A stretch of DNA of 64,000 bases from Hymenobacter sp. (GTDB lineage Bacteria > Bacteroidota > Bacteroidia > Cytophagales > Hymenobacteraceae): positions 1-64,000 of the forward strand of contig JANXNW010000281.1 in NCBI GenBank assembly GCA_025353905.1. The letters are read 5' to 3'. The position numbers were made by a program, and so were the translations under genes. Positions 1 through 64,000 of this stretch are shown one piece after another. The notes under the pieces are model-generated. The model did not search any database. It was not told the DNA's origin and saw nothing but the letters and a program-made list of their open reading frames with translations. The first letter of the stretch is position 1. The number at the start of each line of letters is the position of its first letter.

Positions 1-51
1 CCTAAGTCATCTCTGCTACCTTGTATCCCGGAATCAATTCTTGATTTTTAA

Positions 52-1785
52 TTGCTAATTTTTAATTCAACCCTCTGGCCCTGGCTGAGCCTGCTCGTGC
101 CGCTGGCGCTTTATCTCTGGAACCGGCGGCCGGGCCGCGAGGTGGCGGTGGGCAGCCTGCGCTGGCTGGCAGCCGGGGCCAACCGCCGCCTGCGCCGGCT
201 GCGGCCCGAGCAGCTCGCGTTGTTTCTGCTGCGGGCGGCGCTGCTGGCCGTGCTGGCGGGCGCACTGGCTGACCCGCAGTGGCGGGTGCCGCGCCCAGCC
301 GGGCGCGGGCAGGTGCTCATCAGCCCCGCCCTGGCCGACGGGCGCACCCTGGCCGCGCTGCGCCCGGTGTTCGATTCGCTGCGCCGCCTCGGCTACGCGC
401 GCCGCTGGCTGGCAGTGGGCCTGCCCGCCATCGACCCCGCCGATTGGGCGGCCGACTCGCTGGGTACAGCGCGTAAGCAACTGGCTGATAGCAGCTCATC
501 AGGCAAATTTTACCCGGCACGGGTGCGGCTGGCGGCCGACTCGTTTCCGGGTCAGCCGCTGTTCGTGCTCACGCCGGGCGCGCTGCCGGGCTTCTCGGGC
601 GGGCGCGAGGCGCTGCCGGCGCGCGTGAGCTGGCGCACCGTGCCGGGCCGCGCGCCGCGCACCTGGCTCTACGCCGCCACGGCTGGGTCTGGAGATGGGG
701 CCGACAGCCTGCGCCTGCTGCTGGCTACGAGCGACGCGCGCCAAACGACGCTGCGAACGCGGCGCGTGGTGCGGCCCCGGCCGGGCGCGGAACTGGTAGT
801 GGCGGGCCAGCGCCTGCGCTACGAAACCGCGAACAAGCTGGCGTACCTGCGGCCGGTGTTTACCGCCGATTCGGGCCGGCAGCTGGGCGCGGCGGCGGTG
901 CCCGTGGGGCCAGGCAGGCTCCGCGTCTGGGTGTGCGTGGGGCCGGGCCGGGCCGCCGAAGCCCGCTACCTGAGCGCCGCGCTGCGGGCGGCCGCGCTGG
1001 GTTTGCCCGGTCGGCTGGTGCTCACCGTCAGCCCAAACGCACCGCCTGCTGACCCGCCCGGCGGCCTAGCTGCTAACTTGGCCACTGGTGTAGCTGCTGA
1101 CCCAGCCGCCGGCCCGGCTACCGTGCCCGACTGGCTGTTTTGGCTGCGCGATGAGCCGGTGCCCGCTGCCTGGCGCAGGCAGGTGCGGCAGGGGCTGCGG
1201 CTGTGGCAGGAAGCCGCCGGGCCGGGCCAAGCCGACACGGCCGCGCTCGCCGGGTCGGTCGGTGTGGGCGGCGGACCAGGTGAAGCTGTTGTCATCAGCC
1301 GGCGCGGGGCGGTGGTTTCAGAGTCAGCGGTCACTGAAAAACTAGCGGGCCAGTCGGCTGAAAATTCGGCAGCTCTCGCTGAAACAGTCTGGGCCGATGC
1401 GCGCGGCCGGGCCGTCTTGAGCCGTCAGACGGTGGGTGCGGGTGCCCGCTATTTTCTTCATACCCGCTTCGACCCGGCCTGGAGCAGCCTGACAGACAGC
1501 CCCGACCTGCCCGCGCGGCTGCTCGACGTGCTGGCTCCCGTGCCCGAAATCGACCCCAGCCTGGCCGCGCCCGACCAACGGCAACTCGACCCGGCCCAAC
1601 TGCCGGGCCAATTAACATTGGGGTTGGCAACCGGTGCGGCGCGGCCCGCCCAGCCTTTGCCGCCGACCTGGCAGACCCATGACTTGCGGCCCTGGCTGGT
1701 GCTGCTGGCAACGCTGCTCTTCGGCCTGGAGCGGGCGCTCGCCGGCCGGCAAGCGGCGCGCGCCTCGTTTCTTGCGGCCTCATGA
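52..1785 (+). CDS. BatA-like N-terminal membrane domain protein (aerotolerance regulator type)
   Basis: N-terminus LWPWLSLLVPLALYLWNRRPGREVAVGSLRWL is BatA-like; C-terminal TM helix. TTG start; 5' end uncertain. Confidence 0.75.
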   Translation: MLIFNSTLWPWLSLLVPLALYLWNRRPGREVAVGSLRWLAAGANRRLRRLRPEQLALFLLRAALLAVLAGALADPQWRVPRPAGRGQVLISPALADGRTLAALRPVFDSLRRLGYARRWLAVGLPAIDPADWAADSLGTARKQLADSSSSGKFYPARVRLAADSFPGQPLFVLTPGALPGFSGGREALPARVSWRTVPGRAPRTWLYAATAGSGDGADSLRLLLATSDARQTTLRTRRVVRPRPGAELVVAGQRLRYETANKLAYLRPVFTADSGRQLGAAAVPVGPGRLRVWVCVGPGRAAEARYLSAALRAAALGLPGRLVLTVSPNAPPADPPGGLAANLATGVAADPAAGPATVPDWLFWLRDEPVPAAWRRQVRQGLRLWQEAAGPGQADTAALAGSVGVGGGPGEAVVISRRGAVVSESAVTEKLAGQSAENSAALAETVWADARGRAVLSRQTVGAGARYFLHTRFDPAWSSLTDSPDLPARLLDVLAPVPEIDPSLAAPDQRQLDPAQLPGQLTLGLATGAARPAQPLPPTWQTHDLRPWLVLLATLLFGLERALAGRQAARASFLAAS

Positions 1786-4112
1786 GCCAGGCCGTTGCCA
1801 TTTACCCGGATGAAGTGCTGCTCGCGGCCCGCTCGCGGCTGCTGGCCCTGGCGCGGCGGCAGCAGTGGCTGCTGCTGGCCCGCGTTGGCGCGCCCGCGCT
1901 GGCCGCGTGGGGACTGTTGGTGGCCGGGGCGCACCGCTACCCGGCAGTCGGGCCGGTGCTGCTGGCAGTGGGGCTGGTATGCCTGGCCGGGCTGGCTTTT
2001 TTGTTAAGAATCAATCGACTGCCCGGCTGGGTCTGGTCTACGCCCGCCGCCGTGGCGCGGCAGCTCAACCGACTTCACCCCGCGCTGGAGGACAGCGCTG
2101 GCCTGCTGCTGCAACCCGCCGAGCGGCTGCCGCTGCTAGGCCAGCTTCAACAGGGGCGCGTGGCCGGGCGGCTGGCAGCGCTGGCTGACGCGCCCGCGCC
2201 GCTGCTGCCAACGCGCTGGCGCGGCACGGGCTGGCTCACGGCGGGCTTGCTGGCGGCCGGGGCGCTGCTGTGGTGGGTGCCGATGCGTCGGGCTGCCATC
2301 GAGGGGCCGGGCGTGGCGTTGAAATTTTCCGCTGAAAAACCCCGGCCCGGCCAGCCGGCCGCGCCACGCCTGGGGCGGCTGCGGCTGCTGGTTACGCCCC
2401 CGGCCTACACCCGGCTGGCGGCTTTCGCGCCGCCGGCCGCTTCTTTTGCTTGCCCGCAAGGGGCGTGGGTGCGCTGGCGGGTGCCGGTGAGCGGGCCGGC
2501 GGCGGGCGCGCCCGAGCTGGAAATCGGTGGGCAGCGGCGGGCCATGCGGCCGGTTTCCGCGCCTGGCTCGGGCACGACGAGCGAGTTTGAAATCAGCCTG
2601 ACGCTCAACGCCTCAGCTTTGTACCGGCTGCGCTACGCGGGGCAGGTGTCGGAGGACTACGCCATTGAAGCGCGGCCCGACCAAGTGCCCATCATTCAAA
2701 TTCAAAGTCCTAAGTCGTACACGCTTATCACGGCGTGCGGTGTGCCGCCAGTCGTACCGCTGCGGGCCGTGCTGCGCGACGACTACGGCCTGACCCGCGC
2801 CGAGCTGGTGCTGACCCTGGCCCAGGGGCAGGGCGAGGCGGTGAAGTTTCGGGAGTTGCGCCGCGACTTGAGCCCTGCGCTGGCCGGGCAGCCGCGCCAG
2901 ACGACCGTTGCCAGCTCGCTCGACTTGCGCGCCCTGGGCCTGGCCCCTGGTGACGAGCTCTACGCCTACCTCACGGCCCAGGACAACCACGGCCAGACCA
3001 CCCGCTCCGACACCTACCTCGTGCAGTGGCAGGACACGGCCGCCGCCACCATGGCCCTGTCGATGGGCCTCGGCGTGAGCACCGCCCCGGCGTATTTTAG
3101 AAGTCAGCGCCAGCTGATTATCGACACCGAAAAGCTGCTGGCTGAGCGTCCGAAGCTGAGTGCCGCCGATTTCGCGCGCCGAGCCAACGAGCTGGGGCAG
3201 GACCAACAAACGCTGCGGCTGCGTTACGGCAAGTTTCTGGGTGAAGAAGCCGAAAAGGGCCTTGGGGCCGCGCCCACAGGCCGCGCTTCGGCCCCGCCTT
3301 CGCCCATTGCCGAAGACGACGCGCCGGCCGGCCCCGCGCCCGTGGCGGCCGACGACCACGACGAGCACGGTCCCGACGACCACGACCACGAGCACGATGA
3401 GCACGACCACGGCGCGCCGCCCGCTTCCATCCGCCGGGCCTCGCCCACGGCCGAAACCGACGCGCTCACCGAACCCTACACGCACAAGCACGACGATGCC
3501 GAAACGGCCGATTTCCTGGAGCCGGCCGTCAAGGTCAAGCTCCACGCCGTGCTCGACGAGATGTGGGCCGCCGAGCTGCGCCTGCGCACCGGCCAGCCCG
3601 CCGCCGCCCGCCCTTACGAGTACCGCGCGTTGCGCCTGCTCAAGGAAGTGCAGCAGCAAACCCGCGCTTACGTGCGCAAAGCGGGCATCGTGCTCGCGCC
3701 CCCGCCCGAAGCCGGCCTGCGCCTGAGCGGCGACCTGACGGGCGCAGCCGCCCCGCGTCGGCAAGCGACCGTGCCGGTGCCGGCCGACCAGCCAGCCGTG
3801 CGGGCTGCGCTGCGCGCGCTGGCCGGGCCGACTAGCGCGCCGGCCGGCGAGTCCGTGGCGCGCGCCCTCGACGGGGCCGCGCCCGCGTTGGCCGCTGCCG
3901 CGCTGGCTCGCCCCGCCTCGTATTTGCCGGCCCTGGCGGCCCTGCGTCGGCTCGGCACCGCCGTCCGTGCCGGCTCGCCGTCCCGTCCCACCGACCTGAT
4001 GCTCACGCAACGCGCGCTCACGGACTTGCTGCCGCTGCCCGCGCCCGCCGCACCTGCTTCCACTGCCCCCGACCGTCTCGCCCGCCGGTATTGGCAAGAG
4101 CTGGCGCGGTGA
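1782..4112 (+). CDS. DUF4175-like membrane protein with His/Asp-rich linker
   Basis: Overlaps BatA-like stop by 4 nt; TM N-terminus; long coiled region; operon context. Confidence 0.65.
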   Translation: MSQAVAIYPDEVLLAARSRLLALARRQQWLLLARVGAPALAAWGLLVAGAHRYPAVGPVLLAVGLVCLAGLAFLLRINRLPGWVWSTPAAVARQLNRLHPALEDSAGLLLQPAERLPLLGQLQQGRVAGRLAALADAPAPLLPTRWRGTGWLTAGLLAAGALLWWVPMRRAAIEGPGVALKFSAEKPRPGQPAAPRLGRLRLLVTPPAYTRLAAFAPPAASFACPQGAWVRWRVPVSGPAAGAPELEIGGQRRAMRPVSAPGSGTTSEFEISLTLNASALYRLRYAGQVSEDYAIEARPDQVPIIQIQSPKSYTLITACGVPPVVPLRAVLRDDYGLTRAELVLTLAQGQGEAVKFRELRRDLSPALAGQPRQTTVASSLDLRALGLAPGDELYAYLTAQDNHGQTTRSDTYLVQWQDTAAATMALSMGLGVSTAPAYFRSQRQLIIDTEKLLAERPKLSAADFARRANELGQDQQTLRLRYGKFLGEEAEKGLGAAPTGRASAPPSPIAEDDAPAGPAPVAADDHDEHGPDDHDHEHDEHDHGAPPASIRRASPTAETDALTEPYTHKHDDAETADFLEPAVKVKLHAVLDEMWAAELRLRTGQPAAARPYEYRALRLLKEVQQQTRAYVRKAGIVLAPPPEAGLRLSGDLTGAAAPRRQATVPVPADQPAVRAALRALAGPTSAPAGESVARALDGAAPALAAAALARPASYLPALAALRRLGTAVRAGSPSRPTDLMLTQRALTDLLPLPAPAAPASTAPDRLARRYWQELAR

Positions 4113-4131
4113 GTTGGTGAGATGGTAAGCT

Positions 4132-4220
4132 ATGCGGAGCACAGCGAAGCATCTCGCCCGCTCTATTGCTGATGAATGAGGCTACTGCACCATGCGAGCT
4201 GCTCCGCTGTGCTCTGCATG
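4132..4220. repeat. REP-like inverted repeat (atgcggagcacagcgaagcatctcg / cgagctgctccgctgtgctctgcat)
   Basis: 25-nt arms matching at 22/25. Confidence 0.75.
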
Positions 4221-6155
4221 ACAAAGACCCCCCAATACCCAATACCCAGCGTGAGCTTACCCACCCTTCTTTACCCGCCGCTGCTGCTAGCCGCCTGCCT
4301 GCTACTGGCGCTGGGCCTGCTGCTGGCCGCCGCACGGCGGGCCGACCGGCAGCGGCTGCTAGTGCGGCTGTTGGCCAGTGCGTTGGCTCCGCTGGCGCTC
4401 TGGCTGACGGCGTACCCGCCGACGCGGGCGGTGCGGGCGACGGGCGGCGCAGTGCTCGTGCTCACGCCCGGCTATTCGCCCGACACGCTGCGGGTGCTCC
4501 GCCAACGGCTGGGGCCGGGCACTCCGACGTGGGCTTACGGCGTGCCCGCGCCGGCCGGGGCACGGCCGCTGGGCAGCCTGCTGGCGCTGGCCGAGCAGCG
4601 GCCCGCTTTGCGGCAAATGCACCTGCTGGGCGCGGGCGTGGCAGCCGCCGCGCTGCCCGCGCTGGGCGAGGTGCCGGTAGTAGCTCACCTGGGCCGGTCC
4701 TTCGTGGGCATCGCGACGGCTGATTGGAGCCGGCAACTCACGTTAGGTCAGCAGTTTTGGGTAGAAGGCCAGGTGAGCGCCGCCTCGGTCGACGGGCCGA
4801 CCTGGCTGAATTTATGGGCCGACGGCGCGGGGCGCGACTCGGTGCGGCTGCCAGTGGGCGGCGGGCCATTTCGGCTGCGCTACCGGCCCCGCGCGGCGGG
4901 CCTGGCCGGCTACGAGCTACGCCTGCGCCCGGCCGTCGGCCCGCTGCTGGCCCGGGAGCCGCTGCCCATTGAAATAACCGAGCCCGCCCGCCCGCCGGTG
5001 CTGCTGTTGGCCGCCGCGCCGGGCTTTGAGCTGAAATTTCTTAAAAACAGCCTGGCCGCTACGGGCCGGGCCGTGGCGGCGCGCACTGGCTTAAGCAAAG
5101 GTTTAATGGCCAGTGAGTTTTTGAACCATCCGGCTCAGGTGCTTGACCGCCTCACGCCTGCGGCCCTGGCCCGCTACGGTGTAGTGGTGGCCGATGCCGA
5201 CGCACTGGTCGCGCTGCCCGCTACTGATGCCCGCGCGCTGGCTGCGGCCCTGCGCCAGGGCCGGCTGGGGCTGCTGGTGCTCGCCGACGCAAGTGCCGCC
5301 CGCCCCGGCAGCTCGCTCCCGACCGTGCTAGGGCGCGCGCGGGCGGCGTTCATGGTGCGGGCGCGGGTGGGCGCGGCGGCTACACTCGCTCAGCCGCTGA
5401 GCTGGGCCGACGCGCCCGGCCCGGCCAAAGCCCGCCTGCCGGCCGAGCTCCGACCCGCCCCCGGCTGGCGGTCGCTGCTCACCGGGCCGGGCGGGGTGCT
5501 GTTGGCGGCCAGCCAGCGCGTGGGCCTGGGCACGGTGGTGGTGTCGGTGATGCCCGAAACTTTTCCGTTGGCCTTGAGCGGGCAAACGGCAGTTTACGCT
5601 TCGTTGTGGAGCGCGCTGCTCACGGCCGCGCAGCCGCCACCCCCCGCTGCGCCCACCTGGCAGCTGCTCACGGCCTGGCCGCGCCCCGGCCAACCGCTAA
5701 CGCTGCGTCTGGTCGGCGGTATGGTCCGGCCCGCCGACCAGGCCGACCAGGACAACCAAGCCGACCAGGCCGACCAGGTGCCGCCCGTCGTGCGCGGGCT
5801 ATCACGGCCATTATTTGATAGCCAGGGGCCTTCCGCGCGCTTGGGCCTGGCCCAGGACCCGCGCCTGCCCGAGTGGCGCACCGCACCCTACTGGCCCGCC
5901 GTGTCGGGCTGGCATGAGGTACGCGGCCCCGGCGTGGCCGTCCGCCACTTCTACGTTTTCGATTCCGCCGCCTGGGCTGGCCCTGAGCAGACCGTTCGGC
6001 AGCAGGCGCTGGCCGCCCGCGCTGCCCGGCTGCGGCAGGGCGTAGCCTCTCGGTCCGACGCGCTGGAAACGGTGCGGCAACCGTGGCCAGTGGGCTGGTT
6101 TTTCGGGCTTTTTCTGCTGGCGGCAGGATTCCTGTGGCTCGAAGAGAAGCTGTGA
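4218..6155 (+). CDS. Membrane protein of the BatA/DUF4175 operon, hypothetical
   Basis: ORF 4176-6155, but the first codons lie in a REP-like repeat; start more likely MTKTPQYP (about 4218) or GTG about 4252. TM N-terminus and C-terminal TM before a charged tail. Confidence 0.6.
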   Translation: MTKTPQYPIPSVSLPTLLYPPLLLAACLLLALGLLLAAARRADRQRLLVRLLASALAPLALWLTAYPPTRAVRATGGAVLVLTPGYSPDTLRVLRQRLGPGTPTWAYGVPAPAGARPLGSLLALAEQRPALRQMHLLGAGVAAAALPALGEVPVVAHLGRSFVGIATADWSRQLTLGQQFWVEGQVSAASVDGPTWLNLWADGAGRDSVRLPVGGGPFRLRYRPRAAGLAGYELRLRPAVGPLLAREPLPIEITEPARPPVLLLAAAPGFELKFLKNSLAATGRAVAARTGLSKGLMASEFLNHPAQVLDRLTPAALARYGVVVADADALVALPATDARALAAALRQGRLGLLVLADASAARPGSSLPTVLGRARAAFMVRARVGAAATLAQPLSWADAPGPAKARLPAELRPAPGWRSLLTGPGGVLLAASQRVGLGTVVVSVMPETFPLALSGQTAVYASLWSALLTAAQPPPPAAPTWQLLTAWPRPGQPLTLRLVGGMVRPADQADQDNQADQADQVPPVVRGLSRPLFDSQGPSARLGLAQDPRLPEWRTAPYWPAVSGWHEVRGPGVAVRHFYVFDSAAWAGPEQTVRQQALAARAARLRQGVASRSDALETVRQPWPVGWFFGLFLLAAGFLWLEEKL

Positions 6156-6180
6156 TATGCCGTCCAAGGAGGCTTCTTCG

Positions 6181-6280
6181 CTTGATTTTACTAAGACCTG
6201 AGACGTTGGACATGAGACGCTCGCCAGACGCTCGCCGAGAAAGTCTCAGGTTTAACGTCTCAGGTTTTAGTAAAATCAAG
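6181..6280. repeat. Long inverted repeat between convergent genes; probable bidirectional terminator
   Basis: cttgattttactaagacctgagacgt versus acgtctcaggttttagtaaaatcaag, 25/26 complementary; right arm overlaps the coaE 3' end. Confidence 0.85.
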
Positions 6281-6895
6281 CGACTTTTCCGCTACTTCAC
6301 CACCTCGCCGGATGGCCGCGTCCAGGGCCAGCACCTGGGGCAGCACGAGCTGCGAGTCGTCGTTGTAAACGACATACGTGGCGCGGCGCACCTTTTCGTC
6401 GTCATCGAGCTGCCGGGCCATGATGGCTTGCACGTCGGCGGCTGAGCGCTGCGGGTCGCGGCGCAGCACCCGCGCCTGCCTCATTGCCGCCGGGGCCCAC
6501 ACCGTGATGACGGCATCCAGGCCCCGGTCGATGTTGGCTTCGAAAAGCAAAGCGGCCTCTTTGAGTACGTACGGCTGGCCGGCGGCCGCCTGTTGGCTCG
6601 CCCAGGCGGCAAAGTCCGCGCCTACTCGCGGATGCACCAGCTCGTTGAGCCAGGCCAGCTGGGTGGGATTGTTGAAAGCGACCCGCGCCAGATAAGCCCG
6701 GTCGAGCTGCCCGGCCGCATCATACGTTGCCAGCCCAAATGCGGCCGTGAGCTGTTCGCGCAGGGCCGGGTCGTGGGCCATGAGCCACTTGGCCCGGCTG
6801 TCCGAATCATACACCGGCACCCCAAGCGCGGCAAATACCCGCGCCACCACGCTCTTGCCCGAGCCAATGCCGCCAGTGATGCCGATGAGAAGCAT
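6260..6895 (-). CDS. coaE: Dephospho-CoA kinase
   Basis: MLLIGITGGIGSGKSVVARVFAALGVPVYDSD P-loop; size. Confidence 0.92.
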   Translation of the reverse strand: MLLIGITGGIGSGKSVVARVFAALGVPVYDSDSRAKWLMAHDPALREQLTAAFGLATYDAAGQLDRAYLARVAFNNPTQLAWLNELVHPRVGADFAAWASQQAAAGQPYVLKEAALLFEANIDRGLDAVITVWAPAAMRQARVLRRDPQRSAADVQAIMARQLDDDEKVRRATYVVYNDDSQLVLPQVLALDAAIRRGGEVAEKSLDFTKT

Positions 6896-7103
6896 AGTGT
6901 TAGTGATTAGTGATTAATGATTAGTGATTAATGGTCATATGACTTACGCAACGCGTCCGTCATTGCGAGCGCAGCGAAGCAATCGCCCCTGTCAAGCATG
7001 TTCGACGAGCCGAACAACGAGCCGAATAGGTGTAATTGCTTCGCTACGCTCGCAATGACGAACGAGAAATTGACCACTAACCACTAACCATTAATCACTT
7101 ACT
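6896..7103. repeat. Nested inverted repeats: outer gtgattagtgattaatg-type arms, inner REP-like gtcattgcgagcgcagcgaagcaat pair
   Basis: Inner arms 6959-6983 and 7035-7059 match at 24/25; outer arms cttagt/taatca word pairs. Confidence 0.8.
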
Positions 7104-7560
7104 GAGTCGGCTGGCGGGGTGCCCGGGCCGGGCGTCAGGTAGAACGAGGCGGAGTCGTCGGGCAGGCTTAGCAGGCGTACGCCGCCCAGAGCGCGGCGCA
7201 ACGGGGGCCGCAGCGGCGAGCGTAGCGGCGGGGTGCCGGGCAGGCGCAGGTGCACTTCGGCCGGGGGCAGGTGCAGACCCAGCGCCCGGCTCAGCAGTCG
7301 CCAGCCCGCGCCGCGCACCTGCACCAGCACGGTGGGCGGCAGCGGCCGGGCGGGGTGGTAGCGTTGGGCGTTGTAGCGCCAGCTCACCGGATATTCGAGC
7401 GGCGCGGTGTAGCTCCGGCTCAGGGCGTGCAGCAGCCACAGCGTACTGGCGATGAGCAGGCAAATGCCCACGGCCCGGTAGTAGCTTGGGGTTCGCCCAA
7501 CAAGCGGCCGCAGCAGGCGGCGCAGCAGCGCGCCGCCAGTAGTTCGGGCGGGCCTCACGC
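7091..7560 (-). CDS. YbbR/CdaR-like domain protein
   Basis: Single TM then YbbR-like beta repeats; ORF runs to 7699 but start probably near 7560. Confidence 0.5.
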
Positions 7561-7562
7561 TG

Positions 7563-7913
7563 CTACGAGCCGCTGCTAAGCGTGGCGCTGGTGCCGCTGT
7601 CGGCCGCCGCCGGCGAGCCGGCCGTGCGGGCAATCGCGCTCCGGTCGAAGCGCAGCCGCTGGCCCCGCTCCACTTCGAGCAGCACCGTTTCGGGGCCAAT
7701 TTCCACCACTAGCCCGTGCAAGCCGCCGATGGTCACCACCCGGCTGCCCTTCACCAGCGACTCGCGGAAGGCTTTCGCGTCGGCCGTTTTGCGCTGCTGC
7801 GGCCGAATCATGAAGAAATACAGCACCAGCCCGATTGCCACCGGAAACACGAACTGCATAATGCTGGCCCCCGGCGCGGCCTGGAGCAAAAGCGAGAGGA
7901 ACATCGTCGTCAT
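7563..7913 (-). CDS. yajC: Preprotein translocase subunit YajC
   Basis: [51 protein letters not shown]; start set at MTTMFLSL. Confidence 0.93.
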
Positions 7914-8458
7914 GGAGCAGGAGTGGGAGTGGGAGCGGGGATAGTCGGGGCAGCCAGAATGACGCCTTTGATAACGAGGACAGTAGTGGCCGGCTGCGTA
8001 TTGGCTCGCACACTCACCGACTTGTTGATAATGCCTTCTTTGCCGCGGCTGTCGAAGCGCACTTCCAGCCGGCCCCGGCCGCCGGGCGGCACGGGGTCTT
8101 TGGTCCAACTCGGCGTGGTGCAGCCGCACGAGGCCGTCGCGTCGGCGATAAGCAGCGCCGACTTGCCGGTGTTGGTGAAGCTAAACGTGTGGCCCACCAC
8201 GCTGTCGGGCGCGATGCGGCCGAAATCGAACTGCTGCTCGGCAAAGGTCAGCACCGGCGCGTTGGGGTTCACGGCTTCGGTTTCGGCGGCTACGTTGGGG
8301 TTGTCGATGGTCGGGTTGGCCTTCGCGTCGGCATCGGCCTGGGCAGCGGCCGCGTTCATGCCTTGCGCGCCGGCTTCGGGTCGGTCGCGGTTGCAGGCCG
8401 CCAGCCCCAGCGCGGCGGCCAGCAGCCAATAATTCAAGTGGTTAAAGTAGAGGCGCAC
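7910..8458 (-). CDS. DUF1573 domain lipoprotein
   Basis: [42 protein letters not shown]. Confidence 0.88.
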
Positions 8459-8463
8459 GGTCG

Positions 8464-9462
8464 TTACAGCTTACTAATAATGTGCTGCGTAAACTCCTGG
8501 GTCGAGGCCCGGCCGCCGAGGTCGCCGGTGCACTCCTGCTGGTTTTGCAGCGTCGCATCCAGCGCCTGCTCGATGCGCGTGGCGTACGCTTTTTCGCCCA
8601 GGTGCTCCAGCATCAGCAGGCCCGAGCGCAGCAGCGCGGTCGGGTTGGCCTTGCCCTGGCCGGCAATGTCGGGGGCCGAGCCGTGGACGGCCTCAAAAAT
8701 GGCCATGTCGTCGCCGATGTTAGCCCCCGCCACCACACCCAGCCCGCCCACCAGCCCGGCGCATAGGTCCGAAAGGATATCGCCGAATAAATTAGTCGTC
8801 ACAATCACGTCGAACTGCTCGGGCCGCGTTACGAGCTGCATGCACATGTTGTCGATGATTTTGTCCTCGTACACCACACCCGGAAACTCGGCCGCCGCTT
8901 CCTTGCCCGCGTTGAGCATGAGCGTACCGGCCATCTTCAGAATATTGGCCTTGTGGGCCAGCGTCACCTTTTTGCGACCGTGCTTGGCGGCGTAGGCAAA
9001 CGCGGCCCGGCAAATGTGCCGGCAGCCGGCCACCGAAATCCGGTTGAACGAGTCGGCAATGCCGTGGTGCTCGTCGTACACTTCCAGCCCCGAATATAGC
9101 CCCTCGGTATTCTCCCGAAACAGCACCAAATCAATGTTTTCGTAGCGGGTGTGAATGCCGGGATTCGACTTGGCCGGTCGCAGGTTCTGGTACAGGTCGT
9201 ACTTCTGGCGCAGCGCCACGTTCACGCTCCGAAAGCCGTGCCCGACGGGCGTCGTAACGGGGCCTTTCAGCCCGACGCGGGTGCGCTCCAACGAGTCAAA
9301 CAGCCGTTGCGGCAGCAGCTCGCCGGTCTGGTCGAAAGCCGTCTGGCCGGCCGGGTGCTCGTCCCATTGCACCGGCACTTGGGCGGCGGCAAAAATAGCC
9401 AGCACAGCGCGGGTGATTTCCGGCCCGATGCCGTCGCCGGGAATAAGGGTAATCTGATGCAT
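8464..9462 (-). CDS. NAD-dependent isocitrate/isopropylmalate dehydrogenase family protein
   Basis: [47 protein letters not shown] at 9462 preferred over track TTG. Confidence 0.9.
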
Positions 9463-9465
9463 TTG

Positions 9466-9552
9466 GGTCAATGGGTGAATGGGTGAGTGAGTGAATAGGT
9501 GAATGAGCGGAACCGGCTAAGCCCTTCATCCATTCACCCCTTCAGCCATTCA
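9466..9552. repeat. Inverted repeat of gggtgaatg words
   Basis: gggtcaatgggtgaatgggtgag versus cattcaccccttcagccattcacccattgg. Confidence 0.75.
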
Positions 9553-9861
9553 CCCATTGGCTCTGCGCGAGTTGATTTGGTTGATGAGCTGGTCCACGTC
9601 GCCCAGCAGCTGTTCAGCTTTGTTCTTCGCGTCGTCGATTACGCGCTGGCCCTCGGTTTTGGCCGACGAGGGCGCGTTGTCGCGGCTCGTCACGAGTCCT
9701 TCGGTGAGGTCGGCGAGCAGCGAGCGGTATTTTTCGAGCTGGTAGCTAATCCAGGAGCGGGTTTCGCGGCCCGTTTCGGGCGCGTAGAGCAAGCCCAGGA
9801 CCGCCCCCGTCAGGGCACCCGTCGTGAAGCACAATACACCGGTGGTGGTTTTACTAGCCAT
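9550..9861 (-). CDS. YtxH domain protein
   Basis: TTGVLCFTTGALTGAVLGLLYAPETGRETR. Confidence 0.85.
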   Translation of the reverse strand: MASKTTTGVLCFTTGALTGAVLGLLYAPETGRETRSWISYQLEKYRSLLADLTEGLVTSRDNAPSSAKTEGQRVIDDAKNKAEQLLGDVDQLINQINSRRANG

Positions 9862-9954
9862 TGTTCAGGTGGTGAAATAGTGAGATGGTGAGATGGTGAA
9901 TGAGCAAGTGAACAGGCAAGTAAAAACTCACCACCTCACCAGTTCACTATCTCA
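9862..9954. repeat. Inverted repeat of gtgagatgg words
   Basis: gtggtgaaatagtgagatggtgagatggtga versus tcaccacctcaccagttcactatctcac. Confidence 0.78.
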
Positions 9955-11163
9955 CTGATTGTCCATCAAGCCGCGGCCCGACTTGCGAATCTCGCCGCTG
10001 GCGGCCAAATCCTGGGCCAATTTATCGAGGATACCGTTTACGAACTGCTTGCTCTTGGGGGTGCTGTACACTTTGCTGATTTCGATGTACTCGTTGATGG
10101 TCACCTTAACCGGGATGCCGCGGAAAAGCTGCATCTCGGTGAGGGCCATTTTCAGGATGATTTTATCCAGCAAAGCTACCCGCTCCACGTCCCAGTTCTC
10201 GGTCGAGTCGGCGATGAGCTTTTCGGCTTTGGCGTCGTCTTCGAGGGTTTGCTTGTAGAGCGTTTCGGCAAACTCGCGGTCGTCGTCCCAGTTGGCGCTC
10301 AGGTTCATCAGCTCCTGTTTCTCGGTAGCCTCGAAGGGCAGCATTTTCAGGGTTTTGAGTACCAGGTTGCGCACGATGGGGCGGTTTTCCTCCCAGTTCA
10401 CATCCGAGCTTTCTAGCCAGCGCGGCAGGGCCTCGCCCCGAAACACGAACTCCTTGTAAAGATGCCGCAGCAGCTCCAGGTCCGTCTCGTAGTCGGTCGC
10501 GTCGAGGTTGGTGTTGCGGCCCGCCAGGTACGCCTGCACGGTTTCGTCGGGCTTGATTTCCTTTTGCCACGCCTCGCGCAGCGCCTCCCGCTCCTCGGCA
10601 TCGGTCCATTGCAGCTTGCGCCGGATGGTGCTCTGCTGCAGCTGCTCGTTGCCCAGGAGCTTAGCCACGGCCGCGTTGCCAAACAGCCGCGCCGTCGCCG
10701 CCGCCTCGAAGCGCGGGCCGGTGAAGCGCCGCGCCTCGCGCTCGTTGTCCTCGGTGATGACCTCAAGTAGCGCCGCCGGCATATTCAGCAGGTGCAGATA
10801 CTGGTCGTGAATGCTCTCGGCCCCGTGCAGCAGCTGCCCGGCGTGAAACGTGGTTTCCTTCTGCACCAGCTTCTGGTAGTAATCGGCCGCGTCGCGCACA
10901 GCTTCGGCCACGGCCCGGTCCTCCGCCTCGTCGCCACTGGTTTCGGGCAGCTCGCCCGTGCGGTGCCACTCACGCAATTGCGCCTCGCCGAGCTTGCGCT
11001 GCCCTTCCAGCAAACGCCGGTCAGGCGCGACATCGGCCCGCAAATCCGGCTCAAACGCCGCCGCGATGCGGTCCTGCGCCAGCAGCAAATCGGCCGCTAC
11101 CGCCTGCTGGTAGCCATAAAGCGCCTGCATGACCTTGATGCGAAGAAGACGACGGTTGAGCAT
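9952..11163 (-). CDS. nusB: Transcription antitermination factor NusB, long Bacteroidota form
   Basis: MLNRRLLRIKVMQALYGYQQA; C-terminal VALLDKIILKMALTEMQLFRGIPVKVTINEYIEISKVYSTPKSKQFVNGILDKL. Confidence 0.9.
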   Translation of the reverse strand: MLNRRLLRIKVMQALYGYQQAVAADLLLAQDRIAAAFEPDLRADVAPDRRLLEGQRKLGEAQLREWHRTGELPETSGDEAEDRAVAEAVRDAADYYQKLVQKETTFHAGQLLHGAESIHDQYLHLLNMPAALLEVITEDNEREARRFTGPRFEAAATARLFGNAAVAKLLGNEQLQQSTIRRKLQWTDAEEREALREAWQKEIKPDETVQAYLAGRNTNLDATDYETDLELLRHLYKEFVFRGEALPRWLESSDVNWEENRPIVRNLVLKTLKMLPFEATEKQELMNLSANWDDDREFAETLYKQTLEDDAKAEKLIADSTENWDVERVALLDKIILKMALTEMQLFRGIPVKVTINEYIEISKVYSTPKSKQFVNGILDKLAQDLAASGEIRKSGRGLMDNQ

Positions 11164-11288
11164 GGTTTCAGTTGTTAGTTGCCAGTTGTCAGTTGTTAGT
11201 TGCCAGTTGTTAGTTATTTTGTGTTGTTAGCTCTTGTTTAGTGAAAGCGAAAATCTGACAACTGACAACCAACAACTGACAACTAAAA
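11164..11288. repeat. Inverted repeat of gttgtcagttgttag words
   Basis: cagttgttagttgccagttgtcagttgttag versus ctgacaactgacaaccaacaactgacaacta. Confidence 0.8.
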
Positions 11289-12377
11289 AGTGGCTTTGAC
11301 CTTGCCAATCGCGGCGATGCGCTCCTGGGCTTGCCGGATGGCGGCGGCCTGGGGGTGGCTGCCGTCCTGCTCGGCGCGGTCGAGCACTTGCAGGGTGTAG
11401 TCGTAGATTTTTTCGGTTTGGGTGAGCGCGCCCTCGCGGCTGGAGCCGGTTACCTCAGCGTAGACGTTGATGAGGCCGCCCGCGTTAATGAGAAAATCCG
11501 GCGCGTAGACGATGCCGCGGCGCACCAGCTCGGGGCCGTGCTCGTTCTCGTTTTCGAGCTGATTGTTGGCGCAGCCCGCGATGACGCGGCACTTGAGCCG
11601 CCGGATAGTGTCGTCGTTAAGCGTCGCGCCCAGCGCGCAGGGCGAGTAAATGTCCACGTCCTGGTCGTAAATCTCGTCCAGGCCCACGGCCACGGCCCCG
11701 AAGCGCGAGGCGGCGGCGTAGGCCCGCTCCTCGTAATAATCGGTCAGCACGAGCTTGGCACCCTCTTTTTGCAGGTGCTCCAGCAAGTAGGTGCCGACGT
11801 GGCCCACGCCCTGCACGGCCACCCGGCGGCCGGCGAGCGAGTCGGTGCCGAACGCTTTTTTGGCCGCCGCCTTCATGCCCATGTACGTGCCGTAGGCCGT
11901 CACCGGCGACGGGTCGCCGCTGCCGCCCATGCTTTCGGGCAGACCGGCTACGTGCTTGGTTTCCATGCGGATGTACTCCATGTCCTTGGTGGTCATGTTC
12001 ACGTCCTCGGCCGTGATGTACTTGCCGTTCAGGTTGTTCACGAAGCGCCCGAACTTGCGTAGCAGCGCCTCACTCTTGATTTTGCGCGCGTCGCCGATGA
12101 TGACGGCCTTGCCACCGCCCAGGTTCAGGCCCGAGATGGCGGCCTTGTAGGTCATGCCCCGGCTCAGGCGCAGCACGTCGTGCAGGGCTTCGGCCTCGGT
12201 AGCGTAGTGCCACATGCGGGTGCCGCCCAAGGCTGGCCCGAGCACCGTGTTGTGAATGCCGATGATGGCCCGCAGGCCGGTTTCGTGGTCGTGGCAGTAC
12301 ACCACTTGCTCGTGCTGAAATTCGGCGACCTGCTCGAAAACCGGAGCCGGCACCTGGAGGGGCGCGTCAAGTACCAT
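11283..12377 (-). CDS. Leucine (Glu/Leu/Phe/Val) dehydrogenase
   Basis: GTRMWHYATEAEALHDVLRLSRGMTYKAAISGLNLGGGKAVI; Rossmann GVGHVGTYLLEHL. Confidence 0.92.
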   Translation of the reverse strand: MVLDAPLQVPAPVFEQVAEFQHEQVVYCHDHETGLRAIIGIHNTVLGPALGGTRMWHYATEAEALHDVLRLSRGMTYKAAISGLNLGGGKAVIIGDARKIKSEALLRKFGRFVNNLNGKYITAEDVNMTTKDMEYIRMETKHVAGLPESMGGSGDPSPVTAYGTYMGMKAAAKKAFGTDSLAGRRVAVQGVGHVGTYLLEHLQKEGAKLVLTDYYEERAYAAASRFGAVAVGLDEIYDQDVDIYSPCALGATLNDDTIRRLKCRVIAGCANNQLENENEHGPELVRRGIVYAPDFLINAGGLINVYAEVTGSSREGALTQTEKIYDYTLQVLDRAEQDGSHPQAAAIRQAQERIAAIGKVKATF

Positions 12378-12440
12378 AAGTTTGAAAACGGAAAAAGTGG
12401 GTGGGAAGGGGAGGATGGGTAGGGCGTAACTTTGTTGAAG

Positions 12441-12535
12441 CGGTGAGACATGGGACTGTGCGAAGTGAGACTATGAGATTTTCGTTTAAAGAATTTCTCG
12501 TCTCATGTCTCACCTCTCACAGTCCCATGTCCCGT
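12441..12535. repeat. Inverted repeat in divergent intergenic region
   Basis: gagacatgggactgtg versus cacagtcccatgtc plus gtctcatgtctcac words. Confidence 0.75.
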
Positions 12536-12611
12536 TAATCCAACGTCGTTACGGGCCACAAAGGTACCCGATTCTCTGGCCCCCGGCCCCGCCCCTGCCC
12601 TTCTTCCGCCC

Positions 12612-14414
12612 ATGCCCACCCGCGCCCTCGCTGCCGTCAATCCGCACATTTACCGCTACAAGTGGCACTTTCTCGGTGGCGTTTTATTCGTGATTCTGAG
12701 CACCTTGCTCACCATCTTCCCGGCCCAGCTCGTGCGCTACGCCTTCGACCTCGTGAGTGAAGGCATCGACCTCTACAAGCTCTACGCCGGCACTCAGGCC
12801 CAGAGCGGCGTGTACGAGCTGTTCGGGCGCAACGTGCTGTTCTACGGCGTGTTGATTATTCTGCTGGCCCTGTTGCGGGGCATTTTTCTGTTCTTCATGC
12901 GCCAGACGCTCATCGTCATGTCGCGGCTAATTGAGAACGACCAGAAAAATCAAATCTATAAGCATTACCAGTCCCTGCCACTGAGCTTCTACCGCCGCCA
13001 TTCCACGGGCGACCTCATGTCGCGCATCTCCGAGGACGTGGGCCGAGTGCGGATGTACCTCGGGCCGGCCATCATGTACTTTTTGCAGCTCGTGCTCATG
13101 TTCGTGCTCGTGCTGCCGCTCATGCTCGTCGTCAATGTCAAACTGACCTTGCTCACGCTCTTGCCGCTGCCGATTCTCTCGGTCAGCATCTTCTATGTCA
13201 ATAACTTAATCGAGCGTAAGTCCGACGAGATTCAGAAGGCGCTGGCCGCTATGACGACCTTTACGCAAGAAGCGTTTTCGGGCATTCGGGTGCTCAAATC
13301 GTTCGTGCGGCAGCAGGACTCGGCCCAGCGCTTCGAGGCCGCCAGCGACGAGTACAAGGACAAGTCGCTGAGCCTGAACTTCGTCAATTCGCTGTTTTTC
13401 CCGCTCATCCTGTTTCTCATCGGGCTGAGCACGATTACCACCGTCTGGATTGGCGGTCAGGAAGTTATTCGGGGCACCATCACCACGGGCAGCATCGCCG
13501 AGTTCATCATCTACGTGAACCTGCTCACCTGGCCCGTCACGGCCCTGGGCTGGACCAGCTCGCTCGTGCAGCGGGCCGAAGCCTCGCAGGCCCGCATCAA
13601 CGAGTTTCTGGACGAGAAAACCGACATCGTCTCGCGCCAAAACGTCGAGCGCGTCATCGAAGGCGACATCGTGTTCGACAACGTGACTTTCACTTATCCA
13701 GACACCGGTATTCAGGCCTTGCGCGACGTCAGCTTTCGCGTGCGACCGGGGCAGACGCTGGCCGTCATCGGCAACACCGGCTCGGGCAAGAGTACCATCG
13801 CCGCGCTGCTCTGCCGGCTCTACGACGTGACGAGCGGCGCCATCAGCGTGGACGGCGTGGACGTGCGTGACTACGCTTTAACGTCTCTGCGTGAGCAGAT
13901 TGGCTACGTGCCGCAGGACGTGTTTTTGTTTTCCGACACCATCCGCCAAAACATCAACTTTGGCCTCGACCAGCCCGACGAGGCACGCATGGCCCAGGCC
14001 GCCCGCGACGCGGACGTGTACGACAACATCGAGCGCTTCCCGGAGGGGTTCGACACCAAAGTGGGCGAGCGCGGCATCACGCTCTCGGGCGGGCAGAAGC
14101 AGCGCGTGAGCATGGCCCGCGCGCTGGTCAAAGAACCCAAAATCCTGATTCTCGACGACTCGCTCTCGGCCGTGGACACCAAAACCGAGAACGCCATCCT
14201 CGGCGCGCTGCAGCGCGTGATGCTCAACCGCACCAGCCTCATCATCTCGCACCGCGTCTCGTCGGTCAAGCTCGCCGACGAAATCCTGGTCCTCGACGAC
14301 GGCCAAATCGTGCAGCACGGCACCCACGCCGCCCTGCTCGCCGACCAGAACGGCCTGTACCGGGCGCTGTATGAGCGGCAGTTGCAAGCCGAACCGGTTA
14401 TCAATGAACAATGA
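12612..14414 (+). CDS. ABC transporter ATP-binding/permease protein (MsbA-like)
   Basis: TM domain; Walker A GNTGSGKST; signature LSGGQKQRVSMARAL; Walker B ILILDDSLSAVD. Confidence 0.95.
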   Translation: MPTRALAAVNPHIYRYKWHFLGGVLFVILSTLLTIFPAQLVRYAFDLVSEGIDLYKLYAGTQAQSGVYELFGRNVLFYGVLIILLALLRGIFLFFMRQTLIVMSRLIENDQKNQIYKHYQSLPLSFYRRHSTGDLMSRISEDVGRVRMYLGPAIMYFLQLVLMFVLVLPLMLVVNVKLTLLTLLPLPILSVSIFYVNNLIERKSDEIQKALAAMTTFTQEAFSGIRVLKSFVRQQDSAQRFEAASDEYKDKSLSLNFVNSLFFPLILFLIGLSTITTVWIGGQEVIRGTITTGSIAEFIIYVNLLTWPVTALGWTSSLVQRAEASQARINEFLDEKTDIVSRQNVERVIEGDIVFDNVTFTYPDTGIQALRDVSFRVRPGQTLAVIGNTGSGKSTIAALLCRLYDVTSGAISVDGVDVRDYALTSLREQIGYVPQDVFLFSDTIRQNINFGLDQPDEARMAQAARDADVYDNIERFPEGFDTKVGERGITLSGGQKQRVSMARALVKEPKILILDDSLSAVDTKTENAILGALQRVMLNRTSLIISHRVSSVKLADEILVLDDGQIVQHGTHAALLADQNGLYRALYERQLQAEPVINEQ

Positions 14415-14488
14415 GCAATTATCAATGAACAATGCCTACCAACACCTCCTCTGCAATTGCTCATTGCTCATTGATAATTGCTCACTGA
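14397..14488. repeat. Inverted repeat of caatgagcaattatcaatgaacaatg words
   Basis: Complementary copies flank a short spacer; same words recur at 24415, 46091 and 61708. Confidence 0.85.
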
Positions 14489-14489
14489 C

Positions 14490-14990
14490 CTAAAGCTGCA
14501 CCAGTTTCATGCCTTTTTTCTCGCCGGCGATGCAGCGCACCACGTAGGGGCCGGGCGGCAGCGAGGCTACGTTGAGCACGACCGGGTAGGTGCCGGTCAT
14601 CTGGTTTTTGGTGAGCACCGGGCGGCCCTGCTGGTCGTTGATTTCGTAGCGGGTGGGGCCGGGCGCGTCGCAGCGCACGGTGAGGGTCTGGGCGATGGGG
14701 TTCAGCTCCGCTTTGATTTTGAGCGCGTTAGGACTGGGTGCGGGCGTGACGGGCGCGCGGGCGATGGGTGCCAGCGCGGGCGGAGCCCCGTCGGCTGGCT
14801 TGGCGTCCGTGGCGGCGGTCGTGGCCTTGGCGGGTAAGGTTTTAGTGGCCTTTGGCGCAGCTTTAGCCGTCTTGGGGGCACTGTGCGCGGACTTGGCTTT
14901 GGCGGCAGTTTTGGTGGCGGGCCGAGCCTGGGCCAGCAGCAGCAGCGGGGTCAGCAGGGCCGGTAGTACGAATAAAAAACGACGAAACAT
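14490..14990 (-). CDS. Secreted Ala/Lys-rich protein with T9SS-type C-terminus
   Basis: Signal-like MFRRFLFVLPALLTPLLLLAQA; C-term VASLPPGPYVVRCIAGEKKGMKLVQL. Confidence 0.55.
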   Translation of the reverse strand: MFRRFLFVLPALLTPLLLLAQARPATKTAAKAKSAHSAPKTAKAAPKATKTLPAKATTAATDAKPADGAPPALAPIARAPVTPAPSPNALKIKAELNPIAQTLTVRCDAPGPTRYEINDQQGRPVLTKNQMTGTYPVVLNVASLPPGPYVVRCIAGEKKGMKLVQL

Positions 14991-15132
14991 AGGTAGATAA
15001 GCTAGGCGAAGAATTGGTAAAGGTACTGCGCCGGGTGGGGGCGTCACGGACGGACGGGGCAGATGAGACGAGGTTCTTCGAACGAAAAAAACGACTTTTT
15101 TGGTGCGTTAGGCCGAAAAAGCGCCGCCTGCC

Positions 15133-15164
15133 TTGCGGAAGTCCGGCCGGTCGGCGTACCTTTG
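15133..15164 (+). promoter_or_regulatory. Bacteroidota-type promoter for tRNA-Pro(GGG)
   Basis: -33 TTG (15133-15135), 21-nt spacer, -7 TACCTTTG (15157-15164). Confidence 0.6.
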
Positions 15165-15180
15165 CAGTCCCAATTTTCCT

Positions 15181-15254
15181 CGGGGTGTAGCGTAGCCTGG
15201 TATCGCGCCAGCATGGGGTGCTGGAGGTCGTAGGTTCGAATCCTGCCACTCCGA
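15181..15254 (+). tRNA. tRNA-Pro, anticodon GGG
   Basis: Acceptor CGGGGTG/CACTCCG; anticodon stem CCAGC ATGGGGT GCTGG; T-arm GTAGG TTCGAAT CCTGC; CCA not fully encoded. Confidence 0.93.
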
Positions 15255-15288
15255 CCGAGGGAACCGGCCACTTTTGGTGGTCCTGACC

Positions 15289-15319
15289 AAGCCCCCGACC
15301 TTCGGGCCGGGGGCTTTTT
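15289..15319 (+). terminator. Rho-independent terminator after tRNA-Pro(GGG)
   Basis: gcccccgaccttcgggccgggggcttttt. Confidence 0.85.
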
Positions 15320-15411
15320 CGGGCCGCCAGTAAAGGGGTTGCCGGCCGCTTCAAGTTAGGTTTCCCGCCGCGGTGCCGCCGACCCTGTCCCGGGTGGTCC
15401 GCTTATTTTTT

Positions 15412-15488
15412 CGGGGTGTAGCGCAGCCCGGTAGCGCGCGTCGTTCGGGACGACGAGGCCGTAGGTTCGAATCCTGCCACCCCGACCA
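15412..15488 (+). tRNA. tRNA-Pro, anticodon CGG
   Basis: Acceptor CGGGGTG/CACCCCG; anticodon stem CGTCG TTCGGGA CGACG; CCA encoded. Confidence 0.94.
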
Positions 15489-15497
15489 GTTGCTGCG

Positions 15498-15533
15498 AGC
15501 CGGCTCTTTCCTCGCGAAAGAGCCGGCTTTTTG
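15498..15533 (+). terminator. Rho-independent terminator after tRNA-Pro(CGG)
   Basis: agccggctctttcctcgcgaaagagccggcttttt. Confidence 0.88.
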
Positions 15534-15884
15534 CTGACTCAATTTGTTGGTCCAATGGCGCTTGGCCAGGTTCGAGGCAGGACGATTGGGCCCACGAAAA
15601 AGCTTTCGCCCGCGGCGGCAAGGCGGTCTGCCCAGGTTAGCTGAGTGGGCGCTAGCGCGCTGATTCTGAGTTTTATCCTGGCCTCACGAGAGCGGCACTT
15701 TGACGCGCGCTTTGTCGCTGACGGCTATCTTAGCCGCCCCTAACTGCTATCATGGTTCTCTCGTGCTCGACCTGGCGGCGCGTTTCCGCGTAGAAAGCCG
15801 CTGAAAGCTGGCCTGCGCTAACCCATAAGCGTGGTTGTTGTCTTCCCTCACGAGCCGGCACGACGCGGCTTCCTTTTGTAAATC

Positions 15885-16331
15885 ATGATGAAACTCGTAT
15901 TCCTTTTGGCCGGGCTTGGACTAACTACGGCCCACGCGGCCGCCCAAACCATCTCACCTGCCGTCGCTACCGCGCCCGCCGCCGCGGCTGCGGGCCTGCC
16001 CTGCGGCAACTACAGCGGTTTCGTGGCCAGCGGCAGCAAGCCCGTGGCGGGGGCCAACATCGGGGTGCAGGGCACCAATCTGGTGCTCATCACCAACGAA
16101 GAAGGCTTTTTCACGCTGCCCGCCCAGGTTATCGAGCTGCCGACGCTGAGCGTGAGCGCCGCCGGCTACTCCTCGCAAACCCTGACGATGAGCGCCTGCG
16201 ACCCGGCCCGTATCGAGCTGCAGCTCTTGCCCAACGCCCGCATCAAGCGCCGGGGCAAACGCCGGGGGCAGCTCATCGTGAAGCCGGCCGCGCCGGTCTT
16301 TGCGCCCCCGGCCCCACGCGCCGCCGAATAG
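15885..16331 (+). CDS. Secreted carboxypeptidase-regulatory-like domain protein
   Basis: Signal peptide; GFVASGSKPVAGANIGVQGTNLVLITNEEGFFTL; ends RRGKRRGQ. Confidence 0.55.
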   Translation: MMKLVFLLAGLGLTTAHAAAQTISPAVATAPAAAAAGLPCGNYSGFVASGSKPVAGANIGVQGTNLVLITNEEGFFTLPAQVIELPTLSVSAAGYSSQTLTMSACDPARIELQLLPNARIKRRGKRRGQLIVKPAAPVFAPPAPRAAE

Positions 16332-16430
16332 GGCAGCTCAGCATTGTCAGGTAATCGTTGGCAGCTGTTGGCCTGAAACCGACGCTCTCACCAGTCTGGA
16401 TAATAGGGCGGGCTGTCCGCTCACCCTCAG

Positions 16431-16575
16431 AAGCTGTTTGAGTCAGCTGTTTCCGCCGTTTTCAGGTCAGACTTAGAACCTAAAACCTAGAGCTTGCTGG
16501 CTCAAATCAGCCACCTTACTGTGAGTCTAAGCTCTCAGTTTTAAGCTCTAAAATCTAACTCAAACAGCTTCTCAA
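16431..16575. repeat. Inverted repeat with 15-nt perfect ends
   Basis: agaagctgtttgagt versus actcaaacagcttct, plus related inner words. Confidence 0.75.
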
Positions 16576-18069
16576 TCAGCTCAGCACTGGCCGCCGGTGC
16601 CGCCAAGGGCGGGCTTGCTCCAGCTGCCCGGCCAGCCGAAACAGCACGTCTTCGGCCCCGAGCGGAGCGATGAATTGTACGCCGCAGGGCAGGCCGTCGG
16701 CGGTCCAGTGCAGGGGCACCGACATGGCGGGCTGCCCGGTGAGGTTGGCGAGCTGGGTGTAGGGCGTTTTTTCAAGGCTTTGCTCGGCCAGCTTATCCAC
16801 GAGGCCCGAGCGGCGGACGAAGCCGCCGAGGCTAAAGGTGTTCACGATTTTGAGCAGCGTTTGCTCGCTGGGTTTGGGTTGCAGCTCGCCCACGCGCACC
16901 GGCGGCGCGGCCAGGGTGGGGGTCAGCAGCAGGTCGTGGGTGAGGTGGAAGCGGCCCATTTGGCGGGCAAAGTCATTCCAGGCGTGGCGGGCGGCGGCAA
17001 AATCGGCGGCCGAATACGTGCGGCCCAGCAGGCCCAGCAGCCAGGTAGTGGGCTCCACGTCGGCGGGCCGGGCGGGGCGGCCCAGGTGCCGGGCCAGGTC
17101 GGCGATGCTGGCCCCGGTTTCGCCAAAATACAGCATCAGAAAAGACTGCGCCACGGCCCGGCCATCAAAGGGCAGCGGCACTTCCTCGACCTCGTGGCCC
17201 AGGCTTTCGAGTAGCTGGGCCGCATCGCGCACGGCCGTGGCGCATTCCGGGTGCAGGGCCGAGCCGAGCGGGTGGCCCAGGCTGAAGGCCACGCGCAGCA
17301 GGCCGGGCTCGCGGCCAACTTCCTCCAGATACGGCCGAGCGGGAGCGGGCAAAAAGTAGGGCGCGCCGGGGTCGGGGCCGAGGGTAGCATCGAGGGCGGC
17401 GGCCGAGTCGCGCACCGAGCGGGTGAGCACGTGCTCGACGGCCGCGCCCTGCCACTTCTCGCCCTGTTCGGGGCCGGTGGGCACCCGCCCGCGGCTGGGT
17501 TTCAGCCCAAACAGCCCGCAGCAGGCGGCCGGAATGCGGATGGAGCCGCCGCCGTCGCCGGCCCCGGCCAGCGGCACGATGCCCGCCGCGACGGCCGCCG
17601 CCGCCCCGCCGCTGCTGCCGCCGGGCGTGTGGGCCAGGCTCCAGGGGTTGCGGCAGGCACCGAACAGCACCGGCTCGGTTACGCCCAGCAGAGCAAACTC
17701 GGGGGTGTTGGTTTTGCCCAGGATGTTGAGGCCCGCCGCCTGCCAGCGCCGCACCAGCTCGGCATCCTCCCCCGGCACGAAACCGCGCAGCGCCCGGCTG
17801 CCCGAAGCCTGCGGCGCGCCGGCATAAAAGGCGCCGAAATCCTTCAGCAAGAATGGCACCCCGCCGAATGGTCCCGGCGGCAGCCCGGCCGCTGCCCGCG
17901 CGCGGGCCGGCTCGTAGAGCGGCGTAACGATGGCGTTGATAAGCGGATTGACGGCTTCGGCGCGGGCCACGGCGGCGGCGCACAGCTCGGCGGCCGTGAG
18001 CTGGCCGCTGCGCACGAGCGCGGCCTGAGCGAGGCCGTCGAGCTGGTCGTATTCAGAAGGGGAAAGCAT
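16576..18069 (-). CDS. Amidase
   Basis: GGSSGGAAAAVAAGIVPLAGAGDGGGSIRIPAACCGLFGLKPSRGRVP signature; start at MLSPSEY. Confidence 0.93.
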   Translation of the reverse strand: MLSPSEYDQLDGLAQAALVRSGQLTAAELCAAAVARAEAVNPLINAIVTPLYEPARARAAAGLPPGPFGGVPFLLKDFGAFYAGAPQASGSRALRGFVPGEDAELVRRWQAAGLNILGKTNTPEFALLGVTEPVLFGACRNPWSLAHTPGGSSGGAAAAVAAGIVPLAGAGDGGGSIRIPAACCGLFGLKPSRGRVPTGPEQGEKWQGAAVEHVLTRSVRDSAAALDATLGPDPGAPYFLPAPARPYLEEVGREPGLLRVAFSLGHPLGSALHPECATAVRDAAQLLESLGHEVEEVPLPFDGRAVAQSFLMLYFGETGASIADLARHLGRPARPADVEPTTWLLGLLGRTYSAADFAAARHAWNDFARQMGRFHLTHDLLLTPTLAAPPVRVGELQPKPSEQTLLKIVNTFSLGGFVRRSGLVDKLAEQSLEKTPYTQLANLTGQPAMSVPLHWTADGLPCGVQFIAPLGAEDVLFRLAGQLEQARPWRHRRPVLS

Positions 18070-18229
18070 GGGCGCAAGGTAGCTCGGTGGCAACTGGCCC
18101 ACTCGCTACCTTCGGACTCGTTTTCTTTCGATTTCGGTTCACAAAATCATCCCGTCACCGTGGCCGCTACTGCCGTTCTGTGGGCGGCGCATTCATCGTA
18201 GCAGTGGCTCGAACTGAACTACAACTTTT

Positions 18230-18706
18230 TTGTTGCACTTTTGCCCACCCGTTTACGTTTTGGCTTTTCGTCGTTCACCACCCACTCTACCCGAAGTCGA
18301 GGGTTTTCTCCGGCGTTTACACGCCTTCATGGGTGTTGAGAAGCCATTTATTCTCATAAAAGACCGGGTGGAGAACAAGCAAGGTTTACTTGATTTGAAA
18401 CTTGATAGAGACCCAAGCCAACGCATTTCGTACATAGCGGCGCTCCGGCCAACGTATGCTTGTCAGTTGTTGCAATCCGACGATGCGGAAGAAGCAGCCG
18501 CTGGTCGTCATCTGTGGGTGTTCGGCATTTTGGTAGGCAAAGCGAGCAAGACTCAGCGTCCAGCCTACGTAAAAATTCAACTGGGCCAAACTGTTGCCGA
18601 CCCCATTTGCCTCTCGTTCCACGTCGCGCGCTTCCCCCTCACTTTCCTGTTTCCTTCCCCATACGCCGTCGCGTTCAAAACAGCTTTTGAAGCTTACCAT
18701 GCGTAG
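18230..18706 (+). CDS. Putative MqsR-like toxin of a TAC cassette
   Basis: LPEVEGFLRRLHAFMGVEKPFILIKDRVENKQGLLDL...HLWVFGILV...AYVKIQLGQTVADPICLSFHVARFPLTF resembles remembered Bacteroidota MqsR-like toxins; overlaps the next gene by 8 nt. Start uncertain. Confidence 0.55.
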   Translation: MLHFCPPVYVLAFRRSPPTLPEVEGFLRRLHAFMGVEKPFILIKDRVENKQGLLDLKLDRDPSQRISYIAALRPTYACQLLQSDDAEEAAAGRHLWVFGILVGKASKTQRPAYVKIQLGQTVADPICLSFHVARFPLTFLFPSPYAVAFKTAFEAYHA

Positions 18707-19295
18707 TCCAAACACCGGTAGTCCCATGCGTCTCGTGGAGAATGAACCCGCCCCCTACACGCTGCGCGGTGAAGAATTCGCCGTAGGTGGCCCCACGTGG
18801 GAGTGTCCCGACACGGGCGAGCGTTACCTGAGTCCTGAGCAAGTGGATGAGTTTTTTCGCCTCGTCCATGCCGCTTGGCGTGCGCGTCACGGCATCGGCA
18901 AAGACGCGCTCAGGCAGCGGCGCAAGGCCTTGGGCCTGTCAGCGGCGCAATCCTCAGCCCTGTTGGGGTTTGGCGTGAATCAATACCGAACTTACGAAAA
19001 CACCGACAAGCTACCCAGCAAGTCAAACGCCGTACTACTGAAACTGTGGCTCGACGACGACGCACTGGCCGCGCTGCTGGAGGCGGCCGAAGGGACGCTC
19101 ACTAAGGTAACCCGAGGTAAGCTGGGGGCCTACCTCGCTCAGTTGGCTATACCTTCGATTCCGTTAAGGGCCATACCGACTAGCGACGCGTTAGGAGCCG
19201 ACTGGTCGGGTGGCGCTACCGCTGTGCCCGCTGCGCCAACCGACTACAAAGCCACGCTTTCTGCCGAGGAATATTCCTACGCAATGGCTGCCTAG
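18699..19295 (+). CDS. Putative MqsA-like HTH antitoxin with C-terminal extension
   Basis: TWECPDTGERYLSPEQVDEFFRLVHAAWRARHGI then HTH LRQRRKALGLSAAQSSALLGFGVNQYRTYENTDKLPSKSNAVLLKLW. Confidence 0.72.
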   Translation: MRSPNTGSPMRLVENEPAPYTLRGEEFAVGGPTWECPDTGERYLSPEQVDEFFRLVHAAWRARHGIGKDALRQRRKALGLSAAQSSALLGFGVNQYRTYENTDKLPSKSNAVLLKLWLDDDALAALLEAAEGTLTKVTRGKLGAYLAQLAIPSIPLRAIPTSDALGADWSGGATAVPAAPTDYKATLSAEEYSYAMAA

Positions 19296-19298
19296 CTT

Positions 19299-19841
19299 AT
19301 GAATGCTCCCCTCAATTTGGCCCACATTCACCCGGAGGGTTTCGCCGTCACCGAGTTTGATGTGAAGGGCTCGCGGACGCTGGCCGCCGTGCTGGCTGAA
19401 CGCCCGCAAGCCACCCTTGACCTGAGCCAGCACGCGCAGGTGCAGTTCAACGCGGCCAGTAACAAGGTGGTAGTGGCGTTGCATATTATTACGCAGGTGC
19501 AGGAGGCCGGTACCCTGATTTACAAGGCACCCAGTGGCCGGTTTGAGTTGCATTTTCACTTTTTGGTGGAAAAACTATCTGACTTGGTAATCCCCGCAAC
19601 CGAGACAGCTGCTCCTAATTTACCCTCGCAGCTTTTGCTTACCCTGACGGGGTTGGCCTACTCCACCGCCCGCGGCTTGCTTTGGGCGCGGCTGCCCGGC
19701 ACGGCGCTAGAAGGCGTTACGCTGCCCGTCATTGACCCCCGCCAGTTGTTTGAATTCGGTCCCAGCGATACAGCCCCTGCCGTTCAAGCGCTCACTGACT
19801 CGCCGCTCAAGGCGCGCAAGCCACGCGCTCGAAAAAGTTAG
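19299..19841 (+). CDS. Putative SecB-like chaperone of a TAC cassette
   Basis: LTGLAYSTARGLLWARLPGTALEGVTLPVIDPRQLF resembles the C-terminal SecB helix; starts 3 nt after antitoxin stop. Confidence 0.55.
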   Translation: MNAPLNLAHIHPEGFAVTEFDVKGSRTLAAVLAERPQATLDLSQHAQVQFNAASNKVVVALHIITQVQEAGTLIYKAPSGRFELHFHFLVEKLSDLVIPATETAAPNLPSQLLLTLTGLAYSTARGLLWARLPGTALEGVTLPVIDPRQLFEFGPSDTAPAVQALTDSPLKARKPRARKS

Positions 19842-19902
19842 CGCCCTCTTGTTCGTGGCGTTTACCCGTCCGCATCGCTATAAAATTCCACTAACATCTC
19901 TC

Positions 19903-20793
19903 TTACAATCGCACTTCCGCCACCACGGCCGTGCTGCCGCCCGCGTCGTCGTCCGTAACCAGCAGTAGCTCATACCAGCCGGCCCCTAATTGCTGGCGTA
20001 TGGCCAACCCCTCGACCTTGCCCAGGTACGCCCGGCCGTCGGGCCAGGTGAGGCGCGTCAGCTCCGCCTGACCGGTGGTCAGGTCCACTTGCCCGACGTA
20101 GGAGCCGAGCACGGGGCCGTCGAGCACGGCATCGGCAGTGGCCTCGACGGAGGCCGTTACCAGCAGCTGATTATCCATTATTTGCGCACCCGAAAAGCCG
20201 GCCGCGTAGCCGTCCAGCGTGGGCAAGGCCACGGGCAGCGCCCGCGTGAGCGCCGGCACCGGCTGGGCCGGCTGCCAGAGGTAAGCTGCCACGTCAGCCA
20301 GATTCAACCCAAACACCACGGCCGGCCCGCCGCCCACCGGCCGCTGCAACAGCAGCAGCTCGGTGGCGCCAGTGGCGGCAGCTTCGAGGTTGAGCACGGT
20401 CCCGGCCGGCAGCGCGGCGCGGAGCTGGGCGTAAAGCGCGGCCAGATTGATGGTTTGAACGGGTTGCCCCGGCGTGAGCGGCACAAAATACCCTACCTCG
20501 CGCACCGGCCGTGCCCCGGAGCCGAGCAGCAGCAGGCCCAGCGCGCCGTCGGGGCCGGGCAGCAGCGTCATTGCTTCGAGGTCGGGCTTGAGAGCCTTCG
20601 GGATGCGGCCGGTGGTGAAATCGGTAGGGTCGAAAAGCGGCACCTGGCCCGCCGGGGCCAGGGTTTGCGCGTCGAGCAGGTAGAGAAAGGGCGCGTCGTC
20701 GCTCACCACGTAGGCCATGGGGCCCACGATTTCGATGCCCGATGCGGAAGGCAGGTTGGGCAAGGAGGTTTCGGAGTGGAGGTGGATAAGCAT
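19903..20793 (-). CDS. Beta-propeller/phytase-like protein, possibly DUF6929
   Basis: ASGIEIVGPMAYVVSDDAPFLYLLD...KPDLEAMTLLP...GKVEGLAI. Confidence 0.5.
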   Translation of the reverse strand: MLIHLHSETSLPNLPSASGIEIVGPMAYVVSDDAPFLYLLDAQTLAPAGQVPLFDPTDFTTGRIPKALKPDLEAMTLLPGPDGALGLLLLGSGARPVREVGYFVPLTPGQPVQTINLAALYAQLRAALPAGTVLNLEAAATGATELLLLQRPVGGGPAVVFGLNLADVAAYLWQPAQPVPALTRALPVALPTLDGYAAGFSGAQIMDNQLLVTASVEATADAVLDGPVLGSYVGQVDLTTGQAELTRLTWPDGRAYLGKVEGLAIRQQLGAGWYELLLVTDDDAGGSTAVVAEVRL

Positions 20794-20805
20794 AAGCGCC
20801 CCAAC

Positions 20806-22473
<1,668 letters not shown>

Positions 22474-22476
<3 letters not shown>

Positions 22477-22557
22477 AGGAGTTTCTTGTTTTTGGTTTTT
22501 TGTTTCTGGTTGGCAAAGGTCGCTTGCCCAAACAAAAAACAAGAAACGAGAAACCAA
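22474..22557. repeat. Inverted repeat of gtttcttgtttttgg words
   Basis: gtttcttgtttttggttttttgtttctggttgg versus ccaaacaaaaaacaagaaacgagaaacc. Confidence 0.78.
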
Positions 22558-22688
22558 TCAGCGATTTTTCAGAGAAAAACCATTTCATCCGTAAACTTGT
22601 AGCAGCTTGTCCTGTTGCGCCCGGCTGCCACGGTCGGGCTTACCTAGCCAATTCTCTCTGCCACAACACCTACTCTTTCACTTTCCTC

Positions 22689-24014
22689 ATGGAAATTTCC
22701 GACCACCCGCTCACGGAAGCCCGTCGCTACGGCTACGTAGAGGACGGGGGCGTTTGGCTGCGCCCGACCCTGGGCCAGCCGGCCCGCCGCATCGGCCAGG
22801 TAAAAGACACCGAAGACGACGCGCTACGCTATTTTGCCCACCGCTATGAAGCCTTCCGGGCCAAGATTGACGAGCTGCTGACTCGTCTGCAAGCCGCCGA
22901 CAACCAGGGCTCGTATTTGATGAAGCTGCTGCACTTGCAGGACCAAGCCAAGCTGCACGACGGCCTCGGCGACTACGCCGCCTTGCACGAGCGCCTGCGC
23001 GCGGCCGAAGCCCAGCTCAACGAGTCGGTGGTGCGCAACCGGGCCCGCAACCTGGCCACCAAGCGCAGCCTGGTGGAGCAGGCCGAAGCCCTGCGCGACA
23101 CCGTGGAGTGGCTTTCGGCCAGCGAAACGGTGAAGGAGCTGCGCCAGGCCTGGCTCAAAACCGGCCCCGTGGACCGCGAGCTGACCGAGGAGCTGGAAAT
23201 GAATTTCCAGCGGGCCGTGCAGCATTTTTTCGACCGCCGCAAGCAGTTTCAGGCCGACCGTAAAGTGCTGGCCCGTCGCACCGTGGAGCGCTACCGCGAG
23301 CTGGTGGCGCAGGCCGACGCGCTCAAAAACTCCGACCAGTTCGAGACGACCTCGCGCCAGCTCAAGCAGCTGCAAACAGCCTGGCGCGAGGTGAACGGCT
23401 CGCTGCCCAAAAAGCAGGCCGCCGAGCTCTGGACTAAGTTTCGGGCCGCCAACAACCATTTTTTCGAGCGCCTTAAAAAGCACATCGAAAGCCAGCGCCT
23501 GTTGGAAGGTGAAGCCCGACCGGGCGGCCTGCCCACCACGCCCGAAGAAAGCCTGGCCCGCAAGCGGGCGCTGGCCGGCCGCGCCGAGGCGCTGCTGGAG
23601 CTGCCCTCGAACCAGGGCATCACCCAGGCCAAAACCCTGCAAGCCGAGTGGAAGCAGAGCGGCACCGTGCGCGGCCCCGAGTCCGACGCGCTCTGGCAGC
23701 GCTTCATGTTGGCCTGCGACAAGGTGTTTGAGCTGAGTGCACTCGACTATTACCTGCGCAAGCGGCAGGCCGAAGGGGCCGCTCCGCTGGCCCCGGCCGA
23801 GCGTGCTGAAGCCGCCATGACGGCCCTGCGCAAGTTTGTGGAAAGCGACCGGCAGGAGCTGGCCGTGCTGCAGGATAACCTGGGCCGGCTCAGCCAGACG
23901 GTCGCCAACGACTCGTTCCGGCAGCTCTTGCAAGGAAAAATTCGCACCTTTGAGCGTAAGATTCAAACCAAAACCGACCTGCTAAACCTCTTCGACCAGG
24001 GTAGCCTGCGGTAG
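22689..24014 (+). CDS. DUF349 domain protein
   Basis: Repeated LWTKFRAANNHFFERLKK and LWQRFMLACDKVFE modules; start MEISDHPL. Confidence 0.82.
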   Translation: MEISDHPLTEARRYGYVEDGGVWLRPTLGQPARRIGQVKDTEDDALRYFAHRYEAFRAKIDELLTRLQAADNQGSYLMKLLHLQDQAKLHDGLGDYAALHERLRAAEAQLNESVVRNRARNLATKRSLVEQAEALRDTVEWLSASETVKELRQAWLKTGPVDRELTEELEMNFQRAVQHFFDRRKQFQADRKVLARRTVERYRELVAQADALKNSDQFETTSRQLKQLQTAWREVNGSLPKKQAAELWTKFRAANNHFFERLKKHIESQRLLEGEARPGGLPTTPEESLARKRALAGRAEALLELPSNQGITQAKTLQAEWKQSGTVRGPESDALWQRFMLACDKVFELSALDYYLRKRQAEGAAPLAPAERAEAAMTALRKFVESDRQELAVLQDNLGRLSQTVANDSFRQLLQGKIRTFERKIQTKTDLLNLFDQGSLR

Positions 24015-24189
24015 GTTTTTTGGTTTATTGTTTTTGGTTGGTTGTTTTTGGTCGCTGGCGGCCAAGCGCTTTCAGCCGGAAATTATCCGCTTACTTGCCC
24101 AAAACTTTCGTTGCGGTGTGGCGTTAGCCGCCGAAGGGCTTACTTTTAGCCAGCATTTTTCTTCCGCCTCTTCACCCCCCTTTTTTACC

Positions 24190-24411
24190 ATGTACTGGAC
24201 TCTCGAACTGGCCTCTTACCTGGAAGACGCCCCCTGGCCCGCCACCAAAGACGAACTCATTGACTTCTCCATCCGCTCGGGCGCGCCGATGGAAGTGGTC
24301 GAAAACCTGCAAGGACTCGAAGACGACGGCCAACCCTACGAAAGCATCGAGGAGGTCTGGCCCGACTACCCAACCAAGGAGGACTTCATGTTTAACGAAG
24401 ACGAATACTAA
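24190..24411 (+). CDS. DUF2795 domain protein
   Basis: MYWTLELASYLEDAPWPATKDELIDFSIRSGAPMEVVENLQGLEDDGQPYESIEEVWPDYPTKEDF. Confidence 0.85.
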   Translation: MYWTLELASYLEDAPWPATKDELIDFSIRSGAPMEVVENLQGLEDDGQPYESIEEVWPDYPTKEDFMFNEDEY

Positions 24412-24414
24412 GGT

Positions 24415-24486
24415 CAATGAGCAATTATTAATGAACAATGCTCATCAGCCGTAACAGGTAATTGTTCATTGATAATTGCTCATTGA
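24415..24486. repeat. Inverted repeat, caatgagcaattattaatgaacaat words
   Basis: Arms 25/26 complementary. Confidence 0.85.
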
Positions 24487-24611
24487 AAATCAGTCGCGGG
24501 GCACCCTGGTTGGGGGTTGCCCCGCGACTTTTTGTTGGCCCTGCTGCTGCCGTAACTTGCTGGGCATGGTCCGGTTTGTGAGCTATTGTTCTGGTTTTTA
24601 TTGCTTCTCGC

Positions 24612-26165
24612 ATGGCTGCAACCCCGCTTCGTGCCGATGAGTCTGCGCTGTGGCCCCGGCTCGCGGCGCTCGACCTCGACGGTAGCGACGCACTGTCGTT
24701 TTCCGGGCGACTGGCCCGCGACAACGGGTGGGCACCCGGTTTTGCCCGGCGCGTGGTGCTCGAATACAAGCGCTTCGTGTTTTTAGCCGCCACCTGCGGC
24801 CACCCCGTTACGCCCTCCGACGAGGTGGACCAGGCCTGGCACTTGCACTTGGTTTACACCCGCTCGTACTGGGATGAGCTCTGCGGGCAGGTACTGGGTT
24901 TTCCACTGCACCACGGCCCCACGAAGGGCGGCGCGGCCGAGGGCGGCAAATTTGCCGACTGGTATGCGGCCACGCTGGCTTCGTACCGCGCGGCATTTGG
25001 CGCGGAGCCGCCGGCTGATATCTGGCCCCCGGCGGCGGTGCGCTTCGGCGAGGCCCCGTTTTTCCGGCGAATAAACGTGCGGCGGTATTGGCTGCTGCCG
25101 CGGTCGGGCTGGTCGGGGTGGGGGCTGAGCTTACGTCAGCGACTGGGCCGGCACCTGAGCCACTGCCGGGGCTGGGGCCGGGCGCTGGGGCAAATGCTGA
25201 GGCGGGTGCTGAGGCGGCCGGCGGCGGGGCGCTGGGCCGGGGCGGGGGCGCTGCTGCTATTGTTCGGACTGGCGCTGGTCGGCTGCACGGCCCGCACCCC
25301 GCTCAACCCGCTGGACTGGTACGGCCCCGAGTTTCTGACCCTGTTTTGGGTGCTGCTGGTGGGCGGGCTGGGCGGGGCTGAATGGGCGCGCGCCCGGGAC
25401 CGGGGGCCGGCCGAGGACTACTCCGGGCCACCGTTGAACACCTACGCCCTGGCCCGCCTCGCCGACCGGGGCCAGCGCCTGGCCGACAGCGCCTTAGCCG
25501 CGCTGGCCCACAGCGGCCACCTGGAGCTGCTGGGCGAGCAAAAAGTGCGGCGCACGGATGCCGCTCCGCCTACCGACCTCTACGAGCGAGCCGTTTGGAA
25601 CCTGGTCATTCCGACGGGCTGGTCGAAGCTGGCCGAAGTGCGTGAACAGGCAGCGCTGCCCCAGATTGGGGCCGTGCAACAACTTGATACGGAGCTGGAA
25701 GCACGAGACCTGCTGCTAGTACCCTCCGAGCGTCGCCGCCTCAATGGGTACGTGCTCTGGGTGGGGCTGGCGCTGGGGGTGCTGGGCTTGGCTAAGGTGA
25801 TGGTCGGCTCGATGCGGGGCCGGCCGGTGGGCTTGCTAGTGCTCTCGCTGCTGGCGCTGGCCGGCATCGTAGCTTACTGCTACCACGCGCACGGGGCCTG
25901 GGCTACTGGCCGCGGCGCGCGCCTGCTGCGCGAGCTGGCTGCCGGCGTGCGCCAGCGCCGCCACGCCGCCGGCCCGCCGGCCGCCGACACTGTGGCCCTG
26001 ACGGTCGCCCTGTTCGGGTTAAGCGACCTCAACGGCTTGGGTTTAGGCGAGTTGGGTAAGCGCCTCGCCCCGCCGCCCAGCACCGACGGTGGCGGCGGCG
26101 ATGGCGGCTCGGGCTGCGGCGGGGGCGGTTGCGGCGGGGGTGGCTGCGGGGGCTGCGGCAGTTGA
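24612..26165 (+). CDS. TIGR04222-like membrane protein with Gly/Cys-rich C-terminus
   Basis: EVDQAWHLHLVYTRSYWDELCG N-domain; TM segments; tail SGCGGGGCGGGGCGGCGS. Confidence 0.7.
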   Translation: MAATPLRADESALWPRLAALDLDGSDALSFSGRLARDNGWAPGFARRVVLEYKRFVFLAATCGHPVTPSDEVDQAWHLHLVYTRSYWDELCGQVLGFPLHHGPTKGGAAEGGKFADWYAATLASYRAAFGAEPPADIWPPAAVRFGEAPFFRRINVRRYWLLPRSGWSGWGLSLRQRLGRHLSHCRGWGRALGQMLRRVLRRPAAGRWAGAGALLLLFGLALVGCTARTPLNPLDWYGPEFLTLFWVLLVGGLGGAEWARARDRGPAEDYSGPPLNTYALARLADRGQRLADSALAALAHSGHLELLGEQKVRRTDAAPPTDLYERAVWNLVIPTGWSKLAEVREQAALPQIGAVQQLDTELEARDLLLVPSERRRLNGYVLWVGLALGVLGLAKVMVGSMRGRPVGLLVLSLLALAGIVAYCYHAHGAWATGRGARLLRELAAGVRQRRHAAGPPAADTVALTVALFGLSDLNGLGLGELGKRLAPPPSTDGGGGDGGSGCGGGGCGGGGCGGCGS

Positions 26166-26907
26166 GCGGCCGCCAACGGCTCGGGTCACGGGGCGGCTCA
26201 TTCACCCAAGTCCAGTTTTTGGGGTTTTTGGCCACCATAGCAGCGGGCTAGTTTGTTCGGCCGTGCGCCGTGCAGCCCGGATGAACGTCGAATTATGGGT
26301 GAGCTTAGCGCGGTGGCGCGGAGCCAGACAGCCGGGGCGCAGCGCGGCGGAACAGCGTGCCACCCTCATTTTACCCTGGCCGGAGTAAGCGAAAAGACGG
26401 CCCCAAACGCGCTCACCAACGGCACCATTTAATCCGGGATAAATCCATAAGTAGTGGATTATCAGTCCTTGGGCGAACCAAGTATTCGCCGCCAGGTGGG
26501 CAAAACAAAAATTTAATATGCCACCGGAGTTGTTTTTTAACCGTTGCGGCGGGCGGGTTTATCCGATGATGCGCCGGGCCACGGGGCGCACCGCCGGCTG
26601 GCCAGCGCGCGGCCGCGTGTTATTTATCCGCCCGGCGGTTGCGCGCCAAGCGCTATCAATGGTCGAGCCAACTAGTTAGCGTGGGTTTGAGCCGGCTCGG
26701 GCTTACAGGCTGGGCCGATACATTTGCCCATGCCTGCCGGCTACCGCCCGCCAGACCTGGGCCTCAAAACCAGCCCTGGCCCGGCATGACCGCCGCGCCT
26801 TGGGCGCGGGGCCGGCCCCAACGGCCCCCACCACCGCTGTGCTTACCGTGCCCCGCCGCCGGGCGGGCCGCTTGCTTTTTCCCCACTCATTTTTTCCACC
26901 CACGCTC

Positions 26908-29280
26908 ATGAAGATTTCTTCCTTTTTGCTCGTTCTTAGCTTGCTTATGGGGGGGCTGCTGCCGCGGCGCGGCCTGGCCCAGGGCAGCATCCCGTTCACC
27001 ATCAACAACACCTCGCCCTTCGCCGATGCCGACCTTTACGTGGCCATCGTGGGCCTCGACCCGGCCGGCAACCACGTCTGGGTAAACGCGGCCAACTCCC
27101 AGGTGCTACCCATGAGCCCGGGCTACAACACCGTAACCGGCCCCACCATCAACGGCAACACCGGGCCGGGCCAGAACTCGAAGTACGCGGCCTGCTTCAC
27201 CCGGCTCAGCAGCATTCCGAACCGCACCTTTACGCTGCCGCTTATCGCGGGCTGCCGGGTGTACATCTCGCGCGGGCAGCAGCTCTACTTCTACTTTTTT
27301 GGGGCTACCGGCGCGCCCTCGGGCTACACGGCCCCCAACCCGCAGAGCCCCACCGACCCCAACCTAGGCATCGTGTACGAAACAATTGAGCTGACCAACA
27401 ACAACCTGGGCTTTTTCGGCAACACTACCCGCGTGGATGCCTTTGCCTACCCGATGGGCCTGGAGCTGTACGGCAACGGCTACTACAAAAAAACCGGCGA
27501 GCTCAAAACCGCCGCCGACATCGTGGCCGCCTACAAGGCCAACGTGCCGGCCGAGTTTCAGGGCACCGTCAATAACGCCACCGGCGTTATCTCCTTTCCT
27601 TCCAAAACTCCCGCTTTTTACGACGGCACCAACGGCACCGCGGCCGGACCCTACGGCAACTACTTCAAGCCCTACCTCGATGCCATCTGGGCTAAGTATC
27701 GTAATGAGGACCTGATATTTAATGCCGGCAACGCGGGCGTGTTCAAGGGCCGCGTGGGCAGCGACAACCGCCTGGTAGTGGTGGGGCAGTCGGGCGGCTT
27801 CGCGGGCCGCACGGGCATCGTGGCGCGCCAGCCCACCACCCAGGAGGCCTTTGAGGGCAAGGGCGTGCTGGCCACCGGCGTGGGCGACGTGACCTGCGAC
27901 CTCGTGGTGCAGGCCCAGCTCACGGCCGCCATCAACCGCCACGCCGTGAACACGACCACCGCCAACCCCGGCCTGCAGAACTGGTACGACAAAAACACCT
28001 ACTACCAGGCCGCGCCCATGAACTACTACGCCCGCTTCTGGCACCTGCCGGGCATCAGCGTGGACAACCTCTCCTACGGCTTCGCCTACGACGACGTAGC
28101 CGACCAGTCTTCGACGCTGCAAACGCCGCAGCCCACGAAAGTGGTGGCCACTTTTGGCGGCTTTGCGGGCCAGACCACGGCGACACCAAAAGCCATTCCG
28201 GGCAAGATTGAGGCCGAAGCCTTCACCACGCAGTCGGGCACGCTCACCGAAACCACCACCGACGCGGGCGGCGGGCTGAACGTGGACTACTTCGAAACCA
28301 ACGACTACCTCGACTATTCGGTGAACGTGGCCACGGCCGGCTCCTACACCGTGGGCTTCCGCGTGGCCAGCGCCAACGGCGGGGCCACGCTGCAATTGCG
28401 CAACGGCAGCGGCGCGGTGCTGGGCAGCGTGAACGTGGGCAACACCGGCGGCTGGCAGTCGTGGCAGACCATCAACACCACCGTAAACCTGGCCGCGGGC
28501 ACCCAAACCCTGCGCCTGTTTGCCGCCGCCTCCACGGGCTGCAACGTAAACTACCTCACCTTTGCTACGGCTACTGTCTCTTTCAGCCGGCAGCTGGAGG
28601 CCGAGGCGGCCAACGTGAACAACGGCATGGTGGTGGAAGCCTGCACCGATGCCGGCGGCGGCCAGGACATGGGCTACATTGACCCCGGCGACTACCTGGT
28701 GTGGAACGGGGTAAACATCCCCATCAGTGGCACTTACCTGCTCGAATACCGGGTGGCCAGCGGGGCCGGCGGCGGTACCATCTCGGCCGATTTGAATGCC
28801 GGGACCACGCAGCTGGGCAACACGAGCATTCCCGGCACCGGCGGCTGGCAGAGCTGGACCACCGTTTCGAAGACGGTTACCCTCAATGCCGGCACCTACA
28901 ATTTCGGCATCTACGCCCAGACCGGCGGCTACAACCTCAACTGGGTGCGCATTAGCCAGGTGGGCGCGGCCCGCCTGAGCGCCAACCCGGCCGCCGCGCT
29001 GCTCGCCACGCCCGACGCCCACCCCACCGACCAGCTCAGCCTCTACCCCAACCCCGTCGCCGACCAGCTGCGCCTGGACCTAGTGCCCGAGCTGGCCGGC
29101 AGCAGCTACCGCCTGCTCAATGCCGTAGGGCAGGCCGTGGGCCAGGGCACCCTGAGCCAGACCCCGGACCAAGCGCTGGGCCAGACTCTGGACGTGCGGG
29201 CGCTCAGCGCCGGCCTCTACCTGCTGCAAGTCACGACCCCGGACCGGCAAACCCTGAGCCGGCGCTTTACCAAGCTGTAA
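26908..29280 (+). CDS. Secreted GH64-like beta-1,3-glucanase with two CBM6-like modules and T9SS tail
   Basis: Signal peptide; GH64-like PFTINNTSPFADADLYVAIVGLD; two CBM6-like blocks (KIEAEAF, QLEAEAANV); C-term SLYPNPVADQLRLDL...LSAGLYLLQV. Confidence 0.75.
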   Translation: MKISSFLLVLSLLMGGLLPRRGLAQGSIPFTINNTSPFADADLYVAIVGLDPAGNHVWVNAANSQVLPMSPGYNTVTGPTINGNTGPGQNSKYAACFTRLSSIPNRTFTLPLIAGCRVYISRGQQLYFYFFGATGAPSGYTAPNPQSPTDPNLGIVYETIELTNNNLGFFGNTTRVDAFAYPMGLELYGNGYYKKTGELKTAADIVAAYKANVPAEFQGTVNNATGVISFPSKTPAFYDGTNGTAAGPYGNYFKPYLDAIWAKYRNEDLIFNAGNAGVFKGRVGSDNRLVVVGQSGGFAGRTGIVARQPTTQEAFEGKGVLATGVGDVTCDLVVQAQLTAAINRHAVNTTTANPGLQNWYDKNTYYQAAPMNYYARFWHLPGISVDNLSYGFAYDDVADQSSTLQTPQPTKVVATFGGFAGQTTATPKAIPGKIEAEAFTTQSGTLTETTTDAGGGLNVDYFETNDYLDYSVNVATAGSYTVGFRVASANGGATLQLRNGSGAVLGSVNVGNTGGWQSWQTINTTVNLAAGTQTLRLFAAASTGCNVNYLTFATATVSFSRQLEAEAANVNNGMVVEACTDAGGGQDMGYIDPGDYLVWNGVNIPISGTYLLEYRVASGAGGGTISADLNAGTTQLGNTSIPGTGGWQSWTTVSKTVTLNAGTYNFGIYAQTGGYNLNWVRISQVGAARLSANPAAALLATPDAHPTDQLSLYPNPVADQLRLDLVPELAGSSYRLLNAVGQAVGQGTLSQTPDQALGQTLDVRALSAGLYLLQVTTPDRQTLSRRFTKL

Positions 29281-29373
29281 GTGGCCGGCGCTGGGCAGTC
29301 GTGGCGGCGGCCGCGACTGCCCAACTGCCGGCAGACTAGCCGTAGGGTCTTTTTCACCTCTTCCATCATTTCC

Positions 29374-31110
29374 ATGAAAAACCTACTTCCCCTCCGCCTG
29401 CTGCTCGGCGCGGCCACCTTCGGCCTGCTGAGCACCGCCCCCGCCCCGGCGCAAACTTACCAGCAAGTATGGGCCGACGAATTTGACAACGGCCTCAGCC
29501 CCAGCTGGAAGTTTGAAACCGGCGGGGGCGGCTGGGGCAACAACGAAAAGCAATTTTACCAGGCCGCCAACGCCACGGTGGCGGGCGGCGAGCTGCGCAT
29601 CACGGCCCGGCGCGAAAACGTGGGCGGGATGCCTTACACCTCGGCCCGCCTCAAAACCGAGGGCCTGAAGGAGTTTACTTACGGCAAGGTGGAGGCCCGC
29701 ATCAAGATGCCCCTCGGGCAGGGCCTGTGGCCCGCCTTCTGGATGTTGGGCAGCAACATCGGCGCGGTGGGCTGGCCCAAATGCGGCGAGATTGACGTGA
29801 TGGAGCATATCAACGCCGAAAACAAGGTGTACGGCACCATCCACTGGGACAGCAACGGCCACGCCCAGTACGGCGGCAACACAACGACCACGCCGGCCGA
29901 CTACCACATCTACAGCGTCGAGTGGACCCCGACCTTTATCAAGTGGTTTGTGGATGGCAACCAGTACCACGTGGTGGACATTACCAACGGGGTAGGCGGC
30001 ACGGAGGAGTTTCAGCGGCCGTTTTTTTTGTTGCTCAACCTGGCCGTGGCCGGCGACTGGCCCGGGCCGGCGGTGGACGAGAGCACCCTGCCCGCCACCC
30101 TGTTCGTGGACTACGTGCGGGTCTATCAACTCACGAGCACCCCGCCGCCCCCGCCCGCTACCGGCGGGGTGGCGACGGTGTACCGCGACTGCAACTACGG
30201 CGGGGCGGCCGTGAGCCTGCCGGTGGGCGACTACCCCCTGAGCCAACTGCTGGCTAAGGGTGTGCTCAACGATGACATCTCCTCCCTGCGGGTGAGCGCC
30301 GGCTACGAAGTGCAGCTCTTCACGGAGGACAATTTTCAGGGGGCGGCGCTGACCGTGGGTGCCGACAACAGCTGCCTGGTTGGGGCGGGTTGGAACGACC
30401 GGGCCTCTTCGCTGAAAGTGCGCGCGGCCGGTGCGGGCAGCTCCAGTGTGCTGCTCCAGGCGGAAGCAGCTAACGTGAACAACGGGATGGTAGCGGAGCC
30501 TTGCGCCGACGCGGGCGGCGGCCAGGACATGGGCTACGTGGATGCCGGCGATTACTTAGTTTTTAACAACATCACCTTTCCCACTTCGGGTGCCTACCTG
30601 CTTGAGTACCGCGTGGCTAGCCCTAATGGGGGCACGCTCTCGTCGGACTTGAACGCGGGCAGCCTGCCGCTCGGCAACGTGGCTATTCCGGCCACCGGCG
30701 GCTGGCAGAGCTGGACCACCGTTTCGCGCACGGTGACGGTAAACGCCGGCACGTACAGCTTCGGCATCTATGCCCAGACCGGCGGCTGGAATATCAACTG
30801 GATTCGAATCAGTCGGCTGAGCACGGCCAGCAGCGCCGCCGCCGCCGCGCTGCTCACCACGCCGGACCCCATCCCCGCCGCCGAGCTCAGCCTCTACCCC
30901 AACCCCGTCGCGGCCCGGCTCACGCTGGCCGGTGCTAACGAATTCGTCGGCGGCCAGGCCCGCATCCTAAGCGTAACCGGCCAGCAGGTGTGGCGAGGGG
31001 CTTACGACGGCCGGCCCCTCGACGTAGCCTCGCTGCAGCCGGGCCTCTACACCCTCGTGCTGGAAGCCCCCGGCCAACCCCGGCGGGTAAGCCGCTTCGC
31101 GAAGGAGTGA
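29374..31110 (+). CDS. Secreted GH16 laminarinase with beta/gamma-crystallin-like domain, CBM6 and T9SS tail
   Basis: GH16 core GEIDVMEHI; crystallin-like VATVYRDCNYGGAAVSLPVGDY; CBM6 LQAEAANVNNGMV; C-term SLYPNPVAARLTL. Confidence 0.88.
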   Translation: MKNLLPLRLLLGAATFGLLSTAPAPAQTYQQVWADEFDNGLSPSWKFETGGGGWGNNEKQFYQAANATVAGGELRITARRENVGGMPYTSARLKTEGLKEFTYGKVEARIKMPLGQGLWPAFWMLGSNIGAVGWPKCGEIDVMEHINAENKVYGTIHWDSNGHAQYGGNTTTTPADYHIYSVEWTPTFIKWFVDGNQYHVVDITNGVGGTEEFQRPFFLLLNLAVAGDWPGPAVDESTLPATLFVDYVRVYQLTSTPPPPPATGGVATVYRDCNYGGAAVSLPVGDYPLSQLLAKGVLNDDISSLRVSAGYEVQLFTEDNFQGAALTVGADNSCLVGAGWNDRASSLKVRAAGAGSSSVLLQAEAANVNNGMVAEPCADAGGGQDMGYVDAGDYLVFNNITFPTSGAYLLEYRVASPNGGTLSSDLNAGSLPLGNVAIPATGGWQSWTTVSRTVTVNAGTYSFGIYAQTGGWNINWIRISRLSTASSAAAAALLTTPDPIPAAELSLYPNPVAARLTLAGANEFVGGQARILSVTGQQVWRGAYDGRPLDVASLQPGLYTLVLEAPGQPRRVSRFAKE

Positions 31111-31114
31111 ATTA

Positions 31115-31195
31115 GACGTGAGACTTTGGGATGTGAGACCTGAGACTTTCTCGGCGAGTGTCTCATGTCTCACTTCTCAACGTCTCAGGTCTGAT
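31115..31195. repeat. Inverted repeat of gtgagacctgagac words between convergent genes
   Basis: Shares cctgagactttctcggcgag (inverted) with element at 6181-6280. Confidence 0.78.
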
Positions 31196-31207
31196 TCACG
31201 CAGCCGC

Positions 31208-32407
31208 TCACCGCTGCCCCGGCCGGCCGCGCAGCACGTGCCAGATAGAGCGCACGAACGGCCCCGACTCGACGGAGAGCATGATTTGCAGGTTCTCGCG
31301 CCAAGTGGTTTCCTCGTCCAGGAAGCGCAGGATGCGCTGCACGGGGTTGCGCTCGAACAAGCGCTGGAAGATGTCGCGCACGGTTTCGCCCCGGCGCTGC
31401 ATGATGTCGAGCAGCAGCGTATCGAAAAGGCCGAATTGCCAACGGTCGCCGGTGGGGTCCTGGGGCGGGTGGCCGGTGGCGGCGAGCGCGGCCACGAGGC
31501 GCGCCGAGTGGGCCTGCATGCGCTGAAAGGCGTAGCCGGTACTGGGTTTGGCCCGGCCCGCGCGGGTACCCAGGTGCAGCACCCGCGCGCTGGCGGCGGC
31601 TGGCAACGGGTGGTCCATCATCGGAATGGCCCCGACTTCGCGCTCCACTACGCGGTACTCATCGGGTGTCAGGCCCAGATTCTGGCGCAGGTAGTCAATC
31701 AAGGCCGCTTCGTACTCGGCAGGCGGCAGCCGCTCGGCCGAAAACAGCGTGTACTCAATTAGGGCCCGGCGGGCCGTAAAAGGCAGCACGTACATGAAAC
31801 GCGCCTCGTGGTGCTGGGCACCGCGAAAATCCATGAACTCGACCACGGCCGGGTCGAAGACGGGGCGCGTCGTTTCGATTTCCCAGCCCACGAAGTGCTG
31901 GAGCTGATAGCGGTATTTATTCGAATCCGGCTCAACAATGGGTGGACGACTATCGAAGGCATAACGGGCAACAAACTCGCGCCCATCGCTGGTGGTGGCT
32001 CGTACCTCGGTGCGATGCGTGTCACGCAGGTTTTGAACCTGCGCTCGCACCACGGTAAACTGGGCCGGGCGGGCGGCCATTTGCTGATGTGCGAACCGGT
32101 AGAAGTCGAGGCCCCGGATGGTGCGGTAGCGGTAGCGGCCCAGGTCGAAGACGCGCTCGAAGCCGGGAGCACGAAAAGCGATTTTCGACCACTCACCGGC
32201 CGCCAGCGCGTCGTAGGGCGTGGGCTGGTCGGCCCAGAACGACCAGGTGCGGTCGTTCTGGTCTTTGGCTTCAGCCTCGATGAGCAGCACCCGCTTGTCG
32301 GCCAGGCGCGGCTCCTGGGCCAGGTGGCAGGCCAGGCTCAGGCCCGATGCGCCGCCGCCCACAATCAGGTAATCGTACAAAATCGGGTCGGGCACAGGCG
32401 GGTTCAT
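31208..32407 (-). CDS. Lycopene cyclase family protein
   Basis: YDYLIVGGGASGLSLACHL; NDRTWSFWAD; FMDFRGAQ; MYVLPF; EYTLFS. Confidence 0.88.
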   Translation of the reverse strand: MNPPVPDPILYDYLIVGGGASGLSLACHLAQEPRLADKRVLLIEAEAKDQNDRTWSFWADQPTPYDALAAGEWSKIAFRAPGFERVFDLGRYRYRTIRGLDFYRFAHQQMAARPAQFTVVRAQVQNLRDTHRTEVRATTSDGREFVARYAFDSRPPIVEPDSNKYRYQLQHFVGWEIETTRPVFDPAVVEFMDFRGAQHHEARFMYVLPFTARRALIEYTLFSAERLPPAEYEAALIDYLRQNLGLTPDEYRVVEREVGAIPMMDHPLPAAASARVLHLGTRAGRAKPSTGYAFQRMQAHSARLVAALAATGHPPQDPTGDRWQFGLFDTLLLDIMQRRGETVRDIFQRLFERNPVQRILRFLDEETTWRENLQIMLSVESGPFVRSIWHVLRGRPGQR

Positions 32408-32572
32408 GGGGCAAAGATGGCGGGCAAACCGGACGCCGGGGAGGCGGCCGATTTGGTACGGTCGGGGCTTTAGTGGTAGGTTCGTGGCTACAACCCAAAC
32501 TGGGCCTGACCTATTAGATTATTTAATTTTTAGTCTGGGCTCAACCTTGATATTTGTTTCCGCGCGCTCGTT

Positions 32573-34684
32573 ATGAAGTTGAATATCTCCGCCGCTGCTT
32601 TGTTATCCTCAGCGGTAGCGCTGCTGGCCGCAACCCCGCCCGTCCGGGCTCAAACCGTGCTCTGGGCCACGAAGGTGGTGGATGTCTCGTCGGAGAAAGC
32701 CGAGGGCAAAGCGCCTTACTCGTCGGCCAAAGCCCTGGGCGAGCCCAACGCGCTGCCGCTGGGCGCGCTCAGCGCCAATGCCTGGTCGCCGGGCAAGGAC
32801 GGGGCCACCGAGTTTATCGAGGTGCGCTTTGCCCGCTCGGTGCTCGCCCAGCAGCTCACGGTGGTCGAAAACTTCAACCCCGGCGCCATCACCAAAATCG
32901 AGCTGATTGACACCAAAGGCGAGCCCCACGAAATTTACGCTAATCCCAAGCCCGGCCCCATCCCCGACGCGTTTCGGACGCTCACCGTGAAAGTGGCCCC
33001 GGACCCCAGCAAGTACCGCACCGCCGGCGCGCGCATCACGCTGGGGGCCAGCAAGGTAACGGGCATCAATCAAATCGATGCCATCGGAGTGGCCAACGTG
33101 TTGGAGCAGATGGTGAAGAAGGATTTTGCCGGCCCCACCACCGCCGACGTAGCTACCGTGCAGGCCGACTCGACGCTGCGCAACCTCGGCCCCAACGTGA
33201 ACAGCCGCCAGACAGACACCCACCCCGTGATTTCGCCCGACGGCCGCACCCTGTTCTTCGCCCGCCAGAACCACCCCGGCAACGTCGGCGGCACTGCCGA
33301 CCCGCAGGACATCTGGTTTTCCAAGCTCACCAGCGGCAAGCAGCAAACCTGGAGCCCGGCCAAAAACCTGGGCACCCCGCCCAACGGCCCCGAGGACCCC
33401 AACGGCCTGGCTTCGGTGTCGGCCGACGGCAAAGTGGCCCTGCTCATCGGCGTGTACGAAGAGGGTTTCATGCGGCCCAAGGGCTTCAGCACGAGCCGGC
33501 GCTCGCCGGGCGGCTGGAGCGTGCCGCGCAAAGTGGAGATTGACAACTACCGCAACGACGACCCCGAGCACATCGACGGCTTCCTCACGACTTCGGGCAA
33601 GGCCCTGCTCACGGCCGTGACCCGCCCCGACGGCCGCGGCGGGCAGGATTTGTTCGTGAGCTTCCCCAAGCCAGTGCCCGTGGGCGAGCAAGCCTCGCCC
33701 AACCGCCCCGTGCAGTGGAGCAAGCCCCTGAACCTGGGCCCGACCATCAACACGGCGCAGGCCGATTTCGCGCCCTTCCTGGCTTCGGACGATAAGACGC
33801 TGTACTTCGCTTCCGAGGGGCACGGCGGCTACGGCAAGAGCGACATTTTTTACGCGAAACGCCTCGACAGCACCTGGACCCATTGGAGCACCCCGCGCAA
33901 CCTCGGGCCGGTGGTGAACTCGCCCGACTTCGACGCCTACTACACCGTGTCGGCGGCCGGCGACCACGCCTACCTCGTGTCGGCGCGCAACGGCACGGGC
34001 GGCTCGAAAGACATTTTTCGGGTGGCGCTGGCCCCGGCCCTCAAGCCGGAAATGGTGACGCTCATCGCAGGCAAAGTGCTGGACGCGAGCACTAAGAAGC
34101 CGATTCGGGCCATTATTCACTACGAGAACCTGCTCACGGGCGAAGAAATAGGGGTGGCCGAGTCGTCGCCCGTCGATGGCTCCTACACCATCGTGCTGCC
34201 GGCCGGGGTGCGCTACGGCTACCGCGCCGAAGCCCCCGACTACCTGGCCGAGAGCAACAACCTCGACGCGACGAGCGCCGACAAGTACAGCGAGCAGCAC
34301 CAGGACCTGTACCTGGTGCCGTTCCGGGTAGGCCAGAAAGTGCGCCTCAACAACATCTTCTTCCCCCAGAGCCGCTACATCCTGCAACCCAGCTCGTTTC
34401 CGGAGCTCACGCGCCTGGTCAAAATCATGCGCGACTACCCGACGCTCGAAATTCTCATCGGCGGGCACACCGACAACCAGGGCGACGACGTAAACCCCGC
34501 CCCGAACCAAAAGCTGAGCGAAGACCGGGTGAACGCGGTCAAGAAATACCTGGTCAGCAAAGGCGTCGCGGCCAGCCGCCTCCAGACCCAGGGTTTCGGC
34601 GGCTCGCAGCCCATCGCCAGCAACGCCCAGGAAGAAACCCGACGCTTCAACCGGCGGGTGGAATTTACGATTACAAAGAAATAG
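32573..34684 (+). CDS. OmpA family protein with PD40-like repeats
   Basis: Signal peptide; SPDGRTLFFARQ and SDDKTLYFASEGHGGYGKSDIFYAKR; C-term OmpA LEILIGGHTDNQGDD...LSEDRVNAVKKYLVSKGV. Confidence 0.88.
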   Translation: MKLNISAAALLSSAVALLAATPPVRAQTVLWATKVVDVSSEKAEGKAPYSSAKALGEPNALPLGALSANAWSPGKDGATEFIEVRFARSVLAQQLTVVENFNPGAITKIELIDTKGEPHEIYANPKPGPIPDAFRTLTVKVAPDPSKYRTAGARITLGASKVTGINQIDAIGVANVLEQMVKKDFAGPTTADVATVQADSTLRNLGPNVNSRQTDTHPVISPDGRTLFFARQNHPGNVGGTADPQDIWFSKLTSGKQQTWSPAKNLGTPPNGPEDPNGLASVSADGKVALLIGVYEEGFMRPKGFSTSRRSPGGWSVPRKVEIDNYRNDDPEHIDGFLTTSGKALLTAVTRPDGRGGQDLFVSFPKPVPVGEQASPNRPVQWSKPLNLGPTINTAQADFAPFLASDDKTLYFASEGHGGYGKSDIFYAKRLDSTWTHWSTPRNLGPVVNSPDFDAYYTVSAAGDHAYLVSARNGTGGSKDIFRVALAPALKPEMVTLIAGKVLDASTKKPIRAIIHYENLLTGEEIGVAESSPVDGSYTIVLPAGVRYGYRAEAPDYLAESNNLDATSADKYSEQHQDLYLVPFRVGQKVRLNNIFFPQSRYILQPSSFPELTRLVKIMRDYPTLEILIGGHTDNQGDDVNPAPNQKLSEDRVNAVKKYLVSKGVAASRLQTQGFGGSQPIASNAQEETRRFNRRVEFTITKK

Positions 34685-34747
34685 CGCGGTTCCCGGGGCT
34701 GCGGACTGTCAGACTATAGTTAAGCCGTGCTGAGCGAGCGCGTTCGG

Positions 34748-34788
34748 GCCGTCCGTCGGCCTGCCCTTCGGGCGGGTTGGCGGACGGC
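34748..34788. repeat. Strong imperfect hairpin gccgtccgtcggcctgcccttcgggcgggttggcggacggc
   Basis: Stem around ttcg loop; no T-run. Confidence 0.6.
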
Positions 34789-35053
34789 TCTCCTGTTGGG
34801 GGCAGTGCCGGCGGTCAGGTAAGCTGTCTGGCGCGCATTTCATCTCCGTAAAATTCTCCCGCGAAGAAGCTGGCTGGAGTCTTGTCCGCTTTTTTTGGAC
34901 GTATTGTTTCTGGTTAGTCCCAAAAAGCTGACGCCGCCGTGAATGTGATTACCCTCTTTCAATTAATTCGACATCAACTTATTCGGACCCGATGTAAGCT
35001 GAAAGCAGTAGCGCGACCGGCTTTTAGCGCGAAAAGCCGGAGGTAGATAAACG

Positions 35054-36634
35054 TTGAACAACTTAGCTGCCTGGCCTTTTACCCGTATATTGCGAAGCTT
35101 TGTGACTTTCAAAATAAAGAGCTTTACCTATGGGAAAATTCTACTACTTGTGGGAGCCGGTTGCCTGGCGTTGGCGCTGCCAGCGGCGGCTCAGGACCTG
35201 ACCAATTCCGGGGCTACCATCACGGTGCTGCCTGGTAGTACGCTCTACGTGGGGGCGGGCGGGCTGGCAAATCAGGCCGGCACCATCACCAACGACGGCG
35301 CGCTGCTGGTGGTCGGCCCGCTCAGCAACGCCGGCACGCTGGCTCTGAGCACCGGGACGCTCGAAGTGCGCGGCGACGTGACCAACTCCGGCACGGTGCT
35401 GCCCGGCACCAGCCCCGTAACTTTTAGCGGGACCGCCGACCAGCTGCTGACGGCCGGTGGCGCCACGCTCTACCAGGTGCTGGTAAACAAGCCCACGGCC
35501 GGCGCCAATACGCTGCGCCTGAACGGCGACCTAACGGTGAGCAACCAGCTCGCCTTCACCACCGGGCTGGTGAACACCAAATCGGGCGCGGTGGTGTACC
35601 GACTGCGGCTGCCCAACGGGGCGGCGGTCAGTGGCGAGGCCAGCGGGCGCTACGTGGTGGGCGCGCTCGAAATCACGCGCAACGCGGTGAGCGGCGCGGC
35701 CGTGGACTTTGGCCACGGGGCCGTGCTCAACCCGACGTCCAACAACCTGGGTACGGTGGTCATCACGCGCACGGCCGGCTTGCTGACCGACGACGTGAGC
35801 CGGGGTGTGAACTTCACCAACGCCAGCTTCAAAGGCATCGACCGCATCTGGACGGTGGTGCCCACCACCCAGCCCAGCGCCGCCGTGCAGCTCACCCTGA
35901 GCTGGCTGCCCGACAACGACAACGGCATCAGCGATTTTAGCCAGTCGCGCGTTTTTCAGCAAACCGCGCCGGGCCAGCCCTGGGCCGAGCGCAGCCCGCC
36001 GACCAACGCCAGCGCCCGCAGCATCACGACGCTGAGCCCGACCTCGCTCACCCGCTTCACGGTGAGCAACGCGGCCAACCCGCTGCCCGTCACGCTGCTT
36101 GATTTCGCGGCTCGGGCAGAAGGACCGGCGGCCGTGCGCCTGAATTGGGCCACGGCTTCGGAAATCGATAACGCGGGCTTCACCGTGGAGCGCAGCCTGG
36201 ATGCGCGCACGTTCGTGGCCGTTGGCACGGTGGCGGGGGCCGGCAACAGCACCGTGCGCCGTGACTACTCCCTGCTCGATGCCCGGCTGCCCGGCGGGGC
36301 CACGCTGCTCTATTACCGCCTGCGCCAGACTGACCTGAGCGGCAGCTTCAGCTTCTCGCCGGTGCGCTCGGTGGCCCTGGCCCCGGTGGCGGCGGGCTTC
36401 GTGGTGTACCCGACGCGGGTGCCGGCCGGGCAGGCTGCCACTTACCTCTACACCGGTCCCGCCGCGCCGGCCACCCTGCGAGTGCTCGACATGGTGGGCC
36501 GGGTGGTGCGCACCGTCGCCGTCGATGGCCGCGCCGAGGGCACGGTGCCGCTCACGGGCCTGGCCGCCGGTAGCTACCTGCTGCGCTACACCACGGCCAC
36601 GGCCAGCTTCGGCGGGCGTTGCGTGGTCGAATAA
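35054..36634 (+). CDS. T9SS type A sorting domain protein
   Basis: LPVTLLDFAARAEGPAAVRLNWATASEIDNAGFTVERSLD; C-terminal sorting-like domain. Start uncertain. Confidence 0.7.
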   Translation: MNNLAAWPFTRILRSFVTFKIKSFTYGKILLLVGAGCLALALPAAAQDLTNSGATITVLPGSTLYVGAGGLANQAGTITNDGALLVVGPLSNAGTLALSTGTLEVRGDVTNSGTVLPGTSPVTFSGTADQLLTAGGATLYQVLVNKPTAGANTLRLNGDLTVSNQLAFTTGLVNTKSGAVVYRLRLPNGAAVSGEASGRYVVGALEITRNAVSGAAVDFGHGAVLNPTSNNLGTVVITRTAGLLTDDVSRGVNFTNASFKGIDRIWTVVPTTQPSAAVQLTLSWLPDNDNGISDFSQSRVFQQTAPGQPWAERSPPTNASARSITTLSPTSLTRFTVSNAANPLPVTLLDFAARAEGPAAVRLNWATASEIDNAGFTVERSLDARTFVAVGTVAGAGNSTVRRDYSLLDARLPGGATLLYYRLRQTDLSGSFSFSPVRSVALAPVAAGFVVYPTRVPAGQAATYLYTGPAAPATLRVLDMVGRVVRTVAVDGRAEGTVPLTGLAAGSYLLRYTTATASFGGRCVVE

Positions 36635-36676
36635 TCTCTCCCAACTGTTTTTTCTCCCCCTTATTTTCCTAGTCTG

Positions 36677-38560
36677 ATGAAAAAAATCTCTACTAACGCA
36701 CGTCGGGGCCTGGCCCTGATAGCTTTGCTGACGGCGGGCTCGCTGGCCGCGCAAGCCCAGAACGTGGGCATCGGCACGACGGCCCCCGACGTGTCGGCGG
36801 CGCTCGACATCGTGTCCGGCTCGAAGGGCGTGCTGCTGCCGCGCGTGGCCTCGACCTCGGGCGTGCCTACGCCGGCCACGGGCCTCATCGTGTACCAGAC
36901 CGGCGGCACGCCCGGCTACTACTACAACTCGGGCACGCCCGGAGCCCCGGTCTGGCAGCAGTTTGCCACCGCCACCGGCGCGGCCGTGACGGCCAGCAAC
37001 GGCCTCACCAGAACCGGCAGCAACATCGCCCTGGGCGGCACCCTGACCGGGGCCACCACCATCGCGCAGGCCGGCAACAACTTCAGCCTGACCGGCGGCG
37101 GCAACGTGGGCATCGGCACGGCCACCCCCAGCCAAAGGCTTGACGTAACCGGAGGAGGCCTCCGGGTGGGGGCCAACGGGCCCTTCACCAGCGTGACCGC
37201 TCTCGACCAGGGAGTGCATTTGCAGTGGAATCGCTCGGGCTTCGAAGGCGAAACCTGGCTCATTAATCACTTGGGTCTGGGCACCGCCAACGCCGGCATT
37301 CGCTTTGCCGGCATCACCACGGCCAACGGCACGGTGCCAACTGAATGGGCCCGTTTCCTGAACAACGGTTACTTCGGCTTGGGCACCACCGCGCCAAGCA
37401 CCCTACTCGATTTGGGCAGCAGCTACGGCCTGACCCCTTCGGACCCGGTGACCAAGAAGTTGGCTCTGTACAACGATAGCGGGTTCAACTTCTATGGCTT
37501 GGGAGTGTCAGCCTCTCAGTTGAACATTTTTGCCAGCGCAGGTCCCACCGGGGCTCCCGTCATGGTGCTCAACGCCAACGGCAACGTAGGCATCGGCCTC
37601 GGCAACGCCCTGCCCGCCGTGAAGCTGGATGTGAACGGCGGCGTGAATATTCAAGGGGCCAACACGCTGGAGTTCGGGGCCGGCGTGGCCGGCAAAGAAG
37701 TCAACGCGGGTAAAATCGGTTATCAGGCGCTGAATGTTGGCGCGCTGGATATTTCCGGGGCTGGAACCACTACTGCTAACCGCCGCATTCGGTTCTATAA
37801 TGAAGGCGGGGCCAGTTTTACGGGCAAGGTGGGCCTAGGTACGGCCACGCCCAACAACCTGCTCGACCTCGGCGACAGCTACGGCCTGACCCCTTCGGAC
37901 CCGGTAGCCAAGAAATTAGCCGTGTACCAAGAATCGGGCAACAACAACTTTTACGGCCTGGGGGTGTCGGCTTCCCAGCTGAACATTTTTGCCAGCGCAG
38001 GTCCCACCGGGGCTCCCGTCATGGTGCTCAACGCCAACGGCAACGTGGGCATCGGTCTCGGTAACGCGGTTCCGGCCTTCAAGCTCGACGTGGCCGGCGA
38101 CATCAATGCCACGGGCCAGGTGCGGGCCAGCGGCGTGGTGCTCACCTCCGACGCCCGCTTCAAGCAGCAGGTGCGGCCGCTGGGCGGGGCGCTGGCCGCC
38201 GTGCAGGCCCTGCGCGGCGTACGCTACACCTGGAACGCGCTGGGCATCAAGCACGGCGGCCAGGCCGGTGCCGAGCAGGTGGGCGTGTTGGCCCAGGAGC
38301 TGGAAAAAGTACTCCCCGAGCTGGTGAGCACCGGCCCCGACGGCTACAAAGCCGTGAACTACGCCCAGCTCACGCCCGTGCTCATCGAGGCCATCAAGGA
38401 GCAGCAGCAGCAGATTGATGCCCTCAAAGCCCAGAACGCCGCCCTGCAAGGCCGCACCGCCCAGGCCGATGCCGACCACGCCTCGCTGCAAACCCTGCAG
38501 GCGCAAATGGCCCGCCTGCTGGACGAAACGGCCCCGGCCGGCGCGCAGGCCCGCAAGTAG
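36677..38560 (+). CDS. Tail-fibre-like protein with C-terminal S74 intramolecular chaperone-like domain
   Basis: NVGIGT repeats; SDARFKQQVRPLGGALAAVQALRGVRYTW...LEKVLPELV...GYKAVNYAQLTPVLIEAIKEQQQQI. Confidence 0.82.
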   Translation: MKKISTNARRGLALIALLTAGSLAAQAQNVGIGTTAPDVSAALDIVSGSKGVLLPRVASTSGVPTPATGLIVYQTGGTPGYYYNSGTPGAPVWQQFATATGAAVTASNGLTRTGSNIALGGTLTGATTIAQAGNNFSLTGGGNVGIGTATPSQRLDVTGGGLRVGANGPFTSVTALDQGVHLQWNRSGFEGETWLINHLGLGTANAGIRFAGITTANGTVPTEWARFLNNGYFGLGTTAPSTLLDLGSSYGLTPSDPVTKKLALYNDSGFNFYGLGVSASQLNIFASAGPTGAPVMVLNANGNVGIGLGNALPAVKLDVNGGVNIQGANTLEFGAGVAGKEVNAGKIGYQALNVGALDISGAGTTTANRRIRFYNEGGASFTGKVGLGTATPNNLLDLGDSYGLTPSDPVAKKLAVYQESGNNNFYGLGVSASQLNIFASAGPTGAPVMVLNANGNVGIGLGNAVPAFKLDVAGDINATGQVRASGVVLTSDARFKQQVRPLGGALAAVQALRGVRYTWNALGIKHGGQAGAEQVGVLAQELEKVLPELVSTGPDGYKAVNYAQLTPVLIEAIKEQQQQIDALKAQNAALQGRTAQADADHASLQTLQAQMARLLDETAPAGAQARK

Positions 38561-38584
38561 TACGCCGCTCCCGTGACTTTTTCC

Positions 38585-38617
38585 AAAGCCCCTGACCGCC
38601 CGGTTGGGGGCTTTTTC
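38585..38617 (+). terminator. Rho-independent terminator
   Basis: aaagcccctgaccgcccggttgggggcttttt. Confidence 0.75.
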
Positions 38618-38731
38618 GTGGGCGGCGTGTTCGGTGAAAATATGTATTTGGGCGATACTGCGTTACACCGATGTCGGCCTCTGAGCGGCTTATGAGCTTA
38701 CCAGCAAGCCCGGTGGGGCCAAGTGTTGTGG

Positions 38732-38762
38732 TTGGCCCGCTATTTTAGGTGAGGTAACTTTG
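38732..38762 (+). promoter_or_regulatory. Bacteroidota-type promoter before PorP/SprF gene
   Basis: TTG, 20-nt spacer, TAACTTTG. Confidence 0.5.
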
Positions 38763-38829
38763 TTTTGATAGTCCATTGAGGGACGGGGCAAAATTTATTG
38801 TGCGGCAATTCACTTTTTTCAACAGCAGA

Positions 38830-39858
38830 ATGTGGGTCGTGAGCCTGGCGATGCCGGTCTTGCTACTGCTCCTGGCCGCGCCCGCCGCCCGCGCCCAGGA
38901 CGTGTACTTCTCGCAGCCGTTTGCCAACCGGCAGGCGGATAACCCGGCTTGGGTGGGGCTGCTCGACGACTACGGAGCCACGCTCAGCTTTCGCAATCAG
39001 TTTCCGCAGCTCGCCGGCACCTTTATTACGAGCCAGTTGGCGGCCGACTGGCGGCTGCCGCAGCGCGGGCTGCACCAGGCGCTGGGGGTGCTCGTGAGCC
39101 AGGACCGGGCCGGCGCGGCGGGCTACACCCGTTTTTCAGCCACCGCGCAATATGCCTACCACACCCGCCTGAGCCGCACCGTGGCCTTGAGCGGCGGCGC
39201 GCAAGTCGGCTACGGCCGCCAGCGGGTGGGCTACAACAACCTCACCTTTGGCGACCAGTACGCGGCCGACGGCACGTTGCTCGGGCCGTCGGCCGAGAGC
39301 CTGAGCGGGCTGCCGCCCGTCAATTATCTGTCTGTGGGCCTGGGGGCGGTGCTCTATGCTGAACAGGCTTGGCTGAGCGTATCGGGCCAGCACCTGAACC
39401 AGCCGAATCTGGGCTTCCGGGCGCAGGCGGGGCTGCCGCGGCGGTTGAGCGTGAGCGGCGGCTACAAGCTGTTCGTGCGGCGGCCGACGGGCTTCGGAGC
39501 GGGCGAGGTGCGCGAAATCAGCGTGGTGCCTACGGCGACCTACGCGCGGCAGGGCGGCTCGGGGCGCAGCGAGGCGGGCATCTGTTTATTGGCCGACCCG
39601 ATTACGCTCGGGGCGACGTACCGCAACCTGACCAGCCCCGACCTGGCCACCCAGCACGTGCTGGCCCTGACGGCCGGCGTGGCCTACGGCGACCTGCGCC
39701 TGGGCTATGCTTACGACGTGGGCCTGAGCGCGCTGGCCGCTGAGTTGGGTGGCGCGCACGAAATAACTGTGACCGTGCGGGCGTTCGACAAGCTCGAAAG
39801 CGCTTATCGCCGGCTCAAACGGCGTAATTACCCGACGAACCCTTGCCCAAAATTCTGA
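38830..39858 (+). CDS. PorP/SprF family T9SS membrane protein
   Basis: QDVYFSQPFANRQADNPAWVGL; LASQD/VGYNNLTFGDQY; GYKLFV. Confidence 0.87.
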   Translation: MWVVSLAMPVLLLLLAAPAARAQDVYFSQPFANRQADNPAWVGLLDDYGATLSFRNQFPQLAGTFITSQLAADWRLPQRGLHQALGVLVSQDRAGAAGYTRFSATAQYAYHTRLSRTVALSGGAQVGYGRQRVGYNNLTFGDQYAADGTLLGPSAESLSGLPPVNYLSVGLGAVLYAEQAWLSVSGQHLNQPNLGFRAQAGLPRRLSVSGGYKLFVRRPTGFGAGEVREISVVPTATYARQGGSGRSEAGICLLADPITLGATYRNLTSPDLATQHVLALTAGVAYGDLRLGYAYDVGLSALAAELGGAHEITVTVRAFDKLESAYRRLKRRNYPTNPCPKF

Positions 39859-39874
39859 TTTCGTCGTAAGTTTG
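39843..39874 (+). promoter_or_regulatory. Bacteroidota-type promoter before gldJ
   Basis: TTG, 21-nt spacer, TAAGTTTG. Confidence 0.5.
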
Positions 39875-39928
39875 TAGTCCTATTGCTTGCCCCAAATTAG
39901 CCGTTGTGACGGCCCCCCTCCTTTTTTT

Positions 39929-41194
39929 ATGAAATTAACATCTTTCCTGAGTCTGCTCGTGGCCGGCAGTCTCGCCCTGGGTAGTTGCGGCAACAAGGGT
40001 GCGCGCACGGCGACCAACCCCGGCAAGGAGTCGTCCACGACCGGTATCGAGTACAATACCGATGAGGGGATGAAAGTGTCGGACTTCGAAAAAATCCCCA
40101 CTGGGCCGGGCCTCGTCTTCATCGAAGGCGGCCGTACGGTGCTGGGCTCGCTCGAAGAAGACGTAACCGGTAACCACGACAATATCGAGCGCACGGTAAC
40201 CATCGCCTCGTTTTTCATGGACGAAGCTGAGGTAGCTAATATTCACTGGCTCGAATACCTGCACTATTTGCGCAAGGACTCGTCGGAGGAAAAATACCGC
40301 GCCGCGCTGCCCGATACCACCGTGTGGGCGCGCGATTTGTCGTTCAACGACCCCTACGTGACGTACTACCTGCGCTACCCCGGCTTTCGCTATTTCCCGG
40401 TGGTGGGCGTGAACTGGCTGCAAGCCAACAGCTACTGCGCCTGGCGCACGGCCAAGGTGAACGAAAACCTGGCCAAAACCGGGGGCGATGACAAGCCCCG
40501 GAAAAACAAGAAGGGCAAGGGTAAAAAAGATGCTCCCGCTGCCGCCGAAGGTGGCGCGAGCACCGCCGGGGCCCTGGATGATGGCAAAGGCGGCCCGAGC
40601 ATTGAAAAAGGCAACACGGTGCCCAACTACCGCCTGCCCACCGAAGCCGAATGGGAATTTGCTGCGCAAGCGCTCGTCGGTACCCAGGAAGTGGGCAACG
40701 AAAACCAGGAGCAAAAGCGCATCTATCCCTGGGATGGCCGCTCGACGCGCAACGCTTACGGCAAAAATCAGGGGCAGTTCCTGGCTAATTTCAAGCGCGG
40801 CCGTGGCGACTATGCCGGCATCGCGGGCAGCCTCAATGATGGGGCTATGATTACGGAATACGTGTACGCCTACCCGCCCAACGACTACGGCCTCTACAAC
40901 ATGGCCGGCAACGTGAACGAGTGGGTGCAGGACGTGTACCGCCCGCTGTCCTTCCAGGACGTGGAGGACCTCAACCCCTTCCGCCGCAATGGCGTGGGTG
41001 ACGAAGCCAGCAAGTACGACACCAAGGGCAACCAGAGCCTTATCAACGACCACGTGCGCGTGTACAAAGGCGGCTCGTGGCGCGACGTGGCCTACTACCT
41101 CTCGCCGGGTACCCGCCGCTTCATGGCCGAAGACTCGGCTACGGCTACCATCGGCTTCCGCTGCGCGATGATTAACGCCGGCACCAATAAATAA
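39929..41194 (+). CDS. gldJ: Gliding motility/T9SS lipoprotein GldJ-like (SUMF1 fold)
   Basis: Lipobox LGSCG; ERTVTIASFFMDEAEVANIHWLEYLHYL; SFNDPYVTYYLRYPGFRYFPVVGVNWLQANSYCAWRT. Confidence 0.75.
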   Translation: MKLTSFLSLLVAGSLALGSCGNKGARTATNPGKESSTTGIEYNTDEGMKVSDFEKIPTGPGLVFIEGGRTVLGSLEEDVTGNHDNIERTVTIASFFMDEAEVANIHWLEYLHYLRKDSSEEKYRAALPDTTVWARDLSFNDPYVTYYLRYPGFRYFPVVGVNWLQANSYCAWRTAKVNENLAKTGGDDKPRKNKKGKGKKDAPAAAEGGASTAGALDDGKGGPSIEKGNTVPNYRLPTEAEWEFAAQALVGTQEVGNENQEQKRIYPWDGRSTRNAYGKNQGQFLANFKRGRGDYAGIAGSLNDGAMITEYVYAYPPNDYGLYNMAGNVNEWVQDVYRPLSFQDVEDLNPFRRNGVGDEASKYDTKGNQSLINDHVRVYKGGSWRDVAYYLSPGTRRFMAEDSATATIGFRCAMINAGTNK

Positions 41195-41195
41195 G

Positions 41196-41375
41196 GAGCA
41201 CGGATTTTCACGGATTTTTTGGATTTCACGGATTTTGTGAACGGTTGCCGTTCAGACTATCCAGCGTTTGCGGTGAGTAAATAAGAAAGGCCACCCTGCG
41301 AGGGGCGGCCTTTCTGGCGTTTTGTACCGTCCACAAAATCCGTGAAATCCAAAAAAATCCGTTCTAATCCGTGCT
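41196..41375. repeat. Inverted repeat of cacggatttt words between convergent gldJ and comF
   Basis: agcacggattttcacggattttttggatttcacggattttgtg versus cacaaaatccgtgaaatccaaaaaaatccgttctaatccgtgct. Confidence 0.85.
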
Positions 41376-42065
41376 CGCGGTAGCGATAGTGGCAATGCTG
41401 AGGGTACTGGCGCCGGCCGCGAGCAGGGCCGTGCCGCAGGCTTCGAGCGTGGCGCCGGTCGTGAGCACGTCGTCGACGAGCAGCACGTGGCGGCCGACCA
41501 CGGCGGCGGGCTCGGCCACTTCGAAGACGGTAGCCACGTTTTGCCAGCGTTCGAGGCGGCCCTTGCGGGTTTGGGAAGCGGTGTGCTCGGTGCGGCGCAG
41601 GGCAGTGGCGGCTTGCGGGCAGGGTAGGGCGGTGGCCAGGCCCGCGCCAAACGCTTCGGCTTGGTTGTAGCCGCGCCGGGCCAGCTTGCGCCGGTGCAGC
41701 GGCACGGGCACGATGAGGCCAAAATCGAACGCGCTTCGCAACGCGGGCGTGGCTATTAATTCGGCACCGTAGAGCTGGCCCAGGGCCTGGCCCACCTCGC
41801 GCTGGCCCGCGTACTTGAGCTGATGCAGCAGCTGCTGCACCCGGCCGTGGCGCACGAAGCGCAGGTAGCTCAACGTGTGGCACACCGGCAGACGGCCCCA
41901 GAAGCGCCGGGCGAGCGGGTTGTCGGCCGGCGGCAGGTGATGGTAGTCGGTGTAGGGCAGCTCGGCCCGACAGGTGGTGCACAGGTGCTGCTCACCGGCC
42001 AGCAGCGGCTCGGCGCAAGCCAGGCAGGGCCGCGGGAAAAAGAGCGAAAAGCAGTCGGCGAACAC
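41364..42065 (-). CDS. comF: ComF family phosphoribosyltransferase
   Basis: FPRPCLACAEPLL; CTTCRAELPYTDYH; PRTase VLLVDDVLTTGATLEAC. Confidence 0.9.
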   Translation of the reverse strand: MFADCFSLFFPRPCLACAEPLLAGEQHLCTTCRAELPYTDYHHLPPADNPLARRFWGRLPVCHTLSYLRFVRHGRVQQLLHQLKYAGQREVGQALGQLYGAELIATPALRSAFDFGLIVPVPLHRRKLARRGYNQAEAFGAGLATALPCPQAATALRRTEHTASQTRKGRLERWQNVATVFEVAEPAAVVGRHVLLVDDVLTTGATLEACGTALLAAGASTLSIATIATASTD

Positions 42066-42072
42066 GTTTTTA

Positions 42073-42318
42073 ATGTGCTAATGCGTGGATGAGTTGATGT
42101 GCTAATGTTTGACCAGGCTGGCTGCACGAAACTGGTGCGGCCGTACTTTGCGAAGCTATTCCCGAAGGCCGCTTTTCACAAGCTCACTACGAGCCTCGAA
42201 GCTACAAACGGCCAGCTGTCGCGCCCCGTCAGCAGAGAATGTTTGAAGCCATGTCATACTCAAAACATGACTCTCAGCCAGCGGAAAATCAGCACATCAG
42301 CACATTAACTCATCCGCA
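42073..42318. repeat. Inverted repeat pair atgtgctaatgcgtggatgagttgatgtgctaatg / tcagcacatcagcacattaactcatccgca
   Basis: Arms flank about 180 nt between divergent genes. Confidence 0.7.
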
Positions 42319-42330
42319 AATCAAATCGAA

Positions 42331-42723
42331 ATGTCCCTTACCACCGAATTTAACGACTACCGCCAGCGCATGAACGAGCGCATCCTGGCCCACGACAACA
42401 AGGTTATCAAGCGCTTTTTCAACCTCGACACCAATGCCTACCAGGCCGGGGCGCTCGATGTCAAAACCAAGGAGCTGCTGGGCCTGGCCTGCTCACTGGT
42501 GCTGCGCTGCGACGATTGCGTGAAGTATCACCTCGGCAAGTGCCATGAGGCGCAAGTGTCGGACGAAGAGGTGTTTGAGCTGTTCGGCATCGCCAACCTC
42601 ATCGGTGGCAGCATCGTCATTCCGCATTTCCGGCGGGCCGTCGAGTACTGGGAAGTGCTGCGCACCGAAGCCAGCGACTCATCTGCTACTGCCTTGCCGG
42701 CCGCCCCGCCTCATGTCCACTAA
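42331..42723 (+). CDS. Carboxymuconolactone decarboxylase family protein
   Basis: KTKELLGLACSLVLRCDDCVKYHLGKCHEAQVSDEEVFELFGIA. Confidence 0.9.
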   Translation: MSLTTEFNDYRQRMNERILAHDNKVIKRFFNLDTNAYQAGALDVKTKELLGLACSLVLRCDDCVKYHLGKCHEAQVSDEEVFELFGIANLIGGSIVIPHFRRAVEYWEVLRTEASDSSATALPAAPPHVH

Positions 42724-43114
42724 CGCCCGACCCGACCCGGCCAGCGACGAGAGCGAGGCCGACTTCAATGCCCGCTGGGAGGCGCTGCTGGCCGAGCTGA
42801 CCGAGCGCTTCGGTCGTCGGCCCGACCTGAACGCGCTGCTGCTGCTCATCGGGGTGCAGGAGCTGGGCCAGGGCGTGGCCGCCTTCACCAAGGAGCAGAA
42901 GCAGGACCTGATGCACGTGGCAACGTGTAAGCTCTTCAGCCTCAGTGGCTACTACGAGCTGGCCCGCACCGACGACGAGGGCTGGCCCCACTACCGCCTG
43001 GTGCGCCCCGTGCCCTTCGCCAACCTCAAAGAACAGGAGCGCATGCTGAAGTGGCACATGCTGGAATACTTCGAATCGCAGATTGACGCTGATTTTAAGG
43101 ATGACGCTGATTAA
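42713..43114 (+). CDS. Conserved hypothetical protein
   Basis: Overlaps previous gene by 11 nt; NALLLLIGVQELGQG; last codons lie in inverted repeat. Confidence 0.65.
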   Translation: MSTNARPDPASDESEADFNARWEALLAELTERFGRRPDLNALLLLIGVQELGQGVAAFTKEQKQDLMHVATCKLFSLSGYYELARTDDEGWPHYRLVRPVPFANLKEQERMLKWHMLEYFESQIDADFKDDAD

Positions 43115-43245
43115 AAGGCAGCGGATTTTTCGTGTAACGAGTTAGTGAAGAATGCCCAGAGCCATCACCAAACCCGTTCATCGAACCTGTGTAATCAAAA
43201 AAAATCTGCGTCAATCTGTGATAAAATCTGCGTCAGTCTGCGATG
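43078..43245. repeat. Inverted repeat of cagattgacgctgatttta words
   Basis: Spans the 3' codons of 42713 gene to the xth start codon. Confidence 0.75.
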
Positions 43246-44091
43246 AGAATAGTTTCTTATAACCTCAACGGCTGGCGCTCGGCCCTGCGTAAGGGCTTGC
43301 CCGAATGGGTAGCCGACGCTGCGCCCGACGTGCTGCTGGTGCAGGAAATCAAGGCTGGTACTGTGCCGCTCGACGTGAGCGGGCTGGCCGCGCTCGGCTA
43401 CCGCGCCTACCTGCACCCGGCCCGCAAGCCGGGCTACGCCGGGGTGGCGACGTTCAGCCGGGTGGCGCCGCGCGCGGTGACGACGGGCTGCGGCGAAAGC
43501 TGTTACGACGACGAGGGCCGGGTGCTGCGGCTCGATTTCGAGGGGTTTTCCGTGCTCAACGTCTACATGCCGTCGGGTACGAGCGGGCCGGCACGGCAGG
43601 CATTCAAAGTGGCGTGGCTGCACTGGTTTCGGGCCTACGTGGCCGGGCTGCGCGCCGACCCGGCCGTGGGGCCGCTCGTCATCGGCGGCGATTTCAACTG
43701 CTGCCCGGCGGCGCTCGACCTGCATAACCCGCAAGCCAACCAGCGCTCGCCCGGCTACACGCCCGAGGAGCGGCAGTGGTTTGCCGACCTGCTCGCCGAT
43801 GGCTTTGCCGACTCGTTTCGGCACTTGCACCCGGCTGCTGCCGGCCATTACTCGTGGTGGAGCCAGCGCGCCGGCTCACGCGTCCGCAACCTGGGCTGGC
43901 GCCTCGACCACCTGCTGCTCGACGCCGCGCTGCTGCCACGTCTGCGCGCAGCCGGCCTCTGGCCCGACGCAGTGCATTCCGACCATTGCCCCGCCTGGCT
44001 GGAGCTAGCGCCGGATGCGCTTCCTGACGTGCTTCCTGCCTCACTAACTGGTCCGCGAACTGGCGCGCGAAATGCCCGAATTTTGCTGTAA
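43243..44091 (+). CDS. xth: Exodeoxyribonuclease III
   Basis: MRIVSYNLNGWRSALRKG; DVLLVQEIK; GDFNCCP; RLDHLLL; SDHCPAWLEL. Confidence 0.92.
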   Translation: MRIVSYNLNGWRSALRKGLPEWVADAAPDVLLVQEIKAGTVPLDVSGLAALGYRAYLHPARKPGYAGVATFSRVAPRAVTTGCGESCYDDEGRVLRLDFEGFSVLNVYMPSGTSGPARQAFKVAWLHWFRAYVAGLRADPAVGPLVIGGDFNCCPAALDLHNPQANQRSPGYTPEERQWFADLLADGFADSFRHLHPAAAGHYSWWSQRAGSRVRNLGWRLDHLLLDAALLPRLRAAGLWPDAVHSDHCPAWLELAPDALPDVLPASLTGPRTGARNARILL

Positions 44092-44176
44092 CCCTGCCGG
44101 CTCAGGTGGGGTTAAGTATCCGGCCGCTGCCAATAGGCGGACGGGCCGTTTCTCATTTCTTTAGACCCTACTCATC

Positions 44177-44284
44177 ATGCTTTATTTGTTTTTAGCCCTG
44201 GCCCTGATTACGGCCCTGCTCGCCCTCGACACTGCCCGCCGGGTGCGCACCATGTTGGCCCCGGCGTCGGTAGCGGCCCGCTAG
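44177..44284 (+). CDS. 35-aa putative small membrane protein, not in supplied track
   Basis: MLYLFLALALITALLALDTARRVRTMLAPASVAAR*: hydrophobic helix then basic tail. Confidence 0.4.
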   Translation: MLYLFLALALITALLALDTARRVRTMLAPASVAAR

Positions 44285-44332
44285 CTTGGTGCCCATCAGT
44301 GGCCCGCTAGCTTGGTGCCCATCAGTGGCCCG
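44277..44332. repeat. 26-bp tandem duplication cccgctagcttggtgcccatcagtgg x2
   Basis: Two identical adjacent copies starting in the small ORF's last codons. Confidence 0.85.
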
Positions 44333-44374
44333 CCAACAAAGAAAGCAGCCCGCCGGGCTGCTTTTTTTGTTGGC
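44331..44374 (+). terminator. Strong hairpin terminator
   Basis: gccaacaaagaaagcagcccgccgggctgctttttttgttggc. Confidence 0.85.
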
Positions 44375-44400
44375 TTATTTGCCAATCGGCACTTAATTTT

Positions 44401-44787
44401 CTAACGAATGACCAGCTTGGAAAGCTTGCTGGAGTTATCGGCTTCGAGCTTGACGTAGTACAGGCCACTGGCAAAGTGGGTCAGGTCCAGCGTTTTCGTG
44501 TAACGCTCGTTGAGCTCGCTCAGCGTTTCGTGGTGCATAACCGTGCCGATAACGTTGAGAACGCTCAGCTCGACGCGGCGACCCACGAGGCCATTGATGG
44601 TGAGGTGGACGATGCCCGTGCTCGGGTTGGGGTAGATGACCAGGGTGCGGTCGTCGAAGCCGGCGCGCGCTTGAGTGTGCGCCTCGATGCGCACGGGAGC
44701 GGGTGGCGTGGCAGACCGGGCCGCCTGGCCACTGCTGAGCCCCACAGTAAGCAGGCCCGCGAAAAAAAGAAGTATGCGTTGTTTCAT
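44401..44787 (-). CDS. T9SS type A sorting domain-like small secreted protein
   Basis: Signal peptide; LVIYPNPSTGIVHLTINGLVGRRVELSVLNVIG...HFASGLYYVKLEADNSSKLSKLVIR. Confidence 0.8.
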   Translation of the reverse strand: MKQRILLFFAGLLTVGLSSGQAARSATPPAPVRIEAHTQARAGFDDRTLVIYPNPSTGIVHLTINGLVGRRVELSVLNVIGTVMHHETLSELNERYTKTLDLTHFASGLYYVKLEADNSSKLSKLVIR

Positions 44788-44941
44788 AGTTTGAAAAGCG
44801 GGCTGGGTATTAACAGCAACGCGCCAAAAGTGAAGTGAGAAAGTTACGACTTCAGCGCACTTTAGTTTTGCAAAACTACACCCGTTAATTCAGTAGCGCG
44901 CGTTAAATCTTTAAAATCCGGTTTTTAAAGGCCGGCCTGCC

Positions 44942-46093
44942 GTGTATTTTTCTGTCGATGACCAAGCGGCCGCCCCGGCCGTCGTGATTTTGGGGGGCGG
45001 GCTGGCGGGGCTGGCTGCCGCCCTCGACCTGGCCGGGCGCGGCCACCGCGTGGCGGTGGTCGAGCGGCGGCGCTACCCGTTCCACCGCGTATGTGGCGAA
45101 TACGTGAGCCGCGAAGTGCTGCCTTACCTGGGCCGGCTCGGGGCCGACCCCGCGCCGCTCGGGCCGGCCGCCATCGGGCGCTTCGAGCTTTCGTCGCCGG
45201 CCGGCCGCACCCTGCGCAGCTCGCTCGACCTGGGTGGCTTCGGCGTGAGCCGCTACGAGCTGGACGATTTTCTGTATAAAATCGCGCTGGCGCGGGGGGT
45301 CGAATTTATGTTTGCGACCGTAGCCGGCGTCGCCTTCGACGAGGCCGCCGACCGCCACACCGTCACGCTCACCGACGGGCGCACCCTGGCGGCCCGGCTC
45401 GTGCTGGGTACTTACGGCAAGCGCAGTACGCTGGACCGGCAGCTCGGACGCGCGTTTTTCGGGCAGCGCTCGCCCTACCTGGGCGTGAAGTGGCACCTGC
45501 GCCTGCCGGGTTTCGCGCGCGATGTCATTGCGCTGCACAATTTTCGGGATGGCTACGCCGGGGTGTCGGCCATTGAGAGCGAGCGGCTCTGCTTTTGCTA
45601 TCTCACCACCCGCGCCAACCTCAAGGCCGTCGGGGGCAGCATCGCCGCGCTCGAAAGCGAGGTGTTGCATCGCAACCCGCTCATCCGCGACATCCTCACC
45701 AATGCCGAACGGCTGTACGCCCAACCCGAAGTCATCAACGAAATCTCTTTCGCCCCGAAGCAGCCCGTCGAGCAGCATTTGCTGATGGTGGGCGATGCGG
45801 CCGGGCTCATCACCCCGCTCTGCGGCAATGGCATGGCGATGGCCCTGCACGGAGCCGCGCTGGCAGCCCCACTCGCCGACCAGTTTTTGCGCGGCGCGCT
45901 GCCTCGCCCGGCCCTGGAAACGGCTTACGCGGCGGCCTGGCGGCAGCAATTCGGCACCCGCCTGCGGGTGGGCCGCGCCGTGCAAGGCTTGTTCGGCGGG
46001 CCGGTGCTGAGCGAGCTCGTCATCGGCGGCCTGCGCTACTGGCCGGCCGCCGTACGCACCCTCATGCGCCAGACGCACGGCAAAGCATTTTGA
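44942..46093 (+). CDS. FAD-dependent oxidoreductase, geranylgeranyl reductase-like
   Basis: VVILGGGLAGLAAALDLAGRGHRVAVVERRRYPFHRVCGEYVS; LMVGDAAGLITPLCGNGMAMAL. GTG start. Confidence 0.85.
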   Translation: MYFSVDDQAAAPAVVILGGGLAGLAAALDLAGRGHRVAVVERRRYPFHRVCGEYVSREVLPYLGRLGADPAPLGPAAIGRFELSSPAGRTLRSSLDLGGFGVSRYELDDFLYKIALARGVEFMFATVAGVAFDEAADRHTVTLTDGRTLAARLVLGTYGKRSTLDRQLGRAFFGQRSPYLGVKWHLRLPGFARDVIALHNFRDGYAGVSAIESERLCFCYLTTRANLKAVGGSIAALESEVLHRNPLIRDILTNAERLYAQPEVINEISFAPKQPVEQHLLMVGDAAGLITPLCGNGMAMALHGAALAAPLADQFLRGALPRPALETAYAAAWRQQFGTRLRVGRAVQGLFGGPVLSELVIGGLRYWPAAVRTLMRQTHGKAF

Positions 46094-46190
46094 GCAATGA
46101 GCAATGAGCAATTATCAATGAGCAATTCAGTTTTGACTACTTGGAGTCTGCTTTGAATTGTTCATTGTTCATTGTTCATTGCTCATTGAT
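46091..46190. repeat. Inverted repeat of gagcaatgagcaattatc words between convergent genes
   Basis: Both flanking stop codons lie in the arms. Confidence 0.82.
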
Positions 46191-46368
46191 TGCTGCTGCC
46201 GCCGCCCATCTTGGTCACGAGCCACCAGATGAGGAAGACAATCAGAAACAAGGCGATGGCCCCGACCCAGATGCCGCCCTTGAATACGCCGCCGATAACC
46301 GAGCAGCCCGGGAGGAATGTGACGAAAAAAGCCAGCGCGGCCAGCAGCGAAAAGCGCGAGGTAGTCAT
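46183..46368 (-). CDS. 61-aa membrane protein
   Basis: Signal/lipobox-like LPGCSVIGGVFKGGIWVGAIALFLIVFLIWWLVTKMGG. Confidence 0.65.
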   Translation of the reverse strand: MTTSRFSLLAALAFFVTFLPGCSVIGGVFKGGIWVGAIALFLIVFLIWWLVTKMGGGSSNQ

Positions 46369-46549
46369 AGCAAAATGGTTCGGGGAAAGCAGGATGCTGG
46401 CTTCGCCACCCGGCGGCCGCTCGGTGCGGTGTACTCGCGGCGGCCAAAAAAGGTTGAGCCGACGGCACCCCGGTCGGGCATCGGGCCGTAAGCAGCGGCT
46501 AATGAGCTGCGCTTTGGGCGCACATTTGCGGCGCCGTGACTAACTCAAC

Positions 46550-47713
<1,164 letters not shown>

Positions 47714-47824
47714 GCCGTTCGGTTCCGGCTCGTCGGGAAGTTCGCGCAGAGGGCGCCGAGGCTAGCCCGCAGAGGGGCGCAGAGCGCTTTCTCATTACTT
47801 TAATCTCGCAAAAACCACCACTAT

Positions 47825-48919
47825 ATGGACCTTGCATCTCAACCGCACCGCCGCTACAACCCGCTGCTCGACGAGTGGGTGCTTGTGTCGCCGCACCGGG
47901 CCAAGCGGCCCTGGCAGGGGCAGCAGGAAACGAGCGAGGTCGAAGTTCGGCCCGCTTACGACCCGACCTGCTACCTCTGCCCCGGCAACGCCCGCACGAG
48001 CGGCGCGGTGAATGATAAATATGAGCATCAGTTTGTGTTCGACAACGACTTTGCGGCCCTGTTGCCGGAAGAAGTGAAGAGTGAAGAGTTAAGAGTTGAG
48101 AGTGTGGTACCTGCTGAGGGTCCAATTCTTCATCCTTCACTCTTAACTTATAACTTCCTCCGGGCCGAAGCCGAAACCGGGCGCTGCCGGGTCATCTGCT
48201 TTTCGCCCCGCCACGACCTGACCTTGCCCGAAATGCCGGTCAGCGAAATTCGGCGGGTGGTGGATGTCTGGACCGACGAGTATCGGATGCTGGGCGCGGA
48301 CCCGGCCATCAACTACGTGCAGATATTCGAGAACAAGGGCTTTGTGATGGGTTGCTCGAACCCGCACCCGCACGGCCAGATTTGGAGCGAGCGCACCGTG
48401 CCCGATTTGCCGGCCCGCGAAACCCGTGCCCAGCGCGCGTATTTCGAGCAGTACGGCCGCTCGCTGCTGGCCGACTACCTGGCTTTGGAGGAAAAAACCA
48501 AAGTCCGCTTTGTGGTTGAAAACGCCACCTGGGTGGCGCTGGTGCCCTTCTGGGCGGTCTGGCCCTTCGAGACGCTCGTGCTGCCGCGCCGCGCTGTACA
48601 AGACCTCACCCAGCTCAGCGAAGCTGAGCGCGACGGGCTGGCCGACATCATCAGCCAGCTCACTATCCGCTACGACAACCTGTTCGAAATCAGCTTCCCG
48701 TACTCGGCTGGCCTGCACCAGCGCCCGACCGACGGGGCCGAATACCCGGAATGGACCTTGCACCTGCACTTTTTGCCGCCGCTGCTGCGCTCGGCTACGG
48801 TCAAAAAATTCATGGTCGGCTACGAATTATTGGCCAATGCCCAGCGCGACATCACCCCCGAGCAAGCCGCCGAACGCCTGCGGGCGCTGCCGGCCGTGCA
48901 TTATAAAGTTGGTGCTTAG
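47825..48919 (+). CDS. galT: Galactose-1-phosphate uridylyltransferase
   Basis: [44 protein letters not shown]. Confidence 0.95.
48070..48157. repeat. Imperfect inverted repeat inside galT coding sequence
   Basis: gaagtgaagagtgaagagttaagagttgagagtgtgg versus ccaattcttcatccttcactcttaacttataacttcc; open only in galT frame. Confidence 0.75.
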
Positions 48920-49046
48920 TGCTTAGTGCTTGGTCTATTCAATGAAACCAAGCACCAAGCACCAAGCACTAAGCACCAAGCACTAAGCTTCATGCACTAA
49001 GCACCAAGCACTAAGCACCAAGCACTAAGCACCAAGCACTAAAAAG
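48914..49046. repeat. Tandem/inverted array of aagcacc/aagcact words
   Basis: Many copies of 7-nt unit with opposite-strand copies at left edge. Confidence 0.88.
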
Positions 49047-49794
49047 CAAACCCCGCGCGCACGGCCAGGCGCTGAAACTCCAGCTCCTGGCGGGGAGCGG
49101 GGTCGCGGGTGATGGCCGCGTTCTGGGCGCGGTAGGCGATGCTGACCAGGAAGCCGGTTTGCTCGTTGAAGAGCACTTTTAGGCCCAGCCCGGCGGCCCA
49201 GAGGCGGCCGCCGGCGTAGGTGACGGGGCCGGGCAGGGCCTCGTCGCGGCCGGTCAGGTTGAAGCCGTAGCCGCCGTCCACGAACCAGAACGGGCGCAGC
49301 GGGCCGCGCCGCACGGGCAATTCGCCGCGCAGCGAGGCAAACACGGGCACGATGCTTTGGGTGGCGTAGAGGTCGATGCCCACGCCGCCGCCCACGAAAA
49401 GTGCCGGCCGCAGGCGGTAGCCGTTCACGGTCTGGAACGAGAAGGCCGACGTATTGACCGAGCTGTTGGTGTTGCGGGCGGCGAGCGCGCCGAGCTCGGT
49501 GTAGTGGCCGAAGCCGCGCGGCCGGGCCGCACCCGGCCCCGGCGGCCGCTGCTGCCGCCCCACCGAGTCCACGTCGGCCAGCGGAAACGCCAGGATGTCG
49601 CGGCTCGGCAGGCGCAGGCGCATTACGTCGGGCGCGTCGGCGCTTAGTGGCAGGCGCTGGCCGTGCAGTACGCTGCCGTTGCGCAGGTAGAGCACATCTT
49701 CCATGGTCGGCACCGGCGCTTGCGCCCGCGCCCGGCGCGGAACGGCAACCACGGCCAAGAGGGTCAAAGCAGCAAGTGTCCGTGAGAAACGCAT
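49039..49794 (-). CDS. Secreted/outer membrane hypothetical protein
   Basis: Signal peptide MRFSRTLAALTLLAVVAVPRRARAQ; C-term ELEFQRLAVRAGFAF. Confidence 0.6.
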   Translation of the reverse strand: MRFSRTLAALTLLAVVAVPRRARAQAPVPTMEDVLYLRNGSVLHGQRLPLSADAPDVMRLRLPSRDILAFPLADVDSVGRQQRPPGPGAARPRGFGHYTELGALAARNTNSSVNTSAFSFQTVNGYRLRPALFVGGGVGIDLYATQSIVPVFASLRGELPVRRGPLRPFWFVDGGYGFNLTGRDEALPGPVTYAGGRLWAAGLGLKVLFNEQTGFLVSIAYRAQNAAITRDPAPRQELEFQRLAVRAGFAF

Positions 49795-49869
49795 GAGGAA
49801 AGGTACGCAAAGCCCGGCCGTAAAATAACGCGGCCCGACCCGCAACCTAAGCAGCAGGGGTCTGGGCGG

Positions 49870-49935
49870 GTTACCGTGCGGTAGGCTTCAGCCTGCCATC
49901 CTAGCAGACGGCAGGCTGAAGCCTACCGCACAACT
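49870..49935. repeat. Perfect inverted repeat gtgcggtaggcttcagcctgcc / ggcaggctgaagcctaccgcac
   Basis: 22-nt perfect arms. Confidence 0.9.
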
Positions 49936-49938
49936 GAC

Positions 49939-50751
49939 CTACCCGCCGTCGAGCCAGGCTTTGAAGGAGGCCACGCGCTCGCGACTCACGACGACCTCGG
50001 TATCGGGCGACGGGGCCAGCTGCAGGCGCAGGCGCGAGCCGGGGTAGGGGCGCACTTCGCGCACGGCGCCCAGGCGCACGGTGAAGCGGCGGCTGAGCCG
50101 GAAAAACTCGTGCGGGTCGAGCAGCGGCTCCAGCTCGTCGAGCGAGTAGTCCACGAGGCAGGCGCGCCCATCGAGGCCGACGAGGCGCACGGCGTGGCCC
50201 TCAGCGTGAAAATAGGCCACCTCGTCGGTGGCGCGGTACTGCATCCGCCCGTTCCAGCGCACCAGGAACCGCGTTTTGTAGGGGTGGCGCAGGCGCTCGA
50301 ACAGGCCCGCGAGCTGGCTCAGGTCGGGCAGCGGGGCGGCGGGCACGGCGGGCGCGAGCGACGCGGCCGGCCCTTCCGCCAGCAGCGCGGCGGGCTGACT
50401 AAATTGCCGCAGCTTATCGAGGGCCCGGCGCACGTCACTCAGCGCCAGCGGCTTGAGCAGGTAATCCACGCTCATCACCTGGAATGCTTGCAGGGCGTAG
50501 GCGTCGTAAGCCGTCGTGAAAATGACCGGGCAGCGCACCGTTACCTGGTCGAAAATCTCGAAGCACAGCCCGTCGGCGAGCTGCACGTCGAGTAAGACCA
50601 AATCGGGCGCGGGCTGGGTTCGGAACCAGGTCACGGCTTCGGCCACCGAATCGAGCCGGGCAATCACCTCGATGGTCGGGTCGCAACGCCCGAGCAGCGC
50701 CACCAGCCCGTCGGCGGCCAGGGCCTCGTCTTCGATAAGTAAAACGGTCAT
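49939..50751 (-). CDS. LytTR family response regulator
   Basis: Receiver MTVLLIEDEALAADGLVALL; LLDVQLADGLCFEIF; C-term LytTR HEFFRLSRRFTVRLGAVREVRPYPGSRL. Confidence 0.92.
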   Translation of the reverse strand: MTVLLIEDEALAADGLVALLGRCDPTIEVIARLDSVAEAVTWFRTQPAPDLVLLDVQLADGLCFEIFDQVTVRCPVIFTTAYDAYALQAFQVMSVDYLLKPLALSDVRRALDKLRQFSQPAALLAEGPAASLAPAVPAAPLPDLSQLAGLFERLRHPYKTRFLVRWNGRMQYRATDEVAYFHAEGHAVRLVGLDGRACLVDYSLDELEPLLDPHEFFRLSRRFTVRLGAVREVRPYPGSRLRLQLAPSPDTEVVVSRERVASFKAWLDGG

Positions 50752-50754
50752 GGC

Positions 50755-50836
50755 GTAGCGCGCAGCCTTTGCTGCGCGGGTAAGGTGAGAAAAATCGGCC
50801 CCGCAACGCACGCAGCAAAGGCTGCGCGCTACATCG
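50755..50836. repeat. Inverted repeat gtagcgcgcagcctttgctgcg / cgcagcaaaggctgcgcgctac
   Basis: 22-nt perfect arms between histidine kinase and response regulator genes. Confidence 0.9.
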
Positions 50837-51857
50837 ACAAAAGCGGCAGCTTAACGGTGAAGCTGGTTTCGGTGGCCTCGACGCGCACGGCTTGCTCGGA
50901 CACGAAACCGTAGCGGGCCACGATGTTGCGCAGGCCGAGCTGCAGCGACGTATCGGGCGGCGCGGCGCGGGCCTGGCGCGAGTTGCGCACCACGAGCCAG
51001 TGGTCGTCTTCGACAAACAGCTCGATGTGCAGCGGGTGATTTTGCGAAGCCACGTTGTGCTTCAGGGCATTCTCGAACAGCATTTGCAGAGCCACCGGCA
51101 CGGCGAAGCGCGGGCGCAGGTGGACGGGCACGTCGAGGCGCACGTCGAGCGCGCCCCGGAAGCGGGTGCGCAGCACGAACACGTAGGAAGCCAGAAAATC
51201 GAGCTCGGTGCCCAACTCCACCAGGTCTTTTTCCTGCTGCTGGAGCACGTAGCGGTACACGCGGGCCAGCTGCTGGATAAACTCGGCCGCCTCGTCGGGC
51301 GAGCGGTAGAGCAGCGCGGCCAGCACGTTGAGGTTGTTGAAGAGAAAGTGCGGATTGACCTGCTCGCGCAGCGATTGCAGCCGCGCCAGCGCGCCGGCTT
51401 TTTTGAGCGCCTCGGCCTCGACTTGCGAGTGGCGTAGCTGGCGGTTGGCGTAGGCCAGCGCGTTAATCGTGTTGAGAAACAGGTTGATGCGAAACGCGAC
51501 GACCAGCAGCAGCTTCAGGCCGAGCGCGAACTGGGCGGGCGGCAGGTGCAGGCGCGTGGCTTGCAGCAGCCAGGCCGGCCCGGCCGTGGCCAGGGCCGTA
51601 ACCGGCAGGCTCAGCCCAAACGCCGGCACCAGCGGATGCAGCCCCGACGGCAGCCAGCGCCCGAGCGTGGGCAAGCTTCGCTCAATGAGCAGGTTGCCTT
51701 CCCAAATCAGCCCCACCACCACCACGAACAGATTCAGCAGCCACCACGGGGCCACCGACAGCCCATACGAGCCGAGGGCTTCCATGAACAGCACATTGGC
51801 CCCCGAATACGTCCCTAGCAGCAGCACGTAGAGCCAACGGTAGCGGGTAGCGAACAT
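50829..51857 (-). CDS. LytS/YehU-type sensor histidine kinase
   Basis: ALARLQSLREQVNPHFLFNNLNVLAALLYRSPDEAAEFIQQLARVYRYVL. Confidence 0.93.
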   Translation of the reverse strand: MFATRYRWLYVLLLGTYSGANVLFMEALGSYGLSVAPWWLLNLFVVVVGLIWEGNLLIERSLPTLGRWLPSGLHPLVPAFGLSLPVTALATAGPAWLLQATRLHLPPAQFALGLKLLLVVAFRINLFLNTINALAYANRQLRHSQVEAEALKKAGALARLQSLREQVNPHFLFNNLNVLAALLYRSPDEAAEFIQQLARVYRYVLQQQEKDLVELGTELDFLASYVFVLRTRFRGALDVRLDVPVHLRPRFAVPVALQMLFENALKHNVASQNHPLHIELFVEDDHWLVVRNSRQARAAPPDTSLQLGLRNIVARYGFVSEQAVRVEATETSFTVKLPLLSM

Positions 51858-51986
51858 GGGTTTTGGTGCTTGGTGCTCGGCTCGCGAGGACAGTTATCCT
51901 TAAATATTCAGCAAGAAACGCCCAAACAAACAACCGGCTCCCGCCCCTGGGCGAGAGCCGGCTGCCGGGCCGGAGCCGCGTCGTCG

Positions 51987-52976
51987 CTAGGGCAGCAACA
52001 CGCGGTCGATGACGTGCACCACGCCGTTGGTGGCCAACACGTTGGCAGCAATCACGTTAGCGGGAGTGGTGTTTTTCGCCGCCGCTACCGTAACACCAGA
52101 TGCACTGGCGGTGATAGTGATTTTTTCCTTGCCAAAGGTTTCTACCTGCTGCGTAGCGGCCAAGTCGGTCGAGAACACTCGACCGGTAGCAATGATGTGC
52201 GCCGACAGAACGCTACGTAGCGTAGCGGGCGGTACCGCACTCGCATCAGGAATGCCGGCAGCCCGGAAAGCGGCATCGGTTGGGGCGAACACAGTCAGGT
52301 TGCCAGGGCTACTGGCCGCTGTCAGCAAGTCAGCGACACCCGGCTGGCTCAAGGCCTGCAAGAGGATGGTGAACTCTTTACCGGTAGTGGCTTGAGCGCT
52401 GGCCACTACTATGCCGGCAATGCTGCGTGACGGCGGACTCAATACTTGGTCGATGATGTGAATGACGCCGTTGGAGGCGACTACGTCGGCGGTCGTAACC
52501 TTCGAGTTGCCGTTGACAAACACCCCAGCGCTACCCTTGCTCACGTACAACAGATTGTCGGTAGTACCGCGAGCCGTGGCTTGGGAGCTGGCTCCGTTGG
52601 GGAAATCAGCCGCTTTTTTGGCTCCCGGCAGGGCGTGGTAGAGCAGAATATCCTTCAGTACGTCAATCTGCTTCTGGTCGGTAATGGCGGCGATGCTGGC
52701 GGCCGTATTGAACGGAGCCGCCAGTTTCCCGAAGGCGGCGTTGGTGGGCGCGAACACCGTGAACGGGCCGGGGCCGGAAAGCGTGGCGGCCAGCTGGGTT
52801 TTGGTAACGGCCGCGACCAGGATGCTGAAGTCGGGGTTGCCGACGGCGATGTCCACGATGGTTTGCGGGGCGGGGGGAGTCACGACGGGGTCGTCTTTTT
52901 TGCAGCCGGTGGCCAGCAGGGTCAGCGCCGTGGCGGCGCCTAGCAGCAGGCGCCGGAAGTGGAGGGTGGTAGTCAT
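51987..52976 (-). CDS. Fasciclin domain protein, two FAS1 domains
   Basis: FTVFAPTNAAFGKL and LTVFAPTDAAFRAAGI; HIIDQVL and HVIDRVL; lipobox TGCKKD. Confidence 0.93.
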   Translation of the reverse strand: MTTTLHFRRLLLGAATALTLLATGCKKDDPVVTPPAPQTIVDIAVGNPDFSILVAAVTKTQLAATLSGPGPFTVFAPTNAAFGKLAAPFNTAASIAAITDQKQIDVLKDILLYHALPGAKKAADFPNGASSQATARGTTDNLLYVSKGSAGVFVNGNSKVTTADVVASNGVIHIIDQVLSPPSRSIAGIVVASAQATTGKEFTILLQALSQPGVADLLTAASSPGNLTVFAPTDAAFRAAGIPDASAVPPATLRSVLSAHIIATGRVFSTDLAATQQVETFGKEKITITASASGVTVAAAKNTTPANVIAANVLATNGVVHVIDRVLLP

Positions 52977-53151
52977 GGGGGGAAAGGGTTTGTTAAAATG
53001 AAATGAACACCCCCTCAACGCCCCGGGCCCCGGTCTGGTCGCGCTTGGGTGCGCCAACTGCCCAAACAGCTACCTGAACCGTTTGCCGGCGGGCCTGAGC
53101 CGAACCTGGCCGCGCCCCTGCGCTTCGACGCTGCCGCGCCTGTCCGCGCCC

Positions 53152-55824
53152 TCAGCGCCCGTACGTCACCGTCAGGTAGTACAAGCCGCCCACGCCGGGG
53201 CCGCCCAGGTACGAAACGTAGCGCTGGTTGAGCACGTTGCTGGCCCCGAGCTTGAGCCGCACCGCCGTGGCAGCAGGCAGCGCGTAGCTCAGCTGCGCGT
53301 CGAGCGTGCCGTAGGCGGGCACGCTGCCCGTCACGAGGAAGGTCTGGGAAAAGTAGCCGGCCTGACGGTGAAAACTTAGCCCGAAGCCGAGGCCGCGCCA
53401 GGCGTTTTCGTTGGCCAGGCTCAGGTTATACAGCCAGCGGGGCGTGTTGAAGCCGTCTTCCAAACCATCGCCGTTGTCGGCGCGGTCGAGGCGGGCGTAG
53501 GTGGCGTTGGCCCCGGCGAGGTAGCCGCCCGCCAGCTCGTAGCGCAATCCGGCCGAGCCGCCCGAATTACAGACCTGGGTGCGCGAGTTGGTCCAGAGCC
53601 GGTAGCGGGCCTGAGTGGCGCGGGCATTAAGGGCAGTAGCCACGGCATGGAGCGGGCCGGTCAGCGGCACGTAGGCGGCCGGCAACGGGTCGCGGATGGC
53701 AGGCCCACTCGCCCCGCCGGCCCCGCCCGTCGCGTCAATGGGCACGTAGGCTTCGACCTGGGCGATGAAGTCGCGGTAGGTATTGACGTAAAAATCGACG
53801 TCCAGCAGCAACCGCCCGCCCGGCCCGAAAGCCGCCCGGTAGCCCACTTCGAGCGAGCGCACGTACTCCGGCCGCAGGTAAGAGTAAGGGTTCTGGACCA
53901 GCAAATTTTGATTGGCCAGAATGGCGGCCTGCCGCTTCTGAGCGACGGGGCTGGCCGAGTTGTCGGCGTTAATGCCCGCCGTCACGGCCGCGTTGAACGC
54001 GTCGATGCTGCCGCGCAAGTAGCTGTTCTCAAACACACCGCCCGACATCACGACCAGCCCGCCGATGCGCTTGACCTGCCCGCTGTTCACGTTCGAGAAA
54101 CCCTCGAATAAGCTCGGGAAGCGGTAGCCGCTCTGCGCGCTGAGCCGGAAATTCTGCCGCGCCGTGGGCGAGAACACCGCCGTCAGGCGCGGATTGAGCC
54201 GCACGTCGAAATAGTTGTTCTTGTCCACCCGCAGCGTGGCCGTCAGCCGCAGCCGGTCGTGCCAGAGCCGCCCGCCCACCTGCCCGAAGCCGCCGGTTTT
54301 CGAGTAGCTCAGGCGGTCGCTCAGCGGGTCCTGGCCGGGGTTGGGATTGACGAAGTAATTGCCGTCGGGCGCCACGAGGTAGCTGCGGTGGTCGAGGCCG
54401 GCGCGCAGGTCGAGGGCGGCGGGCAGCGCGCGGCCGGCCCGGCGCAGAGCGGCGGCCAGGTCCAGCTGCGTTTCGGCGTGCAGCAGGCGCGCCCGCACCC
54501 GCAGCGCCGCGCCCGCGTCCCAGTTGTTAATGTCCCGCAGCTCGCTCAGCCGCTGCGCAAACGCCTCGGTGCCCGGCTGCAGGCGGCCGGCGTCGGCCAC
54601 CTGGCGGGCGTCTGTCTGGGCCTGGGCCACGGGCTGACCGCCGGCCACGGCCGCGTTCCAGGCGGCGGTGTAGTCGGCATTCCAGCGCGCGTCGGGCTTG
54701 AACGAGCGGTCGAGGTTTTCGCCCATCGAGCGCAGGTTGTACGAGTGCCCGGTATTCTCATCGGTACCGTAAGCGCGGGCCTGCACTACGGGCGTGGTCA
54801 GGCTCAGCGCGTGCTGCTGCAAGCGGTAGCCAGCAAGCTGGAAGCGGTTCGCTCGCTGATACACGTTGTCGAAATCGGCCACTCGATACGTGTAAGCCAA
54901 CTCCACGTCGGGCCGGATGCGGTAGTGCAGCGCCGCGTCGGCCTTGAGCGTGCGCAGACGGTAGTCCACCAAATCGCGCTCGTCGTAGCCGGTGCGCGCC
55001 ACCTGGTACTGCTTGCCGCCGAGCGTGAGCGTCGAGCGGTTCGAGCTTTCATTGCCGTACGAATTAACCGGGTCGCGGGCCGGATTGGCCGCCCCCAGCA
55101 AACCGGTGCTGGCGTTGCCGGCCGGGTTGAGGTCGGTCTGGTCGTTGGCCACCCAGTCGTAGCCGCGCAGGTAAGTGGCGTTGATTTTGAAAGCCAGCCG
55201 ATTGGCCACGAGCACGTTGGCCAGGCGGACGCTCGTTTCCGAATACAGCTTAGCGCCGGTCTGGGCATCGCTCAAGTGGTTCACGCCCGTCTGCTGGCGC
55301 ACGCTCACGCCCTGGGACGCGAACGGGTTGCGGGTCGTGAAGTTGGCCAGCCCGTTCACGGCGTTCAGCCCGTAAAGCGCGGCGGCCGCGCCCGGCACCA
55401 GCTCGACGCTTTGGATATCGAGGTCGCTCGGCCCGAGCGCGTTGCCAATCGGCCCGCCGATGTGCGGGGCCTGGTTGTCCACCCCGTCCACGAGCTGGGC
55501 GAAGCGCACGTTGGTCGTGTTGGCGAAACCCCGCGCGTTAATAACCTTGAAACCCAGGCTGGGCGTGAGAACCTGCACGCCCTTGAGCCCTTCGATAGCG
55601 TCAAAAAACGAAGGTGCGGGCGCGAGCCGCAGGGCGCGCGCGTCGAGTTTCTCAACCGTCACCGGCGAGCGCAAAAAGCCTTCCTCCATCCGCGAGGCGC
55701 TCACCACGACTTCCGTCAGCGCCGAACGCAGCGTGTCGGGCCGGGCCGTGGGCTGGGCCGCGGCCGGAGTCAGGATGAAGGCGACGAGGGCGGCGGTTGG
55801 CCAGGGAAGGAGCGGTGGTTTCAT
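53152..55824 (-). CDS. TonB-dependent receptor
   Basis: Plug EVVVSASRMEEGFLRSPVTVEKLDA; beta-barrel repeats. Confidence 0.92.
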   Translation of the reverse strand: MKPPLLPWPTAALVAFILTPAAAQPTARPDTLRSALTEVVVSASRMEEGFLRSPVTVEKLDARALRLAPAPSFFDAIEGLKGVQVLTPSLGFKVINARGFANTTNVRFAQLVDGVDNQAPHIGGPIGNALGPSDLDIQSVELVPGAAAALYGLNAVNGLANFTTRNPFASQGVSVRQQTGVNHLSDAQTGAKLYSETSVRLANVLVANRLAFKINATYLRGYDWVANDQTDLNPAGNASTGLLGAANPARDPVNSYGNESSNRSTLTLGGKQYQVARTGYDERDLVDYRLRTLKADAALHYRIRPDVELAYTYRVADFDNVYQRANRFQLAGYRLQQHALSLTTPVVQARAYGTDENTGHSYNLRSMGENLDRSFKPDARWNADYTAAWNAAVAGGQPVAQAQTDARQVADAGRLQPGTEAFAQRLSELRDINNWDAGAALRVRARLLHAETQLDLAAALRRAGRALPAALDLRAGLDHRSYLVAPDGNYFVNPNPGQDPLSDRLSYSKTGGFGQVGGRLWHDRLRLTATLRVDKNNYFDVRLNPRLTAVFSPTARQNFRLSAQSGYRFPSLFEGFSNVNSGQVKRIGGLVVMSGGVFENSYLRGSIDAFNAAVTAGINADNSASPVAQKRQAAILANQNLLVQNPYSYLRPEYVRSLEVGYRAAFGPGGRLLLDVDFYVNTYRDFIAQVEAYVPIDATGGAGGASGPAIRDPLPAAYVPLTGPLHAVATALNARATQARYRLWTNSRTQVCNSGGSAGLRYELAGGYLAGANATYARLDRADNGDGLEDGFNTPRWLYNLSLANENAWRGLGFGLSFHRQAGYFSQTFLVTGSVPAYGTLDAQLSYALPAATAVRLKLGASNVLNQRYVSYLGGPGVGGLYYLTVTYGR

Positions 55825-55867
55825 AGTTGATGTGGCGGGCGGTTGTGGGTGCGGCCGTTCAGGTGCG

Positions 55868-56004
55868 TACCTCAACCCCCTAGCCCCCCTCTCCCGTGGA
55901 GAGGAAGGAACTAACCCTAGTTCTAGTCTTTAGACCAGGTAAGTTTGATTTAGAGCTAAAACTAAGGCTAGTCCCCCCCCTCTCCACGGGAGAGGGGGGC
56001 TAGG
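55868..56004. repeat. Inverted repeat ccctagcccccctctcccgtggagag / ctctccacgggagaggggggctagg
   Basis: Long near-perfect arms between divergent genes. Confidence 0.88.
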
Positions 56005-56102
56005 CCCCAAAGGGGTCCCGTGAGGTGAACGAGCGACGAGCCACACCAGGACAGTGAAGGTTCATCGCGCAAATCTGTCCGCCCGCCCCTACCCGCCCCG
56101 GC

Positions 56103-56110
56103 TACCTTTG
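56103..56110 (+). promoter_or_regulatory. Candidate -7 element TACCTTTG
   Basis: TAnnTTTG motif 22 nt before MFS start; -33 box not clear. Confidence 0.35.
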
Positions 56111-56131
56111 CCCGCCCTGCCGCCACCCCCG

Positions 56132-57502
56132 ATGCCCGACCCGACTACTCTGCTTTCCACTTCCCGCCCCGACCCCTACGCCGCGCTGCGAATCCCCGAT
56201 TTCCGGCGGCTGCTCACGGCCCGGGTGCTTTTCACCACCGCCACCCAGATTCAGGGCGTCGTCGTGAGTTGGCAGATTTTTCAGCTCACCGGCGACCCGC
56301 TCGCCCTGGGCCTCATCGGGCTGGCCGAGGCCATCCCGAGCATCGGCGTTTCGCTCTACGCCGGGCACGTGGCCGACGCGGTGCGCCGCAAGCGCATCAT
56401 CGTGCCGGCCGTGGCCGTGCTGTTTGCGTGCGCGCTGGCTTTGTGCTGGCTGGCGCTGCCGGCCCAGGCGGCCGTGCTCAGCGGCGGCAAGCTGCAGGTC
56501 GCGGCCCTGCACGCCACGCTGGTCTGGCCGCTGTATCTGGTCCTGTTCGTGAGCGGCATCGCGCGCGGGTTTCTGGGGCCGGCGCTGTTCTCGTTCATGC
56601 CCCAGCTCTTGCCCGACCGTGCGCTGCTGCCCAACGCCATCACCTGGAACTCCAGTTCCTGGCAGGCGGCTTCGGTGCTGGGGCCGGCGGCGGGCGGGCT
56701 GCTGCTGCTGGCGAGGCCCGCGTTTTTGGCGGACCACGGGCTGGCGGTGGTCGCCGACTGGGGCCGGCAGTTCGGTATTGTGCTGGCCTACGGCGTGGAC
56801 GTGCTGCTCGAAGGGCTGGCGCTGCTGCTCTTCATCAGCATTGCCAGCCGGGCGCTGCCGGCCCGCGCCGACGGCGAGGCGCGCCTGGCGCTGGGCGCGA
56901 GCATTGCCAGCGGCATTCGCTTCATTTTCAGCAACCAAATTGTGCTGGCCGCGCTCTCGCTCGATATGTTCGCCGTGCTCTTCGGCGGGGCAGTGGCGCT
57001 GCTGCCTTTTTTCGCCGACCACGTGCTGCAGGCAGGCCCCGACGCGTTCGGCTACCTGCGGGCCGCGCCCTCGGTGGGGTCGGTGGCGATGGCCGTCTGG
57101 CTCACGTTCGTGCCGTTGCGGCGCGGGGCTGGCCGCAAGCTGCTCTGGGCCGTGGCCGGCTTCGGGCTGGCCACCATCGCTTTCGCGCTCTCGCGCAACC
57201 TCTACCTGTCGCTGTTTCTGCTGTTTCTCACCGGCGTGTTCGACTCGGTGTCCGTCATCGTGCGCTCGACGCTGATTCACACTTACACCCCCGAGCACAT
57301 GAAAGGCCGGGTGTCGGCGGTGAACAACATCTTCATCGGCAGCAGCAACGAAATCGGGGCCTTCGAGAGCGGAGCGGCGGCCAAGCTCTTGGGTACGGTG
57401 CCGAGCGTCGTGTTCGGCGGGCTGATGACGCTGGCCGTGGTGGGCTTCACCGCCTGGCGGGCCGATAAGCTGCGCGGGCTGGAGATGGGGGCGGGGAAGT
57501 AG
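56132..57502 (+). CDS. MFS transporter
   Basis: YAALRIPDFRRLLTARVLFTTATQIQGVVVSWQIFQLTGDPLALGLIGLAEAIPSI. Confidence 0.9.
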   Translation: MPDPTTLLSTSRPDPYAALRIPDFRRLLTARVLFTTATQIQGVVVSWQIFQLTGDPLALGLIGLAEAIPSIGVSLYAGHVADAVRRKRIIVPAVAVLFACALALCWLALPAQAAVLSGGKLQVAALHATLVWPLYLVLFVSGIARGFLGPALFSFMPQLLPDRALLPNAITWNSSSWQAASVLGPAAGGLLLLARPAFLADHGLAVVADWGRQFGIVLAYGVDVLLEGLALLLFISIASRALPARADGEARLALGASIASGIRFIFSNQIVLAALSLDMFAVLFGGAVALLPFFADHVLQAGPDAFGYLRAAPSVGSVAMAVWLTFVPLRRGAGRKLLWAVAGFGLATIAFALSRNLYLSLFLLFLTGVFDSVSVIVRSTLIHTYTPEHMKGRVSAVNNIFIGSSNEIGAFESGAAAKLLGTVPSVVFGGLMTLAVVGFTAWRADKLRGLEMGAGK

Positions 57503-57752
57503 GGGATGGCGTCAGGGGTGGGCGGCTGGGGCCGGAAGCACCCTGACCTTCCGGCCGGCCACCGGCTTCGTGCGTTCGACCTGCGCGAGCTGACCTTCCG
57601 GCCGGCCGCCGGCACCAGCGCCGCCAGCCAGCCCTTGCGCCTCCCGAAGGCATAGGGTCTGAGTTCGACCCTCGATGAAAAATCTTGTCCCAGTCGGGAG
57701 AAGGTTTTTTAGTAATCGACGAAGGGTGGCCGGCCCGCCTAGCTTTGCGCGC

Positions 57753-58337
57753 GTGAACGCCGACCTCGCCCTCGACGCCCGCCTGGCCGCGCTGCGCCGC
57801 ACTGATGAGGCGGCCTGGATGGAGCTGCTCTTCAGCAGCTTCTACGAGCCGCTGGGGCGGGTTATTTTTCGCGTCGTGCCCGACCGCGCCGTGGTGCAGG
57901 ACCTGTTGCAGGACGTGCTGCTGCGGGTTTTGGAAGGCCGCCAGCAGCTGCCCGAAGTGGGTAGCTACCGCGCCTACCTGACCCGCGCCGCCCTCAACGC
58001 GGCCCTGCGCTACGCCGAGCGCGGCCGGCGGCAGGTGGCTTGGGACGAGGCCCCGCCCGCCGCCATCGCCGTGCCCGCCCCGGCCGCCGACGACCCGCTC
58101 GCCGCCCTGCATCAGCACGAAACCCAGCTCGCCGTGGCCGCCGCCCTGGCCCGGCTGTCGCCCCAGGCCCGCACCGTGTTCGAGCTGAGCCGCTACCAGG
58201 ACCTGAGCTACCAGCAAATCGCCGAGCAGCTCGGCCTCAGCCCCAAAACGGTGGAAAACCACCTGGGCAAAGCGCTGAAGACACTGCGGCGGGAGTTGGC
58301 AGGCGTGTTGCGGAATCTGTATTCGGTGCTGTGGTAG
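57753..58337 (+). CDS. RNA polymerase sigma-70 factor, ECF subfamily
   Basis: Sigma region 2-like and region 4 LARLSPQARTVFELSRYQDLSYQQIAEQLGLSPKTVENHLGKALKTLR; GTG start inferred. Confidence 0.9.
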   Translation: MNADLALDARLAALRRTDEAAWMELLFSSFYEPLGRVIFRVVPDRAVVQDLLQDVLLRVLEGRQQLPEVGSYRAYLTRAALNAALRYAERGRRQVAWDEAPPAAIAVPAPAADDPLAALHQHETQLAVAAALARLSPQARTVFELSRYQDLSYQQIAEQLGLSPKTVENHLGKALKTLRRELAGVLRNLYSVLW

Positions 58338-58433
58338 CTCGCCACGCGCGGCGAGCTGCAAAATAACTTCTCCCCCGACTGGGGGTCCCGCCCGCCGAGC
58401 GTGTCTTAAGCGCAAACCCGCTTTGTCCCGCTT

Positions 58434-60815
58434 ATGCGTCCTCTCCCGTCCTGCTTACTTCTCGCCGCGCTCTGGCTCGCCGGGCTGACCCCGACCGCCG
58501 TCCGCGCCCAAACCCAGCCAGCCGCGCTGGCGGCCACCGTTACGCTCAGCGGCTACCTGCGCGATGCCGCTACGGGCGAGCCGCTCATCGGGGCGACGGT
58601 GTTCGAGAAACGCCTGAAGCTGGGGGCCACGGCCGACGAGCGAGGGTTTTTCAGCTTGGCGCTGCCGCGCGGCGCGCACGTCATCACGTACTCGTTCGTG
58701 GGCTACGCCCCGCGCGAGGAGCGGCTGACGCTGAGCGTCAATCAGGAGCGGCAGGTGCGGCTGAGCAGCGCCGGGGTGCAAACGGGCGAGGTGCTCGTGA
58801 CCGGCAGCCGGGCTGCGGCGAACGTGCAAGGCACCCAGATGGGGGTCAATCAGCTCGATATGAAAGCCATCAAGCTCGTGCCGGCTTTGCTGGGCGAGGT
58901 AGACGTGGTGCGCACGATTCAGCTACTGCCGGGCATCAGCACGGTGGGGGAGGGCGCGACGGGCTTCAACGTACGCGGCGGCAACATCGACCAGAACCTG
59001 GTGCTGCTCGACGACGCGCCGATTTACAACTCCTCTCATTTGTTCGGCTTCTTTTCGGTGTTCAACCCCGATGCGGTAAAGGATTTGACGCTGGTCAAGG
59101 GCGGCATTCCGGCCAGCTACGGCGGGCGGTTATCGTCGGTGCTCGACGTGCGGATGCGGGCCGGCAACCCCGACTCGCTGGCCGTGAGCGGCGGGCTGGG
59201 GCTGGTCTCGTCGCGCCTGGCAGTGGAGGTGCCCCTTATCAAAAACAAGCTCACCGTATTGGCGGCCGCGCGTCGCTCCTACGCGGACTTATTTTTAAAA
59301 GCGGTGCCGTCGCAAAAGGACAACGTGGCCAATTTTTCGGACCTGAGCGTGAAGCTCCACTACCGGCTCGGCGCGCGCGACCAGCTGGCGCTGACCGGCT
59401 ACCGGGGGCGCGACGTGTTCAACTTCGGCCAGGAATTCCAGACCAACTACGGCAACGCCACGGGCACGCTGCGCTACACCCGCACCGGCGAGCGCCTGAC
59501 GCTGCACCTGACGGCCCTGAGTGCGCGCTACGACACCGGGCTGGGCACGCCGGGCGGCGGGCAGGCGTTCCGCTACGCCACCACCATCCAGAACTACACC
59601 GCCAAGGCCGACCTCGGCTACCAGCTCGGGCCGCGCAGCCACCTGGGCGCGGGCGCGGCCAGCACCTGGTACGAAGTCGCGCCCGGCCAGCTCACCCCGC
59701 TCAGCGCCAATTCCATCTACCGGCCGCTGGCCGTGCCGACTCAGCGCGGCCGCGAGCTGGCCGCCTACCTCGACCACGAGCTGGACCTGACGCCGGCCCT
59801 GTCGGTGCGCTACGGGCTGCGAGTCAGCGCGTTTCAGTACCTGGGCGCGGCCACCGTGCGCGACTACGCCGGCCCCGACGGGGTGGAGAAAACGCCCGTC
59901 GGCACCTCCCGCGCCTACGCGGCGGGCGCGGTCGTGGCCAACTACCCCAACCTGGAGCCGCGCCTCTCGGTGCGCCTGGGCCTGAGCGAAACCAGCTCGC
60001 TCAAGGCCAGCTACAACCGCATGGCCCAGTACCTGCATTTGCTCTCGAACACGACCGCTGCCTCGCCCTTCGACTCGTGGACGCTGAGCACGGCCAACGT
60101 GCGCCCCGAGCGGGCCGACCAGCTGGCGCTGGGCTACTTCCGCAATTTTCAAAACAACGCCTACGAGGCCAGCGTGGAGGTGTTCGGCAAACGCCTGACC
60201 AACCAGATTGACTTCGTGGACGGGGCCAACCTGCTGCTCAATCAGGACCTGGAGGGCTCCCTGCTCTACGGCCGGGGCCGGGCCTACGGGGCCGAGCTGT
60301 ACGTGCGCAAAAACACCGGCCGCCTCACCGGCTGGCTGGCCTACACGCTGAGCCACAGCGAGCGGCAGATTGCGGGCATCAACAACGGCCGGTGGTACGA
60401 CACGAAATTCGACAAGCGCAACGTGCTGGCCGTGGTCGGTATTTACCAGCTCAGCGCGCGCTGGTCGCTGTCGGGCACGTTCAACTACAGCACCGGCGTG
60501 GCCGCCACCGTGCCCGACGCGCGCTTCGTGTATCAGGGCCTGGTGGTGCCCAACCTGACCGACAACGCCCGCAACAACTACCGGGTGCCGGCCTACCACC
60601 GCCTCGACCTGGCCGCCACCCTGCAAGGCCGTCGCCGGCCGGGCGCGCGCTTCAGCAGCAGCTGGGTTTTCAGCGTCTATAACCTCTACGCCCGGCGCAA
60701 CGCCTACAGCATTTACTTCCGCCAGAGCGAGAAGGACCCCGGCCAGACCGAGGCCGTGCGGCTGAGCATCCTGGGTTCGGTACTGCCTTCGGTGACGTAT
60801 AACTTTAATTTTTAA
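58434..60815 (+). CDS. TonB-dependent receptor with carboxypeptidase-regulatory-like domain
   Basis: LSGYLRDAATGEPLIGATVFEKRLKLGATADERGFFSLALPRGAHVITYSFVGY; plug and barrel. Confidence 0.93.
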   Translation: MRPLPSCLLLAALWLAGLTPTAVRAQTQPAALAATVTLSGYLRDAATGEPLIGATVFEKRLKLGATADERGFFSLALPRGAHVITYSFVGYAPREERLTLSVNQERQVRLSSAGVQTGEVLVTGSRAAANVQGTQMGVNQLDMKAIKLVPALLGEVDVVRTIQLLPGISTVGEGATGFNVRGGNIDQNLVLLDDAPIYNSSHLFGFFSVFNPDAVKDLTLVKGGIPASYGGRLSSVLDVRMRAGNPDSLAVSGGLGLVSSRLAVEVPLIKNKLTVLAAARRSYADLFLKAVPSQKDNVANFSDLSVKLHYRLGARDQLALTGYRGRDVFNFGQEFQTNYGNATGTLRYTRTGERLTLHLTALSARYDTGLGTPGGGQAFRYATTIQNYTAKADLGYQLGPRSHLGAGAASTWYEVAPGQLTPLSANSIYRPLAVPTQRGRELAAYLDHELDLTPALSVRYGLRVSAFQYLGAATVRDYAGPDGVEKTPVGTSRAYAAGAVVANYPNLEPRLSVRLGLSETSSLKASYNRMAQYLHLLSNTTAASPFDSWTLSTANVRPERADQLALGYFRNFQNNAYEASVEVFGKRLTNQIDFVDGANLLLNQDLEGSLLYGRGRAYGAELYVRKNTGRLTGWLAYTLSHSERQIAGINNGRWYDTKFDKRNVLAVVGIYQLSARWSLSGTFNYSTGVAATVPDARFVYQGLVVPNLTDNARNNYRVPAYHRLDLAATLQGRRRPGARFSSSWVFSVYNLYARRNAYSIYFRQSEKDPGQTEAVRLSILGSVLPSVTYNFNF

Positions 60816-60869
60816 TGAACTGCTTTGGCGCGGCCCAGCAACGGCACCTCACCCCAACCAACCCTCCCC

Positions 60870-61685
60870 ATGCTACTACGCCCCCTCGCCGCCCTGACGC
60901 TGCTGCTGCTGACCAGCTGCACCGATGTCATCAAACTCGACCTGCCCCAGGGCCAGCCGCTGCTGGCCGTGGACGGGGCCATCACCGACCAGCCCGGTCC
61001 TTACGTAGTGCGCCTGAGCCGCACCGCGCCTTACTTCAACCCCGCCGCGCTGCCCCGCGTGACGGGGGCCGTGCTTACGCTCACCGACAACCAGGGCGGG
61101 CGCGAAACCCTGCGCGAGCGCGGCCCCGGCGAGTACGTTATCAGCCAGTTGCGCGGGCGCGTCGGCGGGCAGTACGTGCTCACCATTCAGGCCGATGGGC
61201 AGACGTATCGGGCCCAGACTGAAATCCGGCGCACGATGAGCATTGACTCGCTGGGTCGCCGCTACATCCCCGAAACGACGCTGCTTGACAGCGTGGGCTA
61301 CCAAGTGAGCTACCACGGCCAGGAGCTGCCCGGCGCGGGCGACTACTACCGCTTCAAAGTCTATCGCAACGGCCGGCTCTGGAACCGGCCGCTCGACCTG
61401 TTCGTGTCGTCGGACGAGCTGGTGGACGGCAATTACCTGAGCTTCCTTTTCCGCGACCATTCCTACCCAAAAGGCACGCGGGTGCGGGTCGAAATCAACT
61501 CGCTGCCGAAAGACTACTTCACCTTCCTGACCAACCTGCAAACCCAGCTCAACAACGCCGGCCTCTTCGCCGCGCCCCCGGCCAACGTGGGTACCAACGT
61601 GCTGAACACGAGCGGCGGCGGTCCGGCGGCGGTAGGTTACTTTGCGGGCTACACCGTGCGGGCTGATTCGCTGGTGATGAAATAG
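60870..61685 (+). CDS. DUF4249 lipoprotein
   Basis: Lipobox LLTSCTDVIKLDLP; LAVDGAITDQPGPYVVRLSRTAPYF. Confidence 0.88.
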   Translation: MLLRPLAALTLLLLTSCTDVIKLDLPQGQPLLAVDGAITDQPGPYVVRLSRTAPYFNPAALPRVTGAVLTLTDNQGGRETLRERGPGEYVISQLRGRVGGQYVLTIQADGQTYRAQTEIRRTMSIDSLGRRYIPETTLLDSVGYQVSYHGQELPGAGDYYRFKVYRNGRLWNRPLDLFVSSDELVDGNYLSFLFRDHSYPKGTRVRVEINSLPKDYFTFLTNLQTQLNNAGLFAAPPANVGTNVLNTSGGGPAAVGYFAGYTVRADSLVMK

Positions 61686-61745
61686 GAGTCAAAAATCAGC
61701 TAAGAATTAATTGCTCGTTGCTCATTGAGAATTGTTCATTGACAG

Positions 61746-62906
61746 ATGCCTGACCTCTACGACGAAGCGCCCTGGGACTTACTAGCCCGGCACCTGCGTG
61801 CCGACCTCGACGGAGCCGGGCAAACCCAGCTGCGCGGCTGGCTGCAAGCCGATGCGCGGCACCTGGAAGTGCTCGTCACGCTGACCCGCGTTTGGGAGCT
61901 GACGGCCCCGGCCCGGCCGCCGCTGTTCACCGCCGCCGAGGTGGCCGCCGCCTGGCAGCGCTTCCGCCCGCTGATGGTGGCCGGTGCTTCGACTTCCGCG
62001 CCCGCCGCCGCTGCCGCCGAACCTACCTCGTCCCCGCCCGCACCGCTCCCGCCCGCGCCGTGTCTGGCCGTCACCCAGCGGCGGCAGCGGCGGCGCTGGG
62101 CGGTGCCGCTGCTACTCACGCTGCTGCTCGTCGGCGCGGGCTGGGCCTGGACGCTCACGCGCCGCTCGGCATTGGCTCGGCCCGAAGCGGCGAGCTTCGT
62201 CAGCGCCGACGGGGCGCGCCTGGTCACGCTGCCCGATAGCAGCCGCGCCTGGCTCAACGCCCGCTCGACCTTGCGCTACGCCAGTGCGGGCGGAGTGAAT
62301 GGCGCGGTCGGCGCGGCCACGCGCCGGGTGCAGCTCACGGGCGAGGCGTATTTTGAGGTGCGGGCGCTGGGCGCGAACCGGCCGTTCGTGGTGAGCACGA
62401 CTACGGCCCAGGTGCGGGTGGTAGGCACGGCCTTCAACGTGCGGGCCTATGCGGCCGAAGACTCAATGGAAGTGAGTGTGCGCCACGGCCGGGTGTGGCT
62501 GACGCCGCTCGCCGGCCCCGACAGCGTGCTGCTGACGGCCGGCACCCGCGCCGCCCTGCGCGCCGCCGACGCACCCGGTCGCGCCGCCGGCCCCCTGCGC
62601 CGCCTGCCCATCCCCAACCAGAATTTCCGCGCCTGGCAAACCGATACGCTGCGCTTCGCCGACGCGCCGCTGCCCCAGGTGCTGCGGGCGCTGCAAGCCA
62701 CTTACGGCACCCGCGTGGCGCTGGCCGCGCCGGGCCTGAGCGCCTGCCGCTTCACGGGCACCTTCGTCCACCCGCGCCCGGCCCAGGTATTAGCGGTGGT
62801 CGCCGTGGCCACGGGCTGCCGCCTGCGGCCCGACGCTGGCGGCGGCTACGTGCTGAGCGGGGCGGGCTGCGCTGGGGGCTCTCAGGCAGCGGCCAGCGGG
62901 CGCTAA
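61746..62906 (+). CDS. FecR family anti-sigma protein with DUF4974-like C-terminus
   Basis: VTLPDSSRAWLNARSTLRYAS; VQLTGEAYFEV; VVGTAFNVRAYAAEDSMEVSVRHGRVWL; C-term ALQATYGTRVALA. Confidence 0.93.
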   Translation: MPDLYDEAPWDLLARHLRADLDGAGQTQLRGWLQADARHLEVLVTLTRVWELTAPARPPLFTAAEVAAAWQRFRPLMVAGASTSAPAAAAAEPTSSPPAPLPPAPCLAVTQRRQRRRWAVPLLLTLLLVGAGWAWTLTRRSALARPEAASFVSADGARLVTLPDSSRAWLNARSTLRYASAGGVNGAVGAATRRVQLTGEAYFEVRALGANRPFVVSTTTAQVRVVGTAFNVRAYAAEDSMEVSVRHGRVWLTPLAGPDSVLLTAGTRAALRAADAPGRAAGPLRRLPIPNQNFRAWQTDTLRFADAPLPQVLRALQATYGTRVALAAPGLSACRFTGTFVHPRPAQVLAVVAVATGCRLRPDAGGGYVLSGAGCAGGSQAAASGR

Positions 62907-62923
62907 GCTTTATTTTTCCGCCT

Positions 62924-64000
62924 ATGCATCGCTTGTACTCAACGTTTTGGTGCGGGCTACTGCTCTGGCTGCCGCTAGTGCCGGGGCTGCCGGCTCGCGC
63001 CCAAACCCCCAACCTGGCACCCCTGCCCGCGCCTGGACCAGCCGCCCTGCTGGCCCGCCCGGTGCGCCTGGTTCAGGCGCGGGCGTGGCCGCTGGGTGCG
63101 GCCCTGGCCGAGCTGTCGCGCCAGACCGGAGTGCCGTTCAGCTACAGCAGCAGCCGTATCGGGGCGGGGCCACGGGTGTGGCTGCGGGCGGGCGCGGCGC
63201 GGCCGCTGGGCGAGGTGCTGGGCGAAATTCTGGCAGCGCGCGGGCTGGCTTGCGGCCGGTTGGGTGGGCAGCTCGTGCTGTGGCCGGCCCGGCAAACGGC
63301 CCCGCCCGGCGTGGCGCTCATCAGTCGGCGCGAGCTGAGCACGTTCGCGGGCCAACCCAACCAACCCAGCCAACCCAGCCAAACGGGCCAGGAGGCGCGC
63401 GCTGGTGCAGCCGGGCCGGTGGCGGCGGCTGGTTTGGCCGCATGGGGGTCAGCGCTGCCCCGACCGGCCGGGGTGGCAGTTGCCTCATCTCCGGCAGAAG
63501 GGCACATTGCCCCAGCCGAAGCCATTCAGTCCAAAAATCATTCTGCAAATGACTCGAAGCCAAGCATTTCACGTTCCTCATCCGTCCGTCGCTCGTCAGC
63601 CAAGCTGGCCAAGCTGGCCGCCGCATCGGCCGTCACGGGGGCGGCGGCGACAGCTCATTCGCCAAGCCGACCCTTACGAGCGAGTATTGCCGATTCGTCG
63701 CGGGTTGAGCCAATGCTGACCCCGCGCTCGCCCTCAACGCTGCTTTCCGATTCGGCTGATGTTGAGCTGGCGCAAGAACTGGCCCGCCTAACGCGCCTGG
63801 CTCCGCGACCGCTGCTGCCGCTGACCGCCATGCCGCGCCCGGCCGTACCCACGCGCGAGCGGATGGCCCAGCTTTCGCTCATTCCGCCCCTAAGCACGAA
63901 CTGGCTGAGCAACGCGCGGGCCAATAACCGCTTCTCCATCAACGCCGGGGTGGGCTACGCGGCCGGGGTGCGGGCCGTGGAGCTGGGTGGATTGGCCAAC
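62924..64000 (+). CDS. STN-domain secreted protein, truncated by window end
   Basis: Signal peptide; WPLGAALAELSRQTGVPFSYSSSRI; open to the edge and absent from the track; end NNRFSINAGVGYAAGVRAVELGGLAN. Confidence 0.65.
   Translation, partial: MHRLYSTFWCGLLLWLPLVPGLPARAQTPNLAPLPAPGPAALLARPVRLVQARAWPLGAALAELSRQTGVPFSYSSSRIGAGPRVWLRAGAARPLGEVLGEILAARGLACGRLGGQLVLWPARQTAPPGVALISRRELSTFAGQPNQPSQPSQTGQEARAGAAGPVAAAGLAAWGSALPRPAGVAVASSPAEGHIAPAEAIQSKNHSANDSKPSISRSSSVRRSSAKLAKLAAASAVTGAAATAHSPSRPLRASIADSSRVEPMLTPRSPSTLLSDSADVELAQELARLTRLAPRPLLPLTAMPRPAVPTRERMAQLSLIPPLSTNWLSNARANNRFSINAGVGYAAGVRAVELGGLAN

Follow-up and report, generated by a model that had tools for sequence, protein, structure and literature searches.

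Between an amidase-like gene and a DUF6929 gene of the window (the whole 64,000-nucleotide stretch of Hymenobacter sp. DNA that was analysed), three genes (ORF1, ORF2 and ORF3) form a compact plus-strand unit at 18260-19841. The question raised by this unit is whether it is a toxin-antitoxin-chaperone (TAC) operon and, if so, how its toxin would be held in check and released. The original prediction read it as an MqsR-like toxin, an MqsA-like antitoxin with a helix-turn-helix (HTH) domain and a SecB-like chaperone. The gene layout was present as described: the first two genes overlap by 8 nt (ATGCGTAG, 18699-18706), the third follows after a gap of 3 nt, and minus-strand genes lie on both sides (Table 1). 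The start of ORF1 was corrected. Position 18230, given earlier, falls inside a conserved palindrome and is probably 30 nt too early; ORF1 probably begins at TTG 18260, because an in-frame TTG is found at the same place in the cassettes of H. elongatus (L002) and of genome G003 (L005).

Table 1. Features of the three-gene unit and its flanks in the window.
Feature	Position	Strand	Basis
Toxin gene, MqsR-like, 148 aa	18260..18706	+	TTG start common to L002 and L005; family hhalign to MqsR; AlphaFold2 pLDDT 87
Antitoxin gene, MqsA-like with HTH, 198 aa	18699..19295	+	PF15731, TIGR03830, PDB MqsA with family profile
Antitoxin C-terminal tail, putative ChAD role	19047..19292	+	In place of the Panacea domain of relatives; role by analogy with PMC5105189
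EYSYAMAA, candidate ClpXP degron	19269..19292	+	Equals last eight residues of host tmRNA tag (ARAGORN); DNA comparison; rarity
SecB-like chaperone gene, 180 aa	19299..19841	+	PADLOC PDC-M64C, AlphaFold2 model, Foldseek SecB
Candidate operator CAACTTTTTTGTTG, presumably antitoxin-bound	18222..18235	.	Upstream motif enrichment; single copy in window
Amidase-like gene, upstream flank	16576-18102	-	Neighbour of the cassette
DUF6929 gene, downstream flank	19903-20793	-	Neighbour of the cassette

ORF3 matched the PADLOC model PDC-M64C with an E-value of 6e-20. Its AlphaFold2 model, built from 25 related proteins, had a mean pLDDT of 81.5 and comprised four strands and a long helix, with a fold core at about residues 14-152 followed by a low-confidence basic tail. 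All 17 PDB matches of this model with E <= 0.001 in Foldseek were SecB: H. influenzae SecB ranked first (1fx3, 1.2e-5), M. tuberculosis Rv1957 with the HigA1 ChAD peptide second (5mtw, 2.4e-5), and E. coli SecB was also among the best (1qyn, 3.0e-5). The predicted structure thus bore out the SecB assignment, and the name SecB-like is given to ORF3 by its modelled fold. At E-values up to 1, Pfam SecB (PF02556) matched neither ORF3 nor any of 24 relatives, and neither ORF1 nor ORF3, searched against PDB sequences singly or as family profiles, gave a useful match.

A search of 39 relatives for canonical SecB (PF02556) came back empty, and TAC chaperones can take over the export function of E. coli SecB (PMC5105189); ORF3 might then be an export chaperone of a genus without canonical SecB, standing as an operonic bystander behind an ordinary MqsRA-type pair. 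We consider this improbable. A SecB-like protein of the ORF3 type occurs in only 15 of the 120 genus genomes and is therefore not the export chaperone of the genus; nearly every case read among those 15 has its gene behind a two-gene toxin-antitoxin-like pair, and the end of the antitoxin tail resembles a protease signal. PDC-M64C proteins of the Bacteroidota genomes searched were also usually encoded behind such a pair.

The MqsA-like assignment of ORF2 held in three profile searches. Residues 1-116 of the 198 matched MqsA (PF15731) with a score of 31.3 against a cut-off of 30 (E 2.5e-7), TIGR03830 was matched with 62.1 against 61.8 (E 4e-17), and the family profile of ORF2 found E. coli MqsA structures in the PDB at 4e-10. 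The zinc ligands were lost: in place of the CxxC/CxxC pairs of MqsA, SPxT and CxxT were present in all relatives aligned, and in relatives with a Panacea domain the zinc-ligand positions were likewise replaced by Thr or Ser. Because these pairs are replaced, ORF2 is probably an MqsA-like protein without zinc and is therefore termed MqsA-like. The protein extends past the MqsA match as a tail, which varies between cassettes.

ORF1 alone matched no family in the Pfam, NCBIfam, PADLOC and PDB sequence searches; the Pfam MqsR cut-off of 26.2 was reached neither by ORF1, which gave no match, nor by the relative L004 (19.9). Through the profile-profile comparison (hhalign), a 40-member toxin family profile reached the canonical MqsR profile, itself tied to PDB 3hi2 at 4e-23, with an E-value of 1.9e-6 and a probability of 89.6, against 0.39 for an unrelated negative control; the four TAC toxins alone failed to reach MqsR (0.021, probability 2). 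PF15723 (MqsR) was weakly matched by 32 of the 40 toxin relatives, at best with 4.5e-5. Judged from these profiles, ORF1 is a distant MqsR relative, and the predicted label is kept as MqsR-like, although Foldseek found no significant PDB match for its confident AlphaFold2 model (pLDDT 87).

The MqsR toxicity residues are K56, Q68, Y81 and K96 (PMC2791442). Only Y81 has a counterpart in the family of ORF1 (Y103 in ORF1), K56, Q68 and K96 not being kept, and an invariant His lies near the place of K96 in an alignment read by eye. Residues invariant in the toxin family include R36, N39, Y103, K105 and H121, and all of them are kept in the toxins of the window and L002. These two toxins have no GP motif, which is nearly invariant in their relatives, and both have an insertion as well as a C-terminal extension; because the motif is missing, their specificity may have changed. 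We infer that ORF1 is a toxic MqsR-like RNase. The same departures from the family, together with the toxin of G003 (L005 1295-1675), which is broken near a run of C by a frameshift that may be a real mutation or a sequencing error and is accompanied by open antitoxin and chaperone frames, could instead mean that the toxin has degenerated or lost its RNase activity and that the cassette persists as a regulator or a remnant. The chance of this appears slight, as synonymous sites are saturated between the window and L002 toxins (pS 0.79) with pN at 0.26, and every family-invariant residue is in place.

Toxin relatives were gathered from named genomes, 398 genomes of the phylum and viral contigs. 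The trio was found in the same order in five of the 120 genus genomes (those of the window, G001 (H. elongatus), G003, G456 and G465), so that the neighbours are conserved together; given this common order and the excess of pS over pN in the toxin, the trio is more than a chance arrangement. The viral contig L109 was not counted as an independent case, its length and cassette being the same as those of contig C92 of G465, and the plasmid search gave one weak toxin match.

A short antitoxin and a SecB-like protein accompany the toxin relatives at Hymenobacter loci only. At about 60 loci outside the genus, in Bacteroidota and Chlorobi (a few sampled twice), the partner, wherever the contig carries an intact next gene, is an MqsA-Panacea/SocA fusion antitoxin of about 330 residues in total with no chaperone after it; that of L004 matched PF13274 at E 7e-19. 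As far as the sequences tell, an unrelated tail and a SecB-like protein stand in the Hymenobacter TACs where the relatives have Panacea. Pairs of MqsR and PanA are known; in the one dissected, neutralisation comes from the zinc-binding domain and not from Panacea, for which the same authors suggest, so far without proof, the role of a sensor (PMC10440598). One toxin family with two alternative control parts agrees with this suggestion.

The tail of ORF2 ends in SAEEYSYAMAA, and its last eight residues, EYSYAMAA, are identical to the end of the genome's own tmRNA tag (GEYSYAMAA, ARAGORN). When YAMAA followed by a stop was searched in the 120 genus genomes, nearly every genome contained one tmRNA-type site, and ORF2 was the addition; of the remaining matches, a few read TGG in place of the stop, and the one in G459 was rejected as a second tag-bearing gene, there being no plausible gene that ends there. 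Full identity was found in one of the five homologous cassettes, which might indicate an accident of a small-residue tail unrelated to turnover. This seems to us very improbable: eight residues agree at the very C-terminus; the four differing bases among the 24 of the two coding sequences are all synonymous and include a Ser switch between AGC and TCC, a pattern that speaks for constraint on the peptide rather than for recent copying of the DNA; and the only other plausible gene ending in MAA among about 7,500 frames (L121) also encodes a TAC antitoxin. Ends in Ala-Ala were counted in 9 of 33 TAC antitoxins, none of 63 Panacea antitoxins and 2% of background frames, these being related and not independent sequences.

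Because the other cassettes do not have it, the tag identity is, on this comparison, a property of the window's copy and not of the family. That TAC antitoxins in general copy the tag of their own host was not borne out, as the others share at most Ala-Ala, MAA or EYSY. Two HigA-type TAC antitoxins of the genus have part of EYSYAMAA in their ends: L124 (G457) ends in DEYSYSEVG and L121 (G510) in EEESLLMAA.

Antitoxins of known TACs carry a chaperone-binding C-terminal extension (ChAD), a precedent for the tail of ORF2 (PMC5105189). The M. tuberculosis HigA1 has a Val-Ala ClpX degron within this extension (PMC8165232), and the end LAA of CmdA is a ClpXP signal (PMC11618068). The EYSYAMAA end of ORF2 is a strong candidate for a ClpXP degron, and as a whole copy of the tag it exceeds these known degrons; in the open-licence literature we found no earlier report of an antitoxin with a whole tmRNA-tag copy.

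Upstream of the toxin genes, the palindrome CAAC-N6-GTTG was found in 25 of 50 cases, against a dinucleotide-shuffle mean of 0.07. It precedes the toxin at all five TAC loci compared, as CAACTTTTTYGTTG or CAACTTTTTAGTTG, and at Panacea loci it mostly reads CAACTTTATAGTTG; the 64 kb window contains a single copy, even allowing one mismatch. The motif is likely an autoregulatory operator, and since both kinds of loci have it, the HTH domains of the two antitoxin types may well bind a common operator. A sigma-70 promoter scan was negative, the sigma-70 model being uninformative for Bacteroidota.

The cassette has a GC content of 57.6% against 65.4% for the window, and GC3 was 0.52 in the toxin gene against 0.80-0.85 in the neighbours, which fits a later acquisition. 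In the window, the interval between the amidase gene and an ABC-F gene (18103-20805) holds the TAC and the DUF6929 gene; this ABC-F gene is 97% identical to that of another Hymenobacter genome, in keeping with the placement of the window in the genus of H. elongatus. Elsewhere (loci L154, L170, L160, L162 and L168) the amidase and ABC-F genes lie about 110-155 bp apart with nothing between them in several genomes and are separated by a Fic-like gene (recognized by eye) in two, but in G005 and other near relatives they stand at distant places. Given this wide separation in near relatives, the case for a clean empty site is weak; the interval may be an insertion hotspot for toxin-type cargo. In G031, a HigBA-type TAC lies behind the same ABC-F gene (L211). 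Long inverted repeats resembling REP elements (GTCATGCTGAGC / GTCATCCTGAGC) were also seen in intergenic Hymenobacter DNA (L002 3110-3210, L160 1370-1470).

The homologous cassette of G465 (L109 / contig C92) has phage endolysin/holin genes on one side and other phage-like genes on the other, and at least this one copy is therefore likely to be cargo of a prophage; that of G456 (L212) adjoins a type I restriction locus. Cassettes of the same chaperone family at L125 (G465), L010 and L008 adjoin type I restriction genes (HsdR or HsdS), as in defence islands. A possible role in phage defence is suggested by analogy with CmdTAC and by these positions of the two homologues, one beside restriction genes and the other in a phage lysis region.

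Taken as a whole, we consider it quite probable that the unit is a TAC operon with an MqsR-like toxin, a zinc-less MqsA-type repressor and a chaperone-shielded tail that unites a binding site with a ClpXP degron. Under this TAC reading, the antitoxin would repress the operon through CAAC-N6-GTTG, and its C-terminal extension would be the binding site of the SecB-like chaperone; the last eight residues, as a copy of the host SsrA tag, would direct unprotected antitoxin to ClpXP. With the chaperone on the tail, the antitoxin would be stable and the toxin off. If unfolded protein or, as in CmdTAC, a structural protein of a phage drew the chaperone away, the tail would be exposed, the antitoxin degraded and the toxin freed. 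The toxicity, the binding of and dependence on the chaperone, the degradation by ClpXP and the trigger in this scheme are modelled on precedents. We give a fairly low probability to a further extension, in which the SsrA-like tail competes with tmRNA-tagged proteins for ClpXP and Panacea and tail-plus-SecB are interchangeable sensors. Cutting of mRNA by the toxin would then produce non-stop messages and more tmRNA tagging, and the loaded ClpXP would spare new antitoxin, a brake tied to ribosome rescue.

The MqsRA-SecB TAC of Vibrio cholerae RC385 (Bordes et al. 2016, PMC5105189) likewise has an MqsR-type toxin, an extended MqsA-type antitoxin and a SecB-like chaperone in one operon, and its chaperone dependence has been demonstrated. 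The window differs from it in a toxin only distantly related to MqsR, an antitoxin without zinc-ligand pairs whose end copies the host tmRNA tag, and a chaperone of the Bacteroidota PDC-M64C group. M. tuberculosis HigB1-HigA1-SecB(TA) (Rv1955-1957) shares the chaperone fold, and the tail of HigA1 combines a chaperone site with a ClpX degron, as proposed for ORF2 (PMC8165232); the pair is HigBA there and MqsRA-like here, and the degron is Val-Ala there and a full tag copy here. CmdTAC of E. coli ECOR22 has the same toxin-antitoxin-SecB-like layout, with an antitoxin ending in the ClpXP signal LAA, the chaperone as sensor and the capsid as trigger (PMC11618068), whereas the toxin of the window is MqsR-like and its cassette is known from sequence. 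With MqsR:PanA (PMC10440598, PMC8832971), the PanA-bearing relatives of the window toxin share the MqsA N-terminus and probably the operator, the Panacea domain there corresponding to tail and chaperone here. ORF3 matches component C of PADLOC PDC-M64, a candidate phage defence, but PADLOC has no model that fits ORF1 or ORF2.

Beyond the original prediction, the analysis added the Panacea swap, the C-terminus resembling the tmRNA tag and the operator. With what looks like the cell's full destruction tag on ORF2, the degradation step in the release of a TAC toxin becomes open to a direct test. Nature has in effect done a swap experiment on the idea that Panacea is a sensor (PMC10440598), by placing one toxin family under MqsA-Panacea in one clade and under an MqsA tail with SecB in another.
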